The position numbers and the translations under genes were made by a program. Shown here one piece after another: positions 1 to 64,000 of a DNA stretch of 64,000 nucleotides. The DNA lies in contig NZ_UETC01000002.1 in assembly GCF_900116765.1 (NCBI RefSeq), positions 372,001 through 436,000 on the forward strand, given 5' to 3'. Source of the stretch: Jannaschia seohaensis. GTDB lineage: Bacteria; Pseudomonadota; Alphaproteobacteria; Rhodobacterales; Rhodobacteraceae. The notes beneath the pieces are model-generated. The model did not search any database and had not been told where the DNA came from. It saw only the letters and a program-made list of their open reading frames with translations. Position 1 is the stretch's first letter, and each line of letters starts with the position of its first letter.

Positions 1-921
1 ATACTCCTTGAGCGCGGTGAAGAAGGGCGTCTTGTAGCGCCGGTTCACGCCCCGCAGGATGTTGAGATGCAACTCCAGGAAGTCCTCCTGGTTGTAGAAC
101 ACTCGACGGCAGCGACCGAGATCGAGCCCCGCGATATCCTCGGCGGAGCGGTCGGTGACCAGATAGGCGTCGAGCTCAGGCCGGATCTTGGCGATCAAGC
201 GGCACGTCTCGGGACCGTATTCATGCGGGTCGATATCGTCCACGCCCTCATTGCCCACGGGCCGGAGATAGCGGTTGAGGATCGGCAGATCGTTGCGCGA
301 CTTCAGCCGGAGCCCGGGCCGAACGACGACCGCCTGAACGTTGTGATTGAAGAGGATCCCGATCAGCGCGTCCTCGAGCGAAGGCACGACCACGGGCTCG
401 TAGATGAACGGATCCTCCGCCCGGCGCATCCTTTGCAGATTGGCGCGCAGGAACCGTTCCTGCTGCTCGTTGACCTCATCGACGATCATCACCTCGAAAT
501 AGGGCCGCCCCAGGGCGCGCGCCTCGGGCGAGAGCGAGGCTTCGTCCTCGTAATCCTCGTTGTCGACCTCGTCGGTCCCCAGCGGGATGCGCCGCCGCCG
601 ATAGGCCCCGGAGGTCAGCGCCCGCGCAACGCGGCGCACCCCGACGGCAAGCTCTTCGGCATTTCCGTGGTTGAGATGCCGCCGCAGCATGTCGAAGGCA
701 TCGCGCCCGGGAAACGCCCAATAGGTCTCGATCGGGGTCAGTTGCTCGAAGAGTTCCTCGGCGCGCAGCAGCAGGCGCTTGAGCTGCGCGCTCTCCGGCT
801 CAGCGGAGTGCAGCCCCTCCGCCACTTCCCGCAGGACCGACCATCGATCCGCCCGCAGCTGTGTCGCGCTATAGTAGTCGCGGATCGAGGACAACTTTCG
901 TTCTGAAGACTGGAGGTTCAT
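1..921 (-). CDS. Orn/Lys/Arg decarboxylase, N-terminal part (runs off window)
   Basis: The first 307 residues of a fold-type-I, PLP-dependent basic amino acid decarboxylase; the catalytic part lies beyond base 1. The visible part ends in the hinge that precedes the PLP domain (RRYKTPFFTALKEY). Before it is a receiver-like wing domain (about residues 135-285) that includes RPELDAYLVTDRSAEDIAG, typical of this family. The ATG at 919-921 gives an N-terminus about 150 residues longer than in E. coli AdiA-like enzymes, so this is the long subfamily. The neighbours are an amidohydrolase, a TRAP importer and a PuuR-like regulator, which suggests an imported amino acid is decarboxylated to an amine. 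Which of arginine, lysine or ornithine is used cannot be told without the active-site domain. Confidence 0.82.
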   Translation of the reverse strand, partial: MNLQSSERKLSSIRDYYSATQLRADRWSVLREVAEGLHSAEPESAQLKRLLLRAEELFEQLTPIETYWAFPGRDAFDMLRRHLNHGNAEELAVGVRRVARALTSGAYRRRRIPLGTDEVDNEDYEDEASLSPEARALGRPYFEVMIVDEVNEQQERFLRANLQRMRRAEDPFIYEPVVVPSLEDALIGILFNHNVQAVVVRPGLRLKSRNDLPILNRYLRPVGNEGVDDIDPHEYGPETCRLIAKIRPELDAYLVTDRSAEDIAGLDLGRCRRVFYNQEDFLELHLNILRGVNRRYKTPFFTALKEY

Positions 922-984
922 CCGGCCGTACTCCCTTTGGCCAAGCCTGCATGTCCGTGTCGGCACGCGGGTCGCTTTGTCGTG

Positions 985-1953
985 TCAGTCCGATCCCATT
1001 TTGCCGCCGACGACGGAAAAGGCCGGTGGCGGGGCCTCTGGCTCCCGGCTGTGTTCGAGCGCGGTCCTTGGATCGGCGGCCCCGAGGCCGCTCTGCGCGC
1101 CTTGCTTCGGCGTCTCGAGGGGACCGAGGGTGTGAAGGTAGGCATCCGCCCCGCTCTGCCGGTCATAGACCGAGAACTCGGCCTCGCGATCGCGGAAGGA
1201 TTTCAGCACCTGCCCCAGCCCCCGCAGACCGGTCTCCCGCTGACGCCGCACCTGGTCCATGTCCACTTCGATCGGGAACATGTCCTCCTGACCGGCGGAC
1301 TGGTGCAGAACGGTCGCCGTCGGATCGACGACGATCGAGCGGCCGACGCCCCCCGCCGCCAGCCCGTTGACCGCGAAGACGTAGCATTGGAACTGCGCCG
1401 CGGTGGCCCGCGCGATGGACAGCTCCGCGTCGCGGTCCGTCGTGCCGGTCAGCACGGGGTTGAGCAAGACCTCGACCCCCTGGCTGGTCAGCTGCCGCGT
1501 CGTCTCCGGGAACCAGATGTCATAGCAGATCGACAATCCAAAGCGGCCGACATCCGGCACGTCGAAGATGCAGAATTCGGTCCCTGCCTCAACGCCCTCC
1601 TCGTAGGGCCGGAACGGAAACATCTTGCGATAGGTCGCGACGATCTCACCCTCGGGATTGATCACCACGGAGGTGTTGTAGACCTTGCCGTCCGCCGTCT
1701 TCTCGAACATCGAGCCGGGGATTAGCCAGATCCGATGGCGCTTCGCGTCCTCGCGGAAGCTGTCGAGCGTCTCGTTCGGGAAGAACTGCGCATATTGATG
1801 GAGCGGGCCGAACGGCGCCAGCTCGCTGAAGAGCACCATCTGCGTCCAGGGAAAGCGCGCCATCAGGATGTCGAGGCGGTGCCGCATGCCCTCCACGTTG
1901 GAGTGGAGGGCGGAGACGTGCATCTGAACGCCGGCGATTGCGAAAGGTGTCAT
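985..1953 (-). CDS. Carbon-nitrogen hydrolase (nitrilase superfamily)
   Basis: Cytoplasmic amidohydrolase of 322 residues. The Glu-Lys-Cys catalytic triad is visible as E44 (FSELAPFG), K110 (TYRKMFPF) and C143 (SICYDIWFPE). The ATG at 1951-1953 is preferred because the reading frame upstream of it runs into the uspA region and the alpha-beta-beta-alpha fold begins at MTPFAIAGVQ; a purine-rich AAGAAA lies just upstream. The family includes N-carbamoylputrescine amidase, beta-ureidopropionase and aliphatic amidases. Next to a basic amino acid decarboxylase, an N-carbamoylputrescine or omega-amide substrate is attractive, but that is inference. The C-terminal 40 residues are Pro/Ala/Glu-rich and probably disordered. 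Confidence 0.88.
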   Translation of the reverse strand: MTPFAIAGVQMHVSALHSNVEGMRHRLDILMARFPWTQMVLFSELAPFGPLHQYAQFFPNETLDSFREDAKRHRIWLIPGSMFEKTADGKVYNTSVVINPEGEIVATYRKMFPFRPYEEGVEAGTEFCIFDVPDVGRFGLSICYDIWFPETTRQLTSQGVEVLLNPVLTGTTDRDAELSIARATAAQFQCYVFAVNGLAAGGVGRSIVVDPTATVLHQSAGQEDMFPIEVDMDQVRRQRETGLRGLGQVLKSFRDREAEFSVYDRQSGADAYLHTLGPLETPKQGAQSGLGAADPRTALEHSREPEAPPPAFSVVGGKMGSD

Positions 1954-2032
1954 ATTTTCTTTTTTCTCTTGCTCGCGAATGCCGGGCGCCGGGCGCAGGC
2001 CGTAAGGCCCGGCGCCCTGCGCCCGGCGAAAC

Positions 2033-2458
2033 TCATCGGGCCACCAGAACGGGGATCGGGCTGTGCCGGACCACCTTGTCGGCCTGGCTGCCCACCAGCA
2101 GGGTCCGAAGCTCGTTCGGCGGGTGCGAGGCCATGACGATGAGATCGGCGGACAGGCTCTCGGCGATCCGCAGGATCGTCTCGGCCACATGGCCGACGGC
2201 GACGTGAACCTCGACGCTCTTGGCCTCGGAGAGTTCTTTCTCCGCGAGGGCCTCGAGCTCGGACTTCACATGCTCCATCGCATGCTGGACGTAGTTCTCC
2301 GGCAGGTAGTTCGCCACGAGCGGGCCGCCGACATCATGGACGATTCCCAGGAGGTGGATTTTGCCCTCTCCCGCGGCGCATCTCAGAGCCAAGGGCACGG
2401 CCTGCTTCCAGCTCTCGTCATGCGCGGGATCGACGGGCAGTAGGATGTTTTCGAACAT
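2033..2458 (-). CDS. Universal stress protein (UspA family)
   Basis: Single-domain Usp of 141 residues. It starts with the strand MFENILLPVD, with the Asp expected to contact ATP, and ends with the family signature ASHPPNELRTLLVGSQADK followed by HSPIPVLV. The glycine loop GSQADKVVRHSP departs somewhat from the G-2X-G-9X-G(S/T) ATP-binding motif, so ATP binding is uncertain. It sits 18 bases after the TRAP permease stop and upstream of the amidohydrolase, so it is probably in the same transcript. Usp genes accompany TRAP transporters elsewhere (TeaD with TeaABC of Halomonas), where the Usp modulates uptake; the same role here is inference. Confidence 0.9.
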   Translation of the reverse strand: MFENILLPVDPAHDESWKQAVPLALRCAAGEGKIHLLGIVHDVGGPLVANYLPENYVQHAMEHVKSELEALAEKELSEAKSVEVHVAVGHVAETILRIAESLSADLIVMASHPPNELRTLLVGSQADKVVRHSPIPVLVAR

Positions 2459-2476
2459 GGTCTTTGCCTTCCGTCG

Positions 2477-5272
2477 TTATGCCTGCGCCGTCTCGCGCCG
2501 CGCCGGGGGCGGCGTTCTCGCCGCCCGGCCCCGCTGGAGCCAGACGACAAGGGCCAGGAGGGCCAGAGCCGGGATGAACATCAAGTATTTCGACGGGGCC
2601 GGAACCGGCTGCAGGACGCGCAGCACCTCCTGATCCCAGTCGAGACCGGCATCCTGCGCCACCGAGCCGAAGGCAACGTTGTCGATGATCATCCGGTCGC
2701 CATCCTGGATGAACTCGATCCCGGCATCCATGAGACGGTCCTCGCCGGTCGCCCCGTCGCCCATCTCGATGAGGGCCACGAACTCGATCGGGTCGCCGAT
2801 GTCATTGAGGCCAGCGACCCGGATGCGAAGATCCTCGCCCACTGGCGTGTTGGCCGCGGCCTCCACGATCTGCGCGGGCGGCACCTCCTCGAAGGGGGGC
2901 GCGATCATGTCCATCCAGAAGCCCGGACGGAACAGCGTGAACGCGATCAGCAGCAGCGCGATCGTCTCGTAGATGCGGTTCTTGGCCAGGAACCAGCCCT
3001 GCGTCGCCGCCGCGAAGAGAAGCATCGCGACGGTGGCGACGATGAAGACGAATATGCCTTGCGCCCAGCCCACCTCGATCAGGAGCAGCTCGGTGTTGAA
3101 GATGAACAGGAAGGGCAGCGCCGCGGTCCGCAGGCTGTAGAAGAACGCCACGACCCCGGTGCGGATCGGATCGCCCCCCGAGACGGCGGCGGCCGCGAAG
3201 CTGGCCAGACCCACAGGTGGCGTCACGTCCGCCATGATCCCGAAGTAGAACACGAAGAGATGCACCGCGATCAGCGGCACGATCAGCCCGTTCTGCTGGC
3301 CCAGCGTGACGATGACCGGGGCGAGCAGGGCCGAGACGACGATGTAGTTGGCCGTCGTCGGCAGGCCCATACCCAGGATCAGCGAGAGGATCGCCGTCAG
3401 GAAGAGGATGGCCAGGATATTGCCGCCCGAGAGCACCTCCACCACTTCGGCCAGGGCCGAACCGACGCCGGTCTGGCTGACCGCGCCCACGATGATGCCG
3501 GCGGTCGCCGTGGCGATGCCGATGCCGATCATGTTGCGCGCGCCGGTCTCCAGCCCCGAGACAAGATCCTTGAAGCCTTCGACGATCGCGCCGCCGAAGG
3601 CGCCCTCGCCGCGCATCAGCGCCAGAAGGGGCTTCTGCGTGACCAAGATGAAGATCATGAACCCCGTCGCCCAGAAGGCCGAGAGGCCGGGGCTCAGACG
3701 GTCGACCATCAGCGCCCAGACCAGCACCACGACCGGCAGGATGAAATGCAGACCAGACCGCGCCGTGGGTCCCGGCAGCGGCAACACGGTGACCGGCGCG
3801 TTCGGGTCGTCGAGCTCCAGCGGCTTTTCGCGCGAGGCGACGTAGAGCAGGCCGATATAGACCAGCGCCAAGAGCACGAAGAGGATGTAGCCGGCCGTAT
3901 TCGGGAAGGCGGGCCGCAGCCAGCCGATGCCGTAATAGGTCGCGAAGGACACCACGCAGATGACGACGATCGCGAAGGCGATGCCGATGAGGCGCCGCAC
4001 CAGAGGCTTGGGCTCATAGGCGCGCGGCAGACCCTCCATCCCCGCTTTCACCGCCTCCAGATGCACGATGTAGACCAGCGCGATGTAGGAGATGACGGCG
4101 GGCAGGAAAGCGTGCTTGACCACGTCGAAATACGGAATGCCGACATATTCGACCATCAGGAACGCCGCCGCGCCCATCACCGGCGGCATGATCTGGCCGT
4201 TGACCGAAGAGGCCACCTCGACCGCGCCGGCTTTTTCGGCGGAGAAGCCGACTTTCTTCATCAGGGGGATCGTGAACGTGCCGGTCGTCACCACGTTGGC
4301 GATGGAGGAGCCGGAGATCAGGCCCGTCATGCCCGAGGACACCACCGCCGCCTTGGCCGGTCCGCCCTTCATATGGCCCATCAGCGAGAAGGCGACCTGA
4401 ATGAAGTAATTGCCCGCGCCCGCCTTATCGAGCAGCGAGCCGAAGAGCACGAAGAGGAATACGAACTGGGTCGAGACGCCCAGCGCGATGCCGAACACGC
4501 CCTGCGTCGTGATCCAGTGGTGGTTGACGATCTGGCTGAGGTTGTTGCCGCCATGGGCGATGATCGACGGCATGTAGGGCCCGAGCACCGTATAGAGCAG
4601 GAACACGCTTGCCACGATCATCAGCGCGGGGCCAAGCGAGCGGCGCGTGGCCTCCAGCAGCAGCATCATGCCGACGACGCCCGCCACGAAATCCGCCGGG
4701 ATGGGCGCGCCGACCCGGTTCGCGATCGCGTCGTATTGCACGAGGATATAGAGTGACGCGCCAGCGCCGATGATGGCCAGCGCCCATTCCCAGGGCGGGA
4801 TGTTGTCCTTCGGCGAGCCCAAGACCACCGCGCCGACGATCCCGATCATGACGATCGGAATCCACCAGGACGGCTGCCCGTCGCCCGCGGAGATCATAAA
4901 GAGCGTGCCGATCAGCAGTGGGATGCCGATGCCAAGGACCATCTGTACCTTGGTGCGGGCCGCGGGGAAGGCCGCGAAAGCCAGGAACAGCGCAAAGGCG
5001 AGATGGATCGAGCGCGCCTCGGTCGAATTGAACACGCCGAAGCCGAAGATGAACGGGAGGGGGGAGGCGTACCATAGCTGGAACAGCGACCACGCGACGG
5101 CCACGAGCATGATGAACTTGGCGACGCCCGGCGACCCCGCGCGCCCACCCGTATCCGAGGAGGCGACAAGTTCGTCGAGTTCGGCCTGGCTCAGCCCGCC
5201 GCGCCCGGCGGCGGCATTCTCGACCGCCGCAGCCTGCGTCTGGTCGGCGTCACGCTTGTCGTTATCCGTCAT
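2477..5272 (-). CDS. TRAP transporter fused permease (DctQM type, TAXI class) with DUF3394 tail
   Basis: Inner-membrane permease of 931 residues. After a roughly 50-residue charged, cytoplasmic N-terminus come the four DctQ-like helices, then the 12-helix DctM domain with gating-loop stretches such as GSSIANVVTTGTFTIPLMKK and MGLPTTANYIVVSALLAP. The last 200 residues are the soluble DUF3394 domain seen on many TAXI-associated permeases, including a PDZ-like segment (VAFGSVAQDAGLDWDQEVL), and then a final membrane helix. It works with the TAXI binding protein encoded just upstream in transcription (194-base gap holding a hairpin) and uses a Na+/H+ gradient. The substrate is not evident; the context suggests an amino acid or related compound. 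Confidence 0.95.
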   Translation of the reverse strand: MTDNDKRDADQTQAAAVENAAAGRGGLSQAELDELVASSDTGGRAGSPGVAKFIMLVAVAWSLFQLWYASPLPFIFGFGVFNSTEARSIHLAFALFLAFAAFPAARTKVQMVLGIGIPLLIGTLFMISAGDGQPSWWIPIVMIGIVGAVVLGSPKDNIPPWEWALAIIGAGASLYILVQYDAIANRVGAPIPADFVAGVVGMMLLLEATRRSLGPALMIVASVFLLYTVLGPYMPSIIAHGGNNLSQIVNHHWITTQGVFGIALGVSTQFVFLFVLFGSLLDKAGAGNYFIQVAFSLMGHMKGGPAKAAVVSSGMTGLISGSSIANVVTTGTFTIPLMKKVGFSAEKAGAVEVASSVNGQIMPPVMGAAAFLMVEYVGIPYFDVVKHAFLPAVISYIALVYIVHLEAVKAGMEGLPRAYEPKPLVRRLIGIAFAIVVICVVSFATYYGIGWLRPAFPNTAGYILFVLLALVYIGLLYVASREKPLELDDPNAPVTVLPLPGPTARSGLHFILPVVVLVWALMVDRLSPGLSAFWATGFMIFILVTQKPLLALMRGEGAFGGAIVEGFKDLVSGLETGARNMIGIGIATATAGIIVGAVSQTGVGSALAEVVEVLSGGNILAILFLTAILSLILGMGLPTTANYIVVSALLAPVIVTLGQQNGLIVPLIAVHLFVFYFGIMADVTPPVGLASFAAAAVSGGDPIRTGVVAFFYSLRTAALPFLFIFNTELLLIEVGWAQGIFVFIVATVAMLLFAAATQGWFLAKNRIYETIALLLIAFTLFRPGFWMDMIAPPFEEVPPAQIVEAAANTPVGEDLRIRVAGLNDIGDPIEFVALIEMGDGATGEDRLMDAGIEFIQDGDRMIIDNVAFGSVAQDAGLDWDQEVLRVLQPVPAPSKYLMFIPALALLALVVWLQRGRAARTPPPARRETAQA

Positions 5273-5427
5273 GCTGTCCCCCTTGAGACCGGCGCCCTGG
5301 CGGATCGGGTCGCCTTACGGAACCCAGACGGAGGCGCATGCACCCCGCGCCCACCGGGTTCGTCCTGCGGTCAATGACTTCCATGCCAGCTCCGGTGACC
5401 GCGATCCCAGACTGGCGACTTCCAGTA

Positions 5428-5456
5428 TGTCCGCCCCGAAAAGTCCGGGGCGGACA
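5428..5456 (-). terminator. Strong hairpin between TAXI receptor and TRAP permease
   Basis: An 11-bp perfect stem (TGTCCGCCCCG, 5428-5438, pairing with 5446-5456) around a 7-base loop lies just after the binding-protein stop and before the permease. There is no T-run. Hairpins in this position usually attenuate transcription or protect the binding-protein mRNA so that receptor outnumbers permease; that role is inferred. The rest of the 5273-5466 gap holds no gene. Confidence 0.6.
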
Positions 5457-5466
5457 GGGGACGGCG

Positions 5467-6429
5467 TTACTCGATCCAGCCGCGCTCGCGGTAGTACTGC
5501 TCCGCGCCCGGATGCAGCGGCGCGGACAGGCCGGCCGAGATCATCTCTTCCTCCTTCAGGTTCGCGAAGGCGGGGTGCAGGCTGCGGAAACGATCGAAAT
5601 TGTCGAAGACCGCCTTGACCATCGTGTAGACCACCTCGTCAGGCACCGTGGCGGAGGTCACGAAGGTCGCGCGGACGCCGAAGGTTGTCACGTCCTCGTC
5701 GGTGCCGGCATACATGCCGCCCGGGATGGTCGTGTAGGCGTAGTACGGGTTGGCATCGACGAGACCGTCGATCCCGCCGCCCTGCACGGAAATCAGGCGC
5801 GCATCGACGGTGGAGGTCGCTTCCTGGATGGAGCCGTTCGGGTGACCGACCGTGTAGATGATCGCATCGACATTGTTGTCGCCGAGCGCCGCGGACTGCT
5901 CCGCGGGGGCCAACTCGGAGGCGAGGGCGAAATCGTCCATCGTCCAGCCCAGCGTGTTCATGACGATTTCCATCGTCGCCCGCTGGCCGGAGCCGGGTGC
6001 ACCGATATTGACGCGCTTGCCCTTCAGGTCGTCGAAGGTCTCGATGCCGCTATCGGCGCGGGCGACGACCGTGAACGGCTCGGGATGCACGGAGAAGACG
6101 GCGCGCAGATCCTCGAACTGGTTGCCTTCGAACTGGGAGCTGCCGTTATAGGCGTGGAACTGCCAGTCCGACTGCGCGACGCCCATTTCCATGTCGCCGG
6201 CCATGATCGAGTTGATGTTGGCGATGGAGCCACCGGTGGAGGGCGCCGTCACCCGGATCCCGTGATCGCCAGTGCCACGGTTCACCAACCGCGCGATCGA
6301 CTGACCCACCACGAAGTAGACACCGGTCTGACCACCGGTCCCGATGGTGACGAATGTATCCTGGGCCGAGGCTGCGGTCCCGCCAAAGGCGGTCACAGCC
6401 GCGAAGGCGGCGATCTTTGCGAGTTTCAT
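5467..6429 (-). CDS. TAXI-family TRAP transporter solute-binding protein
   Basis: Periplasmic receptor of 320 residues. It has a signal peptide (MKLAKIAAFAAVTAFGG, AXA-type site at ASA-QD near residue 22) followed at once by the TAXI signature: VTIGTGGQTGVYFVVGQSIA. The ligand-binding region includes VGHPNGSIQEATSTVDARLI. TAXI receptors partner with fused DctQM permeases, which is the next gene in the transcript. Characterised members bind glutamate/glutamine or other small carboxylates; specificity here is unknown. The promoter should lie in 6430-6638, where there is a palindrome. Confidence 0.94.
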   Translation of the reverse strand: MKLAKIAAFAAVTAFGGTAASAQDTFVTIGTGGQTGVYFVVGQSIARLVNRGTGDHGIRVTAPSTGGSIANINSIMAGDMEMGVAQSDWQFHAYNGSSQFEGNQFEDLRAVFSVHPEPFTVVARADSGIETFDDLKGKRVNIGAPGSGQRATMEIVMNTLGWTMDDFALASELAPAEQSAALGDNNVDAIIYTVGHPNGSIQEATSTVDARLISVQGGGIDGLVDANPYYAYTTIPGGMYAGTDEDVTTFGVRATFVTSATVPDEVVYTMVKAVFDNFDRFRSLHPAFANLKEEEMISAGLSAPLHPGAEQYYRERGWIE

Positions 6430-6593
6430 CTATGTCTCCCTGACATCGATACTTGGTTTTGGTTTTGGCGGCTTTCATGCCGCTTCTTTCCCGCTCGACG
6501 GCATCGCTCCCACCGCGCGATTGCCTCGCGCCGGCCGGCGATGCCTTCTCGTTGGCCGTCAGCGCGCGCCAATTCGAGCACCTCTATGGTTTC

Positions 6594-6611
6594 GCATTTT
6601 CTGGAAAATGC
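6594..6611. promoter_or_regulatory. Palindrome (GCATTTTC-TG-GAAAATGC), candidate operator
   Basis: A perfect 8-bp inverted repeat with a 2-base centre lies in the 209-base gap between the end of the PuuR-like gene and the TAXI receptor start. On the minus strand a TTGCAT that could serve as a -35 overlaps the palindrome, so a bound protein would block transcription into the TRAP operon. The PuuR-like regulator encoded next door is the obvious candidate. No copy of exactly this palindrome is seen in the 7224-7409 gap, which weakens that link. Confidence 0.35.
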
Positions 6612-6638
6612 AAAGACCAGATGAAACGACCCGCCTCA

Positions 6639-7223
6639 TCAGAAGGTCGGCGGCGTGCAAGCGCTTACGATCACGCAGTCCTGCGACCCGATATTTCGGA
6701 AGCGATGCGGCAGGCGGCTGTCGAACATGTAGCCATCCCCCGGGTTGAGGACGCGCGTTTGGTCGGCGACGGTGACCTCGACGATTCCCTTGATGACGAC
6801 CCCCGCCTCCTCGGCCTCGTGCCGCAGCATTTCGGCGCCGGTATCGGCCCCGGGCGGATAGGTCTCGTAGAGCACCTGAAGCGAGTGCCGCGCCGCGTTG
6901 CCGAGCTGGCGCAGAGAAACCTTGGCGGTTTCGCCCAGCCCCAGATCCTGCGGCGAAAGCTCGGTGAACTCGTCGGCGGCGTAGAAATATTTGGGCGCCC
7001 CATCCTCTTCGATCTCGGCGAAGAACTCGCTCAGAGGTATGTCGATGGCGTCGAGGAGGCTCTTGAGGGAGGCGACGGACGGGCTCGATCGGTTCTGTTC
7101 GATCTGGGAGATCGCCCCGCCGGTGAGCCCGGCACGCTGCGCCAGCTCCCGCTGAGACAGCTTGCGCGCCTCGCGCACCGCCCGCAATCGACCGCCGATA
7201 TCCAAGCGCAAACCTCTAAGCAT
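6639..7223 (-). CDS. XRE-family HTH/cupin transcriptional regulator, PuuR-like
   Basis: DNA-binding repressor-type protein of 194 residues. The N-terminal helix-turn-helix (about residues 10-65: LSQRELAQRAGLTGGAISQI) is followed by a C-terminal cupin (about 110-185: HEAEEAGVVIKGIVEVTVAD, GDGYMFDSRLPHRF). The order, length and final residues (VSACTPPTF against ISAHTPTTF) match E. coli PuuR, the putrescine-utilisation repressor. The start at 7221-7223 gives the usual short lead before the HTH. It sits between the TRAP/decarboxylase block and the divergent transaminase genes, so it may control both. The effector is probably an amine or its aldehyde/acid product, by analogy. Confidence 0.88.
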   Translation of the reverse strand: MLRGLRLDIGGRLRAVREARKLSQRELAQRAGLTGGAISQIEQNRSSPSVASLKSLLDAIDIPLSEFFAEIEEDGAPKYFYAADEFTELSPQDLGLGETAKVSLRQLGNAARHSLQVLYETYPPGADTGAEMLRHEAEEAGVVIKGIVEVTVADQTRVLNPGDGYMFDSRLPHRFRNIGSQDCVIVSACTPPTF

Positions 7224-7271
7224 CCGTCCACTATACTAAGCAACACATACGGGCAGCCCGTCAAGCTCCCA

Positions 7272-7288
7272 AAATAAACGTATTATTT
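7272..7288. promoter_or_regulatory. AT-rich inverted repeat in the puuR/gabT divergent region
   Basis: AAATAA and TTATTT arms separated by five bases lie inside the AT-rich 7224-7409 gap, which stands out from the GC-rich surroundings. It is a plausible operator for the PuuR-like protein controlling its own gene and the divergent transaminase gene. Assigned by position and symmetry only. Confidence 0.3.
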
Positions 7289-7341
7289 GCGATACTTAAC
7301 ATAATGCACCGCCGGATCGATCCGCGGGACACGCGGGGCAA

Positions 7342-7371
7342 TTGACAAATAATCTATTCATCGATTAGAAA
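7342..7371 (+). promoter_or_regulatory. Sigma-70-type promoter for the gabT-like gene
   Basis: A perfect -35 TTGACA (7342-7347) is followed after 17-18 bases by TTAGAA/TAGAAA (7365-7371), giving a predicted start near 7378 and a leader of about 30 bases. Confidence 0.6.
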
Positions 7372-7409
7372 ATTGAGCACTCCGATCCTCTGCCCCAGGA
7401 TAGCCCAAC

Positions 7410-8852
7410 ATGCCCGACACGATCCAGAAGCCCGCCCCCGCCAAGCGCAGCAAAGCGCGCAAACCTGCCGCCAAGCGCAGCACCGAGAAGGCGCCCGCAG
7501 CGGCCCCGGTGACGCCCCCCGCCGCCGCGCCGCTGACGCCGCAGGCGACCAACGCCGCTCTGCTCGCGCGCCGCGACGCCGCGGTGCCGCGCGGCGTGGC
7601 CTCCGCCGCGCCGGTCTTCGCGGCCCGCGCCGAGAACGCCGAACTCTGGGACGTCGAGGGCAACCGCTATATCGACTTCGCAGGCGGCATCGCCGTTCTC
7701 AACACCGGCCACCGCCATCCCGGCGTCATCGCCGCGGCCAAGGCGCAGGAGGATCTCTACACCCATACGTCCTTCCAGGTTGTCCCCTACGAGCCTTACG
7801 TCGCGCTCGCCGAAAAGCTAAACGCGCTCGCGCCGGGCGACTTCGCCAAAAAGTCGCTGCTCGTGACCACGGGTGCCGAGGCGGTCGAGAACGCCGTTAA
7901 GATCGCCCGCGCCGCCACCGGCCGCCCCGGCATCATTGCCTTCTCCGGCGGCTACCATGGCCGCACGCTGATGACGCTGGGCCTGACCGGCAAGGTCACG
8001 CCCTACAAGAAGGACGTGGGCCCCTTCCCCGCCGACATCTTCCGCGCCCCCTTCCCCGACGCCCGCAACGGGATCACCGTCGAGGATGCGCTGCGCGGCC
8101 TAGAGACGCTCTTCCTCACCGATGCCGACCCATCGCGCGTCGCGGCCATCATCCTGGAGCCCGTCCTCGGCGAAGGCGGCTACCATCCCGTCCCGGCCGA
8201 GATGTGGCAGGCGCTGCGCGCGATCTGCGACAAGCACGGCATCCTTCTGATCTCGGACGAGATCCAGGCGGGCTTCGGCCGGACCGGCACCTGGTTCGCC
8301 ATCGAGCATTCCGGCGTCGCGCCGGACCTCATCACCGTGGCGAAATCCATGGCCGGCGGCTATCCGATCGCCGGCGTCGTGGGCCGCGCCGAGGTTATGG
8401 ACGCGCTCGCCCCCGGCGGGCTGGGCGGCACCTATGGCGGCAACCCGGTGGCCTGCGCCGCCGCCCTCGCCGCCATCGAGGCCATCGAGAGCGAGGGCCT
8501 GCTCGCCCGCTCCACCGCTTTGGGCGAGACCATGCGCGCGCGCCTCGCCGAGATGGGCGCCCGCAGCGCCCCGTTCCGCATGTGGGACATTCGCGGCCTC
8601 GGCGCGATGCTGGCCGTCGAATTCGTCTCCGATTTCGAGACCGCGAGCCCCGATGCCGCCTTCACCAAATCGGTGATCGCCCATGCGCTGCGCCGGGGCC
8701 TGATCCTGTTGTCCTGCGGGATGCATGGCAACGCGGTGCGGATCATGGTGCCGCTGACCGCCTCCGACGCGATCATCGAGGAGGGGCTGTCGATTTTCGA
8801 GGCAGCCCTGGCCGACGCGGTTGCGGAAGGGATGCTCACCGCGGCAGAGTAG
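7410..8852 (+). CDS. gabT: 4-aminobutyrate (omega-amino acid) transaminase, GabT/PuuE type
   Basis: PLP-dependent class-III aminotransferase that moves an omega-amino group, typically from GABA, to 2-oxoglutarate. From about residue 50 it follows E. coli GabT closely: DFAGGIAVLNTGH, LVTTGAEAVENAVKIARAAT, SDEIQAGFGRTGTWFA and LGGTYGGNPVACAAA. The Schiff-base lysine is K312 in LITVAKSMAGG. The protein has 480 residues against about 426, because it carries an extra Lys/Ala/Pro-rich N-terminus (about 45 residues) resembling a histone-H1-like tail; no nearer in-frame ATG offers a shorter start. Its position beside a PuuR-like regulator supports a role late in polyamine or GABA breakdown. No succinate-semialdehyde dehydrogenase gene is seen nearby. 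Confidence 0.9.
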   Translation: MPDTIQKPAPAKRSKARKPAAKRSTEKAPAAAPVTPPAAAPLTPQATNAALLARRDAAVPRGVASAAPVFAARAENAELWDVEGNRYIDFAGGIAVLNTGHRHPGVIAAAKAQEDLYTHTSFQVVPYEPYVALAEKLNALAPGDFAKKSLLVTTGAEAVENAVKIARAATGRPGIIAFSGGYHGRTLMTLGLTGKVTPYKKDVGPFPADIFRAPFPDARNGITVEDALRGLETLFLTDADPSRVAAIILEPVLGEGGYHPVPAEMWQALRAICDKHGILLISDEIQAGFGRTGTWFAIEHSGVAPDLITVAKSMAGGYPIAGVVGRAEVMDALAPGGLGGTYGGNPVACAAALAAIEAIESEGLLARSTALGETMRARLAEMGARSAPFRMWDIRGLGAMLAVEFVSDFETASPDAAFTKSVIAHALRRGLILLSCGMHGNAVRIMVPLTASDAIIEEGLSIFEAALADAVAEGMLTAAE

Positions 8853-8862
8853 AGATACGTAG

Positions 8863-8886
8863 GGGGCTGGGCTATAGCCCGGCCCC
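8863..8886 (+). terminator. Hairpin between the two aminotransferase genes
   Basis: An 11-bp stem with one T-G pair (GGGGCTGGGCT, 8863-8873, with 8876-8886) lies in the 61-base gap. There is no T-run, so partial termination or mRNA stabilisation is more likely than full termination. Confidence 0.45.
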
Positions 8887-8913
8887 ACCCCTCGCTCCGA
8901 AGGGACCAGACCC

Positions 8914-10233
8914 ATGGGTCATGTTTTTCCCCGTCACACGCGTCAAACGCTCCCCGTCGCCGTCGGCGGCGACGGATGTTACCTCATCGACCACACGGGA
9001 AAGCGCTATCTCGACGGATCGGGCGGCGCGGCGGTGTCTTGCCTGGGTCATAGCGACGCCGATGTCGTCGACGCGATCAAGGCGCAGCTCGACAAGATCG
9101 CCTTCGCCCATACCGGCTTTATGACCTCCGAACCGGCCGAGACGCTGGCCGATCTGCTCATCGAACACGCACCGGGCGATCTCGATCGGGTCTATTTCGT
9201 CTCCGGCGGGTCCGAGGCCACCGAGGCCGCCATCAAGCTCGCCCGGCAGTATTTCGTCGAAAAGGGCGAGATCGGACGCGGCCGCATTATCGCCCGCAAG
9301 CAGAGCTACCACGGCAACACCATCGGCGCCCTCTCGGCGGGCGGCAACGAATGGCGGCGCGCGCAGTTCGGCCCACTGCTGTTGGATGTCAGCCATATCG
9401 ACCCCTGCTACGAGTACCGACTGCGCCGGGACGACGAGAGTCCCGAGGACTACGGCCGCCGCGCCGCGAACGCGCTTGAGGAGGAGCTGCTCCGGGTCGG
9501 GCCAGATACGGTCATGGCCTTCATGGCAGAGCCCGTCGTCGGCGCGACCGCCGGCGCCGTGCCTCCCGCGCCAGGCTATTTCAAGCGCATCCGCGAGATC
9601 TGCGACAAGTACGGCGTCCTTCTGATCCTAGACGAAGTCATGTGCGGCATGGGCCGCACCGGCAGCCTCTTCGCCTGTGAGCAGGACGGGATCGCCCCCG
9701 ATATCGCCTGCATCGCCAAGGGCCTCGGCGCGGGCTACCAGCCCATCGGTGCGATGCTCTGCACAAGCGAGATCTATGACACCATCGCCGCCGGGTCCGG
9801 CTTCTTCCAGCACGGACACACCTATATCGGCCACCCGACGGCAACGGCCGCGGGCCTCGCCGTGGTGCGCGCGATGCTGGACCGCGGGTTAATTCCCCGC
9901 GTGGTCGAACAAGGCGACAAGCTGCACCGGAAGCTGACGGATCGGTTCGGCCAGCATCCCCATGTCGGCGACCTGCGCGGGCGCGGTCTGTTCCGCGGGA
10001 TCGAGCTGGTCGAGGACCGGGCGAGCAAGGCGCCGTTCGACCCGTCGCGGGGCGTGGCCGGGAAGATCAAAAAGGCGGCCTTCGAGGCCGGCCTGATCTG
10101 CTACCCCATGTCCGGCACGATCGACGGGCGGACCGGCGACCACATCCTGCTGGCCCCGCCCTTCATCATCGAGGACGACCAGCTCGACGAATTGGTCGAC
10201 AAGCTCGACACGGCAATCGCCGCGGTGATCTGA
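8914..10233 (+). CDS. Class-III aminotransferase (aspartate aminotransferase family)
   Basis: PLP enzyme of 439 residues, acting in the cytoplasm on an amino group distant from the carboxylate. Visible landmarks are the substrate/PLP region VYFVSGGSEATEAAIKLARQ, the histidine in KQSYHGNTIGALSAGG, the PLP-contacting Asp in LLILDEVMCGMGRTG and the Schiff-base lysine K269 in CIAKGLGAGYQPIGA. It differs clearly from the preceding GabT-like protein and belongs to the group that includes taurine-pyruvate, beta-alanine-pyruvate and diamine transaminases. It is probably cotranscribed with gabT. The substrate cannot be set from sequence; a diamine or omega-amino acid fits the cluster. Confidence 0.88.
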   Translation: MGHVFPRHTRQTLPVAVGGDGCYLIDHTGKRYLDGSGGAAVSCLGHSDADVVDAIKAQLDKIAFAHTGFMTSEPAETLADLLIEHAPGDLDRVYFVSGGSEATEAAIKLARQYFVEKGEIGRGRIIARKQSYHGNTIGALSAGGNEWRRAQFGPLLLDVSHIDPCYEYRLRRDDESPEDYGRRAANALEEELLRVGPDTVMAFMAEPVVGATAGAVPPAPGYFKRIREICDKYGVLLILDEVMCGMGRTGSLFACEQDGIAPDIACIAKGLGAGYQPIGAMLCTSEIYDTIAAGSGFFQHGHTYIGHPTATAAGLAVVRAMLDRGLIPRVVEQGDKLHRKLTDRFGQHPHVGDLRGRGLFRGIELVEDRASKAPFDPSRGVAGKIKKAAFEAGLICYPMSGTIDGRTGDHILLAPPFIIEDDQLDELVDKLDTAIAAVI

Positions 10234-10284
10234 CGCGAGGGGGGCCGATCCCCCCCCTCACTGTCCCCCTCCAGGTTCCGCCCC

Positions 10285-10833
10285 ATGCCCGACCCGCTCC
10301 ATCCCGACCGCTGGCCGCCCGAGATCGCCGACATGGCCGGCGGCTATGCGGGCCGGCTCAATGTCTATCGCATGATCGCCCACCATCCGGCGCTTCTGCG
10401 CGCCATGGACACGCTGCGCGAGCATGTCGTGAACCGGACGGCCCTGGGCGCCGAACGGTCCGAGGTCGCGATCCTGCGCGGGGCGCATCGGCTCGGGTCG
10501 AGCTATGAATGGGACCAGCACATCCTCCGCGCCCGGGCACGCGGCCTGAGCGACGCGCGCATCGCGTCGATCCGCGGGCCGCTGGAGGAGATGGGCGACG
10601 AAGACCGGCTGATCGTCCGCGCCGTCGATGAGCTATTCGACGACCGGATGCTGTCGGCGGACACCCTCGCGGCGCTCGACCCTGTCCTGGGGGCCGAGGG
10701 CATCCTCGATCTGATCGCGACCGTCGGATATTATTCCGTCCTCGGCTACACGCTGAAGAGCTTCGCTGTTCCCCAAGACGAGGACATCGCTGCGGCCTTG
10801 GCATCGCGCCCGCTGGGGGACGCGGAGGGCTAG
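10285..10833 (+). CDS. Carboxymuconolactone decarboxylase family (AhpD-fold) protein
   Basis: All-helical protein of 182 residues of the CMD/AhpD superfamily, recognised by RSEVAILRGAHRLGSSYEWDQHILRARARG and the C-terminal helix LIATVGYYSVLGYTLKSF. The CxxC redox pair of AhpD is absent, so peroxidase activity is unlikely and it is closer to gamma-carboxymuconolactone-decarboxylase-like members. It lies 51 bases downstream of the aminotransferase and is probably the last gene of that transcript. Its precise function is unknown. Confidence 0.8.
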   Translation: MPDPLHPDRWPPEIADMAGGYAGRLNVYRMIAHHPALLRAMDTLREHVVNRTALGAERSEVAILRGAHRLGSSYEWDQHILRARARGLSDARIASIRGPLEEMGDEDRLIVRAVDELFDDRMLSADTLAALDPVLGAEGILDLIATVGYYSVLGYTLKSFAVPQDEDIAAALASRPLGDAEG

Positions 10834-10866
10834 TCGGGTCAAATCGCGCCCGGCGCGACAGGCCCG

Positions 10867-11694
10867 TCAGCCCAATTCCAGCGTGCCCACCGCATAGATC
10901 GCACCGGACGGCACCGGCGGCCTGCCCCGATACATCCGCGCCGTGTCGAAGCCCGGCGTCATCCCCGAGGCCGCGCAATGCGACGCGAGCGCCGTCGAGG
11001 CCCCGGGCACGTCGATCACGACCTCTCCGGGATGGCGCGCGGCACAGGCCGCGATCAGCCCCGCCGCGGTCTCCAGATCCTCGGCGACCAGCGGGCCGAT
11101 CTTGACCCCGTCGCGGCACCGCCGGACGGTCGCGAAGCCCTCCACCTTTCCCGCGCGCTCGGAGACGAGCGTCTCGCGAGTCGCGCTCCCGCTCAGCCAG
11201 GGCCCCATATATCTGGGCTTTTCGACGCCCGAAGCCCGCCCCTCCATCTCGATCAGCAAGGGCAGGTCGGCGGCTTGGGCGGGGCGGATGCCGGGCGTCT
11301 CGCCGGGCGCCGGCCGCCCGGCGAAGCGGACCGTGCCGGACACCGGCTCGAACCCGGAGGCGGCGTAATTCGCCTGCTGCGCCGGCACCCCGTCCAGCCC
11401 GATGGTCCGGTCTCCGGCATGGGCGATCGCGTGGTGCCAGAGCGCCAGTCCGATCCCCTGCCCCCGCCAGTCGGGCCGCACGAGATAGAGGCCCAGAAAC
11501 GCGAAAGCCTCGGTGTGATTGACGACCGAGATCGCGGCGACCGGGCCGGACTCCGCGTCGGCCAGGAAGAAGCCGCTCGGGTCTGCGGCCAGAAACGCCG
11601 CGGCATCGTCCAGGCCAGGGTTCCAGCCTTCCGCCGCGGCCCAGTCGAGGACTTGGGCGAGATCCGCCTCTGTCATGGTGCGATGCCGGATCAT
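10867..11694 (-). CDS. GNAT-family N-acetyltransferase with C-terminal acyltransferase-like domain
   Basis: Cytoplasmic 275-residue protein. The N-terminal GNAT domain carries the acetyl-CoA loop in RPDWRGQGIGLALWHHAI, preceded by the beta-4 strand AFLGLYLVRP. The second half (from about residue 140) resembles the extra domain of YitH/HolE-type acetyltransferases. The target amine is unknown. It ends opposite the CMD gene with a 33-base gap. The upstream GST gene stops only 8 bases before this start, so the two are probably cotranscribed. Confidence 0.85.
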   Translation of the reverse strand: MIRHRTMTEADLAQVLDWAAAEGWNPGLDDAAAFLAADPSGFFLADAESGPVAAISVVNHTEAFAFLGLYLVRPDWRGQGIGLALWHHAIAHAGDRTIGLDGVPAQQANYAASGFEPVSGTVRFAGRPAPGETPGIRPAQAADLPLLIEMEGRASGVEKPRYMGPWLSGSATRETLVSERAGKVEGFATVRRCRDGVKIGPLVAEDLETAAGLIAACAARHPGEVVIDVPGASTALASHCAASGMTPGFDTARMYRGRPPVPSGAIYAVGTLELG

Positions 11695-11702
11695 CCCCGC
11701 CC

Positions 11703-12314
11703 CTAGCGCACGTGCTGCGGCGCGACCCGCGCCACCGCAGGGCGGGCCAGAACGCGGTCATGCAGGGCCATCAGCCGTGGAAAGTCCGCCACCGCCACGC
11801 CATCCCCTTCCAGCCAGCGGAGCACCGTCCAGAGGTAGATATCGGCCACCGAGAACGTGCCCGCGACCCAGTCTCCCTCCATCCGCGATTCCAGCCAGCG
11901 GGCCGAGTCGGTCATCGTCTCGGGCACCTTGGCGCGCATCGACTCCTGTGCGGCCGGATCGTCGGACCAGCGATGGCCGCGCATCTTATGCGCGTGGTTC
12001 ACATGGGCGGTCGAAGCGAGATAGGTCATCGTCTCCCGCGCGCGGGCGCGGAGCCAGGGGTCCGAGGGCATCAGCGCCGGGGCCTGGGTCTCCGCGATCC
12101 ATTCCAGGATCGCCATGGTTTCGGTCAGGATGCCCTCGGGCGTCTCCAAGGCGGGGACGCGCCCCTTGGGATTGACCGCCAGATAGGCATCGGAGGTCTG
12201 GTCCCCGGCCTTGAAATCGAGCCAGTGCAGCTCGTAGTCGGCCCCCGCCTCCTCCAGCGCCGCATGGACGGCGAGAGAAATCGTGCCGGGGGCGAGGTGG
12301 AGTGTCAGTGTCAT
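11703..12314 (-). CDS. Glutathione S-transferase family protein
   Basis: 203 residues with the thioredoxin-like N-domain (LHLAPGTISLAVHAALEEAG, cis-Pro in NPKGRVPALETPEG, glutathione-contacting ET in ILTETMAILEWIAE) and the helical C-domain with the folding motif SVADIYLWTVLRW. The serine near residue 12 could be the catalytic residue of a beta-like bacterial GST. The gene overlaps the end of the MDR oxidoreductase gene by four bases (ATGA), which implies translational coupling, and may help detoxify electrophiles made or reduced by that enzyme. Confidence 0.9.
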   Translation of the reverse strand: MTLTLHLAPGTISLAVHAALEEAGADYELHWLDFKAGDQTSDAYLAVNPKGRVPALETPEGILTETMAILEWIAETQAPALMPSDPWLRARARETMTYLASTAHVNHAHKMRGHRWSDDPAAQESMRAKVPETMTDSARWLESRMEGDWVAGTFSVADIYLWTVLRWLEGDGVAVADFPRLMALHDRVLARPAVARVAPQHVR

Positions 12315-13375
12315 GGACGGCCTTTCGCGTTGTCGAGCACGATCTTGCCGACATGGCGCTTGGATTGGAATGCCTCCTGCGCGGCGGGCAGGTCCGCGAG
12401 CGCGAACCTAGCCGCCACGGACGGCACCAGCCGTCCCGCCTCGACCTCGGCGATGATCTCCGGGAGGGCGCTGGCCGGCTGCTCGGTCGAGCCCAGAAAG
12501 GTCAGGTCCTTGAGGTAAAGGTCGCGCAGGTCCAGCGGCACGATCGGCCCGGCGATGGCGCCCGAGACGACATAGCGGCCCCGCCGGACCAGCGCCGCGA
12601 TCAGCGCGGGCCAAGCCGGGCCGCCGACGAGGTCGACGATCACGTCCGCGCTGTCTGGCGCGGGCGTGTCATCGCGGGAGATCGTGGCGGACGCCCCCAG
12701 GGCGCGGACGGCCTCCGCCTTGGCCGGCGCGCATTGCGCCACCACCTCCGCCCCGCGCAGCGCGCAGAGCTGCACCGCCGCCGCCCCCACGCCACCCGAC
12801 GCGCCGGTGACGATGACCCGGTCGCCCGCCGAGACCGCGGCCCGAGAGACCATCGTCTGCGCCGTGCCGTAAGCGCAGGGCAACGCCGCCAGCACCGTGT
12901 CCGGAAGGTTCGACACGACGTCCAGCGCATCGACCGAGCGTGCCACGGCGTAATCCGCGAACCCGCCATCGCATTCGGCACCGAAGGTCCAGACAGGCGC
13001 GTCCTCCCGCTGCTGGAGGGCGCGGACCAAAACGCGCGCGCCGATCCGTGCCTCGGCCACGTCCGCACCGACCGCGACGATCCGGCCGCAGCAATCCGCG
13101 CCCTGGACCCGCGGTAGCGACAGCGCCGATCCGGCCCAGCCCGCCGCCGCATCCTCCGGTGTCGCCACGTTTGAGGTCGCGCCGGTGACGGCCTTGGAAT
13201 ACCAGCCGACCCGCGTGTTGATATCCGTGTTGTTCACCGAGGAAGCCCCGACATCGATCAGCACCTCGCCCGGCCCGGGCCGCGGCACCGGCAGGTCGGT
13301 CCGCCAGGACAGCATCTCCGGCCCGCCATGGCCGGTCAGGTGCCATCCGCGCATCACCTCGGGCAGATCGGTCAT
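12311..13375 (-). CDS. MDR-family NADPH:quinone reductase-like zinc-type oxidoreductase
   Basis: 354-residue medium-chain dehydrogenase/reductase. The N-terminal GroES-like fold includes GEVLIDVGASSVNNTDINTR and QGADCCGRIVAVGADV; the nucleotide site is VIVTGASGGVGAAAVQLCAL. The structural four-cysteine zinc lobe of alcohol dehydrogenases is missing, so it is closer to quinone oxidoreductase/crotonase-reductase-like members using NAD(P)H. It has an AGGAG ribosome site 6 bases upstream. The GST gene overlaps its stop. The substrate is unknown; a reactive enone or quinone is likely for the family. Confidence 0.87.
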   Translation of the reverse strand: MTDLPEVMRGWHLTGHGGPEMLSWRTDLPVPRPGPGEVLIDVGASSVNNTDINTRVGWYSKAVTGATSNVATPEDAAAGWAGSALSLPRVQGADCCGRIVAVGADVAEARIGARVLVRALQQREDAPVWTFGAECDGGFADYAVARSVDALDVVSNLPDTVLAALPCAYGTAQTMVSRAAVSAGDRVIVTGASGGVGAAAVQLCALRGAEVVAQCAPAKAEAVRALGASATISRDDTPAPDSADVIVDLVGGPAWPALIAALVRRGRYVVSGAIAGPIVPLDLRDLYLKDLTFLGSTEQPASALPEIIAEVEAGRLVPSVAARFALADLPAAQEAFQSKRHVGKIVLDNAKGRP

Positions 13376-13688
13376 ATCAACGCTCCTGGACAGATGGCGA
13401 AGCGGTCGCCGGTGCGAGCCAAGACGCGCGTGGCCCCTTCTTCAGGCATCTCGCTTCGGTCTGCGACGGCCCAGGTCTCAGGCCATTCGCACGCGCGTGC
13501 AAGGGTCCGCGCCGCGTCCCCGGCGCTGGGAGGACCGGAGCACGGTCCGGCTGCAGGCCCCGCGGCACGGATCGGCCGAGGACTTGCCGGCCAGATCGGG
13601 CCAGGGCGGAGGGACGACCGCGTCCGGCTAAGCAGAGCCGTGCGGACGGCCCCCGCCGGACCGATCTCGACCGCCCGAGGCAGCGACC
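13376..13688. other. Gap with no supported gene
   Basis: 313 bases between the corrinoid protein stop and the oxidoreductase start, both on the minus strand. A minus-strand frame stays open through the gap and ends in an ATGA overlapping the oxidoreductase start, but its codon use is poor and its composition is arginine/proline-rich, so it is not called. The promoter of the MDR-GST-GNAT set should be here. Confidence 0.5.
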
Positions 13689-14393
<705 letters not shown>

Positions 14394-14566
14394 GCGGATT
14401 CCCTTTCGCCGGCCCAAAAGCCCCTTGACCAAGATGTCGCACCCCGTCCGATGACGAACGCGGCGAAAACCGACAGCGCACGGTCCCCAGGCGACCCTGA
14501 GATCCTTATCTGCCGATCCGCCGTCGCACGAGACGCGATCTGCGTCCAATCGAAGATTCTCGCCTC

Positions 14567-14600
14567 TTGCATGAAACGCCCTCATGTTCTATTTTTGTTC
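14567..14600 (+). promoter_or_regulatory. Promoter with overlapping LexA (SOS) box
   Basis: The -35 TTGCAT (14567-14572) and -10 TATTTT (14590-14595) are exactly 17 bases apart. The -10 sits inside GTTC-TATTTTT-GTTC (14586-14600), which is the alphaproteobacterial LexA box GTTC-N7-GTTC. Transcription would start about 7 bases after the -10, at or next to the ATG at 14603, giving a leaderless message. LexA bound here would cover the promoter. Confidence 0.75.
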
Positions 14601-14602
14601 CC

Positions 14603-15652
14603 ATGCTCGACCAGATGCTCCCGACCCCTGTCGCGACCCGGGGCGCGCTGTCCAACGCGGCCAGCCGGTTCGATCCCTACACGCGGGAGGTCGCGATGCC
14701 CGACCGCCCCAGGACCGAAGTGCGGGAGGAAGCGTTGGGGCGCGCTATCACGCGGAACAGCTCGCCCGATCTGGGCTTCGACCGGTCGATCAACCCGTAT
14801 CGGGGCTGCGAACATGGCTGCATCTACTGCTATGCGCGGCCCAGCCATGCATATCTCGGCCTGTCGCCCGGGCTCGACTTCGAGACGAAGCTAATCGCCC
14901 GGCCCGGCGCGCCGGAGGCGCTCGCGCGGGAATTGCGGGGCAAGGGCTACCGACCCGCCGTGCTGGCCATCGGCACGAACACGGACCCCTATCAGCCGAT
15001 CGAGCGGGACCGCCGCATCATGCGCGGCCTGCTAGAGGTTCTGCGCGACCATCGCCACCCGGTGGCGATCACCACCAAGGGCACGCTGGTCGAGCGCGAT
15101 ATCGACATCCTGGCCGAGATGGGGCCGGAACTGTGCCGCGTGGGCATCTCTGTGACGACCCTCGACGACGCACTCGCCCGCAAGCTGGAGCCCCGCGTCC
15201 CCGTGCCCTCGCGCCGACTGCGCGCCATCGCGCGGCTGGCCGAGGCGGGGGTCGTGGTCCGGGTGATGGTCTCGCCCATCATCCCCGGGCTGACGGATCA
15301 CGAGGTTGAGACGATCCTGGCCGCCGCCCGAGACGCGGGCGCGCAGGCGGCCAGCATGATCCCCTTGCGCCTCCCGCTCGAAGTGGCGCCGCTCTTCGAG
15401 GAATGGCTGCGCGAGCATGTGCCCGACCGGGCGCGCAAGGTCTTGAACCGCGTGCGGGAATTCCACGGCGGCAAGCTCTATGACGCGGGGTTCGGCCAGC
15501 GGATGCGCGGGCGCGGCGTCCATGCGGATCTGCTGCAGGCGCGCTTCCACCGGGCCTGCAAGCAGTTGGGCCTGGCCTATAAGCTGCCGCCGCTGCGCAG
15601 CGACCTCTTCGAGCGGCCGGGCCGTGCGGGGGACCAACTCACCCTTTTCTGA
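14603..15652 (+). CDS. PA0069-family radical SAM protein (SplB-like, COG1533)
   Basis: 349-residue radical SAM enzyme. The [4Fe-4S] cluster motif is C69-x3-C73-x2-C76 (CEHGCIYC), followed by the SAM-binding region LAIGTNTDPYQPIERDRRIM and VAITTKGTLVERDIDIL. The family is distantly related to spore photoproduct lyase, which repairs UV-damaged DNA, but its own reaction is not known. The ATG at 14603 is favoured because the promoter geometry places the transcript start there; a second ATG follows at 14615. The LexA box in its promoter supports a DNA-damage role and is the most informative feature of this gene. It is divergent from the corrinoid gene. Confidence 0.9.
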   Translation: MLDQMLPTPVATRGALSNAASRFDPYTREVAMPDRPRTEVREEALGRAITRNSSPDLGFDRSINPYRGCEHGCIYCYARPSHAYLGLSPGLDFETKLIARPGAPEALARELRGKGYRPAVLAIGTNTDPYQPIERDRRIMRGLLEVLRDHRHPVAITTKGTLVERDIDILAEMGPELCRVGISVTTLDDALARKLEPRVPVPSRRLRAIARLAEAGVVVRVMVSPIIPGLTDHEVETILAAARDAGAQAASMIPLRLPLEVAPLFEEWLREHVPDRARKVLNRVREFHGGKLYDAGFGQRMRGRGVHADLLQARFHRACKQLGLAYKLPPLRSDLFERPGRAGDQLTLF

Positions 15653-15697
15653 GGCCGCTAATCGGGCCTCCCGGCCCTCTTCGCCCCGAGCGAACCC

Positions 15698-16603
15698 TCA
15701 ACTGTCGGACGGGCAGCCCGATGGCGCGGCAGGGCCCAGCTCGGCCAGCAGCGCGTTGTGATCCGACCCGTGGCGCCCGCCGCGCGCCGTCGCGACCTCC
15801 AGCCGTGCGTCCGCGACGAGGTGGTCGATGGGCAAGCGCAGCCACCCATCCGCCAAAGTGTAGGTCGTGTGCAGGCCGCCCGTGACCTCGCCCCGCGCCG
15901 CCCGCGCCACGCGGCCCGCGGCGTCCGACCAGGGCATCTGGTTGAAATCGCCGCCCAGCAGGATCGGCCCTGGCAGAGCGGCGATCTCGGCCACCAGCCC
16001 CGCGAGTTGCCGCGCCTGCGCGCCCTCGCCCGCGGGCCAGGGCCAGAACAGATGGACCGAGACGAGTGTCAGCGCCTCCACCTCGCCGAAACAGTCCGGC
16101 GGACGAAGCCGGATCCAGGCCGCCCCCGACGGCGTGCAACCGCTGTCGAGCACGGGCAGCCGTGTCAGCGCCGCCGTCGACACCCAGCCCGGCCGAGGAC
16201 AAATCCGAAGATGCCAGCCCTCCGGCCGACCGGCGAGCGCATGGATCGCCTCGCCGACCTCTTGCAGCGTGACGGTCTCGACCTCGGCCATCCGGTCCAA
16301 AAGATCCGGCGCCCTATTGCCCAGATGCAGGTTGTGCTGAAGATGCCGGATCGCCGCGCCTTCGGCCGGGCGCCCGGGGTCCACATGCCGCAGCACGTCC
16401 CAAGCGCCCAGCGCCGCGAGACAGATCATGGCGCCCCGCAGGACTCCCGGCAGAATGGACGGCAGCGCCAGCCCCAGCAGCACGACAACGAGATAGGGCT
16501 GCACGATCGCGAAGCTGTCGAGCGGCAGCCAAACCCGTCCCAGCAGCCCCGCGGCCAACGCCGCCAAAAGCACCAGCGTCAGGGCGGCGAACGCCAGGTT
16601 CAC
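15698..16603 (-). CDS. Endonuclease/exonuclease/phosphatase (EEP) family membrane protein
   Basis: 301-residue protein with two or three hydrophobic N-terminal helices (about residues 3-65) and a periplasmic or cytoplasmic EEP domain: an expected early Asn/Glu pair (HNLHLGN, TLQEVGE), GGDFNQMPWSD, PIDHLV and the catalytic GSDHNALLAEL. The architecture matches the YafD-like family of unknown substrate. Its ATG overlaps the methyltransferase stop by four bases (16600-16603), so it is translationally coupled to that gene, with no obvious functional link. A nuclease or phosphodiesterase role is likely from the intact motifs. Confidence 0.85.
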   Translation of the reverse strand: MNLAFAALTLVLLAALAAGLLGRVWLPLDSFAIVQPYLVVVLLGLALPSILPGVLRGAMICLAALGAWDVLRHVDPGRPAEGAAIRHLQHNLHLGNRAPDLLDRMAEVETVTLQEVGEAIHALAGRPEGWHLRICPRPGWVSTAALTRLPVLDSGCTPSGAAWIRLRPPDCFGEVEALTLVSVHLFWPWPAGEGAQARQLAGLVAEIAALPGPILLGGDFNQMPWSDAAGRVARAARGEVTGGLHTTYTLADGWLRLPIDHLVADARLEVATARGGRHGSDHNALLAELGPAAPSGCPSDS

Positions 16604-17607
16604 TCGCGCGCGCGACGGCGGCTGCGCCGCTCCCGGGTGGGGCCACGGCCGTCGGTTCCGTCGCTGTCGGACGAGAACCCGCCCAGCGCCTCAGTCACAT
16701 CGGCCAGGTCGGGGATGGGACCGCGCGGCGTCGATTCGAGCGCCGCGCGCATGGCCCGCAGATGCTCCGGCGTGGTCCCGCAGCATCCCCCGATGATCGT
16801 CGCCCCCGCATCGCGGGCCAGGGTCGCGTAGCGCGCCATCAACTCGGGCGTGCCGTCATAGTGAATGTGACCGTCGTGATATTTCGGGATGCCCGCATTG
16901 CCCTTGGCGATCACCGGCAGCGATCCGGTGAACCCCATGACGGTGCGGATGAGGTCGGCGGCGCCGACGCCGCAATTCGCGCCATAGGCCAGCGGAGGAT
17001 GCGGCAGACGGACAACCAGCCGGGACAGATCGGCCGAGGTGGTGCCCATCATCGTGCGCCCGGCCGTGTCGAAGCTCATGGTCACGCACCAGGGCATGTC
17101 GGCCAGCCGCGCGGCCTCGCCCGCGGCCTTCAACTCCTCCGGGGCGCTGATCGTCTCGACCCAGAGCACGTCGGCCCCGCCCGCCTTCAGCCCCTCGGCC
17201 TGCTGGTGGAAGATCTCGACCGCGGCCTCATGAGTCAGCGGGCCCATCGGCGCCATGATCTCGCCCGTGGGCCCCATGGAGCCCGCCACCACCACGGGCC
17301 GCCCGGCCGCATCCGCGATCTCGCGCGCGATCTCGGCGCCCATGCGCGACAGCTCTCCGGCGCGGTGGCCCGCATCGTGCAGCTTGAGCCGCGCCGCGTT
17401 GCCGCCGAAGGTGTTGGTCAGGAACAGATCGGACCCGGCCTCGACCGAGCCCCGATAGAGCGCGCGTACCTTGTCCGGCTCCGTCTCGTTCCACAGCTCC
17501 GGGGCGTCGCCGGATTGCAGCCCCATATTGAAAAGGATCGTCCCCGTCGCGCCATCGGCCAGCAGCCAGTCGCGGTCGCGCAGGAGGGTCGAGAGAGATG
17601 TAGCCAT
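16600..17607 (-). CDS. bmt: Homocysteine S-methyltransferase (betaine-homocysteine methyltransferase-like)
   Basis: 335-residue zinc-dependent homocysteine methyltransferase. The three zinc ligands are visible as C212 (GANCGVG) and C275-C276 (GGCCGTTPEH), with the barrel start WLLADGATGTILFNMG and the TNTFGGNAARL segment. The ATG at 17605-17607 matches the family N-terminus. Roseobacters studied by genome-wide fitness assays are reported to have a methionine synthase split into a homocysteine-binding protein like this one, a separate corrinoid protein and a separate methylfolate-binding protein. The corrinoid gene at 13689-14393 fits the second role. Direct betaine-dependent methylation is the alternative. 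Confidence 0.9.
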   Translation of the reverse strand: MATSLSTLLRDRDWLLADGATGTILFNMGLQSGDAPELWNETEPDKVRALYRGSVEAGSDLFLTNTFGGNAARLKLHDAGHRAGELSRMGAEIAREIADAAGRPVVVAGSMGPTGEIMAPMGPLTHEAAVEIFHQQAEGLKAGGADVLWVETISAPEELKAAGEAARLADMPWCVTMSFDTAGRTMMGTTSADLSRLVVRLPHPPLAYGANCGVGAADLIRTVMGFTGSLPVIAKGNAGIPKYHDGHIHYDGTPELMARYATLARDAGATIIGGCCGTTPEHLRAMRAALESTPRGPIPDLADVTEALGGFSSDSDGTDGRGPTRERRSRRRARE

Positions 17608-17692
17608 GGCGGACTCCGATCGGGCAGTCCTCTCTATGACCGCGCCCGGCCCCGGGGGCAAATCGAAATCCCTCATGTGGGAGGTGAGCCGC

Positions 17693-17758
17693 GGCACAAG
17701 TGGCGAAAAGCTGTTTAGAATTCGAGGCATCCTCTCCGTTTGTGCCCCGATTTGTGCC
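17693..17758. repeat. Three copies of TTGTGCC in a divergent promoter region
   Basis: TTGTGCC occurs at 17740-17746 and 17752-17758 (12-base period) and inverted as GGCACAA at 17693-17699, between the methyltransferase and the TerB-like gene. Even spacing near one helical turn suggests binding sites of a regulator for one or both genes. No match to a known SAM or SAH riboswitch was recognised. Confidence 0.35.
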
Positions 17759-17817
17759 ATGATCCAGCCCGCCGGGCGGGGCACCAGAGACCCAGGTCAC
17801 CAATTTCGGAGGCGGCT

Positions 17818-18276
17818 ATGCCACAGTTCACCGATCTCAGAGCGGTCAGCCGTCACGGCCCGGGCTTCCTGACGGCGCGGGATGTCATGTCCGTCGCCAT
17901 GATCGTTGCCGATGCCGATGGTCGCAGCGGAGAGGACGGCGCCGAGCGCGTGATCGAAACCCTTGGCGCGCTGCCCGGGCTGGAGGGACTCGACCGCGAC
18001 GCGATCCGGGTCGCCGGGCAACAGGCCAGCGAGGGGATCGCGCGCAAGGGGGTCGAGGCCGTGTTTTCGGACGCGGCCGAGCGGATGGACGCCCGCACCG
18101 CCAATGCCGCCATCCTGCTGGCCTGCCGCGTTGCCATGACCGATGGCGAGATCAGCGCCGACGGCGACGCCGTGCTGCGCCCCATGGCGCGGCGGCTGGG
18201 GATCGGCCGCTCCCGCCTGGAGGCGATTCGCGTCCTGGCCGCCCGCCGCGAAGCCCATGGGGAGACACGGTCATGA
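17818..18276 (+). CDS. TerB-like (tellurite-resistance/DjlA-type) cytosolic protein
   Basis: 152-residue helical protein of the TerB superfamily, recognised by LTARDVMSVAMIVADADGRSG, then ILLACRVAMTDGEISADGD with metal-binding-type Asp/Glu positions and LRPMARRLGIGRSRLEAIR. TerB domains bind divalent metals and occur in stress-response and membrane-associated complexes. The start ATG (17818) has a close ribosome site, CGGAGG. It overlaps the next gene by four bases (ATGA), so the two proteins probably act together. No other ter genes are nearby, so tellurite resistance should not be assumed. Confidence 0.82.
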   Translation: MPQFTDLRAVSRHGPGFLTARDVMSVAMIVADADGRSGEDGAERVIETLGALPGLEGLDRDAIRVAGQQASEGIARKGVEAVFSDAAERMDARTANAAILLACRVAMTDGEISADGDAVLRPMARRLGIGRSRLEAIRVLAARREAHGETRS

Positions 18277-19289
18277 GCGCGCCCCGCCAATGGACCGCCC
18301 ATCGCCCCCGCGGCGAGGGCGCGCGCCGGCTGGCAGCCCCGTTCCGTATCCTCGTCCTGCTGGAGGACCGCCTGACCCTGCGCCTGCACGAGTTGCGCGA
18401 TGCCCTCCAGGAGGATTTCCCGCAGATGGACTGGCCCGACGATCCCGCGGTGCCGGATCTGCATTTCGACACGGTGGATGCCCCGGTCGGCGTCGTCAGC
18501 TGTGGCCGCGCGGCGGCGCCCGCGGCGATCACCGCGCATCGCCGGTCCGACATCGCCTGGGCGGAGCTTTTGCCCCGCAACCGTCTGACGCCGGTGGACC
18601 GGCTCGCCCGCCGCCTCGCCGCCGCACACACCCATCTGGAGATCGCGGTGACCAGCCGGGGCCCCACTCTGGCCGACCGGCTGGAGGCCGCGCGGCGCGC
18701 GACCGCCATCGCCGCCGTCTTTGCCGACTTGCCCATCGCAGCCGGGGCGATCCAGCTCTGGTCCGACCGCGTGCTCTCGCCGCAACAGACCATCGACCTC
18801 GCCGCCTCCGCCGCCGCGGGCGAGGTGCCGCTGCTGGACTGGACGCTGCCGCTTCTCTTCGATCACGATCCCACCGACGAGGAGGCAGGACTCTCCAGCG
18901 GCACCACTGTCGGGCTCTCGGCGCTTCTGGGTTACGAATTGGAACTCCGCCAGAGCCCGGAACCGCCGGGCCTGGTAATCGCCGCCATCATGAGCGTCGC
19001 GCAAGAGCTGGTCACAGGTGGGGTCGTCTTCCGCGACGGGGGCGAGATCGCGCCCTTCGGCTCGGACGCCGCGATGCACCGGACACGGCTGGTGCCCGAA
19101 GGCGTGCTGGGCAACGACACGGATCGCTGGTCCCTCGTCCACCCCGAGAGCGCCTTCGACGATCAGACGATTCTGGGCCGTACCTTGCCGGAGTCCCCCG
19201 AACGCGGATTCATGGGGCGCGCGATGGACTTTCTGACGGAAGGGCGCCTGTCACGCCTCGCCAGCCGCAGCGCACCGGGACGCATCTAG
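18273..19289 (+). CDS. Uncharacterised protein, coupled to the TerB-like gene
   Basis: 338 residues, mainly soluble, with no membrane helix or signal peptide. I do not recognise a firm family. The C-terminal part, SALLGYELELRQSPEPPG followed by AQELVTGGVVFRDGGEIAPFG, loosely resembles DUF4261 proteins, which share a glycine-rich 'pE.e..p.p' segment and a dG turn. Residues 60-115 contain conserved-looking polar clusters (DLHFDTVDAPVGVVSCGRAA). It is translated by overlap with the TerB-like gene, which implies a shared process. Function unknown. Confidence 0.75.
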   Translation: MSAPRQWTAHRPRGEGARRLAAPFRILVLLEDRLTLRLHELRDALQEDFPQMDWPDDPAVPDLHFDTVDAPVGVVSCGRAAAPAAITAHRRSDIAWAELLPRNRLTPVDRLARRLAAAHTHLEIAVTSRGPTLADRLEAARRATAIAAVFADLPIAAGAIQLWSDRVLSPQQTIDLAASAAAGEVPLLDWTLPLLFDHDPTDEEAGLSSGTTVGLSALLGYELELRQSPEPPGLVIAAIMSVAQELVTGGVVFRDGGEIAPFGSDAAMHRTRLVPEGVLGNDTDRWSLVHPESAFDDQTILGRTLPESPERGFMGRAMDFLTEGRLSRLASRSAPGRI

Positions 19290-19426
19290 CGCCCGCAGAC
19301 ATCGCGGGGGCCGACCGATGGGGCGTTGTGGTGCGCCGTCCCGGCATCGGGGCGGCGGGTAAAAAAAACCGATCGGTGCGAGACCGAGACATGCGAAGGG
19401 GACGGCCAAACATCTCCCCCCGCGCT

Positions 19427-19463
19427 CCGGCCCGCGCCGGGCATTCCGGCCCGCGCCGGGCAT
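19427..19463. repeat. Two tandem copies of a hairpin-forming 19-base unit
   Basis: CCGGCCCGCGCCGGGCAT occurs at 19427 and again at 19446. Each copy can fold on itself (CCGGC with GCCGG). It lies between two convergent genes (ends at 19289 and 19534), so it may act as a terminator for either strand. The rest of the 244-base gap has a run of eight A (about 19363-19370) and no gene. Confidence 0.5.
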
Positions 19464-19533
19464 CTCGATGCGACGGCCCGAATCGGCACTGCCTCCAGGT
19501 GTGGCGCGCCGGTCCGGGACTCGCCGCCGGAGT

Positions 19534-19854
19534 TTACTCCAGCTCGGTCATGACCTGCTGCTTGGCGGTCTCCATGAGCTCCGTCATCTTCGCCCGAATC
19601 TCGGACTCCTCGGCCTTGCCCGACAGATCGCCCGAGACCTTGCGGAACACGTCCTCGTCCCCGGCTTCCTCGAAATCGGACTTCACGACCTCCGTCGCAT
19701 AGAGCTTCAACTCTTCGCCCGACTTACCCAGCTTCTCGCCGGCCCATTCGCCCAGCAAGCGGTTGCGCCGCGCCTCGACCTTGAACTGAAGCTCTGCATC
19801 GTGGGCGAACTTGTTCTCGAAGTTCTTCTCGCGATCCTTGAAATTGTCCGACAT
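19534..19854 (-). CDS. F1-ATPase inhibitor zeta subunit (DUF1476)
   Basis: 106-residue, highly charged helical protein. The family signature is at the start: [19 protein letters not shown], then [20 protein letters not shown]. In Paracoccus and relatives this DUF1476 protein is the zeta subunit, which binds F1 through its N-terminal helix and blocks ATP hydrolysis. Length matches (104-107). The gene is divergent from purC, an arrangement common in alphaproteobacteria. The start at 19852-19854 is set by the conserved N-terminus that performs inhibition. Confidence 0.92.
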
Positions 19855-20001
19855 GGCCGTCTCCCGTTTGCTGCGCCCCCGATATGGGCCGGTCCCGCGC
19901 AGCAGGCAAGGCCAGTGCGCGCCCCGGCCAAAGCCGGCCGGCGCTTGCGGCGAGGCCGCGCAACGCCTATGTGGCCGGGGTCCCCAACTCCTGGAGAGCA
20001 C

Positions 20002-20763
20002 ATGGCCCGGCGCAAGAAAGTCTACGAAGGCAAGGCCAAGATTCTCTACGAAGGGCCCGAGCCCGGCACCCTGGTCCAGTATTTCAAGGACGACGCCACC
20101 GCCTTCAACGCGGAGAAGAAAGCCACGATCGACGGCAAGGGCGTGCTTAACAATCGCCTGTCCGAGTTCTTCATGAACGGACTGGCCTCGGTAGGCGTAC
20201 CAACGCATTTCATCCGCCGCTTGAACATGCGCGAGCAACTGATCCGCTCGGTCGAGATCATCCCGCTCGAAATCATCGTGCGCAACGTCGCGGCGGGCAG
20301 CCTGTCCAAGCGCCTCGGCATCGAGGAGGGCACCCCCCTGCCCCGCCCGATCATCGAATTCTGCTACAAGGACGACAAGCTCGGCGATCCCCTTGTGGCC
20401 GAGGAGCACATCATCGCCTTCGGCTGGGCTAGCCAGCAGGATCTGGACGATATCGTCGCCCTCGCGCTGCGCGTAAACGACTTCTTGTCGGGCTGCATGC
20501 TGGCCGTGGGCATCAAGCTGATCGACTTCAAGATCGAGGTCGGGCGCATCTGGGAGAACGACTTCCCCCGCCTGATTCTGGCCGACGAGATCAGCCCCGA
20601 TTCCTGCCGTCTCTGGGATATCGAGACGGGCAAGAAGCTGGACAAGGACGTGTTCCGCCACGACCTGGGCGATCTGGCCGATGCCTATACCGAGGTCGCG
20701 CGGCGACTCGGCGTGCTCCCGGCCAATTCCGCGCCATTGACGCGGCCCAAGCTGATAAACTGA
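20002..20763 (+). CDS. purC: Phosphoribosylaminoimidazole-succinocarboxamide synthase
   Basis: Catalyses the ATP-dependent joining of aspartate to CAIR to make SAICAR in purine synthesis. 253 residues. Landmarks: [19 protein letters not shown], the substrate-binding [17 protein letters not shown], and [12 protein letters not shown] followed by [14 protein letters not shown]. The ATG at 20002 follows a CTGGAGAGC ribosome site. In relatives purC is followed closely by purS and purQ; here neither is seen, and purL is 3.4 kb downstream. Confidence 0.97.
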
Positions 20764-21290
20764 GCGCGCGCCGGGCGGCGGCCGGGGAACCGTCCCCAAC
20801 ACGAACGCGACAGGTATCCGAACCCAACGATCCGGGGGCCGAAGCCATGCCTATTCTGCCCCCTCTCGCGCGCACGGCCCACCGTCGCGACCGCCGGTGG
20901 CCACGTGACCGCCAGCCTCGCCGGTGAGGTGTTTCCAACCGAGGGGGCTCAGATCGGCTCCGTCTCGGTGCGCGACAGGTCCGGCGGCGTCATCCACCCC
21001 ATCGTCCAGGTTTGCGATTTCTTCTCCACCGGCGGCCATGTCGCGGGCGACGCGACTCAGGGCCGCCTCCGGGCGATCTGCCCAGCGCCGTTGTTGGCGA
21101 GCATGGCGGCTTATCGATCGAAGTCTGGGCGCGATCCGACCTGTCCCCGGCGATGCTGACCGATGGGGACGGGGCCGCCCTGATCGTCGATACCGCCGCC
21201 GAAGACTATGTGAGCCAGCCCAGCCGCACCGCCGAGGCCCGCTTGGCCTGCACCGTGCTGGATGCCGAGCCCATGCGTAGCGAGACCCGA
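20764..21290 (+). pseudogene. Possible decayed coding remnants downstream of purC
   Basis: 527 bases with no intact gene. Two plus-strand stretches have good codon use but lie in different frames: about 20870-21100 (reads GEVFPTEGAQIGSVSVRDR) and about 21110-21285 (reads ARSDLSPAMLTDGDGAALI). Neither has a convincing start, and I cannot name a family. A remnant of a frameshifted gene explains this better than a real pair of small genes. The location is where purS/purQ would be expected, but neither resembles them. Confidence 0.3.
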
Positions 21291-21905
21291 TCATCCCGGC
21301 TGGGTGGCGCGCGCCAGCAGCAACGCCGCGCCGCCGAGCAAGCCCCCGAACAGGCGGTTGAGCCAAAGCCGACCCCGGGGCGTCAGCGCGCCGCGATGCA
21401 TTAGCGCGCCCGCCCCGATCCAGACCAGCGCCGCCAGCGCCTCCATCACGATGTAGAGCACGCCCAGCGCCAGCAGTTGCAGCAGCGGATCGCCCGTCGT
21501 CAGGAATTGCGGCAGGAAAGCCGTCATCAGCAGATAGGCCTTGGGGTTTGCCATGCAGGTGAGAAACTCCCGCCAGCCGCCCGAAGACGGGTCCGGCCCG
21601 CCATCGACCGGCGCCGTCCAGGTCCGCCAGGCGAGATAGCAGAGATAGGCGACGCCGCCCCATTTGAGCACCGCGAAGGCCAGTTGAGATCCGGCGAGCA
21701 GCCGGTCCAGGCCGAACGCCACCAGGATCACCAGGATCGCGAAGGCCGCGCAGCGCCCCCCGAGACCGCGCAGCGCAGGCCCGGGGCCCGCGCGGCCCGC
21801 CGTGGCCATCGCAAGGAAGTTGTTCGGCCCGGGAGTGAGCCCCATCAGAAAGGCCGCCGGAAGAAACACCGCCACCTGCCAGGCGGCCAGCGGAAACTCG
21901 GTCAT
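21291..21905 (-). CDS. LysE-family amino acid exporter (RhtB type)
   Basis: Inner-membrane exporter of 204 residues with about six helices. It begins with the family pattern FLPAAFLMGLTPGPNNFLAM and has the middle segment GGVAYLCYLAWRTW and FLTCMANPKAYLLMTAFLPQ. The family exports basic or hydrophobic amino acids and homoserine lactones; specificity here is unknown. It has its own 100-base upstream gap toward the divergent 22006 gene. Confidence 0.92.
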   Translation of the reverse strand: MTEFPLAAWQVAVFLPAAFLMGLTPGPNNFLAMATAGRAGPGPALRGLGGRCAAFAILVILVAFGLDRLLAGSQLAFAVLKWGGVAYLCYLAWRTWTAPVDGGPDPSSGGWREFLTCMANPKAYLLMTAFLPQFLTTGDPLLQLLALGVLYIVMEALAALVWIGAGALMHRGALTPRGRLWLNRLFGGLLGGAALLLARATQPG

Positions 21906-22005
21906 AAGCTGCCCCTCAGGGTTGACGCCTTGGTGACGATGAGGATCGCGGAGCGATTGGCAACTCCGGCAGCGCTGCCCATATAGCGGTCAGGAGACCT
22001 CTGCC

Positions 22006-22218
22006 ATGCCGCTAGATCGCCTCGTGCTCATCATCGTTATCGTCCTGATCGCCGCCCTGGCGACGGTCGGGCTGGGCGCGCTCGTGGTGTCGGCCACAGC
22101 GGTGCCGCTGGGATGGCTCGGGCTGATCCCCGCCACGCTCGCCGCCTATATCGGATGGCGCGTGCTCTCGGATCGGCTGCGCAGCGCCGCGGACGACCAC
22201 TACGACCGGATGGAGTGA
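22006..22218 (+). CDS. Small membrane protein, two helices
   Basis: 70 residues: two hydrophobic helices (about residues 5-32 and 33-52) and a charged cytoplasmic tail (RLRSAADDHYDRME). No family recognised. It stops five bases before the YbjQ-like gene, so the two are an operon; the protein may anchor or accompany the YbjQ oligomer. Confidence 0.7.
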   Translation: MPLDRLVLIIVIVLIAALATVGLGALVVSATAVPLGWLGLIPATLAAYIGWRVLSDRLRSAADDHYDRME

Positions 22219-22222
22219 GCCC

Positions 22223-22546
22223 ATGGCCGATCTGATCCTGGCCACGACCGAAACCGTTGCTGGCCGCGAAATCGTTCAGACCCTCGGGCTGGTGAAGGGC
22301 TCCACCGTGCGCGCCAAGCATATCGGCTCCGACATCGTCGCGGGCCTGCGGAACCTGGTGGGCGGCGAGGTCAAGGAATACGCATCGCTGCTGGCCGGCG
22401 CGCGGGAGCAGGCGATCGACCGCATGGCCGAGGAAGCGCGGCTCATGGGCGCGGATGCCGTCGTGGGGCTGCGGCTGGAAACCTCAACGATCGCCCAGGC
22501 CGCGTCCGAGGTGATAGCCTACGGCACGGCGGTCAAGCTGCACTGA
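22223..22546 (+). CDS. YbjQ/UPF0145 heavy-metal-binding-domain protein
   Basis: 107-residue soluble protein of the YbjQ (DUF74) family, a dodecin-like fold that forms pentamers or decamers. Typical sequence: TTETVAGREIVQTLGLVKGSTVRAKHIG, with GADAVVGLRLETS near the end. The biochemical role is unknown in any organism. It is paired with the preceding membrane protein. Confidence 0.88.
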   Translation: MADLILATTETVAGREIVQTLGLVKGSTVRAKHIGSDIVAGLRNLVGGEVKEYASLLAGAREQAIDRMAEEARLMGADAVVGLRLETSTIAQAASEVIAYGTAVKLH

Positions 22547-22588
22547 CGGCCGGGTGTCAGGGGCGCCGCGCCGCCCCGGAGAGGTGCG

Positions 22589-23011
22589 TCACAGGTTCGC
22601 GTCGTCCCGCGACAGATCGGCGGCCGCGAAGAGGATGGGGACGAACCCGTCCTGCATCCCGTTCACCTCGCCTTCGATGCCGGCGCCGTATTCCGGCGCG
22701 ACCTCCAGCACCTCGACGAAGCCGTCGCGGTCGGCATCGGCCGCGAGGGTCGGCGTGGTCGAATCGATCGCCTCGCCGGTCTCGGGATCGACCAGCCTGT
22801 GGATGTGCTGCACGTGCAGGACGTTCGGCGTCAGATTGTAGGCCGACAGCGAGACGTTGAGATACGGCACCGCGTCGGCGAAGCTGATCGCGACGGGCGC
22901 CGTGCCCTCGACCCCGGAATTGTTCAGCGCCATGAGGTTGACGCCATAGACGGCGTCGGCGCGGCCGAGGAAGGTCTCGTAGGACGTGAATGAGGATCCC
23001 AAGTGAGCCAT
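22589..23011 (-). CDS. Uncharacterised protein, possibly CHRD-like
   Basis: 140 residues from the ATG at 23009-23011. It has no signal peptide. The middle part (VEGTAPVAISFADAVPYLNV, then LHVQHIHRLVDPETGEAID) resembles CHRD-type beta domains, which carry an HIH motif, but the match is loose. Asp-rich DADRDGFVEV could bind calcium. It is divergent from the DUF1638 gene. No function is proposed. Confidence 0.65.
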   Translation of the reverse strand: MAHLGSSFTSYETFLGRADAVYGVNLMALNNSGVEGTAPVAISFADAVPYLNVSLSAYNLTPNVLHVQHIHRLVDPETGEAIDSTTPTLAADADRDGFVEVLEVAPEYGAGIEGEVNGMQDGFVPILFAAADLSRDDANL

Positions 23012-23085
23012 TGATATTTCCTTGTCTCGCGCAGAGATGACTGCGCAGGTGCCCCTAGACACGAGCCGGATCCGGAGAAATTTCA

Positions 23086-23679
23086 GTGCGCTCCAAAGCT
23101 AATTCAAAGCGGGTGCTCGTCGTCGCCTGCGGCGCGTTGGCCCATGAAATCAGGGCCATCTGCGAGATGTCGGGGCTCGACCATCTCGACCTCCACTGCC
23201 TGCCGGCGATCCTTCACAACCGGCCCGACCGCATCGCCCCCGCCGTGGACGACTGCCTGCGCGAGCGGGCCGGCGCCTATGACAGCGCCTTCGTGGCCTA
23301 TGCCGATTGCGGCACCGGCGGCGCGCTGGCCGAGGTCTGCGCCCGCCACGGGGTGGAGATGATCCGCGGGCCCCATTGCTACGCCTTCTTCGACGGGCAG
23401 GAGCGCTTCGCGGCCCGGGACGAAACCACGGCCTTCTACGTGACCGATTTCCTCGCCCGTCAGTTCGACGCCTTCGTCACCCGGCCCCTGGGGCTCGACC
23501 GGCATCCCGAGTTGCGGGACATGTATTTCGGCAATTACGAGACGCTGGTCCTGCTCGCCCAGACCGACGACCCGGACCTGACCGCCCGGGCCCGCGCCGC
23601 CGCCGAGCGGTTGGGCCTGAAATTCGAGCGGCGCTGGACGGGTTACGGCGAATTGACGCCGATCCTGTCCGCTCTGTGA
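23086..23679 (+). CDS. DUF1638 domain-containing protein
   Basis: 197-residue cytosolic protein with the DUF1638 pattern: LVVACGALAHEIRAI, LHCLPAILHNRPDRI, AYADCGTGGALAEVC and the C-terminal NYETLVLLAQTDDPDL. A GTG start at 23086 is used, with GGAG upstream. DUF1638 genes are often neighbours of corrinoid methyltransferase systems; a corrinoid protein and a homocysteine methyltransferase lie 5-9 kb away here. The conserved Cys and His residues could bind metal or corrinoid; this is inference. Confidence 0.85.
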   Translation: MRSKANSKRVLVVACGALAHEIRAICEMSGLDHLDLHCLPAILHNRPDRIAPAVDDCLRERAGAYDSAFVAYADCGTGGALAEVCARHGVEMIRGPHCYAFFDGQERFAARDETTAFYVTDFLARQFDAFVTRPLGLDRHPELRDMYFGNYETLVLLAQTDDPDLTARARAAAERLGLKFERRWTGYGELTPILSAL

Positions 23680-23752
23680 CCGGGCCATCGGTTCCGCTTT
23701 GACCGGCGGGGGGCTTGCGATAGATTCGCTATAGCAAACGATGGGAGGCGAA

Positions 23753-24079
23753 ATGCGCGCCGCTCTGCTCAGCCTGCTTTTGGCGGGGGCCACGCCGGTC
23801 GCCGCCGAACATGTCCCGCTGCGCTTCGAAGAGGCGCAGAGCTTGATCGGCCGGCCCGTTCTCTCCGCCGACGCGGTTCCGCTGGGTCGCCTGGTTGCCA
23901 CGCGGGCTCTGCCGGATGGCGGCTTCCATTCCATCGTCTTATTGGACGAGGCGCTGGAGGCCGGGATCTCCGCCCTGATCGTCGAGGGGCTCGCCCGCGC
24001 GCCGGACGGGTCTCTGCGCCTCGCCGAGGCGGCCGATGTGCTCGCCGACCGGATGCAGCTTCGGATCGGAGACGGCTAA
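23753..24079 (+). CDS. Small exported protein, PRC-barrel-like
   Basis: 108 residues from the ATG at 23753, which has GGGAGG four bases upstream (an ATG at 23741 lacks a site). Signal peptide [20 protein letters not shown]. The mature part ([21 protein letters not shown], then [18 protein letters not shown]) looks like a PRC-barrel or similar small beta domain. Probably periplasmic. Function unknown. Confidence 0.65.
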
Positions 24080-24143
24080 GGAGGCCTTTGCCTTCGGGCG
24101 CCGCACCGTTAAGGAAGCGGCGCACCGCTGGAGACCCTGCCCC

Positions 24144-26303
<2,160 letters not shown>

Positions 26304-26341
26304 GTCTCGGCACGGTTTAGCGTGCAACTCTAAAAGGTTAC

Positions 26342-26361
26342 GCCCTGCGCTCGCGCGGGGC
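26342..26361 (+). terminator. Hairpin downstream of purL
   Basis: A 9-bp stem with one T-G pair (GCCCTGCGC with GCGCGGGGC) and a 2-base tip follows the purL stop by 38 bases. There is no T-run; terminator function is likely but not certain. Confidence 0.4.
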
Positions 26362-26688
26362 GCGTGTTCCTGTGTTTTCAAGCGCCGTCCTGTTAGGCTT
26401 ATCTCCTTCGATCCCGAGACCGTTCTCGGTGGGCCGACCCCTGCACGGAATCGTTCCGTTGTCGGTGTGGGGTAACGGAGCGGCGGTTCTGGCTTTCATG
26501 GCCGAGGCGGGCCGCTTCGGCGGCGGCGGGCCTATGGCGGGCCGCTTGGCACGGACCATGCCTTCGACCCCGCCCCGAGCGCGCATCCGGATACCGACTC
26601 CACCCCCGATGACGAACGGGTCGGTTCCGGGCAAATCGCCCCCGCCCACCTCGCCAGGCAGGCTCGCCAGGACGAGCCGACCTCCGCC

Positions 26689-26976
26689 ATGGACACCCGG
26701 CGACTCGCGGTCACGATCGGGCACGGGGGCAGCCATCAGGTCCTGGACGACACCGGCACGGAGATCTTCAAGCCGACCCGCATTTCGTCCTTCGCGGATC
26801 AGGCCGTGGTCTTCCGGGCCATCGAGGTCTCTCGGACCGATGTCGGCGCCTCCCCGTTCGCCTGGAGCAACACCGAGGAGGAATTCTTCCGCTCCGATCC
26901 CGAGGGCGGCAGGTCCGATCTCAACACCGCCGTCTCCCCCGCCGATTTCGCGGGCGCGCCCTCGGACCTGGCCTGA
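26689..26976 (+). CDS. Uncharacterised open frame, perhaps a gene remnant
   Basis: 95 residues with good codon use (DTRRLAVTIGHGGSHQVL, then VVFRAIEVSRTDVGASPF). The same frame is open back to about 26470 without a better start, which suggests the tail of a larger, decayed gene. No family recognised. The remainder of the 26304-27118 gap holds the purL hairpin and a tandem repeat. It is upstream of the RTX pair, but no sequence link to those proteins is visible. Confidence 0.35.
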   Translation: MDTRRLAVTIGHGGSHQVLDDTGTEIFKPTRISSFADQAVVFRAIEVSRTDVGASPFAWSNTEEEFFRSDPEGGRSDLNTAVSPADFAGAPSDLA

Positions 26977-27038
26977 GGACGGGATCGACCGGGACAGGAT
27001 GGAGAGCGGCATGGAGAATTTACTCTCCCCGATCCGCG

Positions 27039-27068
27039 TTTTCGGATGCTAGCTTTTCGGATGCTAGC
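27039..27068. repeat. Perfect 15-base tandem duplication
   Basis: TTTTCGGATGCTAGC occurs twice head to tail (27039-27053 and 27054-27068), 50 bases before the RTX-protein start. Each copy carries the palindrome GCTAGC. This could be a duplicated operator or a simple slippage event. Confidence 0.6.
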
Positions 27069-27118
27069 CTTGTGTGGCGGCAGCTCGCCAAAAAGCGCAT
27101 TGAGAAGGAGACCTTGGA

Positions 27119-28813
27119 ATGACAGACTTGATAAACGGCCTCGGCGGTCCGGTTGGCTTCGGCGACCTGGCGGAATTCGAAGACCTTTTCTTCGGTACCC
27201 AGACGATCGATATCACCCCAGTATTCGAGGGAGGGCTAACGGTCCTTGGGGAAACCTATGACGAGATCATCGTCAATGACCGCGGTATTGCGCGCTTGAG
27301 CCAGTCGGACGGCGACGGCTCCGGCAATGATCCGCTGTTTCGCCTTTTCCCAAGCGATCACTGGCTCGTAGCCGGGCCAAGAGATACGACAGCAGGACAA
27401 ACGACGCCCACACCCGGCGGCACATCCCAAGGCAGCGGGTGGATCTATTCCGATCTCGATCCTGCGACGGGAAGCGTGACATTCACGTTCGACGACGTGG
27501 CGTCCATCTTCGGGGACAGCGAACTCCGGAACGCCTATCAGATCCGCTTCCTCGATCTTCCCGGCGGATCCGAGGGCGCATTTGCCGTCGAGTATCGCTA
27601 CGAAGCCATTAACTGGGGCGAGAGTTGGGACTTCTGGGATTTGCCCGGATTGCGTCTCCCCGACCCGAGGGGCGATGACTACTACTGGAGCATCAACGAG
27701 TTCGATCTCGTCGAATCGGACGACCCGGACGAGATACGCATGCTGACCGAGGCCGGCGTGATCCGCTTCGAATTCGACGGAGAAGACGTCACCAGCAACC
27801 TGCCGGGCCGCGAAACCCTTACGATCTATTCGGATCCGATCTCGGGGACGGACGGCGCCGACGTCATCGTCGGTACAGATGGGGCGGATCTCATCGAAGC
27901 GGGCCGCGGCAAGGATATCATCCGACCGGGCGAGGGCATCGACGTGATTTCCGGCCTTGCCGGGGCGAACACGATCCGCGGCACCGCAGACGAACTGCTG
28001 GGCGACAGGATCTTCGGCTCCATCAGGGACGACCGCCTGCTTTTCGAGGAGGCGGTGTTCGGGCGCGGTGACATCGAGATCGGCGAATTTCAAGGCGCGC
28101 TGATCTTTGACGTCGACGGCAACGGGGTCGCCGATGGTGAGATCGGGATGAATCTGTACGACTTCCCGTCGCGCTCGGTCCTGACGGCCACCACCGCGCA
28201 AGGCACCTACGTGACCACTGTGGTAGAGCTGCCCGAGCCCGACGATTTCTTCCGCCCGAACAATTATGATTTCGACCAGAACACCCGGGCCTATCTGCGC
28301 GGCGACGGCCAGTCCGATTTCGCATTGCGGCTCGACGGCGTCTCGACGCTCGAGTCGGATGGCACGGCTCTGGGCTTCTACCTCTATGACCGGGACGGCA
28401 TGATCTCGGATGTGCAGCTGTTGACCACGAACGTGAAAGCCGCGGGCGATGCGGAATTCCTGGTGGAAGACGTGGCGCGGGGCGAGAATATCGGCGTCTT
28501 CGTGCTGACCCCCGACGAGGCCGGTGCGCTGGACGATTACGACAGCTTCGCCTTCGTGGACGAGACGGGCGGCGAGGCCAGCTTCGACGACCGCAGCTAC
28601 ATCTTCGCCGAGGTCGATGGCGAGATCATCTCCGCCGACCTGATCCACGTCGCCAACAAGCGGCTGAATATCGACCAGGCCCAGCACGCCCTGATCGGCA
28701 TGACCGAGCGCGAAGGGCTCACTATCGCGATCGAGGACACGCTTTTCGGCCCGAGGGGCGATTTCGACGACATCGTCCTGTCGATCGAGCGCCTCGCGGT
28801 CGATCTGGCCTGA
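27119..28813 (+). CDS. Secreted RTX-type calcium-binding protein with nidogen-like and DUF4114 domains
   Basis: 564-residue acidic protein. The N-terminal 200 residues resemble a nidogen-like extracellular domain (VTFTFDDVASIFGDSELRNA, EYRYEAINWGESW). Residues about 240-285 are short glycine/aspartate RTX-type repeats (GTDGADVIVGTDGADLIEAG) that bind calcium. The C-terminal 185 residues are a DUF4114-like domain ending GDFDDIVLSIERLAVDLA. There is no Sec signal; such proteins leave by a type I secretion system, none of which is in the window. AAGGAG lies 8 bases before the ATG. A second, broken copy follows directly. Confidence 0.85.
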   Translation: MTDLINGLGGPVGFGDLAEFEDLFFGTQTIDITPVFEGGLTVLGETYDEIIVNDRGIARLSQSDGDGSGNDPLFRLFPSDHWLVAGPRDTTAGQTTPTPGGTSQGSGWIYSDLDPATGSVTFTFDDVASIFGDSELRNAYQIRFLDLPGGSEGAFAVEYRYEAINWGESWDFWDLPGLRLPDPRGDDYYWSINEFDLVESDDPDEIRMLTEAGVIRFEFDGEDVTSNLPGRETLTIYSDPISGTDGADVIVGTDGADLIEAGRGKDIIRPGEGIDVISGLAGANTIRGTADELLGDRIFGSIRDDRLLFEEAVFGRGDIEIGEFQGALIFDVDGNGVADGEIGMNLYDFPSRSVLTATTAQGTYVTTVVELPEPDDFFRPNNYDFDQNTRAYLRGDGQSDFALRLDGVSTLESDGTALGFYLYDRDGMISDVQLLTTNVKAAGDAEFLVEDVARGENIGVFVLTPDEAGALDDYDSFAFVDETGGEASFDDRSYIFAEVDGEIISADLIHVANKRLNIDQAQHALIGMTEREGLTIAIEDTLFGPRGDFDDIVLSIERLAVDLA

Positions 28814-28943
28814 GCGGCGGTCGGACCGCACGGGGGCGCACTCCCCGCGCGGCCGAACTTCTTCGTTGAGCCAATTCTTTACCCTCTTTTAAGGCTGAAC
28901 ACCCGGGGCTGGGCAGAAGCCTTGAAAATAAAGAGTATTTTCA

Positions 28944-30630
28944 ATGACGGACCTATTGAACAACCTGGGCGGACCCACGGGATTCGGGGAGAACAGAGGC
29001 CCGCGCTTCGACGACGCGATCGTTCGCGGGATCGACATCACCTCTGTGTTCGAGGACGGCCTGACCGTCTTTGGCCAGCGCTAAGAGACGATCTCCATCT
29101 CCTCGAACGGTTTCATGCTGCTCGGCAACGGCTGGGAGAGCCTCAATGGCCAGCAGATCCGCCGGAATGACGGGGCCGGCTTCTACCTGCTCTGGGACGA
29201 CCATCTGCCGCGCCGCAGCGCGGACGACCTGCCCGACACGCCGAGCGTGACACCCGGCGGCACCTCCACCGGCTCCAACGCGATCTGGTATGACCTTGAT
29301 CCGGAGGCCGGAACCCTGACGATCACCTATGACGACGTCGCGCCCTTCAGCGGCGACCGGTCTCAGCGGAACGCCTATCAGCTTCAGTTCACCGATCTCT
29401 CGGATCAGCCGGGCGCGTCGGAGGGCGACTTCTCGGTGGAATACCGCTACGAAGCCGTCGAATGGGCCGAGCCGCGCCAAGGGGCGGCGGGATTCTCGCT
29501 CGGCGACGGCTTGAACGCCTTCAACATCCTGGGCCCCAACGATGAGGCCGGGTGCCGCGCTCTGCCCGAGCAGGGACCGATCCTCTTCACCTTCGACAGC
29601 GACAGCGACAGCGTCGCCAGCAACCTGCCCGGCCTCGAAGAACTCCCGCTCTTCGGGCCGCCGATCCGCGGGACCGCGAGCCGAGATCTGCTCGTGGGAT
29701 CGGACGAGCCGGAGGTGTTCCGACCGGACCGGGGCCGCGACACGCTCAAGCCCGGCCTGGGCGAGGACATCATCGACATCGGACCCGGCGCGAACACCGT
29801 GCGGGGCAGCATGGACGAATTGCTGAACGACACGCTGCGAGGCGGGTTCGACAACGACCGACTGCCCTTTCAGGGGGAGGCCATCGCGCCGGAGGCGATC
29901 AGCTTCGACAGGGGGCGCGACGCGATCCTGCTCGATCTCGACGGGGACGGGACGCCCGATGACGGAATCGCGGTCGAGGGGGTGTACGACAGGGTGTCCG
30001 TTCTGACGCCCCCCCTCCGGCACCTATGCCGCGCTGATCCGTGACCTTCCAAATTTCGGAAACAGGAATTTCGAATAAGAGCGATGGATTGGGAATCCGA
30101 ACACCCAGGCCTATCTCCGCGGCGATGGGCGCGCCGATTTCCTGCTGCGCCTCGACGACGCCTCCACCACCCGAAAGGACGGGCTAGCGCTGGGCGTCTA
30201 TACCTACGATCGCGAGGGCACGATCTCGAACGCGCGCCTGCTGACGACCGATGTGCGCGAGACGGGCGAAGCGGAGTTCCTGCCGGACGATATCGGGCAG
30301 GGCGAGACCATCGGCGTCTTCGTCCTGAACCCGGACGAGGCCGGCGCGCTGGACGATATCGACAGCTTCGCCTTCGTCGACGAGACCGGGGGCACGGCCG
30401 GGTTCGACGATGGCAGCTACGTCTTCGCGCAGGTCGACGGAGAGACCATCTCGGCGGAGGTAATGCACAGCGCCTGCGCCAGCCTCAACCAGGACCTCCA
30501 GCAACGCGCGCTGATCGGCATGAGCGACCGGCTGGGCCTGACCATCGTGATGGAGGACGGGCTGTTCTCGGGCCGGGACGTCAACGATGTCGCCTTGTCG
30601 ATCGAACGGCTCGCGGTCGATCTAGCCTGA
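28944..30630 (+). pseudogene. Broken tandem paralogue of the RTX/DUF4114 gene
   Basis: Follows the intact gene along its whole length: it starts MTDLLNNLGGPTGFG (against MTDLINGLGGPVGFG) and ends DVNDVALSIERLAVDLA. Three lesions are visible. A TAA at 29082-29084 replaces what is probably Tyr after GLTVFGQR. An extra base in a seven-C run (30009-30015) shifts the frame after SVLT and leads to a TGA at 30042-30044. In the restored frame a TAA lies at 30076-30078. After each lesion similarity resumes in the expected frame. The three breaks make a sequencing error an unlikely full explanation. The two copies differ considerably, so the duplication is old and the decay more recent. Confidence 0.92.
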
Positions 30631-30635
30631 CCGCA

Positions 30636-30667
30636 CCCGCGCCGGGGGGACTGGCCCCCGGCGCGGG
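30636..30667 (+). terminator. Strong hairpin after the RTX pseudogene
   Basis: A perfect 13-bp stem (CCCGCGCCGGGGG, 30636-30648, with 30655-30667) and 6-base loop six bases past the stop. Only a short CCTTCCC follows. It separates the RTX locus from bolA. Confidence 0.6.
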
Positions 30668-30707
30668 CCTTCCCTACATATGGGAGAGAATACCACGGAG
30701 CCCGCCC

Positions 30708-30944
30708 ATGCCCATGCAAGCCCACGAAATCGAGGCCCTTCTGCGCGACGCCTTCCCGAACGCTCAGATCCAGGTATCGGGCGATGACGGGGTGCATATG
30801 GCCGCGATGGTCGTCGACCCGTCCTTCAAGGGCCAGTCACGCGTGGCGCAGCAGCGCGCCGTCTATGCCGCACTGAAAGGCAAGATGGACGGTCCCGCCG
30901 GAGAGTTGCACGCGCTGGCCTTGACGACCCGCGCGCCGGACTGA
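30708..30944 (+). CDS. bolA: BolA-family protein (IbaG/BolA type)
   Basis: 78-residue class-II KH-like protein: HEIEALLRDAFPNAQIQVSGDDGVHM, then VDPSFKGQSRVAQQRAVYAALK. BolA proteins form [2Fe-2S]-bridged heterodimers with monothiol CGFS glutaredoxins. The Grx4-type gene lies 276 bases downstream in the same direction, a classic pairing for Fe-S trafficking and iron sensing. GGAG at 30697 serves the ATG at 30708. Confidence 0.93.
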   Translation: MPMQAHEIEALLRDAFPNAQIQVSGDDGVHMAAMVVDPSFKGQSRVAQQRAVYAALKGKMDGPAGELHALALTTRAPD

Positions 30945-30956
30945 TCGGACACCCAC

Positions 30957-31208
30957 ATGACCACGCTCTCGATCTGGCTGGCCGCGGCGATCCTGGCCCT
31001 CCTCATCGGACGGGCCGCCTGGATCCTGCGCCGGGAGGCGCGGCAACCCGATGGCGGACGGCCCCGCGGGATCGACCCCGGCGAGGGCTATATCGAGATC
31101 GAATCGGACTATTCGTCGGGCGTGGGTGGCGGCCATCAGCTGACCAGCCGCGTCCCGCGCGACCCACAGGAATACGCGCGCAGCTTCGTGCCGCGCCGCA
31201 AACGCTAA
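30957..31208 (+). CDS. Small single-helix membrane protein
   Basis: 83 residues: one N-terminal helix (LSIWLAAAILALLIGRAAWI) and a hydrophilic tail rich in Gly, Arg and Glu. No family recognised. It lies between bolA and the glutaredoxin gene with gaps of 12 bases on each side, so it is part of that operon and may have a related envelope role. Confidence 0.75.
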   Translation: MTTLSIWLAAAILALLIGRAAWILRREARQPDGGRPRGIDPGEGYIEIESDYSSGVGGGHQLTSRVPRDPQEYARSFVPRRKR

Positions 31209-31220
31209 GGAGGCAAAGCG

Positions 31221-31583
31221 ATGACCGACGCCAAGACCCAAATCGACGAGATGGTGAAATCCAACGACGTCGTGCTGTTCATGAAGGGCACCAAAGCGAT
31301 GCCGCAATGCGGCTTCTCCAGCCGTGTGGCCGGGGTGCTGAACTACATGGCGGTGGATTACTCGGACGTGAACGTGCTGGCGGACGAGGCGATCCGCCAG
31401 GGCATCAAGGACTATTCCGACTGGCCCACCATTCCCCAGCTCTACGTCAAGGGCGAGTTCGTGGGCGGCTGCGACATCATCACCGAGATGACCCTCTCGG
31501 GAGAGCTGGACACGATGCTCGCCGAGAAGGGCGTGGCCTTCGACAAGGCCGCCGCCGACAAGATTCGCGAAGCCAACGCCTGA
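31221..31583 (+). CDS. grxD: Monothiol glutaredoxin, Grx4 family
   Basis: 120-residue Fe-S cluster carrier with the active site C30-G-F-S (MPQCGFSSRV), cis-Pro segment WPTIPQLYVKGEFVGGCDII and glutathione-binding CDIITEM. It takes [2Fe-2S] clusters from the scaffold and delivers them to client proteins, and pairs with the BolA encoded upstream. AAGGAGG precedes the ATG. Confidence 0.96.
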   Translation: MTDAKTQIDEMVKSNDVVLFMKGTKAMPQCGFSSRVAGVLNYMAVDYSDVNVLADEAIRQGIKDYSDWPTIPQLYVKGEFVGGCDIITEMTLSGELDTMLAEKGVAFDKAAADKIREANA

Positions 31584-31590
31584 ACGCGAA

Positions 31591-31629
31591 GAGGCCGGGC
31601 ACTTGGCCCGGCCTCACGCCATGTGGCGT
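31591..31629. terminator. Two adjacent hairpins between convergent grxD and Flp pilin genes
   Basis: First hairpin: a 10-bp perfect stem (GAGGCCGGGC, 31591-31600, with 31606-31615) and loop ACTTG. Second: ACGCC/GGCGT at 31616-31629. Their location between two convergent genes suits a bidirectional terminator. Confidence 0.7.
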
Positions 31630-31639
31630 GTCTTAGGGA

Positions 31640-31843
31640 TCAGTTCCCGAAGGTCGTGTTGATCTGCTGACCCTGCAGCTGGGTCTGAATATCTCCCGAC
31701 AGGTTCTCCAGGCCGGTGGAGATCACGGCCATGACGGCCAGGCCCAGGCCGACCAGGGCCGCGGTCAGGACCACCCAGTCGACGGTGACCGCACCATCTT
31801 CAGCGGCGAGGAAGCTGCGGAAGTCGAATTTCGTCTTGGTCAT
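31640..31843 (-). CDS. Flp-family type IVb pilin, orphan
   Basis: 67-residue prepilin. The processing region is LAAEDGAVTVDWVVLTAALVG followed by LGLAVMAVISTGL; cleavage would follow Gly in EDGA. An Asp takes the place of the Glu usual at position +5. A hydrophobic helix follows and then a Gln/Asn-rich tail. AAAGGA precedes the ATG. No tad/cpa secretion genes are in the window, so its assembly machinery must be elsewhere. Confidence 0.85.
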   Translation of the reverse strand: MTKTKFDFRSFLAAEDGAVTVDWVVLTAALVGLGLAVMAVISTGLENLSGDIQTQLQGQQINTTFGN

Positions 31844-32176
31844 AGCGTTTCCTTTCGTTTCGCTGACGACGTTGTGCCCCCCGCCTTGGGAAAGTCCGCG
31901 CCCGGAATCCGGCGGGATCTTGTGCTTTCCTTATGATTTATATCGAAGTTTAACCCGCGACCTCGGGGGCCGAACGGTCGGCCGCGATCCGGAGACCTCC
32001 CGGATGCAAGGCGCGCTCCAGCGCAGCTCCGCCGCGAGGCCCCCTGCAAAGGCATGCGAACGGCCGCAAGCTTCCGCCACAACGGTCGGTGCCCGGAGAC
32101 GGGGCGTCGGCGCCCGCCTCACGGCAGAGGGCTGGCGCTGGCACGACACAGCCTCGACGGAAGGAAACCGGTCGCC
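31844..32176. other. Divergent intergenic region, pilin / VPLPA protein
   Basis: 333 bases with no supported gene. The pilin side (31844-31960) is AT-richer (CTTATGATTTATATCG near 31930) and probably carries the pilin promoter. The remainder is GC-rich. Confidence 0.5.
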
Positions 32177-32818
32177 ATGTCCCTCTTGCGTTTGTCTCGC
32201 GCGGCCCTTCGGTCCCTCGTGGTCGGAGCCGCGATACTCACCGCCACCATCGCGGGCTCCACGACAGCCGATCCGCCGGCCATGACGATCACCTTCACGG
32301 ATCGGCCGCTGGACGGCGTCGTGGATCTTCATGCGCAAGGGGCGCTGACGGTGTCCGCCTTCACGCTCTTTTTCGACGACTCGAACTCGTTCAAGGTTCC
32401 GCAGATCCGCCCCTCCTCGGGCGATCTAAGCTTCGGCCCAGGCGAGACCGGCCTTCAGGACATCTATGACGTGCCCGTAGGCACCGTCCCGGCATTCGGC
32501 ACCAATACCTCGTCGGTGAACTGCTCCGGTTTCAGCGGTGACCTCTTCAAGCCGTCGCGGGTGAACTCCAGCGTCGACTCGGTCTATGTCGCCCCGGACT
32601 ACATGGATGGCGCGCCGATCGACAGCCGGATGACCTGCGCGGGGAGCTTTGCGAGCCTTGGCATTTCGGGCGACCCGCTGTCGATGTTCCTGCCGGGCGA
32701 GCAGCGCGTCGATTATGTGTTCACCACGACGGCGGCCGTGCCCCTGCCCGCCGCTCTCTGGCTCCTGCTGGGCGGTCTCGGCGCGGTCGCGGCGCTGGGC
32801 CGCTCCCGCCGGGGCTGA
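32177..32818 (+). CDS. VPLPA-CTERM sorting domain protein
   Basis: 213-residue exported protein. N-terminal hydrophobic signal (SLVVGAAILTATIAGSTTAD), a beta-rich middle with two cysteines (NCSGFSGD, MTCAGSFAS), and a C-terminal tripartite signal: VPLPAALWLLLGGLGAVAAL followed by GRSRRG. In Rhodobacterales this VPLPA-CTERM tail is recognised by an exosortase-like protease that anchors or exports the protein. No exosortase gene is in the window. Probably surface or envelope located; function unknown. Confidence 0.85.
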   Translation: MSLLRLSRAALRSLVVGAAILTATIAGSTTADPPAMTITFTDRPLDGVVDLHAQGALTVSAFTLFFDDSNSFKVPQIRPSSGDLSFGPGETGLQDIYDVPVGTVPAFGTNTSSVNCSGFSGDLFKPSRVNSSVDSVYVAPDYMDGAPIDSRMTCAGSFASLGISGDPLSMFLPGEQRVDYVFTTTAAVPLPAALWLLLGGLGAVAALGRSRRG

Positions 32819-32869
32819 TCCGCTCCCGCCCCAAGACGGAGCGGAACCGGGCGGCCAACGCGGGCGGCG

Positions 32870-34312
32870 TCAGTCCTTGCGCCGCCCCTCGACATGCTTG
32901 CGCAACCGCGAGGCCTGGGGCCGCTTGCGCCCCTTATAGGGGTTGGCATCCCCCTGCCCGCGCAGATGCAGCCGGATCGGCGTGCCGGGCATGTCGAAAT
33001 CCTCCCGCAGCCCGTTCACGAGATAGCGGGTATAAGCCTCCGGCACCGCCTCGGGATGGGAGCACATGACGACGAAGCCCGGCGGGCGCGTCTTGGCCTG
33101 TGTCATGTAGCGCAGCTTGATGCGGCGGCCCTGGGGCGCGGGGGGCGGGTGCTGCTCCAGCATGCCGGTCAGCCAGCGGTTCAGCGTCGCGGTCGGCACC
33201 CGGCGGTTCCAGACTTCATGCGCCCGCAGGATCGCGGCATGGAGCCGGTCCAGCCCCCGCCCCGTCCGGGCCGAGACCGTGATCAGCGGCGCGCCGCGTA
33301 ACTGCGGCAGCAGCCGGTCGAACGCCTCCTTGAGCCCGGCCAGCTTCGCCTGCCGGTCCTCCTCCAAATCCCATTTGTTGACGGCGACGACCACGGCCCG
33401 CCCCTCGCGCGCGGCGAGATCGGCGATGCGCAGGTCCTGCTGCTCGAAGGGAATCGCGGCATCCAGCAGCACAACGACCACCTCGGCGAACTTGACCGCC
33501 CGCAGCCCGTCCGAGACCGAGAGCTTCTCCAGCTTCTCGGTGATCTTGGCTCGCTTCCGCATGCCGGCCGTGTCGAAGATGCGGGTGGGGGTTCCGTCCC
33601 AATCCACGGCGAGCGAGATCGAATCGCGGGTGATGCCCGCCTCCGGCCCGGTCAGGAGCCGGTCCTCGCCAAGGATACGGTTGATCAGGGTCGACTTTCC
33701 CGCATTGGGCCGCCCGACCACCGCGATCTTGAGCGGGCGCTTGGGCGTCGGCGCCCAGTCGGCCTCCATGTCGTCCTCGTCGATCTCGACCTCGGCCTCG
33801 GCCTCCTCGGTCTCGACATGGGCCTCGACATGGGGGCGCAAGGCCTGGGCCAGATCGGCCATCCCCTCGCCATGCTCGGCCGACAAGCCGATCACGTCGC
33901 CCAGGCCTAGGGAATAGGCCTCGAACATGCCGGCCTCGCCCAGCCGCCCCTCGGCCTTGTTGGCGGCCAGCAGGACGGGCCGCCCCGACCGGCGCAGGAT
34001 GTCGGCGAAGACCTGATCGGCCGGCGTCACGCCGACGCGCGCGTCGATCACGAAGAGCGCGGCATCGGCCATCTCCACCGCCCGCTCGGTCAGCCGCCGC
34101 ATGCGTCCTTGAAGCGAATCGTCCGTGGCCTCCTCCAGCCCGGCCGTGTCGATCACGGTGAACTTGAGATCGCCCAGCCGCGCCTGCCCCTCGCGCAGGT
34201 CTCGTGTCACGCCGGGCTGGTCGTCGACCAGGGCCAGACGCTTACCCACGAGGCGGTTGAACAGGGTAGACTTGCCCACATTGGGCCGGCCGACGATGGC
34301 GAGGGTGAACAT
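32870..34312 (-). CDS. der: Ribosome biogenesis GTPase Der (EngA)
   Basis: 480-residue essential double-GTPase involved in 50S assembly. Two Walker A motifs (GRPNVGKS near residue 7 and GRPNAGKS near residue 190), matching DTAGLEE and DTAGMRK, NKAEG and NKWDLEE, and a C-terminal KH-like domain ending in a Lys/Arg tail. The linker between the GTPases is strongly acidic ([19 protein letters not shown]). Third gene of the conserved yfgM-bamB-der order. Confidence 0.96.
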
Positions 34313-34372
34313 GGCACATGCTCCGGGGAGTGAAGCCGGGCGTGTAGCGCGAAGGCCGCCCCGGGGGAAGCC

Positions 34373-35695
34373 TCAGCGGAAGGCGTGCAGTTCTCCGTTC
34401 CGCCCGACCACATAAAGCGCATCGCCCAGAGCGATCGGACGGGAGGCGGCGCCGCCGGGCACCTCTGCCTGCGCGGCGAGCTCTCCGGTCTCGGGATCGA
34501 AGCCGCGGAGCGCCCCGTCCGACGACGCGACCCAGAGCCGCCCGCCAGCGAGCACGGGGCCGTAATGCACGAACACGCCCTCCCGCCGCCGCAGCCGGAT
34601 CGAGCGGTAGAACGGCAGGTCGGTGCGCCAGATGACTTCGCCCGTCTCGGCCTGGAGGCGGACCAGCTGCGCCCGATCCGTCACCGCGAAGATCGACCCG
34701 CCCGCGGCCACGACGGGGCTGACCGCGCCGTCATCGGCGGTCCAGCGGCGCAGGCCCGAGGCCCGCTCCAACGCGACGAGCCGGCCCGAGGTGGTGCCCG
34801 CATAGACCGAGCCGTCCGCCACCACGGGATCGCCGGTAATGTCGCCCACGAAGCCCGAGGCCACGCCCCGCCGCTGCCCCGCGACCGAGCTGCCCCAGAC
34901 CCGGATGCCGGACTGCCGCAGCGCCGCGATCACCTCGCCCGAGGCGAAGGGGAAGATCACCAGCCGGTCGGTGAGCGCGGGGGCGGGCGCGGTGGCCATC
35001 GCCGCCTCGGAGGGTCCGGCCGGAATGTCCCAGCGGATGCGGCCGGTATCGGCCTCGATCGCCCAGGCCCGGTTGTCGCGGCTGACGACATAGACCAGCC
35101 CGCCCGCCACCTTGGGCGTGGTCAGCGGCGCGTCGAGCTCCTGCACCCAGCGGCGCTCTCCAGTGGCGGCGTCCAGCGCGTGAAGCTCGCCGAAGCCCGT
35201 CGTGGCATAAAGCGTGCCATCGACCGCCGCGAGTCCTCCGCCCGCGGCATCGCTCGCGTTTTCGGTGACGGGCACCAGGGCGCGGGACCAGACCCGCTCC
35301 CCGGCGAGGGTCGTCGCCGCCACGCCCGACTGCGCGTCCATCGTGAAGATGCGTGATCCGTCCGAGACGGGATCCGCGGCGATCCGCAAACGTCTGCTGT
35401 CCCCCGCGCCAATATCGGCTGTCCAGACGCGGCCGGGCTCGGCGGCGAGGGTCGCGTGCGGCGGATCGTTCGCGGCATTGCCCACGCGCATCGGCCAGGC
35501 GTCCAGCCGCTGGGGCGGAGCGAGGGTCAGGGGGACGAGCTCGGAAGAGACATCCTGCGCGGCCTCGGCCAGCACGCTCCCGACCTCGCCGGGACGGACG
35601 GCAAGCCGCTCTCCGGGCAGGATCTCCTCCTTCTCGGCGCAAGCCGCGAGAGCGAGCGCGGCCGTGGCGAGAAGGAAGCCTGTCCTGAGCGTCAT
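34373..35695 (-). CDS. bamB: BamB-like PQQ beta-propeller lipoprotein
   Basis: 440 residues. Lipoprotein signal with lipobox LAAC (Cys19). Repeated propeller blades with WTADDGAVSPVVAAGGSIF, GGLVYVVSRDNRAWAIEADT and GGRLWVASSDGALRGFDPET. By family and by position next to der and yfgM this is the outer-membrane protein assembly factor BamB, which helps deliver beta-barrel proteins to BamA. Longer than E. coli BamB (392) mainly at the N-terminus. Confidence 0.9.
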   Translation of the reverse strand: MTLRTGFLLATAALALAACAEKEEILPGERLAVRPGEVGSVLAEAAQDVSSELVPLTLAPPQRLDAWPMRVGNAANDPPHATLAAEPGRVWTADIGAGDSRRLRIAADPVSDGSRIFTMDAQSGVAATTLAGERVWSRALVPVTENASDAAGGGLAAVDGTLYATTGFGELHALDAATGERRWVQELDAPLTTPKVAGGLVYVVSRDNRAWAIEADTGRIRWDIPAGPSEAAMATAPAPALTDRLVIFPFASGEVIAALRQSGIRVWGSSVAGQRRGVASGFVGDITGDPVVADGSVYAGTTSGRLVALERASGLRRWTADDGAVSPVVAAGGSIFAVTDRAQLVRLQAETGEVIWRTDLPFYRSIRLRRREGVFVHYGPVLAGGRLWVASSDGALRGFDPETGELAAQAEVPGGAASRPIALGDALYVVGRNGELHAFR

Positions 35696-35739
35696 ATCGT
35701 CTGTTCCGTTCCTGCGCGGGGTGCCGATGGCAAGGCCGA

Positions 35740-36399
35740 TCAGGCCGGATCGGGCGAGGCGCCCAGGGCCACGATGGTCTCGGCGGCCCGCCGACGCAAG
35801 TCCGCTGTGGCCGTCGCGTCCTCGGTCAGCGCCCGCAGCAGCGTCACCGCGGTCGCCATGTCGCCCGCCGCCATGGCCTGCACCGCCTGCTGCTCGATCG
35901 CGAGCGGGCGGAAGGGAGCGCCCGGCAGGGCCAGCGTCTCCAGAATGGCGGCGTCCTGTGCGGCATCGCCGGTGCCGCCGAGCATGATCGCCTTGAGGTT
36001 GGCGATATCCCGGTAGAGCGGTGCGAGACCGGGCGTCTCGGCCAGTTGCAGCAGGCGCGCGCGGGCCGCGGCCGGATCGCCGCCCTCGCCGTTGTTCAGC
36101 GCCGTGGCATTAAGAAGCGCCAGGATCGCCTGCTGCTCCTCCCGCGCGGGTTCCACCGCGGCGATGGCGTCCCGGCGGGCGGCGATGTCCTCGCCCCCCA
36201 GCGCGGTGATGAGCGCGTCGCCGAAGGCCTGGGCCTGCGATTGCGCGCTGGCCTTCTGCCATTCGTTCCAGGCGGCGCCGCCGACGATCACGACGACGAC
36301 CGCCAGCGCGACGGGGCCCCACCGCTTCATCAGGGCCATGGTCCGGTCGCGGCGGACCTCCTCGGTCACCTCTTCGATGAAACTCTCGGGGTTGGACAT
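35740..36399 (-). CDS. YfgM-like membrane-anchored TPR protein
   Basis: 219 residues: short cytoplasmic N-terminus (FIEEVTEEVRRDRTMALMKR), one membrane helix (WGPVALAVVVVIVGGAAWNE) and a periplasmic helical/TPR region. This is the YfgM (ancillary SecYEG translocon subunit/chaperone) family. ATG at 36397-36399. First gene of the block transcribed toward bamB (44-base gap) and der. Confidence 0.88.
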   Translation of the reverse strand: MSNPESFIEEVTEEVRRDRTMALMKRWGPVALAVVVVIVGGAAWNEWQKASAQSQAQAFGDALITALGGEDIAARRDAIAAVEPAREEQQAILALLNATALNNGEGGDPAAARARLLQLAETPGLAPLYRDIANLKAIMLGGTGDAAQDAAILETLALPGAPFRPLAIEQQAVQAMAAGDMATAVTLLRALTEDATATADLRRRAAETIVALGASPDPA

Positions 36400-36610
36400 G
36401 AACGCCTCCACAGGTGTCGCAGGCTGTCTAACGGCTTCGGGCAACAGGGCCAAGGTGCAACGATTCTGCAACTCGGCCCTGCGTCTTCGTGAAGTCTAGC
36501 CACTTGCAAGGCTGGGCCGCGACGCGTAGCACGAAAATAAATCTGAACCGAACGGTTTAGCGTAATGCGTGCGACTCGCCCCTGGGGGCGATAGCCGATC
36601 GAGGTCCGTG

Positions 36611-37948
36611 ATGCGTTTCTTTCCCCTGCTGACGGCCGCGCTGGTCTGTGTGGCACTGTTCTTTCTCGTCTTGCAGCGAGAGACCCTGTTGGACTTCGCC
36701 CGGTCGCTTGGCGGGGGCGCGCCGGTCGAAGAGGTGGCCGAGACTGGCGAGACGGCCGAGACCGGTCCCGTCGCCATCGCCACGGTCGAGGCGGCGCAGG
36801 CCGATGAGACCGTGCATGTGATCGCACTGCGCTCCGAGGCGCGCGAGGTGCCGGACGCGGTGATGGTGCGCGGCCAGTCCGAAGCCGCGCGCGAGGTCGA
36901 GGTGCGGGCGGAGACGACGGGGATCGTGATCTCCGAGCCGTTGCGCAAGGGTCGGTTCGTCGAGGCGGGCCAGTTGCTTTGCGAGATCGATCCGGGCTCG
37001 CGCGCGGCTACCCTTGCCGAGGCCGAGGCGCGCCTCGCCGCCGCCCGGGCCGCCGTGCCCGAAGCCCAGGCCCGCGTTCCCGAGGCCCAGGCCCGCGTCG
37101 CCGAAGCCGAGGCGCGGCTGGAAGAGGCCCGAATCAACCAGAACGCCGCGTCCCGCCTGTCCGAAGGCGGCTTCGCCTCCGAGACGCGCGTCGCCAATGC
37201 CGCCGCCGCCTTGCGCGCCGCCGAGGCCGCGCTGACCGCCGCCGCGACCGGCTTGGAGACGGTCCAGGCCGGGATCGAAGCCGCCAGCGCCAATGTCCAG
37301 ACCGCCGAGGCCGGCGTCGAGCGAGCCAGCCAGGATATCGACAAGCTGTCCATCGAGGCGCCCTTCTCGGGCCTTCTGGAGACGGACACGGCCGAACTCG
37401 GCGCCTTGCTCCAGCCCGGCTCCCCCTGCGCGACGGTGATCCAGCTCGATCCGATGAAGCTGGTCGGCTTCCTGCCCGAGGCGCAGGTGGACCGGGTCGA
37501 GGTCGGCGCGCGCGCGGGCGCGCGGCTGGCCTCGGGCGGCGATGTGGCGGGCGAGGTCACGTTTCTCAGCCGCTCCGCCGACGACATGACCCGCACCTTT
37601 CGCGTCGAGGTCACCGTGCCCAACCCGAACCTCGCCATCCGCGACGGCCAGACCGCCGAGATCCTGATCGAGACGGAGGCCAGTCGCGCCCATCTCGTGC
37701 CTGCCTCGGCGCTGACGCTGAACGATTCGGGCACGCTGGGCCTGCGCATCGTCGGTGAAGACGGGATCGTCGGCTTCGCCCCGGCGACCATCGTGCGCGA
37801 CACGCAGGATGGCGTGCTGCTCAGCGGCCTGCCCGAGAGGGTCGACGTCATCGTGGTCGGCCAGGAATACGTGACCGAAGGCGTGCCCGTGCGCGCCACC
37901 TTTGAGCCCCTCGGCGCGCTGCGCGAGACGGCGGAGGCGACTCAATGA
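36611..37948 (+). CDS. RND efflux membrane fusion protein (periplasmic adaptor)
   Basis: 445-residue adaptor of a tripartite efflux pump. N-terminal membrane helix (LLTAALVCVALFFLVLQ), lipoyl half (VRAETTGIVISEPLRKGRFV), an Ala/Glu-rich alpha-hairpin from about residue 125 to 240 with near repeats (PEAQARV, twice), a second lipoyl half (LSIEAPFSGLLETDTAELG), then the beta-barrel and membrane-proximal domains. ATG at 36611. Its stop overlaps the pump gene by four bases. No outer-membrane channel gene follows. Confidence 0.93.
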   Translation: MRFFPLLTAALVCVALFFLVLQRETLLDFARSLGGGAPVEEVAETGETAETGPVAIATVEAAQADETVHVIALRSEAREVPDAVMVRGQSEAAREVEVRAETTGIVISEPLRKGRFVEAGQLLCEIDPGSRAATLAEAEARLAAARAAVPEAQARVPEAQARVAEAEARLEEARINQNAASRLSEGGFASETRVANAAAALRAAEAALTAAATGLETVQAGIEAASANVQTAEAGVERASQDIDKLSIEAPFSGLLETDTAELGALLQPGSPCATVIQLDPMKLVGFLPEAQVDRVEVGARAGARLASGGDVAGEVTFLSRSADDMTRTFRVEVTVPNPNLAIRDGQTAEILIETEASRAHLVPASALTLNDSGTLGLRIVGEDGIVGFAPATIVRDTQDGVLLSGLPERVDVIVVGQEYVTEGVPVRATFEPLGALRETAEATQ

Positions 37949-40900
37949 CCGGCATCATCGATTGGGCGGCGGGCCGGGCCCGCATGGTTCTGGCCTTCGT
38001 GGTGCTGTCCATCGTGGCAGGCACCGTGGCCTATGTCTCGCTCCCCAAGGAGGGCGAGCCGGATATCGACATCCCCGGCATCTTCATCACCGTGCCCTTC
38101 CCCGGGATCAGCGCGGTCGATGCGGAAAAGCTGCTGATCAAGCCGATGGAGACCGAGCTCAAGGAGGTCGACGGGCTCAAGACCATGACCGCCACCGCCG
38201 CCGAGGGCGCGGCGCTGATGTTCCTGGAGTTCGAGTTCGGCTGGGACAAGTCCGCCACCATCGCCGATGTCCGCGACAAGATGAACAACGCCGAGGCGCA
38301 GTTTCCCGACGGCGCGGACCAATACGTGATCGACGAGATCAACTTTTCGGAATTCCCGATCCTGATCATCTCGCTCTCGGGCCAGGCGCCCGAGCGCACG
38401 CTGCTGCGTCTCGCCAACGACATGCAGACCCGGCTGGAGGGGATGCCCGCCATCCTGGAGGCCGGGCTCGCCGGCCATCGCGACGAGATGCTGGAGGTGC
38501 TGATCGACCCGCTCGCGCTGGAGGCCTACAACGTCACGGCGGGCGAGTTGATCAACGTCGTCGCCAACAACAACCTGCTGGTGGCGGCGGGCGAGGCGCG
38601 CAGCGCGACAGGCTCCTTCGCGGTCAAGCTGCCCTCGTCCTTCGACAAGCCCCAGGATGTCTACGACCTGCCGGTCAAGACCGATGGCGACCGGATCATC
38701 ACGCTGGGCGATCTGGCGACGATCAATCTGACCTTCCAGGACCGCGAGGGCACGGCGCGCTACAACGGGGACACCACGGTCGCGTTGCAGGTGGTCAAGC
38801 GGAAGGGCTTCAACATCATCGAGACCGCCGCCGAGGTCCGCGCCGAGGTCGAGCGGGAGGTCGCCGCCTGGCCCGACGAACTGCAACAGGCCGTCCATGT
38901 CGAGGTGACGATGGACCAGTCGCGCACCGTCCGCTCCATGGTGTCGCAGCTGGAAGGCTCGGTCCTGACCGCCATCGCGCTCGTGATGATCGTCGTGCTT
39001 GCGACGCTCGGCACCCGCTCGGCGCTGCTGGTGGGCTTCGCGATCCCGACCTCGTTCCTGCTGGCCTTCGCGATCATGGGCGCGGCGGGGCTGACGATCT
39101 CGAACATCGTGATGTTCGGCCTGATCCTCGCCGTGGGGATGCTGGTCGATGGCGCCATCGTCGTCACCGAATATGCCGACAAGCGTATCTCCGAAGGCGC
39201 GGGCCCGATGGACGCCTATACCAAGGCGGCCAAGCGGATGTTCTGGCCGGTCGTCTCATCCACGGCGACCACGCTCTGCGCCTTCCTGCCGATGCTCTTC
39301 TGGCCCGGCGTGCCGGGCGAGTTCATGGGGATGCTGCCCGTCACCCTGATCTTCGTTCTGTCGGCCTCGCTGGTGGTGGCGCTGGTCTACCTGCCGGTGC
39401 TGGGCGGCGTCTTCGGCCGCGTCTCCCGCCGGATCGAGCGTGTGTCGAACGCGCTGCGCCGGACCCTGCCTTGGGTGCTGCGCGTGACGCTCACGGCGGG
39501 CGTGGCCTGGATCATGGCCGTGGCGATCCTACAGACGCTCAACCCGCAGCTGCTGCTCCCCGAGACGGAGCCCGGCTCCGTCACCGCCGCGATCCCCGGC
39601 GCGCTGGCCTTTCTCGCAAGCTGCCTCGTGCTTTCGGCTCTGCTGGGTTCGATCACCTGGCAACGGCGGCCGCGGCGGGTGCAGGCGGGCTATCGCCGCT
39701 CTCTCTTCGGCCATGTCGTGAACCTGATCGTCGGCAATCCGATCGGGCCAGTGGTCGCCATCGCGTCGGTCGGCGCGGTGGTGGTGTCGGTATTCATGTA
39801 TTTCGGCACCCACAACAACGGCGTGGAGTTCTTCGTCGAAAGCGAGCTGGAGCAGGCCAATGTCTATGTCCGCGCCCGCGGCAACCTCTCGCTGGAGGAG
39901 CAGGACGCGCTGCTGCGCCGCGCCGAGCGGATCGTTCTGGAGACGCCCGGCATCCAGTCCGCCTTCGCCTTCGCGGGCGACGGGGGGCTCAACACCGGCG
40001 GCCCGGGCGGCGGCGGCGGGCCCTCGGACACGATCGGTCAGATCCAGATCGAGATGGTCCCGTGGGAGGACCGCCCCACCATCCCCGAACCGTGGTTCGA
40101 TATCTTGGGCTTCACGGTCCACACCCAGGTCGTGGACCCGGCTTATGACGGCGACGCAATCGCCGACGCTCTGCTGGCCCGCCTGCGGGAACTGCCGGGC
40201 GTCAAGATCGACCTGTCGGCCAACAATCGCGGCCCGGCCCAGGGCAAGCCCGTCCATCTGCGCCTCAAGGGCGAGAACTGGGAGGAGTTGCAGCAGGCGA
40301 CCCGCGGCATGGTCGAGGTCTTCGGCGACACGCCGGGGCTGATCGACATCGAGGACACGCTCCCCCTGCCCGGTATCGACTGGGAGATCGACGTCGACGT
40401 CGAGAAGGCCGGCCGCTTCGGTGCCGACGTGGCCACCGTGGGCGCGATGGTGCAGCTGGTGACGCGGGGCATCCTGCTCGACACGATGCGCGTGCCCTCC
40501 TCGGACGAGGAGATCGACATCCGCGTCCGCCTGCCCGAAGAGGACCGGGTGCTCTCGACGCTCGACACGCTCAAGGTCCGCACCGCCGACGGGCTCGTCC
40601 CCCTCGCCAACTTCATCACGCGCCGCCCCGTACCCCAGCTGGCCCAGATCGACCGGGCCGACGGAGAGCGCTATTTCGACATCAAGGCGGACGTGGCCCC
40701 GGACCTCGTGGCCGTGACCCTCGACGAGGCGCCGCTGGGCGTCTTGCGCGAATTGCCCGAGGGCGCGGAGGCCCCCCTCACCGCCCCTGACGGCAAAGTC
40801 TACCGGATCGTCGCGGCCGAGGCCCCCCAGACCCTGACCGAGGCCGTGCGGGCCGGAGACGCCACGATCCTGCCCGTGACCGCCAGTGAACGGATCTCGG

Positions 40901-41718
40901 TGCTGACCGACGCGCTCGAGTCCGGCAAGCTGCTGCCCGCCTCCGTCGCCTGGGAATGGACCGGCGACCAGGAAGAGCAGGCCGAATCGGGCGCCTTCCT
41001 GATGAAGGCCTTCGCCGGCGCGCTGGGGCTGATGTTCATCATCCTGCTGGCTCAGTTCAATTCGATCTACAACTCGGTGCTGGTCCTGATCGCGGTGGTG
41101 CTGTCCACCACCGGCGTACTGGTGGGGATGCTGGTCATGGACCAGGCCTTCTCGATCATCATGACCGGGACCGGCATCGTCGCCCTGGCCGGGATCGTGG
41201 TGAACAACAACATCGTGCTGATCGACACCTACCAGGAGTATTCCCGCTACATGCCGCGGATCGAGGCGATCACCCGCACCGCCGAGGACCGCATCCGCCC
41301 CGTGCTGCTGACGACGCTGACGACGATGGCGGGCCTTGCGCCGATGATGTTCGGATTGTCTGTGGACTTCATCGGCGGCGGCTACTCCATCGGCTCGCCC
41401 ACGGCGCTGTGGTGGATCCAGCTGGCCACGGCGGTGGTCTGGGGCCTGGGCGTGGCCACGGTGCTGACGCTGCTCTTCACGCCAGCGATGCTGGCCGCGC
41501 GCGTCTGGGTCGTGACCTATGCGTTGGCGCTGTCGCGGCTGGTGGGGCGGATGGGCTTTGGCCGGGCCAGCCGCGCGGGCCGCGACTGGGCGCTGCGCCG
41601 CAAGGCGCGGCGGGTCGAGGCGCCGATCCTGCTCTGGGCGGACGAGGACGAGGTGGACGCCGCCGCGCCGGGCCCGCAGCCGAAGCTCCCCTACCCGCCG
41701 CTTCGCGCCGCGGAATGA
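37945..41718 (+). CDS. RND efflux pump permease, AcrB/HAE1-like
   Basis: 1257-residue proton-driven exporter, longer than AcrB (1049). The order is a helix, porter loop, helices 2-6 (VLTAIALVMIVVLATLGTR, FGLILAVGMLVDGAIVV), a second porter loop and C-terminal helices (LGLMFIILLAQFNSIYNSV, ATVLTLLFTPAMLAARVW). The helix-4 proton-relay pair DD of AcrB is D402-G403 here, as in a divergent RND subgroup. An extra loop rich in Gly (about residues 680-700) and a long tail explain the added length. Substrates unknown; probably drugs, lipids or metals. Confidence 0.94.
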   Translation: MTGIIDWAAGRARMVLAFVVLSIVAGTVAYVSLPKEGEPDIDIPGIFITVPFPGISAVDAEKLLIKPMETELKEVDGLKTMTATAAEGAALMFLEFEFGWDKSATIADVRDKMNNAEAQFPDGADQYVIDEINFSEFPILIISLSGQAPERTLLRLANDMQTRLEGMPAILEAGLAGHRDEMLEVLIDPLALEAYNVTAGELINVVANNNLLVAAGEARSATGSFAVKLPSSFDKPQDVYDLPVKTDGDRIITLGDLATINLTFQDREGTARYNGDTTVALQVVKRKGFNIIETAAEVRAEVEREVAAWPDELQQAVHVEVTMDQSRTVRSMVSQLEGSVLTAIALVMIVVLATLGTRSALLVGFAIPTSFLLAFAIMGAAGLTISNIVMFGLILAVGMLVDGAIVVTEYADKRISEGAGPMDAYTKAAKRMFWPVVSSTATTLCAFLPMLFWPGVPGEFMGMLPVTLIFVLSASLVVALVYLPVLGGVFGRVSRRIERVSNALRRTLPWVLRVTLTAGVAWIMAVAILQTLNPQLLLPETEPGSVTAAIPGALAFLASCLVLSALLGSITWQRRPRRVQAGYRRSLFGHVVNLIVGNPIGPVVAIASVGAVVVSVFMYFGTHNNGVEFFVESELEQANVYVRARGNLSLEEQDALLRRAERIVLETPGIQSAFAFAGDGGLNTGGPGGGGGPSDTIGQIQIEMVPWEDRPTIPEPWFDILGFTVHTQVVDPAYDGDAIADALLARLRELPGVKIDLSANNRGPAQGKPVHLRLKGENWEELQQATRGMVEVFGDTPGLIDIEDTLPLPGIDWEIDVDVEKAGRFGADVATVGAMVQLVTRGILLDTMRVPSSDEEIDIRVRLPEEDRVLSTLDTLKVRTADGLVPLANFITRRPVPQLAQIDRADGERYFDIKADVAPDLVAVTLDEAPLGVLRELPEGAEAPLTAPDGKVYRIVAAEAPQTLTEAVRAGDATILPVTASERISVLTDALESGKLLPASVAWEWTGDQEEQAESGAFLMKAFAGALGLMFIILLAQFNSIYNSVLVLIAVVLSTTGVLVGMLVMDQAFSIIMTGTGIVALAGIVVNNNIVLIDTYQEYSRYMPRIEAITRTAEDRIRPVLLTTLTTMAGLAPMMFGLSVDFIGGGYSIGSPTALWWIQLATAVVWGLGVATVLTLLFTPAMLAARVWVVTYALALSRLVGRMGFGRASRAGRDWALRRKARRVEAPILLWADEDEVDAAAPGPQPKLPYPPLRAAE

Positions 41719-42054
41719 CCCGAGGCCCCGTCCCCTGCGCCCGGACGGGGCGCGGGGGACGGGACTATTGCCCCCCCGCATGCTAGGCCCATCCGCCGCA
41801 CGCGCGCCCTGGCCCAGCCTCGCCACCTCTGGACTGACGTGGCGGCATCCCGGTCAACTCGTGCCGCATCGTCCCCGCGCGCCGATGCGGCGCGCCTCGT
41901 GGCGCTCGTGGCCGCTCAGCAACGATTGGCGTCTCCTCACCCGAGACGCCCGGAAAGGGGGCAATCCGCGAATTCCGGATCGACCAAAGGCGCGCCCCCA
42001 ATCCTAATTTTCTTTCTTTCTGAGCCAGATCGCACTTTTTCTGCGTCTGCATCA
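41719..42054. other. Gap after the RND operon
   Basis: 336 bases with no supported gene. The first part is GC-rich; from about 42005 it becomes pyrimidine-rich (TTTTCTTTCTTTCTGAG), just upstream of the sRNA promoter. Confidence 0.5.
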
Positions 42055-42082
42055 TTGACCGTTCTGCGCCGCAGCTTAGAAC
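42055..42082 (+). promoter_or_regulatory. Promoter of the Cuckoo-type sRNA
   Basis: TTGACC (42055-42060) and TAGAAC (42077-42082) with a 16-base spacer, predicting a start near 42089, just upstream of the first hairpin. Confidence 0.5.
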
Positions 42083-42089
42083 TAGTCAC

Positions 42090-42180
42090 ATCGAAGCGAC
42101 GGACCTCTCCTCCTCCCTGGTCGCGCCGCTTCGCGGAAGTCCGCGGTCTCGCCCTCCTCCTCCTCCCTGGGCGAGACCGC
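42090..42180 (+). ncRNA. Cuckoo/CcsR-family sRNA with two anti-Shine-Dalgarno hairpin loops
   Basis: Two hairpins whose loops both carry CCTCCTCCC (42109-42117 and 42159-42167). Hairpin 1: GCGAC (42096-42100) pairs with GTCGC (42120-42124). Hairpin 2: a perfect 12-bp stem, GCGGTCTCGCCC (42143-42154) with GGGCGAGACCGC (42169-42180), around a 14-base loop. A small hairpin (CCGC-TTC-GCGG) lies between. Two stem-loops with CCUCCUCCC is the definition of the Cuckoo RNA family, which includes the stress-induced CcsR1-4 of Rhodobacter sphaeroides. The loops can pair with ribosome-binding sites or sequester factors. No CcaF1/DUF1127 gene, the usual upstream partner, is seen. The 3' end is not sharply defined. 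Confidence 0.75.
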
Positions 42181-42237
42181 AACTTCCTAAGCCTTCATCT
42201 TTACAATCGGTTGGACCCACTAGCGCGTTGGGCTGGT

Positions 42238-42327
42238 ATGACGCAGAAGCCCAAGCCGCCCGCTCGTCCCAGTCCTGGCCGCCCCAAGCCGAAGCCGGTG
42301 CGCTTCAGCGATTGGGCCGCGATCTAG
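42238..42327 (+). CDS. Possible 29-residue basic peptide
   Basis: An ATG frame encoding MTQKPKPPARPSPGRPKPKP followed by VRFSDWAAI. It is Lys/Pro-rich, with a hydrophobic end. There is no clear ribosome site. It lies just downstream of the sRNA and 39 bases before the TfoX-like gene. Low confidence. Confidence 0.25.
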   Translation: MTQKPKPPARPSPGRPKPKPVRFSDWAAI

Positions 42328-42366
42328 GGCTGGACGAAATCGCGCGGGCCGGGGCCTAATCGGGCC

Positions 42367-42720
42367 ATGCCGTCCCGCACGCCGATAACCGCCCTGCCCG
42401 GCCTGGGCCCCGCCTTCGAGGCGGAATGCCGCCGCGCGGGGATCGACTCGGCCGAGGCGCTTCGGGCGCTGGGCACCGACGCCGCCTATGCGCGGCTGCT
42501 GGCCGCCGGGACGCGGCCGCATTTCATCGGCTTCTACGTGATCGAGATGGCGCTCCAGGGCCGCCCTTGGAACGATTGTCACGGCGAAGAGAAGGCCGCC
42601 CTGCGCCGCCGCTTCGACGCGCTGAAAGCCGCGGGTCCGAGCGCGACGGAGGACGCGGCTTTCGAGGCGATGATGGATGCAATCGGGGTGATCGACCCCG
42701 CCCGTCAGCGCGACGTGTAG
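42367..42720 (+). CDS. TfoX C-terminal-domain (helix-hairpin-helix) protein
   Basis: 117 residues. ITALPGLGPAFEAECRRAGI, then LRALGTDAAYARLLAAG and PHFIGFYVIEMALQGRPW match the TfoX/Sxy C-terminal domain; the N-terminal domain of Sxy is missing. It could bind DNA or protein through the HhH. Its 3' end overlaps the opposite-strand gene end by 16 bases. Confidence 0.8.
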   Translation: MPSRTPITALPGLGPAFEAECRRAGIDSAEALRALGTDAAYARLLAAGTRPHFIGFYVIEMALQGRPWNDCHGEEKAALRRRFDALKAAGPSATEDAAFEAMMDAIGVIDPARQRDV

Positions 42721-43715
42721 ATCACACCCTTCAGGCGGCGCGGCGAGTCGTTCGTCCAGATCGCCTGGGACTGGTAGTCCCCTTGCAAGGTGCGGGGCCC
42801 GCGATGCGGGTTGAGCCGCCCGTCGTCCCAGGCCGTCCTGTAGCCGCGCGGCGGCGTGCTGACATCGAAGGTGGTGCGGGCGGCGGGGACGACGACGACC
42901 TGCGGCCGCTCCGCGATTTCGGCGGGCAGGCGCGTCACGATCTCGCCGCCGGGTCGCCCGCAGTCACCGACGCAGTCGCGCGGGGCCGGCGCGGCGATCC
43001 CGGCGACCCCCACCGCGCGATTGGGAGAGGGCGTCTCCGCGTCGATCCGAACGGCACCGGCCGGGGGTGTGAAGCGGGTCACGACCTGCTCATTGGCGCG
43101 GAGCGGGCGGGAGGCGGTGAAGTACCGTTGCGTCTCAGCAGGCGCGACCGTCACGGCGGCCGCCGTCAGAGCCGGAGTGGAGGCCGAGGTCAGCGCCTCC
43201 GTGCAGCCGGGGATATAGCGCGCCGATAGAGCCGAGGCACCGCAGCCGGGCGGGAGGTTGGCGGCCTGCATCGGCATCGCGGCCTGGGGCGCAGGCTGCG
43301 CCATGGCGGCCGGCCGGGTCATGGGGGCGGCCCGCATCGGCGCCGGAGCGGCGGTGCGGAGCGGTTGCGACGCCGGAGCCATGGGCGCGGGACGCGCGGC
43401 CTCGATCTCGCGCGGCGCGGCGGGCGCCGGCGTGCGGCGGATCACCGGCGCGGTGGCCCGCACCGGCGGCGTGGCCGCGCTTGGCCGCGCCCCGCAGACA
43501 GGCGTGCGGTCGCGATTCACGCGCGGCACCCAGCGGGTGTTGCCGTCGATCCCGGTGCGGATGAAAACGCAGCCCGTGCTGTCGACGAACTGATCGCCGC
43601 GGAACGTCTCCGGAGGCGTCTCGGCCGGCCCGGCGAATTGCGCCAGGGCGGGTCCGGCCCACAAGCTTCCCCCGAGCAGAAGGCAGACCCCCAGGCGGCG
43701 TGCGGCACGAATCAT
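42705..43715 (-). CDS. Exported Pro/Ala-rich protein of unknown function
   Basis: 336 residues. Signal peptide with an ALAQF cleavage site near residue 26. The mature N-terminus has STGCVFIRTGIDGNTRWVPR, common to several Rhodobacterales envelope proteins with a C-terminal SPOR domain. The middle is low-complexity Ala/Pro/Met/Arg, followed by a region with paired cysteines (LPPGCGASALSARYIPGC, DCVGDCGR). I do not see a clear SPOR domain. It probably acts in the periplasm or at the cell wall. Confidence 0.7.
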   Translation of the reverse strand: MIRAARRLGVCLLLGGSLWAGPALAQFAGPAETPPETFRGDQFVDSTGCVFIRTGIDGNTRWVPRVNRDRTPVCGARPSAATPPVRATAPVIRRTPAPAAPREIEAARPAPMAPASQPLRTAAPAPMRAAPMTRPAAMAQPAPQAAMPMQAANLPPGCGASALSARYIPGCTEALTSASTPALTAAAVTVAPAETQRYFTASRPLRANEQVVTRFTPPAGAVRIDAETPSPNRAVGVAGIAAPAPRDCVGDCGRPGGEIVTRLPAEIAERPQVVVVPAARTTFDVSTPPRGYRTAWDDGRLNPHRGPRTLQGDYQSQAIWTNDSPRRLKGVIYTSR

Positions 43716-43805
43716 GGCGAAAGTCTCCCAAGGGCGGCGGCTCCTAGGCGGAAATGTGGCGCGGACGAGGCGCCGGGTCCAGCGCCTCCCTCCGAGACAG
43801 ATTGT

Positions 43806-44435
43806 TTACTTCGTTCCGTACATCCGGTCGCCCGCGTCCCCCAATCCGGGCATGATGTAGCCTTTTTCGTTAAGCTTTTCGTCCACGGCGGCGGTCACGA
43901 TGGGCACGTCCGGGTGCGCCTCCTTCATGCGCGCGATCCCTTCGGGGGCCGCCAGCAGACAGAGGAACCGGATGTTCTTGGCCCCCGCCTCCTTGAGCTT
44001 GGTGACGGCCGCGGCGGAGGAATTGCCCGTGGCGAGCATCGGATCGACGGTGATGACCAGGCGCTCGCCCAGAAGTTCCGGCACCTTGAAGTAGTATTCC
44101 ACCGGCTGCAGCGTCTTCTCGTCGCGGTAGAGTCCGATGAAGCCCACACGGGCGGACGGCACGAGTTCCAGGATGCCGTCCAACAGCCCATTGCCCGCCC
44201 GCAGGATCGACACGAGGGCGAGTTTCCGCCCGGCCAGCACAGGCGCATCCATCGGCGCGAGCGGCGTCTCGATCCGTTTTTGCTCCATCGGCAATTCGCG
44301 CGTGACCTCATAGGCCAGCAGCTGGCTGATCTCGCGCAGGAGTTGGCGGAAAACGGCCGTGGGCGTCTCCGCTTCGCGCATCAGCGTCAGTTTGTGCTGG
44401 ACCAGCGGATGAGTGACGACGGTGAGATGATCCAT
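43806..44435 (-). CDS. upp: Uracil phosphoribosyltransferase
   Basis: 209-residue salvage enzyme joining uracil with PRPP to UMP. Landmarks: [34 protein letters not shown] and the PRPP loop [11 protein letters not shown], with [12 protein letters not shown] at the end. ATG at 44433-44435. Last gene of the salvage run; a 124-base gap with a hairpin separates it from add. Confidence 0.97.
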
Positions 44436-44481
44436 GATGGGTGCTCCATTCGGGGCGGTCCGCCCGGTGTCGAGGCCGGGA

Positions 44482-44499
44482 CCGGGGGCCAGCCCCCGG
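44482..44499. terminator. GC hairpin between add and upp
   Basis: CCGGGGG (44482-44488) and CCCCCGG (44493-44499) around CCAG, followed by CCCCCGGGATATTTATAC. This GC hairpin plus ATATTTAT pattern looks like a dispersed Rhodobacterales intergenic repeat. It may give partial termination before upp. Confidence 0.5.
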
Positions 44500-44559
44500 A
44501 CCCCCGGGATATTTATACAGGGAAGAAAGACAGAGGTGTCGAGGTCGGTTGAGGTGAGG

Positions 44560-45522
44560 TCAGGCGTCCAGGCGATCGAGCAGGCGTTGGCGGGTGGTGG
44601 CATCGCAAAACGCGGCCTGAGCGGCGGTGCGGGCGATGTCGGCGAAGAGGCTCTCGTCCCAGTCGAAGGCGGCGTTGAGCGCGGCGTATTCCGCCTCCAT
44701 CGTGGTATGGAAGAAGGGCGGGTCGTCGGTGGAGACCGTCAGCGCCACGCCTCGGGCGCGCAGGCGCTCGATCGGGTGCCGGCGGATATCCGGGTAGAGC
44801 CCGAGCACGACATTGGAGCCGGGACAGACCTCCAGCACGATCCCGTCCTCGGCCAACCGGTCGACCAGGGCGTCATCCTCGATGGCGCGCACGCCATGAC
44901 CGATGCGAGTGACGCGCAGGTCGTCCAGCGCCTGGCGGACACTTTCGGGCCCGCCGAACTCGCCCGCATGGGTGGTCAGGCCGAGCCCCGCCTCGCGGGC
45001 GCAATCGAAGGCCCAGGCGAAATCGCCCTGACTGCCGATCGCCTCGTTGCCGCCCATGCCGAATCCGGTGACGAAATCGCCCGCGGTCTCGGCCGCGCAG
45101 AGCGCTGTCTGCCGCGCGCTGTCGGGGCCAAAATGGCGGATGCAGGTAACGATGCCGCGCATCTCGACCTCGGGCACCTCGGCGGCCCCCTCCCGGATGG
45201 CGGCGAGGTAGTCGCGCCAAGCCGCGAGGTCGCGGCCGCCGCAGAAATCGGGGCTGAGGAAGGCCTCGGTGTAGATCACGCCGTTCTCGGCCGATTGCTC
45301 CAGCACGGCGCGGGTGAGACGGCGGTAGTCGTCGGGGGTCTGCAGAACTTCGGTCGCGGCCTCGTAGACCTGCAGGAAATGGCCGAAATCCCGGAAGGCG
45401 TAGTGGCCTCTGGCGTCGAAGACGCCTGTGAGGTCGATCTTCTTCTCAGCGGCGAGGCCGCGGATGAAGGCGGGGGGCGCGGCGCCTTCCAGATGCAGGT
45501 GAAGCTCGATCTTGGGGGTCAC
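44560..45522 (-). CDS. add: Adenosine deaminase
   Basis: 320-residue zinc hydrolase that converts (deoxy)adenosine to (deoxy)inosine. Zinc and catalytic motifs: [33 protein letters not shown] and [11 protein letters not shown]. The start is a GTG at 45520-45522, overlapping the deoB stop as GTGA, which sets the start by coupling and by the family N-terminus. Confidence 0.93.
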
Positions 45523-46691
45523 AGGGCGCTCCTTCCGGGGCCGACCGGCGGCACGCCCAGATGGGCGCAGACCGTGGCGGCGATATCGGCGAAGGCCATC
45601 TCGCCCCATTCGCCCGTGGCGCCCGCCGCGACCACGGGCACCCGCTCCCGCGTGTGGTCGGTGCCGCGCCAGGTCGGGTCGTTGCCGTGATCGGCGGTGA
45701 AGATCATCAGGTCGCCGGGGCGGAGCGCGTCGAGGATGGGCGGCAGGCAGGCGTCGAACCATTCCAGGTGCCCGGCATAGCCCAGCACATCGCGGCGGTG
45801 ACCGTAAAGGCTGTCGAACTCGACGAAATTGGCGAAGGTCAGGGAGCCGTCGGGCGCGTCGCGCACCGCGTCCTCCAGGTGGCGCATCAGAGCCGCGTCG
45901 GGCCCCTTCGCCACGCTGTCGATGCCCCGCATCGAGAAGATGTCACCGATCTTGCCGATGGCGTGGACCTTCCGCCCAGCCCCTTGCACCGCATCGCAAA
46001 GCGTCGGCGCGGGCGGCATGATAGCGAAATCCTTGCGGTTGGCGGTGCGGTGCCAAGGCCCCTCCCCGACGAAGGGCCGCGCGATCACGCGACCCACGCG
46101 CATCTCGTGCAGGGTGGGCGCGAGCGCGGCGCAGAGGGCGTAGAGGCGGTCCAGGCCGAAATGCTCCTCATGGGCGGCGATCTGGAAGACGCTGTCGACG
46201 GAGGTGTAGCAGATCGGCCAGCCGGTGCGGATATGGGCCTCGGCCTCCTCCTCGATTATGTTCGTCCCCGAGGCATGGCGGTTGCCGAGGATGCCGGCGG
46301 TGCCCGCGTGCTTTTCGACCAGCGCCACGATCTCGGGCGGGAAGCAGGGCTTGGTGTCCGGGAAATAGTGCCAGTCCCAGGGGACGGGCAGGCCCGCCAA
46401 CTCCCAATGGCCCGAGGGCGTGTCCTTGCCGGGGCTGACCTCGGTCGCCGCCCCCCAGGCGCCGGTGGGCACGGCGTCCAGTCCCGGCGTCTCGGCCCCC
46501 GAGGCGAGGCGCACGGCGGCGCCGAGGCCCAGACCGTCGAGCACGGGCATGGCCAGCGGCGCGCCGCGCAGGCCCGGCAGCGCCTGGGCGATATGGCCCA
46601 GCGTGTTGGCGCCCGCATCCCCGAACGCGGCCGCGTCCGGCGCGCCCCCGGCTCCGACCGAATCCATGACCACGAGAAAAGCGCGGCTCAT
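45519..46691 (-). CDS. deoB: Phosphopentomutase
   Basis: 390-residue alkaline-phosphatase-superfamily mutase interconverting (deoxy)ribose 1- and 5-phosphates. It starts [18 protein letters not shown] with the metal-binding Asp, and includes the region [12 protein letters not shown] and the C-terminal metal site [19 protein letters not shown]. It links nucleoside phosphorolysis to sugar catabolism. It overlaps deoA by four bases. Confidence 0.96.
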
Positions 46692-48001
46692 CTGAGCGTC
46701 TCCCGGATCAGCGGCGGCGGGGTGACGGCGCCGGGCGCGAAGCCGATGGCCGCCGCTACGCGGGCGGCGGCGCGCTCCGCAGACTCGCCGTCGGCAGCAT
46801 GGACCCGGGCCAGCGGCTGGCCCTCGCCCACCACCGAGCCCAGCGACACGATATGGCTGATGCCGACGGTCGGGTCGATGCGGTCGTCCTCCCGCAGGCG
46901 GCCACCGCCGAGCTCCACCACGGTCTCGCCCAGAGCTCGGGTGTCGATGCGGGCAACGACGCCCGGCCGGTCGGCGCGCAGCTCGGCTACGACGGGCGCG
47001 GCGGGCAGCCGGTCGCGCCAGCGCTCGGGGAAGTCGCCGGGTCCGCCTTGGGCCTTGACCATCCGCCCGAAGACCTCGGCCGCCTCACCCGAGGCCAGCG
47101 CGCGCGAGATGCGCTCCGCCCCGTCCTCCGCGTCCTGGGCCAGCCCGCCCAGCGCCAGCAACTCGCCGCCCAGCACCTGGGTCAGCGTCACCAGCCGCAG
47201 CGCGTCGCGCGCGCCGGGCTCCGTGAGGGCCTCCATGGCCGAGATCACCTCCAGGGCGTTGCCCGCGGAAGTGGCGGCAGGCTGGCTCATGTCGGTCAGC
47301 ACGGCCGAGGTCATCACGCCATTCGCTTGTGCCGTCTCCACCAGGGCGGCGGCCAGCGCGCGCGCCGCCGTCTCCTCCGTCATGAAGGCGCCGGAGCCAG
47401 TCTTGACGTCCAGCACCAGCGCCTCGGGCCCCTCGGCAAGTTTCTTGGAGAGGATGGAGGCGACGATCAGATCCAGGCTCTCGACGGTGCCGGTCACGTC
47501 GCGCACGGCATAAAGGCGCCGGTCGGCGGGCGCGATATCGGCGCTGGCGCCGACAATGGCGCAGCCGACGCGCGCGACGACGGATTGCAGCTCATCCACC
47601 TGCATCTCGGTCCGGAAACCGGGGATCGCGGCCAGCTTGTCCAGCGTCCCGCCGGTATGGCCCAGCCCGCGGCCGGAGATCATCGGCACATAGGCCCCGC
47701 AGGCCGCGAGCGCGGGCGCAAGCACCAGCGACACGCAATCGCCCACACCGCCGGTCGAGTGCTTGTCCACCACGGGCCCGTCGAGATCCCAATGCAGCAC
47801 CTCGCCCCCGTCCCGCATCGCGCGCGTCAGCGCGGCACGGTCCGGCGGGGCGAGCGGTGTGTGGCAGACGCCCATGGCGAAAGCCCCCGCCTGCGCGTCC
47901 GAGACGGAGCCATCGGCGAGGCCCTCGGCGAACTCCGTCAGCGCCCGCGCCCCCGGTGCCTCGCCCCGGCGCAACTGCAAGAGTGTGTCGCGCGCGCTCA
48001 C
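46688..48001 (-). CDS. deoA: Thymidine phosphorylase
   Basis: 437-residue enzyme that splits thymidine with phosphate. Signature [20 protein letters not shown], then [20 protein letters not shown] and [13 protein letters not shown]. The GTG start at 47999-48001 overlaps the cdd stop as GTGA; an earlier in-frame ATG is not family-like. Confidence 0.95.
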
Positions 48002-48390
48002 GCCATATGGCCCGCGTCGAAGGCGCCCGGCAGCAGCTCCGCCACCGTGGTGCGGCGCTCCGCCCCTTCTACCGTGGCCAGTGTCACCGGCACGTCGCCC
48101 GCGCCGAACTCCGCGAGTTTCTGGCGGCAGCCGCCGCAGGGGGGCACGGGGCTCGGCGAGGCGGCGACGACATAGACCTCGGCCAGCTCGCGCGCGCCCG
48201 CCGCGCACATGGCGGCGATCGCTCCGGCTTCGGCGCAGGTGCCTTCGGGATAGGCGACATTCTCCACGTTGCAGCCCGCATAAACCGCGCCGTCCCGCGT
48301 GCGGAGCGCCGCGCCGACCTTGAAGCCGGAATAGGGCGCATGGGCATTCTCGCGCACGGCGAGCGCGGCATCGCGTAAAGGATTGGGCAT
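47998..48390 (-). CDS. cdd: Cytidine deaminase
   Basis: 130-residue tetrameric-type zinc enzyme deaminating (deoxy)cytidine. The zinc ligands are in TCAEAGAIAAM and PCGGCRQKLAEFG; the N-terminus has YSGFKVGAALRT. ATG at 48388-48390. First gene of the cdd-deoA-deoB-add-upp transcript. Confidence 0.95.
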   Translation of the reverse strand: MPNPLRDAALAVRENAHAPYSGFKVGAALRTRDGAVYAGCNVENVAYPEGTCAEAGAIAAMCAAGARELAEVYVVAASPSPVPPCGGCRQKLAEFGAGDVPVTLATVEGAERRTTVAELLPGAFDAGHMA

Positions 48391-48533
48391 GACGGCCTCC
48401 GGGGCTTGGGTCGTGTCCGTGCTAGTCCCGCCGGGCGGGACCGGCAAGGCCCGCGCCTCGCGCATCGGTGAACCGGCTTGATTGGCGTTGCGGGGTCGGG
48501 TCGGGCAGAGCGCCCGTCAAAAGGAGATCTCCC

Positions 48534-49016
48534 ATGGACATCACCCGACGCGCGCTTTTCCTCGGCGGCTTCGTCGCGCTCGCCGGCGGCGCCCTCGCCG
48601 CCGGGGCCGTTCTGCGCCCCCGACAACTGGCCCCCGCACGGGTCTATAGCGAGCGAGGCCTCGCCATCCGCGGCACCGACCCCGTGGCCTATTTCACCGA
48701 AGGCCGCCCCCGGGCGGGCGATCCCTCGATCACCCATTTGTGGACCGGCGCGACCTGGGCCTTCGTGACCGCCGAAAACCGCGACCGTTTCGCCGCCGAG
48801 CCCACCGCCTACGCCCCGCAATATGGCGGGTTCTGCGCTTGGGCTGTGGCGGCCAAGGGCCAGCTCTTCTCCACGCAGCCCGAGAACTGGGCGATCGTGG
48901 ACGGCAAGCTCTACCTGAACTTCAACGACGACGTGCAAGCGACCTGGGATGCGGACCGCGCGGGTTTCATCTCCCTGGGCGACATGCGTTGGCCGGAGAT
49001 CGTCGCGGAGACCTGA
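48534..49016 (+). CDS. YHS-domain protein with Tat-like signal
   Basis: 160 residues. The N-terminus DITRRALFLGGFVALAGG has a twin-Arg-like signal; the YHS domain follows (RGTDPVAYFTEGRPRAGDPS, then YAPQYGGFCAWAVAAKGQ). The family is thought to bind metal through Cys/His; only one Cys is present. AAAAGGAG is 10 bases before the ATG. Divergent from cdd. Envelope location likely. Confidence 0.85.
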   Translation: MDITRRALFLGGFVALAGGALAAGAVLRPRQLAPARVYSERGLAIRGTDPVAYFTEGRPRAGDPSITHLWTGATWAFVTAENRDRFAAEPTAYAPQYGGFCAWAVAAKGQLFSTQPENWAIVDGKLYLNFNDDVQATWDADRAGFISLGDMRWPEIVAET

Positions 49017-49491
49017 CGCGCGAGGCCTGGCCCCACGGCCCGGAGAAATGCGCCGTGGCAGCGCAAAGACCGATCCGCCCTTTGGCGATATGTCTCGTCG
49101 CACCTGTCAATGCGCCCCGCAACGCCTTCAGAACGGCGCGCAAGCCACGGCAGTCATGCCTATCGCCGGCCCTCTGTCAGCCTGTCGTAATCGGGGATGG
49201 TGCCTTGACCCGTATGGCGGCGAACGGCGTCCCTGCCCTGCCCAGCAAGTCCGTCAGCATCTTCGCCCGGCTCGCCCCTGCCCTGCCCGCGTGAGCCAGT
49301 CCTGACGCATGTAACCCGACGGGCGCACACCAATATGGACCTGCGGCAAGAGCCGATCCGGGCACGCCACCCACGGTCCGATCCAAATTCCCCCATCACG
49401 GGTTCGCAAATACTCCGGGGGGATTTTCAAGGGGCCCCGAAGGCCCCTTGAAGCAGGGGGTGCGGGGGACGGAAGTCCCCCGCTTTCCCCA
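49017..49491. other. Gap with two strong hairpins, no gene
   Basis: 475 bases between convergent genes. No coding frame is convincing. Near the end are two hairpins: TCAAGGGGCC (49427-49436) with GGCCCCTTGA (49442-49451), and GCGGGGGAC (49462-49470) with GTCCCCCGC (49475-49483), the second followed by TTTCCCC. They probably end transcription of both genes; the ACTCCGGGGGG sequence beside them resembles a dispersed Rhodobacterales repeat. Confidence 0.6.
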
Positions 49492-50415
49492 TCACAACAT
49501 CAGCTGATAGCTCTCCGGGATCCAGCGGAACCCGTCGCCATTCGCCTCGACATAGCCCATCGCCGGAAACGGCATGTGGTAGCCCAGCATCGGGATCCGC
49601 TCCGCGGCGACCATGCCCAGCACCCGGCGGCGGGTGGCGGCAGCGGCCTCCTTGTCCATATCGAAGCGCACCTCCCAATCGGGATGGGCCAGCGACCAGA
49701 CATAGTGGTTGGTCATGTCCGCCGTGATCAGCAGCGACTTGTCGCCCGAAGACAGCATGTAGCCCATATGGCCCGGCGTATGTCCGGACATGTCCATGGC
49801 GGTGATGCCCGGCGCGATCTCTTCGCCATCGCCGACGAAGCTCATCTTCTCGGCCAGAGGTTGGACATTGCCGGTGAAGCCGTCATTCGGGTTGGCGGCC
49901 CAGTGGTCGTATTCTGCCTGGCCGGTGACGTAGACGGCGTTGGCGAAGGTCGGCGTGCCCTCGTTCATCAGACCGCCGATATGGTCGCCATGCATATGAG
50001 TGATAACCACATGCGTCACGTCGCCCGGCGCGATGCCGGCCTGCTCCAGCGCGGCGGTGATGCCGCCGGCGTTCAGGCCGGTGTCGAACAGGATCGTGTT
50101 TTCGCCGGACTGCACGACCGTGGGCGTGAAGAAGAAGGTCGCGGCATCGGTCGGGATGAAGGCGTTGCGGGACGCTTCGGCGAAGGCCTCCGCCGAGACG
50201 TTCATGCCGAACGTGCCCTGCATGTCGCCCTCGCGCACGGCCGAGCCGGCCAGAAGCGCGGTCGCGGTCATATCCCCCAGCGCGATGCCGCGCGCCTTGG
50301 GCTGGACGGGCCCGGAGGCGTGCCCGCCGGCGCGGGCCACGGAGGCGGGAACGAGGGTCGCGGCGGGAAGCATGGCTCCGGCGGCCAGAGCCGCGCGGCG
50401 GGTCAGAGTCGGCAT
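49492..50415 (-). CDS. MBL-fold metallohydrolase, Tat-exported
   Basis: 307 residues. Twin-Arg-type signal (TRRAALAAGAMLPAATLVPA). Metallo-beta-lactamase fold with the binuclear site motif VVITHMHGDHIGGL, then DMSGHTPGHMGYML and the C-terminal LGYHMPFPAMGYVE. The fold is close to quorum-quenching lactonases and other periplasmic hydrolases in this group; the substrate is unknown. ATG at 50413-50415. Confidence 0.88.
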   Translation of the reverse strand: MPTLTRRAALAAGAMLPAATLVPASVARAGGHASGPVQPKARGIALGDMTATALLAGSAVREGDMQGTFGMNVSAEAFAEASRNAFIPTDAATFFFTPTVVQSGENTILFDTGLNAGGITAALEQAGIAPGDVTHVVITHMHGDHIGGLMNEGTPTFANAVYVTGQAEYDHWAANPNDGFTGNVQPLAEKMSFVGDGEEIAPGITAMDMSGHTPGHMGYMLSSGDKSLLITADMTNHYVWSLAHPDWEVRFDMDKEAAAATRRRVLGMVAAERIPMLGYHMPFPAMGYVEANGDGFRWIPESYQLML

Positions 50416-50551
50416 GTGACATCTCCGTGAAGTGGTCAGATGCGGGGCAAGTAGTCCGCCCATGCCGCTCGCCCAGATCAACTTCTCGCGAGGCGCGGCA
50501 CTGGACACCCCCCCGCCCCGGTGGCAAAGCCGCGCCCAAAGGAGCCCCGAG

Positions 50552-51877
50552 ATGTCCGACACCGTCACCCGCTTCGCCCCCTCGCCCACGGGGCACCTGC
50601 ATGTGGGCAACCTGCGCACGGCGCTGCTCAACTGGATGATCGCCCGCAAGGCCGGCGGCACCTTCATCCTGCGCCTCGACGACACCGACCCGGAGCGGTC
50701 GACCGAGGCCTTCGCCGACGCGATCCGCGAGGATCTGGAATGGCTCGGCCTGACCTGGGACCGGGAGGAGCGGCAATCGGCCCGGCTCGACCGCTATGCC
50801 GCCGCCGCCGACGAGATGCGCGCCCAGGGCCGCCTCTACGAAGCGTTCGAGACCCCGACCGAGCTGGACCTCAAGCGCAAGAAGCAGCTCAACATGGGCA
50901 AGCCGCCGGTCTATGACCGCGCCGCCCTGGCGCTCTCGGACGAGGAAAAGGACCGGCTGCGCGCCGAGCGCGGCGGCCATTGGCGCTTCAAGCTGGATCA
51001 GGAGCGGATCGAGTGGGCGGACGGAATCCTCGGTCCCCTCTCGATCGACGCGGCCTCGGTGTCCGACCCGGTGCTGATCCGGGGCGACGGCCAGGTGCTC
51101 TATACGCTCGCGAGCGTCGTGGACGACACCGAGATGGGCGTGACCCATGTCGTGCGCGGCTCGGATCATGTGACCAACACCGCGACCCAGATCCAGATCA
51201 TGGCGGCGCTGGGCCACGCCCATCCGCGTTTCGCGCATCATTCGCTGCTGACCGGGCCGCAGGGTGAGGCGCTGTCGAAACGGCTCGGCACGCTGTCTTT
51301 GCGCGACCTGCGCGCGCAGGGGGTGGAGCCGATGGCGCTGCTCTCGCTGATGGCGCGGCTGGGCTCGACCCATCCGATCGAGGTTCGCGACACGCCCGAG
51401 GACCTGGCGGCGGGCTTCGACCTGAGCCAGTTCGGCGTCGCCCCGACCAAGTTCAACCCGGCCGATCTGTGGCCGCTGACCGCCACCGTCCTGCAGCGCA
51501 CCCCCTATGCTGCCGTCGCGGCGGAGATCGCCGCGCTGGGCGTCCCCGACGCCGATGCGGAACGGTTCTGGACGGTCGTGCGCGACAACATCTCCAGCCG
51601 CGCCGAGATGGCGGGCTGGTGGAAGGTGATGTCCGAGGGCGCGCAGCCCGAGATCGCCGCCGAGGACGCGGAATTCGTGCGCAGCGCGCTGGCGCTGCTG
51701 CCCGACGGGCCCTGGACCGATGCGACCTGGGGCGAATGGACGGCGGCGGTCAAGCAGGCGACGGGCCGCAAGGGCGCGGGGCTGTTCAAGCCGCTGCGCC
51801 TTGCGATGACCGGATCGCACCAGGGGCCGGACATGGCCTCGCTCATGCCGCTGCTGCGCGCGCGGCCCAAGCTCTAG
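50552..51877 (+). CDS. gltX: Glutamate--tRNA ligase
   Basis: 441-residue class-I synthetase. HIGH-type motif in FAPSPTGHLHVGNLRTALLN, KMSKS-type ALSKRLGTLSLRDL. Alphaproteobacteria often have two GluRS genes that charge tRNA-Glu and tRNA-Gln with different specificity; a second copy would be elsewhere. AAAGGAG lies 9 bases before the ATG at 50552. Confidence 0.95.
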   Translation: MSDTVTRFAPSPTGHLHVGNLRTALLNWMIARKAGGTFILRLDDTDPERSTEAFADAIREDLEWLGLTWDREERQSARLDRYAAAADEMRAQGRLYEAFETPTELDLKRKKQLNMGKPPVYDRAALALSDEEKDRLRAERGGHWRFKLDQERIEWADGILGPLSIDAASVSDPVLIRGDGQVLYTLASVVDDTEMGVTHVVRGSDHVTNTATQIQIMAALGHAHPRFAHHSLLTGPQGEALSKRLGTLSLRDLRAQGVEPMALLSLMARLGSTHPIEVRDTPEDLAAGFDLSQFGVAPTKFNPADLWPLTATVLQRTPYAAVAAEIAALGVPDADAERFWTVVRDNISSRAEMAGWWKVMSEGAQPEIAAEDAEFVRSALALLPDGPWTDATWGEWTAAVKQATGRKGAGLFKPLRLAMTGSHQGPDMASLMPLLRARPKL

Positions 51878-52030
51878 GTCCGGGTGGCTGGACCGCCGCG
51901 CGCGGTCCGGCGGCGCCTCGGGCCAGTTCGTGCGCTCCCGAACGGTCACCCTTGCGTGACGCGGCATCCACCGCCCTTGCCCGACGAGGGGATGGCGGCG
52001 CAGATGAGGGCCAACCGAAAGGACCCCCGG

Positions 52031-53260
52031 ATGCCGACCGAACGCTTTACCTTCACGGGCCATGATGGCGGCCAACTGGCCGCGCGGCTCGACCTGCCCG
52101 ACGGACACATCTCCGCGACCGCGCTGCTGGCGCACTGCTTCACCTGCGGCAAGGACATCCCCGCCGCCCGCCGGATCGCCGCCCGCCTCGCCGCCATGGG
52201 GATCGCGGTGCTGCGCTTCGACTTCACCGGGCTGGGCCATTCGGAGGGGGAGTTCGAGAACACCTCCTTCACCTCCAATGTGGCCGACCTGAAGGCCGCC
52301 GCGGCGGCCCTGGCCGGGCGCGGCTTGGCCCCGCAGATCCTCATCGGCCACTCGCTGGGCGGCGCGGCCGTCCTGCGCGCCGCGCCCGAGATCGACAGCC
52401 TGAAGGCGGTCGTCACCATCGGCGCGCCCTTCGACCCCGCCCATGTCACGCATAATTTCGGCGGCGCGCTCGAGGAAATCGCGGAGAAGGGGGCGGCCGA
52501 GGTCAAGCTGGGCGGGCGCATCCTGCGCATCGGGCGGAGCTTCGTCGAGGACGTGTCCGATCAGCGTCTCGCGCCGGCCATCGCGGGCCTGGGCCGCGCG
52601 CTGCTCGTCCTGCACGCGCCGCGCGACGAGGTGGTCGGCATCGAGAACGCCACGCAGATCTTCACCGCCGCCAAGCATCCCAAGAGCTTCGTCACCCTCG
52701 ACGATGCCGACCATCTGATCACCCGCGCCGCCGATGCCGACTACGCCGCCGACGTGATCGGCGCCTGGGTGACGCGCTACGTGAAGATCACGCGCCCCGC
52801 CCCGCCCATCGGCGCGCCCGAAGGCGTCACCCGCGTCTCCGAGACCGATCCGAACGGCTTCGCGCAGGATGTGGTGGCGGGCGGCGTCCACCATGCCAAG
52901 GCAGACGAGCCGGCCGCCTATGGCGGCACCAATCTCGGCATGACGCCCTACCAGTTCCTCGCGGCCTCCCTGGGCGCCTGCACCTCGATGACCCTGCGCA
53001 TGTATGCGCGACGCAAGAACTGGCCCCTGCGCCATGTTTCGGTCGACGTCTCCCACGACCGGATGCATGCGCAGGACGCCCCGTCGGCCTCGGAGCGGAT
53101 CGACCGTTTCCGCCGGCGGATCTCGCTGCTGGGGCCGCTCGACGAGGCGCAGCGCGCGCGTCTGCTGGAGATCGCCGACCGCTGTCCGGTGCACCGCACC
53201 CTGGAGACGGGTGCCCATGTCGAGACCGAGTTGGTCGCCCCCGAACCGCAGCCGGCCTAG
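52031..53260 (+). CDS. Bifunctional alpha/beta hydrolase-OsmC fusion
   Basis: 409 residues. The N-terminal hydrolase (about 1-255) has nucleophile elbow LIGHSLGGAAV and a catalytic Asp/His region (LDDADHLITRAADA). The C-terminal OsmC domain (about 270-405) has the two redox cysteines in LGACTSMTLRMYARRKNWP and ADRCPVHRTLE. OsmC reduces organic hydroperoxides; the fused hydrolase may release the substrate from an ester. The fusion is known in several bacteria. Confidence 0.92.
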   Translation: MPTERFTFTGHDGGQLAARLDLPDGHISATALLAHCFTCGKDIPAARRIAARLAAMGIAVLRFDFTGLGHSEGEFENTSFTSNVADLKAAAAALAGRGLAPQILIGHSLGGAAVLRAAPEIDSLKAVVTIGAPFDPAHVTHNFGGALEEIAEKGAAEVKLGGRILRIGRSFVEDVSDQRLAPAIAGLGRALLVLHAPRDEVVGIENATQIFTAAKHPKSFVTLDDADHLITRAADADYAADVIGAWVTRYVKITRPAPPIGAPEGVTRVSETDPNGFAQDVVAGGVHHAKADEPAAYGGTNLGMTPYQFLAASLGACTSMTLRMYARRKNWPLRHVSVDVSHDRMHAQDAPSASERIDRFRRRISLLGPLDEAQRARLLEIADRCPVHRTLETGAHVETELVAPEPQPA

Positions 53261-54705
53261 GGCAGTGCCCGAAGCGCCGCGCGGAGCTCGCCCAACCGGC
53301 CCAGGCAGACCTTTGCGGCGATCCCGCTAGCGGTGACGTCCCGGGCGCGGCTGAGGTCCAGGAGACGCGCGGAGGCCTCCTGGAGGGGGATCGCGCCAAT
53401 CGTTCCCCCGAGCGACAGCAGGACATGACTCTGGGCGTGCATCCCGTCGAGATCACCGGCCGTCAGCGCTTGGCCCAGGGCGGTATCGGCGGCATCCAGG
53501 TCATCGATCAGCCGGGCGAAGAGCGTCGTCCCCTCCTCCCCCGCGAGGCCCATCAGCTCGGTCAGCAGCTCGCGATTGAACGGCGGCGCCATTGCGGGCG
53601 TCCAATCGGACAAGTCCGGCGCACCAGAAAGAAAACCGGCGAGCACGCGGCCGAAAACGTCGAGTTCGGGTAACGGCTTGGCCAAGATTCCATCGGCGCC
53701 CGCGTCGCGAATCTCGTCCTCGACCTGGGATCCGGGATGCGCCGTCATCGCGATAATCCGCATCGGCGGCGCGATCCCGCGGTCCTGCCGTCTCCTCACC
53801 GAACGAATGACGTCCAATCCGCCCAGCCGCGGCATTTCCAGATCGATCAGGGCCAAGTCGAAGCGCTCCCGCGAGAACAGATTGAGCGCGTCGATCCCAT
53901 CGCGTGCGCCTTCGCACTCCATGCCCAACCGCGCGAGCATCGCCGCCGTCAGCGTCCGCGTCGTGCCGCTGTCATCCGCGACCAGAACGCGCCGGCCGGT
54001 GAGATCGACGGCGCCGCCGCCCTGTTCCGGGGCCTTCCAGACATGCGCAGGAATGGTCACCACCACCTGCGCCCCGCCATCGGGCAGGTTCCGAAGCGTC
54101 ATCTCGCCGGACAGCTCCGCGACATGGAAGCGGGCGATCCGCAGCCCCATGCCGGCGCCGTCCGGCTCACTGGCCCCGGTCGGGGCCCCAGGGGCGCCGC
54201 GCGAGAGAACCTCAGGCGGAAATCCGGGGCCGTCATCGCAGACCGAGATCGACAGGCTGCCATCCTCCGCGGCCTCCGCCCGCAGCTCGACCGAGCCGCC
54301 ATCGGCATAGCGCATGGCATTGCCCATGAGGTTCGCCACGATCCGTCTGAGCCTGAGCCCGTCCAGCCGGACGAGATTGGGCAAACCGGGGCCGCGGATC
54401 AGCTTGACCTCCGTTTCGATCGGCCGGCCAACGGCCTGCCAGCGGCGCAGTTCATCGAGCAGGAAGCGGTCGAGCTCCAACGCCCCGAACGCTTCCAGCG
54501 GCCGGGGGGCATCGCCCAGCAGTTCTTCGACCAGGCGCGCTATCAATTCGGCGGCGACGCGCACGCGGGTGCATTGCTCACGCGCCGGGGCGGGCAGCGA
54601 CGCCGTGTCGACCAGACGCAAGCCGCCGATCACATCGGCGACGGCGGCGCGAATATCATGGGCCAGGAAGTCACGTCGGCCGGACGAGTCTTCCGGGCGC
54701 CCCAT
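53257..54705 (-). CDS. Soluble hybrid histidine kinase (HisKA-HATPase-REC-Hpt)
   Basis: 482 residues with no membrane helix and no sensor domain. Phosphoacceptor H16 in FLAHDIRAAVAD, N-box N125/N129 (RIVANLMGNAMRYA), G-boxes CDDGPGF and DGAGMGLRIA. The receiver (239-350) has D244/D245, phosphoacceptor D288 (ALIDLEMP) and K343 (LAKP). An Hpt domain follows with H427 (QSHVLLSLGG). The start lies three bases after the prpE stop, so the genes are coupled. It shares a CTAG double stop with the convergent fusion gene. Confidence 0.87.
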   Translation of the reverse strand: MGRPEDSSGRRDFLAHDIRAAVADVIGGLRLVDTASLPAPAREQCTRVRVAAELIARLVEELLGDAPRPLEAFGALELDRFLLDELRRWQAVGRPIETEVKLIRGPGLPNLVRLDGLRLRRIVANLMGNAMRYADGGSVELRAEAAEDGSLSISVCDDGPGFPPEVLSRGAPGAPTGASEPDGAGMGLRIARFHVAELSGEMTLRNLPDGGAQVVVTIPAHVWKAPEQGGGAVDLTGRRVLVADDSGTTRTLTAAMLARLGMECEGARDGIDALNLFSRERFDLALIDLEMPRLGGLDVIRSVRRRQDRGIAPPMRIIAMTAHPGSQVEDEIRDAGADGILAKPLPELDVFGRVLAGFLSGAPDLSDWTPAMAPPFNRELLTELMGLAGEEGTTLFARLIDDLDAADTALGQALTAGDLDGMHAQSHVLLSLGGTIGAIPLQEASARLLDLSRARDVTASGIAAKVCLGRLGELRAALRALP

Positions 54706-54708
54706 CTG

Positions 54709-56601
54709 TCAGTCCCTGGCCGGATAGCCGAGCGAGGCGGCCGCCGTCTCGATCTCGGCCATGATCCCTGGATCGTCGATGGTTGCAGGCATCTTCCACT
54801 CCGCTCCGTCGGCGATCTGGGCCATGACCTTACGCAGGATCTTTCCCGACCGGGTCTTGGGCAGCCGGTCCACGACCACGGCCAGCTTGAAGGCCGCGAC
54901 GGGGCCGATCTTTTCGCGCACCAGGGCCACGGCCTCCCGCGCGATCTCCTCGTGGGGCCGGTCGACGCCTGCGGTGAGGCACAAGAACCCCATCGGCAAC
55001 TGTCCCTTGAGCGGATCGGCCACGCCGATGACGGCGCATTCGGCGACATCCGGGTGGCTGGCCAGAACCTCTTCCATGGCGCCGGTCGACAGGCGATGGC
55101 CCGCCACGTTGATGACGTCATCGGTGCGGGCCATGATCCAGAGATAGCCGTCCTCGTCCAGCATCCCGGCATCGCCGGTCTCGTAATAGCCGGGGAAGGT
55201 CTCCAGGTAGGACTTCTTAAACCGCGCCTCGGCCTGCCACAGGCCCGGCAGCGTGCCGGGGGGCAGCGGCAGCTTGACCGCGATGGCGCCCAGCGTCCCC
55301 GGCGCGACCGGGTGGCCGCCATCGTCCAGTACTTGCACGTCGTAGCCCGGCATCGGCACGGAGGGAGAGCCCAGCTTGCCCGGCAGATGCTCCAGCCCGA
55401 TCGGGTTGGCGGCGATCGCCCAGCCGGTCTCGGTCTGCCACCAATGGTCGATGACGGGCACGCCGGCGACGCGGCCGATCCACTCCACGGTATCGGGGTC
55501 GGCTCGCTCCCCGGCGAGGAAGATGGCCCGCAGATTGGAGATGTCGTGCCCCTCCATCTGCAGCGCCTTCGGATCCTCCCGCTTGACCGCCCGGAAGGCG
55601 GTGGGGGCGGTGAAGAAAACCCGCACGTCATGGTCGGCGATCACCCGCCAGAAGGCGGAGGCGTCGGGCGTGCCGACCGGCTTGCCCTCGTAGACGATGG
55701 TGGTGCAGCCATGGATGAGCGGCGCGTAGCAGATGTAGCTGTGCCCCACGACCCAGCCCACATCCGACGCGGCCCAATAGGCTTCGCCCGGCCGGACGCC
55801 GTAGACATTGGTCATCGACCAGTCCAGCGCCACCAGATGCCCGCCGGTGGCGCGGACCACGCCTTTGGGCGCGCCGGTCGTGCCGGAGGTGTAGAGGATA
55901 TAGGCCGGATGGTCGCCGTGCACGGGGACGCAAGCATGCGGCTCGGCCGCCGCGACCGCCTCGGCCCAATCGACGTCGCGCGGGCCCAGCGGCGCGTCGA
56001 TCCCGTCCCGGGCGAGGACTATGCAGACATCCGGCTTGTGGCTGGCGAGGTCGATGGCCGCGTCCAGCAGCGGCTTGTAGGGCACCACGCGGGAGGGCTC
56101 GATCCCGCCGGCACCGGCCAGCACGGCCTTGGGCTTGGCGTCGTCGATGCGCACCGCCAATTCGGCGGCGGCGAACCCGCCGAACACCACGGAATGGATT
56201 GCTCCGATGCGCGCGCAGGCTAGCATCGCCTCCAGCGCCTCCGGCACCATGGGCATGTAGATCACGACCCGGTCGCCCACCGTGACGCCCCGCGCGGCCA
56301 AAGCCCCCGCGAGACGCGCCACCCGGTCCTGAAGCTCGCCATAGGTGATGCGCGTGATTGAGCCGGTGACGGGGCTGTCATGAACGATGGCGATCCTGTC
56401 GCCATGGCCGGCAGCGACGTGACGATCAATCGCGTTGTGACAGGCGTTCACCATCCCGTCGGCGAACCACTCGGGCACCGGCCCGCCTTGGTCGTGCAGT
56501 GCCTTCGACGGGGGCGTGTCCCAGTCGATGGCTTGTGCCGCCTCCATCCAGAACCCCTCGGGATCGGTCTTCGCCCGGTCCCATTCCGACTGCCAGCCCA
56601 T
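54709..56601 (-). CDS. prpE: Propionate--CoA ligase
   Basis: 630-residue adenylate-forming enzyme that activates propionate (and weakly acetate) with CoA. It follows PrpE rather than Acs: N-terminus FWMEAAQAIDWDTPPSKALH, the site IDHWWQTETGWAIAANPIG and length (628-630 against about 650). AMP-site motif YILYTSGTTGAPKGVVR; acetylation-site lysine region PKTRSGKILRKVM. Acs activity is the alternative. Confidence 0.9.
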   Translation of the reverse strand: MGWQSEWDRAKTDPEGFWMEAAQAIDWDTPPSKALHDQGGPVPEWFADGMVNACHNAIDRHVAAGHGDRIAIVHDSPVTGSITRITYGELQDRVARLAGALAARGVTVGDRVVIYMPMVPEALEAMLACARIGAIHSVVFGGFAAAELAVRIDDAKPKAVLAGAGGIEPSRVVPYKPLLDAAIDLASHKPDVCIVLARDGIDAPLGPRDVDWAEAVAAAEPHACVPVHGDHPAYILYTSGTTGAPKGVVRATGGHLVALDWSMTNVYGVRPGEAYWAASDVGWVVGHSYICYAPLIHGCTTIVYEGKPVGTPDASAFWRVIADHDVRVFFTAPTAFRAVKREDPKALQMEGHDISNLRAIFLAGERADPDTVEWIGRVAGVPVIDHWWQTETGWAIAANPIGLEHLPGKLGSPSVPMPGYDVQVLDDGGHPVAPGTLGAIAVKLPLPPGTLPGLWQAEARFKKSYLETFPGYYETGDAGMLDEDGYLWIMARTDDVINVAGHRLSTGAMEEVLASHPDVAECAVIGVADPLKGQLPMGFLCLTAGVDRPHEEIAREAVALVREKIGPVAAFKLAVVVDRLPKTRSGKILRKVMAQIADGAEWKMPATIDDPGIMAEIETAAASLGYPARD

Positions 56602-56748
56602 CGTCGCCCCTCCGTCGCGTGCTCAGGCAACATCTAGGCCCGCGCCGAACGAGGGCGCAAGTCGCCGAAATCCAGGGCCTTCCCCTCACCGCATTGCCAA
56701 TCCCCGCTTCCTGCGGCAGGAGGATGGCCCTGGATCCTGGACCCCGAC

Positions 56749-58233
56749 ATGACCCGATCCGCAAAGAACGCCGCCCTCCGGGCCTGGGCCCGGTGGCGCG
56801 CGGTCCTGCTGCACATCTCCGCGCCCAAGCTGCTCTTGATGGGCTATCTCAGCTACATGCTCCTGGGTTGGGCACTGTTGTCGCTGCCCGTGGCGCAGGC
56901 GGTGCCGATCTCGGCCATCGACACGCTCTTCATCGCGACCTCGGCGGTCTCGACGACCGGCCTCGCCACCATCGACCCGGGCGGCAGCTTTACGTTCTTC
57001 GGGGAGGCGGTTCTCCTTCTAATGATCCAGATGGGCGGCTTGGGCTATATGACGATCGGCGGCTTCTTGGCGCTGCACCTCGCCAACCGCTTCGACCGGC
57101 TGCGCGCCGAGACGACACGCCGGGCCTTCAATCTGCCCGACACCGTCGAACCGGCGGCCTTCGTCAAGGCCGTGGTCGTCTTCACCCTGATCTGCGAGGC
57201 CATCGGCGCGGCGGCGCTCTGGATCATATTCTCGGCCGAAGGGATCGAGGGGGCGCTCTGGTCGGCGATCTTCCATTCGGTCTCGGCGTTCGCGACGGCA
57301 GGCTTCAGCCTCAACCCGACCTCCTTCGAGAACTTCGCGGATCGTCCCGGCCTTGTCCTGACGTTTTCGGCGCTGTCCCTGCTGGGGGCGATGGGCTTTC
57401 TGATCGTGGTGGACTTCTGGCGCACCCTGACCGGGCGGACCCGCTATCTCGGCTTCACCTCCAAGGTGATCTGGCGCATCACGCTCAGCTTTCTGGTGAT
57501 CGGAACCGCCCTGCTCTTCGTGGCGGAGCCGAGCTACCGGGGGATGGCGCCCGAGGATCGGCTGATGGCCAGCTTTTTTCAGGTTATGACGGCCTCGACG
57601 ACCGTGGCCTTCAACAGCACGCCCATCGGCGCGCTGGCGCCGGCGGTGCTTGTGGTGATGCTCTTTCTGATGATCGTCGGCGCATCGCCGGCGGGCACGG
57701 GCGGCGGGCTCAAGACCACGTCCTTCGCGGCGCTCGTGGGCCTGGTCCGATCCACGCTCAAGGGGCGCGACCGGGTGCGGTTCTCCAAGCGAGAGATCCC
57801 GGACGAACGGCTCTAGACCGCGACGGCCTCGCTGGCCTTCTACATGGGGCTGCTGCTGATCGCGACCTTTCTGCTCTTGCTGTCCGATCCGGGGCTACCC
57901 TTCGAGGCGGTCATGTTCGAGGCGGTCTCGGCGATGGGGACGGTGGGGCTGTCGATGGGCATCACCGGCGAGTTGACGGGGCTGGGAAAGCTGATCGTCA
58001 TCGTCCTGATGACCGCGGGGCGCGTCGGCATCCTGACCTTTGGCATGGCCCTCGCCTCCCATGACGAGAGCCGAGCGGAGGAAGCGGATAACGACCTCGT
58101 CCTGTCAGGGCAGACGCGGCCGGCAAGGTTTGTCCCGAGCGGCCGAGCAACCGACTCCGAGGTCGACCGGGCTGTAGGGTGGGCATCGCCATGCCCACCG
58201 CGGCGAGCGATACCGCGGGGAAGGTGGGCATAG
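56749..58233 (+). pseudogene. TrkH/KtrB-family K+ transporter interrupted by an in-frame amber codon
   Basis: The first 355 residues cover the early selectivity-filter repeats (ATSAVSTTGLATIDPGGSF, FHSVSAFATAGFSLNP, MTASTTVAFNSTPIG, then GTGGGLKTTSF). A TAG at 57814-57816 ends the frame. The same frame then continues with the missing fourth repeat (FEAVSAMGTVGLSMGITGEL, VLMTAGRVGILTFGMALAS) to about 58110. So one base change separates a full-length gene of about 450 codons from two parts. After about 58110 the frame runs into a repeat and no longer looks like the family. No TrkA partner gene is nearby. Confidence 0.85.
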
Positions 58234-58248
58234 CGATGCCCAACCTAC
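58174..58248. repeat. REP-like inverted element (two palindromes)
   Basis: GTAGGGTGGGCATCGCCATG begins the first palindrome (58174-58199) and the second (58223-58248) ends CCCAACCTAC. The arms mirror each other, so the whole is a composite inverted element of the REP/RAYT-substrate type. The rest of the gap to 58476 holds no gene. Confidence 0.65.
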
Positions 58249-58476
58249 GGCACTCCGCCAGGCCGGTCGGAGGGGCGAAGGCCCCACAACGCGCTCCTGG
58301 CCAATCCCGCCCCCACTGCCGCATCGCCATGTCTCCGGCCCAGCAGAGAAAACCGCACGCGCCGAACCCGGGAGGACGAGCACCCTCAGCCCGGCCCGAT
58401 GCATGGCCCCAAGCCGGGTTTACCTTGCTGGGGGCAGCGTCCATCATTCGCCCATCTTCTATCTCAGAGGCCGCCA

Positions 58477-58902
58477 ATGGACCTTCGCCCTCTCGACGAC
58501 ACCGTCTCCGTCGCCCCCCAGCTCGATCCCGAGGACATGGCAACGCTGGCCGCGGACGGCGTTACGACGATCATCTGCAACCGCCCCGATGCGGAGGTGG
58601 CGCCCTCCCACCAGGCCGCGGCGATGCAGGCGGCGGCGGAAGCGGCGGGCATGGCCTTCACGTTCAATCCCGTGGCGATGCCCCATCTGACCCTGGATAC
58701 GGTCGAAGAGCAGGCCGACGCCATCGCCGGCGCCGACGGCAAGGTGGTCGCCTATTGCGCCTCGGGCACGCGCTCGGCGGTGCTCTGGGCGTTGGCTGTG
58801 GCGGGAAAGATGCCGGCAGACGACATTCTCGTCGCCTGCCGGTCGGCGGGATATCAGCTCGACGGGCTTCGGCCGCAGATCGAACAGCTGGCCCAGGGCT
58901 AG
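58477..58902 (+). CDS. TIGR01244 family sulfur transferase/phosphatase
   Basis: 141 residues. DDTVSVAPQLDPEDMATLAA, TTIICNRPDAEVAPSHQ and the CX5R catalytic loop YCASGTRSAVLWAL. The dual-specificity-phosphatase-like fold is related to Blh/rhodanese-type proteins acting on persulfides. ATG at 58477. Cytoplasmic; substrate unknown. Confidence 0.85.
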   Translation: MDLRPLDDTVSVAPQLDPEDMATLAADGVTTIICNRPDAEVAPSHQAAAMQAAAEAAGMAFTFNPVAMPHLTLDTVEEQADAIAGADGKVVAYCASGTRSAVLWALAVAGKMPADDILVACRSAGYQLDGLRPQIEQLAQG

Positions 58903-59152
58903 GTGCCCGTCCCCTGCGGTCACGACGCCGACATGCCGACTGCGCCCAGGGGAGCTGCGCGACTCGTCACCTCACCGTAAGCCGTCCGGTCGGATCTCAT
59001 GGAAAGACTGCGACGGTCTTGCCCGAGCGTTTCCGAACGCCTCGACCGTCAAGCGGTCGGTGGCGGGCAAGCCACCCGCTCCGGCGCCGGACCCCGCCCT
59101 TGACCTCGCACGAAGGATACGCCCCAATCCGGGTCAGCGAAGGAGGCGTCAA

Positions 59153-59548
59153 ATGGCAGATCCGCATGACGGGACAGAACAAGGGTCGGCCCGGCCCTTT
59201 GCTCCCGCCTCCAGCGACCCTTCCCGCCGCTGGCACGACATGGGCGGCACCCTCGCCGGACCCGTCCCCGGCGACGAGCACGACTTCGCTCTGTGGGAAA
59301 AACGCGTCGACGCGCTGGTGATCCTGTCCGGGCTCAAGGGCGTGTTCACCGTCGACGGCCTGCGCCGGGTGCTCGAGGACATGGGCGAGGAGGCTTTCGA
59401 GACGATGACCTATTACGAGCGCTGGGTCGCGGCGTTGAACCAGAACCACCTGGAGCAGGGCACCTATACCGTCGCCGAACTGGGCGCGAAGATGGAGGAA
59501 GTCCGCGCCCGCGGCGAGACCTACGCGGATGCCGCCGATGCCTCTTGA
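59153..59548 (+). CDS. Nitrile hydratase/thiocyanate hydrolase subunit (beta N-terminal half)
   Basis: 131 residues. HDMGGTLAGPVPGDEHDFALWEKRVDAL and YYERWVAALNQNHLEQGTYT match the N-terminal half of NHase beta, or the beta subunit of thiocyanate hydrolase (the maturation factor P14K/P15K is also related). AAGGAGG precedes the ATG by 7 bases. First of a three-gene overlap-coupled set. Confidence 0.85.
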   Translation: MADPHDGTEQGSARPFAPASSDPSRRWHDMGGTLAGPVPGDEHDFALWEKRVDALVILSGLKGVFTVDGLRRVLEDMGEEAFETMTYYERWVAALNQNHLEQGTYTVAELGAKMEEVRARGETYADAADAS

Positions 59549-59810
59549 GCCCGGGACCCGCGTCCGCGTGAAGACCATGACCCCTCCGGGCCATATCCGC
59601 ACACCGTTCTACCTGCGCGGCAAGACCGGCGCGGTCGAGCGCGTGCTGGGGCCTTTCGCCAACCCCGAAGAACTGGCCTATGGACAGGACGGGCGCGCGC
59701 TGCCGCTCTACCGCGTCCGGTTCCGCATGGCAGATGTGTGGGCGGACGCCACGACCCCGACCGACACGATCGACGCCGAGATCTACGCCCATTGGCTGGA
59801 GCCCGCCTGA
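59538..59810 (+). CDS. Nitrile hydratase/thiocyanate hydrolase subunit (beta C-terminal, SH3-like half)
   Basis: 90 residues from the ATG at 59538 (an ATG at 59529 is possible). PGTRVRVKTMTPPGHIRTPF and YLRGKTGAVERVLGPFANPE are the SH3-like C-terminal half of NHase beta, equivalent to the alpha subunit of thiocyanate hydrolase. It overlaps the preceding gene by 11 bases. Separate halves instead of one beta chain are the hallmark of three-subunit enzymes. Confidence 0.85.
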   Translation: MPLEPGTRVRVKTMTPPGHIRTPFYLRGKTGAVERVLGPFANPEELAYGQDGRALPLYRVRFRMADVWADATTPTDTIDAEIYAHWLEPA

Positions 59811-60454
59811 TGCCGCATGACCATCCCGACCACGACGACCATCTCAGCCCCTCGGGCCACCCCTACCGGCCCGACCAGGACACCGGCCTGAGCTATTGGC
59901 AGGTCATGGAGATCGCCACCCGCGAACTGATGATCGAGAAAGGCGTCGTGACGGCCGGCGAGGTCGCGGCCCAGGTCGAGGCCATGGACGCCCGCTCGCC
60001 CGCGCAGGGCGCGGCTGTCGTGGCGCGGGCCTGGACCGATCCGGATTTCCGCGAGCGGCTGCTGGCCGATGGCTCCGCCGCCTGTGCGGAGATGGGATTC
60101 GACGTGGGGCCGATGCGGCTGATCGCGGTCGAGAACGACGCGGCCACCCATAACGTCGTCGTCTGCACTCTCTGCTCCTGCTACCCGCGCAACCTGCTCG
60201 GCCTACCGCCGGACTGGTACAAGTCGCGCGCCTATCGGTCCCGCACCGTGCGGGAGCCGCGCAAAGTGCTGGCGGAGTTCGGCCTGGACCTGCCCGAGGA
60301 CGTCACCGTCCGCGTCCACGACTCGACGGCCGACATGCGCTACCTCGTCGTCCCCGCCCGGCCCGCCGGGACCGAGGGGATGGACGAGGTGGCGCTGGCC
60401 GATCTGGTCACGCGGGACTCGATGATCGGGGTGGGCATCGCCAAGACGCCCTGA
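59810..60454 (+). CDS. Nitrile hydratase alpha / thiocyanate hydrolase gamma subunit, cobalt type
   Basis: 214 residues carrying the metal-binding claw C119-T-L-C122-S-C124 (VVVCTLCSCYPRNLLGLPPD). Thr at the second position marks the Co(III) type (Fe-type enzymes have Ser). The N-terminus is His/Asp-rich (HDHPDHDDH), which may help cobalt delivery. TGATG overlap with the previous gene. Substrate is a nitrile, thiocyanate or related compound; motif alone cannot decide. Confidence 0.9.
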   Translation: MPHDHPDHDDHLSPSGHPYRPDQDTGLSYWQVMEIATRELMIEKGVVTAGEVAAQVEAMDARSPAQGAAVVARAWTDPDFRERLLADGSAACAEMGFDVGPMRLIAVENDAATHNVVVCTLCSCYPRNLLGLPPDWYKSRAYRSRTVREPRKVLAEFGLDLPEDVTVRVHDSTADMRYLVVPARPAGTEGMDEVALADLVTRDSMIGVGIAKTP

Positions 60455-60512
60455 GCGTCCCGCGCGCGGGACGCCCGCGCTGGGGCGGCAGGCTGGTCGA
60501 AGGCTTTGCCCT

Positions 60513-61493
60513 TCACCGCCCCCGGATGCGCGGATCGAGCGCGTCGCGCAGGCCGTCGCCCACATAGTTGATCGACAGCACGACGAGGCTGATCGCGAGG
60601 CCGGGCCAGAACACCCGCTCGGGATATTGCTGCAAGTAGGGCACCCCGTCGTTCAGCAGCCGCCCCCAGGTCGGGAAGTCAGGCGGGAATCCCAGCCCGA
60701 GGAAGCTGAGCGCGCTTTCGGTGATGATGGCGGTGGCGATACCGAGCGTGGCAGAGACCATGATCGGAGACAGCACGTTGGGCAGGATGTGGCGCGTGAT
60801 GATCCGTCGCGGCGGCGTGCCGATGGAGCGGGCGGCCAGAACGAATTCGCGTTCCTTGAGCGCCAGCACGTCGCCGCGCACGATCCGAGCGGTCTGCATC
60901 CATGACGTGATGCCGATGGCAGAGACGATCAGGATGAAGATCCCCATCTCGACCCCGAACACGGCCGTCAGCGGCTCCCGGAAGAGGAGCACCATGACGA
61001 GCAGCAGAGGCAGCAGCGGCAGGGCGAGGAACAGGTCGGTCAGGCGCATCAGGAGGCCATCGAGCCGTTTGAAATAGCCCGCCAGCACGCCGATCAGCGT
61101 GCCCAGAACGAGGCTCAGCAGCATCGCCGCCATGCCCACGGCCAGCGAAACCCGCCCGCCCTCGATCATGCGGGCGAAGATGTCCCGGCCCAGCTGATCG
61201 GTGCCGAAAGGGTGGGTGAAGGACATGCCCTGGTTGCGCGACCGGATGTTGGTCTTGGTCGCCTCCAGCGGCCAGAAATACGGACCCAGCACGACCAGCG
61301 CCACGATCAGGATGAAGAACCCCGCCCCGATCAGCGCGCCCTTGTGGCTTCGGAACTGGTCCCAGACGTCCCACCACTGGGAGCGTGCCTCGGTGTTGAG
61401 CAGGACCGGCTCGGTCGCCGCGAGGGAGGCGGAGGCGGCGGTCACGACCGTATCGTTGCCGGAATGGGTCGAAGGGTCTCGAGCGTCAGTCAT
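60513..61493 (-). CDS. ABC transporter permease, OppC/DppC type
   Basis: 326 residues. N-terminal extension, then OppC_N (FRSHKGALIGAGFFILIVAL), THPFGTDQLGRDIFARMIEG, six helices and the EAA loop region LAARSIGTPPRRIITRHILP. It pairs with the OppB-type permease, whose stop it overlaps by 8 bases. ATPase genes should follow beyond this gene but are not seen; the NHase genes are on the opposite strand. Confidence 0.94.
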   Translation of the reverse strand: MTDARDPSTHSGNDTVVTAASASLAATEPVLLNTEARSQWWDVWDQFRSHKGALIGAGFFILIVALVVLGPYFWPLEATKTNIRSRNQGMSFTHPFGTDQLGRDIFARMIEGGRVSLAVGMAAMLLSLVLGTLIGVLAGYFKRLDGLLMRLTDLFLALPLLPLLLVMVLLFREPLTAVFGVEMGIFILIVSAIGITSWMQTARIVRGDVLALKEREFVLAARSIGTPPRRIITRHILPNVLSPIMVSATLGIATAIITESALSFLGLGFPPDFPTWGRLLNDGVPYLQQYPERVFWPGLAISLVVLSINYVGDGLRDALDPRIRGR

Positions 61494-62502
61494 AGCGGAT
61501 CCGGGGGTCGAGGATGCCGTAAAGGACGTCGGCGATCAGATTGAACAGAACGATCAGCACGGCGAAGATGAAGGTCAGGGTCTGCACCATGGGCAGGTCG
61601 TTGGCCTGGATCGCGGTGATCAGAAGCTGCCCGATCCCGTTCACCTTGAACACCTGCTCGGTGATGATCGCACCGCCGAAGATCGCCGGGATGCCCAGGG
61701 CGATCACGGTGACGACCGGGATCATCGAGTTGCGGAGCACATGGACCAGGACGACAGCCGTCTCCTTGAGCCCCTTGGCGCGGGCGGTGCGGACATAGTC
61801 CTGGTTGAGATTGTCGAGCATGGAGGCGCGCATGAAGCGGCTCAGCTGCGACGTGATCTGAAGCGCCAGCACCATCACCGGCAGGAACATCTGCCGGACC
61901 TGGATCACGAAGCTGTCCCAGTCGGTGACCGCGTGGCGGGTATCGTAGATCGAGGGGAACCATTGCAGCTGGACCGCGAAGATGACGATCACGAGCACGC
62001 CCGAGAAGAAGGGCGGGACCGAGAAGCCGACCATGGTCACGAAGGTGCCGGCCTGGTCAAAGATCGAATACTGCTTGTAGGCCGAATAGATCCCCACCGG
62101 GATCGCGATCAGGATGGCGACGACATAAGCGGTCCCGACCACCCAGAGGGTCTGGGGGATGCGCTCGGCGATGGCGATGAAGACGGGCGCGCGGTTCTGC
62201 CAGGAGATGATCCGCAACTCACCCTCGGCGAAGGTCGTGCCGAACATGTGGTCGAAGACGTTGAGCGGCTCGACCCAGAAGAACTGCCGGATCCAGAGCA
62301 GGAAGCGGACGGGGGCGGGCTCGTTGAGGCCCAGCGCCTGGCGCATCTGCTCCTTGACCTCGTCGGGGACCGTGAGGGGGACGTTGGCCATCGGGTCGCC
62401 GGGGGCGAGCTCCAGCAAAAGGAAGATCGCGAGCGCGATGAAGAGCAGCGTCGGTATCGCGAAGAAAAGGCGTCGGATGGTGAAGGTCAGCATGGGCCGC
62501 AT
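61486..62502 (-). CDS. ABC transporter permease, OppB/DppB type
   Basis: 338 residues. Starts FTIRRLFFAIPTLLFIALAI, has the Opp/Dpp large periplasmic loop after helix 1 and the EAA loop YVRTARAKGLKETAVVLVHV. Works with the OppC-type protein and the upstream binding protein in uptake of peptides, nickel or related solutes. Confidence 0.95.
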   Translation of the reverse strand: MRPMLTFTIRRLFFAIPTLLFIALAIFLLLELAPGDPMANVPLTVPDEVKEQMRQALGLNEPAPVRFLLWIRQFFWVEPLNVFDHMFGTTFAEGELRIISWQNRAPVFIAIAERIPQTLWVVGTAYVVAILIAIPVGIYSAYKQYSIFDQAGTFVTMVGFSVPPFFSGVLVIVIFAVQLQWFPSIYDTRHAVTDWDSFVIQVRQMFLPVMVLALQITSQLSRFMRASMLDNLNQDYVRTARAKGLKETAVVLVHVLRNSMIPVVTVIALGIPAIFGGAIITEQVFKVNGIGQLLITAIQANDLPMVQTLTFIFAVLIVLFNLIADVLYGILDPRIRYD

Positions 62503-62513
62503 TCCGTCAGGGG

Positions 62514-62606
62514 GGGCGGGGAAACCCCCGCCCTACCAAAGGGAAGGACCGTCAGCGCGCTGCCGGTCCCGGTCTCGCAGTAGGGCGGGGTTTAACCCCG
62601 CCCTAC
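62514..62606. terminator. Two GC hairpins between SBP and permease genes
   Basis: GGGCGGGG (62514-62521) with CCCCGCCC (62526-62533), and GTAGGGCGGGGTT (62580-62592) with AACCCCGCCCTAC (62594-62606). They share the GTAGGG(C/T)GGG motif with the 58174-58248 element. They likely raise SBP over permease levels. Confidence 0.6.
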
Positions 62607-62614
62607 CAGCGGGA

Positions 62615-64000
62615 TCACCCGCCGATGCGGTACCAGTCGGCGATGTTCCACAGCTCCGAGTCCCAGACGTTCAGCTTGATGCCGCCCAGATCGTTGGCAT
62701 GGGCCGAGAGGCGGCCACGGTGCACGAGCGGGATCCGCGCGCCGTTCATGATCTGCATGTCATTGAGCTGCTTGGCGATCTCGGCGCGCGCCTCGACGCC
62801 CGAAGTGCGGGCGAGTTCGGCCCAGAGCGCGTCATACTCTTCCATGCAGAAGCGCGTGATGTTCTCGCCCTGCCACTGGCTAGCCGGGCTGGGGATCTTG
62901 TTGCAGAGATCGCCGCCCAGATAGGCCTGCGGGTCGGTGCCGTTGAAGGTATTCGCGTACATCTCCACGTCGGCGTAGAACTTCTGGAAGGTGTCGGGCG
63001 AGCCCGCATCCCCGCCGAAGAACACGGAAGCGTTGATGTTGCGTAGCTCGGTCGCGATGCCGATTTCTTCCCACCATTCCTTGATCAGCGCCTGGAAGTC
63101 CTGACGGACGGCGTTGGTCGAGGTCTGGTAGAGGACGCGCAGCTCGACGCCGTCCTTCTCGCGCACGCCGTCGCCATTGCTGTCGACCCAGCCGGCCTCT
63201 TCCAGCTTGGCCTTGGCGCCTTCGAGGTCCTGCGTCGAGCAGTCGATCGTGTCGGAGTTGAAGATCTCCGGCGCGGGCACGAGGTTGCAGGTCACCCGGC
63301 CGGCCTGGCCGTAGCCGATCTCGACCAGCAGCGGCCGGTCGATGGCCATGGACATCGCCTCGTAGACGGCCGGATCCTGGAGGAACGGGTGCGGCCGGAT
63401 GACCGAACGCTCGTCGGGGCCGAGCGCCGGATCGGGGTTGGTGTGGTTGAGCTCGATGCGCTCCACCAGCGGGCCGAAGCCCACGACCGGCTGGCCCTGG
63501 CCGCCCGCTTCCATCTGCGCGATCACCTCGGGGGCGAGTTGCAGGTTCCAGGCGTAGTCGAACTCGCCGGTCTGCATCACGGCACGGCCCGCCGCGTCGG
63601 CGTCGCCGCCGCCCTTGAAGTTGACCGTAGCGAAGGCAGGCTTGTTCGGGTCGCGGTAATTCTCGTTCGCCGCATAGGCGATCACGTCGTTGGTGCGGAA
63701 TTCGGTCACCACGAAGGGGCCGGTGCCGATCGGGCCGAAGTTCTGCTCGGTGCAGGTCGAGACCGCCGCGCCGATGCAGTTCTCGAACTGGGCCTTCTGG
63801 ATGATCGGGCTCTCGCCTCCGACGAAGGCGGTGTAGGGATAGGGGGTCGGCTCCTTGAAGTTGACGACCACGGTCAGGTCATCGGGGGTCTCGACGCTTT
63901 CAACCGGCTCGAACTTGGCGGCCTGGGCGCAGCCGCCCTCGGGATGGGTGCAGTACTCGTAGGTGAACTTCACGTCCTCGGAGGTGAAGGGCGTGCCGTC
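62615..64000 (-). CDS. ABC transporter substrate-binding protein, family 5 (runs off window)
   Basis: The last 462 residues of a peptide/nickel-type binding protein (SBP_bac_5). The frame is open to base 64000 (DGTPFTSEDVKFTYEYC), so the N-terminus with the signal peptide is outside. Typical segments: VVVNFKEPTPYPYTAFVGG, PAVYEAMSMAIDRPLLVEIG, ELRVLYQTSTNAVRQDFQAL. Two paired cysteines in CNLVPAPEIFNSDTIDC. Probably oligopeptide import; ligand unknown. Confidence 0.93.
   Translation of the reverse strand, partial: DGTPFTSEDVKFTYEYCTHPEGGCAQAAKFEPVESVETPDDLTVVVNFKEPTPYPYTAFVGGESPIIQKAQFENCIGAAVSTCTEQNFGPIGTGPFVVTEFRTNDVIAYAANENYRDPNKPAFATVNFKGGGDADAAGRAVMQTGEFDYAWNLQLAPEVIAQMEAGGQGQPVVGFGPLVERIELNHTNPDPALGPDERSVIRPHPFLQDPAVYEAMSMAIDRPLLVEIGYGQAGRVTCNLVPAPEIFNSDTIDCSTQDLEGAKAKLEEAGWVDSNGDGVREKDGVELRVLYQTSTNAVRQDFQALIKEWWEEIGIATELRNINASVFFGGDAGSPDTFQKFYADVEMYANTFNGTDPQAYLGGDLCNKIPSPASQWQGENITRFCMEEYDALWAELARTSGVEARAEIAKQLNDMQIMNGARIPLVHRGRLSAHANDLGGIKLNVWDSELWNIADWYRIGG

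Follow-up and report, generated by a model that had tools for sequence, protein, structure and literature searches.

A conserved LexA box at the apparently leaderless start of a PA0069-family radical SAM gene in Jannaschia seohaensis

The window analyzed here, a whole stretch of 64,000 nt from Jannaschia seohaensis, contains a radical SAM gene whose start codon (ATG 14603–14605) lies 2 nt past the end of a LexA box of the form GTTC-N7-GTTC (Table 1). An earlier note, made from the sequence alone, had placed this box over the -10 element of a TTGCAT-17-TATTTT promoter, and direct reading of the sequence verified both the overlap and the 17-nt spacer. The same note spoke of a consensus promoter, which was overstated: TTGCAT agrees with TTGACA at 3 of 6 positions and TATTTT with TATAAT at 4 of 6, and a strict sigma-70 scan of 14380–14700 reported no promoter. 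The -10 hexamer ends 7 nt ahead of the start codon, within the 5–8 nt that characterize leaderless genes, and no Shine-Dalgarno-like run was read before ATG 14603 or before the two other conceivable starts, ATG 14615 and TTG 14567.

Table 1. Features in and around the upstream region of the radical SAM gene (window coordinates)
Feature	Positions	Strand	Remarks
LexA box GTTC-N7-GTTC (GTTCTATTTTTGTTC)	14586-14600	+	Read directly; conserved upstream of orthologs
-35 element TTGCAT	14567-14572	+	36 nt ahead of ATG; read directly
-10 element TATTTT, inside LexA box	14590-14595	+	Starts 13 nt and ends 7 nt before ATG; read directly
PA0069-family radical SAM gene, 349 aa	14603-15652	+	CxxxCxxC = C69, C73, C76; leaderless start inferred
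Divergent corrinoid-protein gene	13689-14393	-
Second GTTC-N7-GTTC copy	14325-14339	-	Within the corrinoid-protein gene
Betaine-homocysteine methyltransferase gene	16600-17784	-

The divergent neighbor encodes a two-domain B12-binding corrinoid protein whose MtbC/MtgC-like scores fall below the curated cut-offs, and a betaine-homocysteine methyltransferase gene is found near it. We considered whether the box could serve the corrinoid gene and rejected this: some 190 nt separate the box from the corrinoid start, and in relatives the position of the box tracks the radical SAM promoter. Elsewhere, in a separate collection of genomes, an RNase HII gene (rnhB) follows the radical SAM gene on the same strand at 30 of 80 loci, including many from Rhizobiales (e.g., L126, 4318–5007), with the RNase HII family checked by Pfam in one locus and assigned by similarity in the remaining ones. 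An operon of these 2 genes was not established, the gaps between them ranging from -249 to +370 nt across the 30 loci.

The number of GTTC-N7-GTTC motifs says little by itself. The window holds 2 copies against 1.33 expected, a number that 38 of 100 shuffles also reach, and the whole genome holds 99 copies against 58 of the reversed pattern. This count is not significant and we rejected it as evidence. What raises the site above chance is its position and its conservation among orthologs.

Profile NF033668, which describes the PA0069 radical SAM family, had a match in 109 of the 149 genomes from the host's family, Rhodobacteraceae (106 above the cut-off), and its lack of a match in the other 40 indicates that the gene is dispensable. 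Upstream DNA was taken for 108 of the 109 matches and 107 entries were anchored on the CxxxC motif, leaving out L183 and L238, which have no recognizable CxxxC anchor, and G123, a chance match. The earlier note's reading entailed that close orthologs keep the box, and a scan of their upstream regions bore this out: an exact box lies within 390 nt upstream in 101 of the 107 family entries (the reversed pattern in 1 of them) and in all 20 members of the genus, window included (L259, the second, weak match of one genome, has no anchor and was left out). The box is on the gene's own strand in 100 of the 101 boxed family entries, and L167, with the box on the opposite strand, is counted as a match. 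Entries without an exact box are L053, L059, L184, L161, L181, and L211, the last three of which have a one-mismatch box in place. In the separate genome collection, the box is found at 72 of 80 loci, the misses being L086 (at a contig end), L103, L135, and 5 Pseudomonas loci.

A draw across the phylum gave matches in 117 of 299 genomes, 111 of them above the cut-off, from which we took 60 over-cut-off genes of other alphaproteobacterial families and 39 of other classes. Left out of this set were L399, L404, L367, L372, and L387 (no anchor), 12 genomes of the same family, and 6 with sub-cut-off matches only. Among the other alphaproteobacterial families, 54 of 58 anchored genes carry the box upstream (all except L347, L348, L349, and L394) against 5 of 58 for the reversed control; genomes in all of our sets are related, so that such counts are not independent trials.

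CTGT-N8-ACAG is the LexA box of gamma- and betaproteobacteria. This motif is found upstream of PA0069 in 26 of the 36 anchored genes from other classes, again close to the start codon, while 10 lack it and the inverted control gives 0/36. The alphaproteobacterial box occurs in none of these 36, nor does its reversed control, and conversely CTGT-N8-ACAG precedes none of the 58 alphaproteobacterial genes. All 5 Pseudomonas loci carry CTGT-N8-ACAG 15–18 nt ahead of the ATG, and the LexA regulon published for Pseudomonas aeruginosa reportedly includes PA0069. An operator that changes along with LexA specificity is predicted by LexA control and not by chance. A chance match, to which the 1.33 motifs expected per window might have pointed, is therefore refuted by the conservation against its control together with the motif switch between classes, and its probability is negligible.

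Control genes behave as expected of an SOS regulon. Across the 20 genus genomes, a box no more than 300 nt from the matched start is present for lexA in 20, for recA in 20, and for moaA in 0. In the genome of J. seohaensis itself, lexA and recA are both present and boxed, and among the 50 of its 99 motif copies that were inspected (the first 30 given plus 20 picked for A+T-rich or T-ended centers) are boxes before uvrA and before a cassette whose second gene encodes an ImuB-type polymerase (Pfam IMS), the ImuA of this cassette being assigned by a look at the sequence alone. By these signs, the genome has a normal SOS system. The earlier assignment of the radical SAM gene to the SOS response is thus supported by box conservation, by the operator switch between classes, and by the lexA, recA, and moaA controls, and we regard LexA control of the gene, predicted from these sequence patterns, as very nearly certain.

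The lexA and recA promoters of the genus carry the same box as PA0069, but unlike in PA0069 it starts well ahead of the matched coding start, by 44–70 nt in lexA and 109–142 nt in recA, which means that the 2 genes have leaders or other starts. In 5 of 20 genus recA genes, TTGCAAAT stands immediately ahead of the upstream box, an arrangement also seen in many PA0069 relatives. In the recA upstream regions (L284–L299), 13 of the 20 genus members have a pair of boxes, one on each strand, spaced about 30 bp.

The distance between box and start codon is itself conserved. In the host's family, the start codon lies 11–13 nt past the box in 89 of 99 entries and exactly 12 nt past it in 70. Positions that had not been used for picking these 89 are also constrained, with T at -8 from the box in 97% and T and A right after the box in 82% and 98%, respectively. 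Only 1 of the 89 has GGAG, GAGG, or AGGA 5–15 nt ahead of its start codon, and a looser count of GGAG, GAGG, AGGA, or AAGG anywhere in the gap between box and start gives 7 of 89. Among relatives with the standard start, a count that omits the 10 of 99 family and 22 of 53 class entries (other alphaproteobacterial families) whose boxes have another start distance, 54 of 89 family members and 29 of 31 class members have TTG at -36 to -34 from the ATG, although in the class set this TTG falls within the box and its count is not independent of it. For TAnnnT at -13 to -11, the counts are 53 of 89 family and 14 of 31 class members, and 27 family and 14 class members have both elements in place. The window, with TTG at -36 and TAnnnT at -13, sits at the peak distances of both family and class, and in this respect the leaderless geometry that the earlier note described is borne out by the spacing of promoter, box, and ATG in relatives.

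The overlap of box and -10 element is a different case. It holds in the window but fails as a rule for the family, where an ATG 11–13 nt past the box in 89 of 99 relatives places the box in the spacer. Measured from the ATG, the box begins at about -27 in the family (over the spacer), at about -39 (over the -35 element) in 31 of the 53 class entries with a box, and at -17 in the window (over the -10 element). Promoter and ATG thus tend to hold one leaderless spacing while the box sits in any of 3 registers. The steps between registers are 12 and 10 bp, close to one helical turn, and it is speculation on our part that this spacing matters. A window-like layout, with the ATG 1 nt past the box, is also found in L416, a member of another family.

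Within the genus, TTG lies exactly 19 nt before the box in 17 of 20 members, window included, and 16 of these 17 have TA after the first GTTC, which places their -10 element, like that of the window, inside the box. The start codon is more variable. In 14 of 20 members, the ATG lies 22–35 nt past the box and is preceded by an SD-like sequence, a count that falls to 11 of 20 under a strict pattern, so leaderlessness is not fixed in the genus; 3 members have an older-looking layout with the ATG at +10 to +14. An ATG 2 nt past the box is found in no genus member other than the window and L246, and L246 has a TTG fitting at -36 but a TAnnnT at -9, a poorer fit. Judged by these layouts, the leaderless start in the window looks like a local loss of the leader that restored the family spacing. 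One genus member, L258, carries 3 GTTC half-sites at 11-base steps before PA0069, which amounts to 2 overlapping LexA boxes.

The leaders of these 14 genus members raise the question of whether the gene in the window has one as well, supplied by another promoter, or whether translation begins at ATG 14615 or at TTG 14567, up to which the reading frame stays open; the leaderless geometry would then be coincidental in this genome. We consider this unlikely. Measured from the ATG, TTG and TAnnnT occupy the positions at which these elements are most frequent in relatives of the family and of the class, and neither alternative start has an SD-like run before it. L246, the only genus member with the same layout, has its ATG 2 nt past the box and no alternative start before the conserved part of the protein, which makes ATG 14603 the more likely start over ATG 14615 on comparative grounds. 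A leaderless start of the gene in J. seohaensis is accordingly, in our estimate, probable.

The product scored 457.4 bits against NF033668 (cut-off 360), which confirmed the earlier assignment to the PA0069 family, and its second-best NCBIfam match, to the Rv2578c-family radical SAM proteins (NF038135), reached 220 bits, under the cut-off of 430. The earlier note had also related the protein to spore photoproduct lyase (SplB), and for the predicted fold this was correct: in a comparison of the predicted structure with known structures (VIA-align), ranks 1–6 were all spore photoproduct lyase (PDB 4fhc and mutants), with 260–267 residues against 197 for the next, and the lyase fold spans most of the chain. 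Sequence-only searches of the PDB found no spore photoproduct lyase with either the protein or its alignment, the best matches being NifB in one search and SkfB and NifB in another, so that the link is visible from the predicted structure and from profile comparison with the lyases of the genus and not from sequence-only searches.

The radical SAM motif CxxxCxxC is present in all 33 PA0069 sequences compared and is common to the lyases. The hydrogen-donor cysteine of the lyase (C140 of 4fhc) is absent from all 33, and the equivalent position, 125, which was placed from alignments and beside which hhalign sets a gap, is occupied by T in 27, A in 3, and S in 3. Apart from the 3 cluster ligands, no cysteine is common to all 33. 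Since the donor cysteine is replaced throughout, the PA0069 reaction either differs from that of the lyase or uses another hydrogen donor. True lyases, as defined by PF20903 (Pfam SPL), are found in 5 of 20 genus genomes. These 5 genes (L419–L423) have the catalytic cysteine, and 0 of 5 have a LexA box in the 1500 nt upstream.

Could the enzyme be a genuine spore photoproduct lyase that has recruited another hydrogen donor? The closest fold and the common CxxxCxxC would fit, as would a TDP motif present in PA0069 and also, immediately past the cysteine position, in the genus lyases. The substitution of the donor cysteine speaks against this, as does the position of its tyrosine partner, Y98, which is F in 29 of 33 sequences (Y in the window), and the genome of J. 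seohaensis has no PF20903 match at E <= 0.001. Nor are cells that do not sporulate known to form much of this photoproduct. A genuine lyase is on balance improbable, and we favor chemistry of another kind.

Taking locus, relatives, and protein together, we propose that a functional LexA operator at this site controls a leaderless PA0069 gene, whose product would act on damaged DNA or nucleotides by non-lyase chemistry (probability roughly 0.85). In undamaged cells, LexA on GTTC-N7-GTTC would cover the -10 hexamer up to the start codon and keep RNA polymerase off. On DNA damage, RecA would be activated, LexA would cleave itself, and the promoter would open. Transcription would then begin at the ATG or one base before it (14602/14603), giving an mRNA with no 5' leader, from which a radical SAM enzyme with a predicted fold like that of spore photoproduct lyase would be made. 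This enzyme would most likely act on damaged DNA or nucleotides, by a chemistry other than the cysteine-dependent hydrogen return of the lyase. LexA binding, induction, the RNA start, and the substrate are in this scheme what we infer from the sequence comparisons and the predicted fold.

Most SOS genes serve in DNA repair, and this, together with the 6 top structural matches all being spore photoproduct lyase over 260–267 residues against 197 for the next, argues against a reading in which LexA control is right but the enzyme modifies RNA, a component of the nucleotide pool, or a protein in the damage response. That reading is possible but doubtful in our judgment, and we put the narrower claim that the PA0069 product handles damaged DNA at about even odds. 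In its broadest form, the proposal would make PA0069 a phylum-wide SOS enzyme with a new radical reaction on damaged DNA, kept leaderless by selection in Alphaproteobacteria, with a constant spacing of -35, -10, and ATG, while the LexA operator shifted in steps of about 10–12 bp over the -35 element, the spacer, or the -10 element; we offer this tentatively, as a conjecture. If it is true, leaderless translation may allow the enzyme to be synthesized when damage impairs ribosomes or initiation factors. A vague "splB-like photolyase" annotation in any event becomes a testable case, that of a damage-controlled enzyme found in several classes, under 2 LexA motifs, and without the key lyase cysteine. 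Naming the PA0069 lesion could add a direct-reversal repair reaction, and an operator that changes register on a leaderless promoter would be a clean system for studying how operators move without breaking promoters.

LexA regulation of a COG1533 gene is known in kind and already in print. A LexA-regulated "splB" was predicted in 2012 for alpha- and betaproteobacteria (PMC3323433), and SplB, COG1533, is described as SOS-regulated in several species and predicted so for Bacteroidetes (PMC8565304). As here, these are radical SAM genes with host-type LexA boxes upstream, but in the accessible portions of the 2 papers PA0069 is not separated from the true lyase and leaderless starts are not described. 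Agrobacterium, Paracoccus, and Rhodobacter are covered in the available parts of the published splB work, and all of them carry a boxed PA0069 in our genome collection (L099, L100, L107, L130, and L091). SplB-like enzymes are linked to SOS operons in the sections available of another study (PMC3765255), and an excerpted LexA table for Streptomyces venezuelae lists a radical SAM gene with the values 19.97 and 1.31, which we read as RNA-seq and ChIP-seq fold changes (PMC9380542). The available extracts of the literature on LexA sites in Dinoroseobacter shibae name no such gene.

The present analysis distinguishes PA0069 from the true lyase and describes a conserved leaderless layout for which we found no precedent. 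A search of open-licence literature, which is weak evidence of absence, returned no report of such a layout or of leaderless SOS genes in Alphaproteobacteria. Another candidate of this kind is found in the genome of J. seohaensis itself, where on L142 the box GTTCCCTAAATGTTC (1201–1215) lies 11 nt before the ATG of an open reading frame (653–1189, minus strand) encoding an IrrE-like metallopeptidase (Pfam Peptidase_M78). Its spacing between box and start is near that of PA0069 in the family, and by this layout the metallopeptidase gene, too, may belong to the SOS response and lack a leader.
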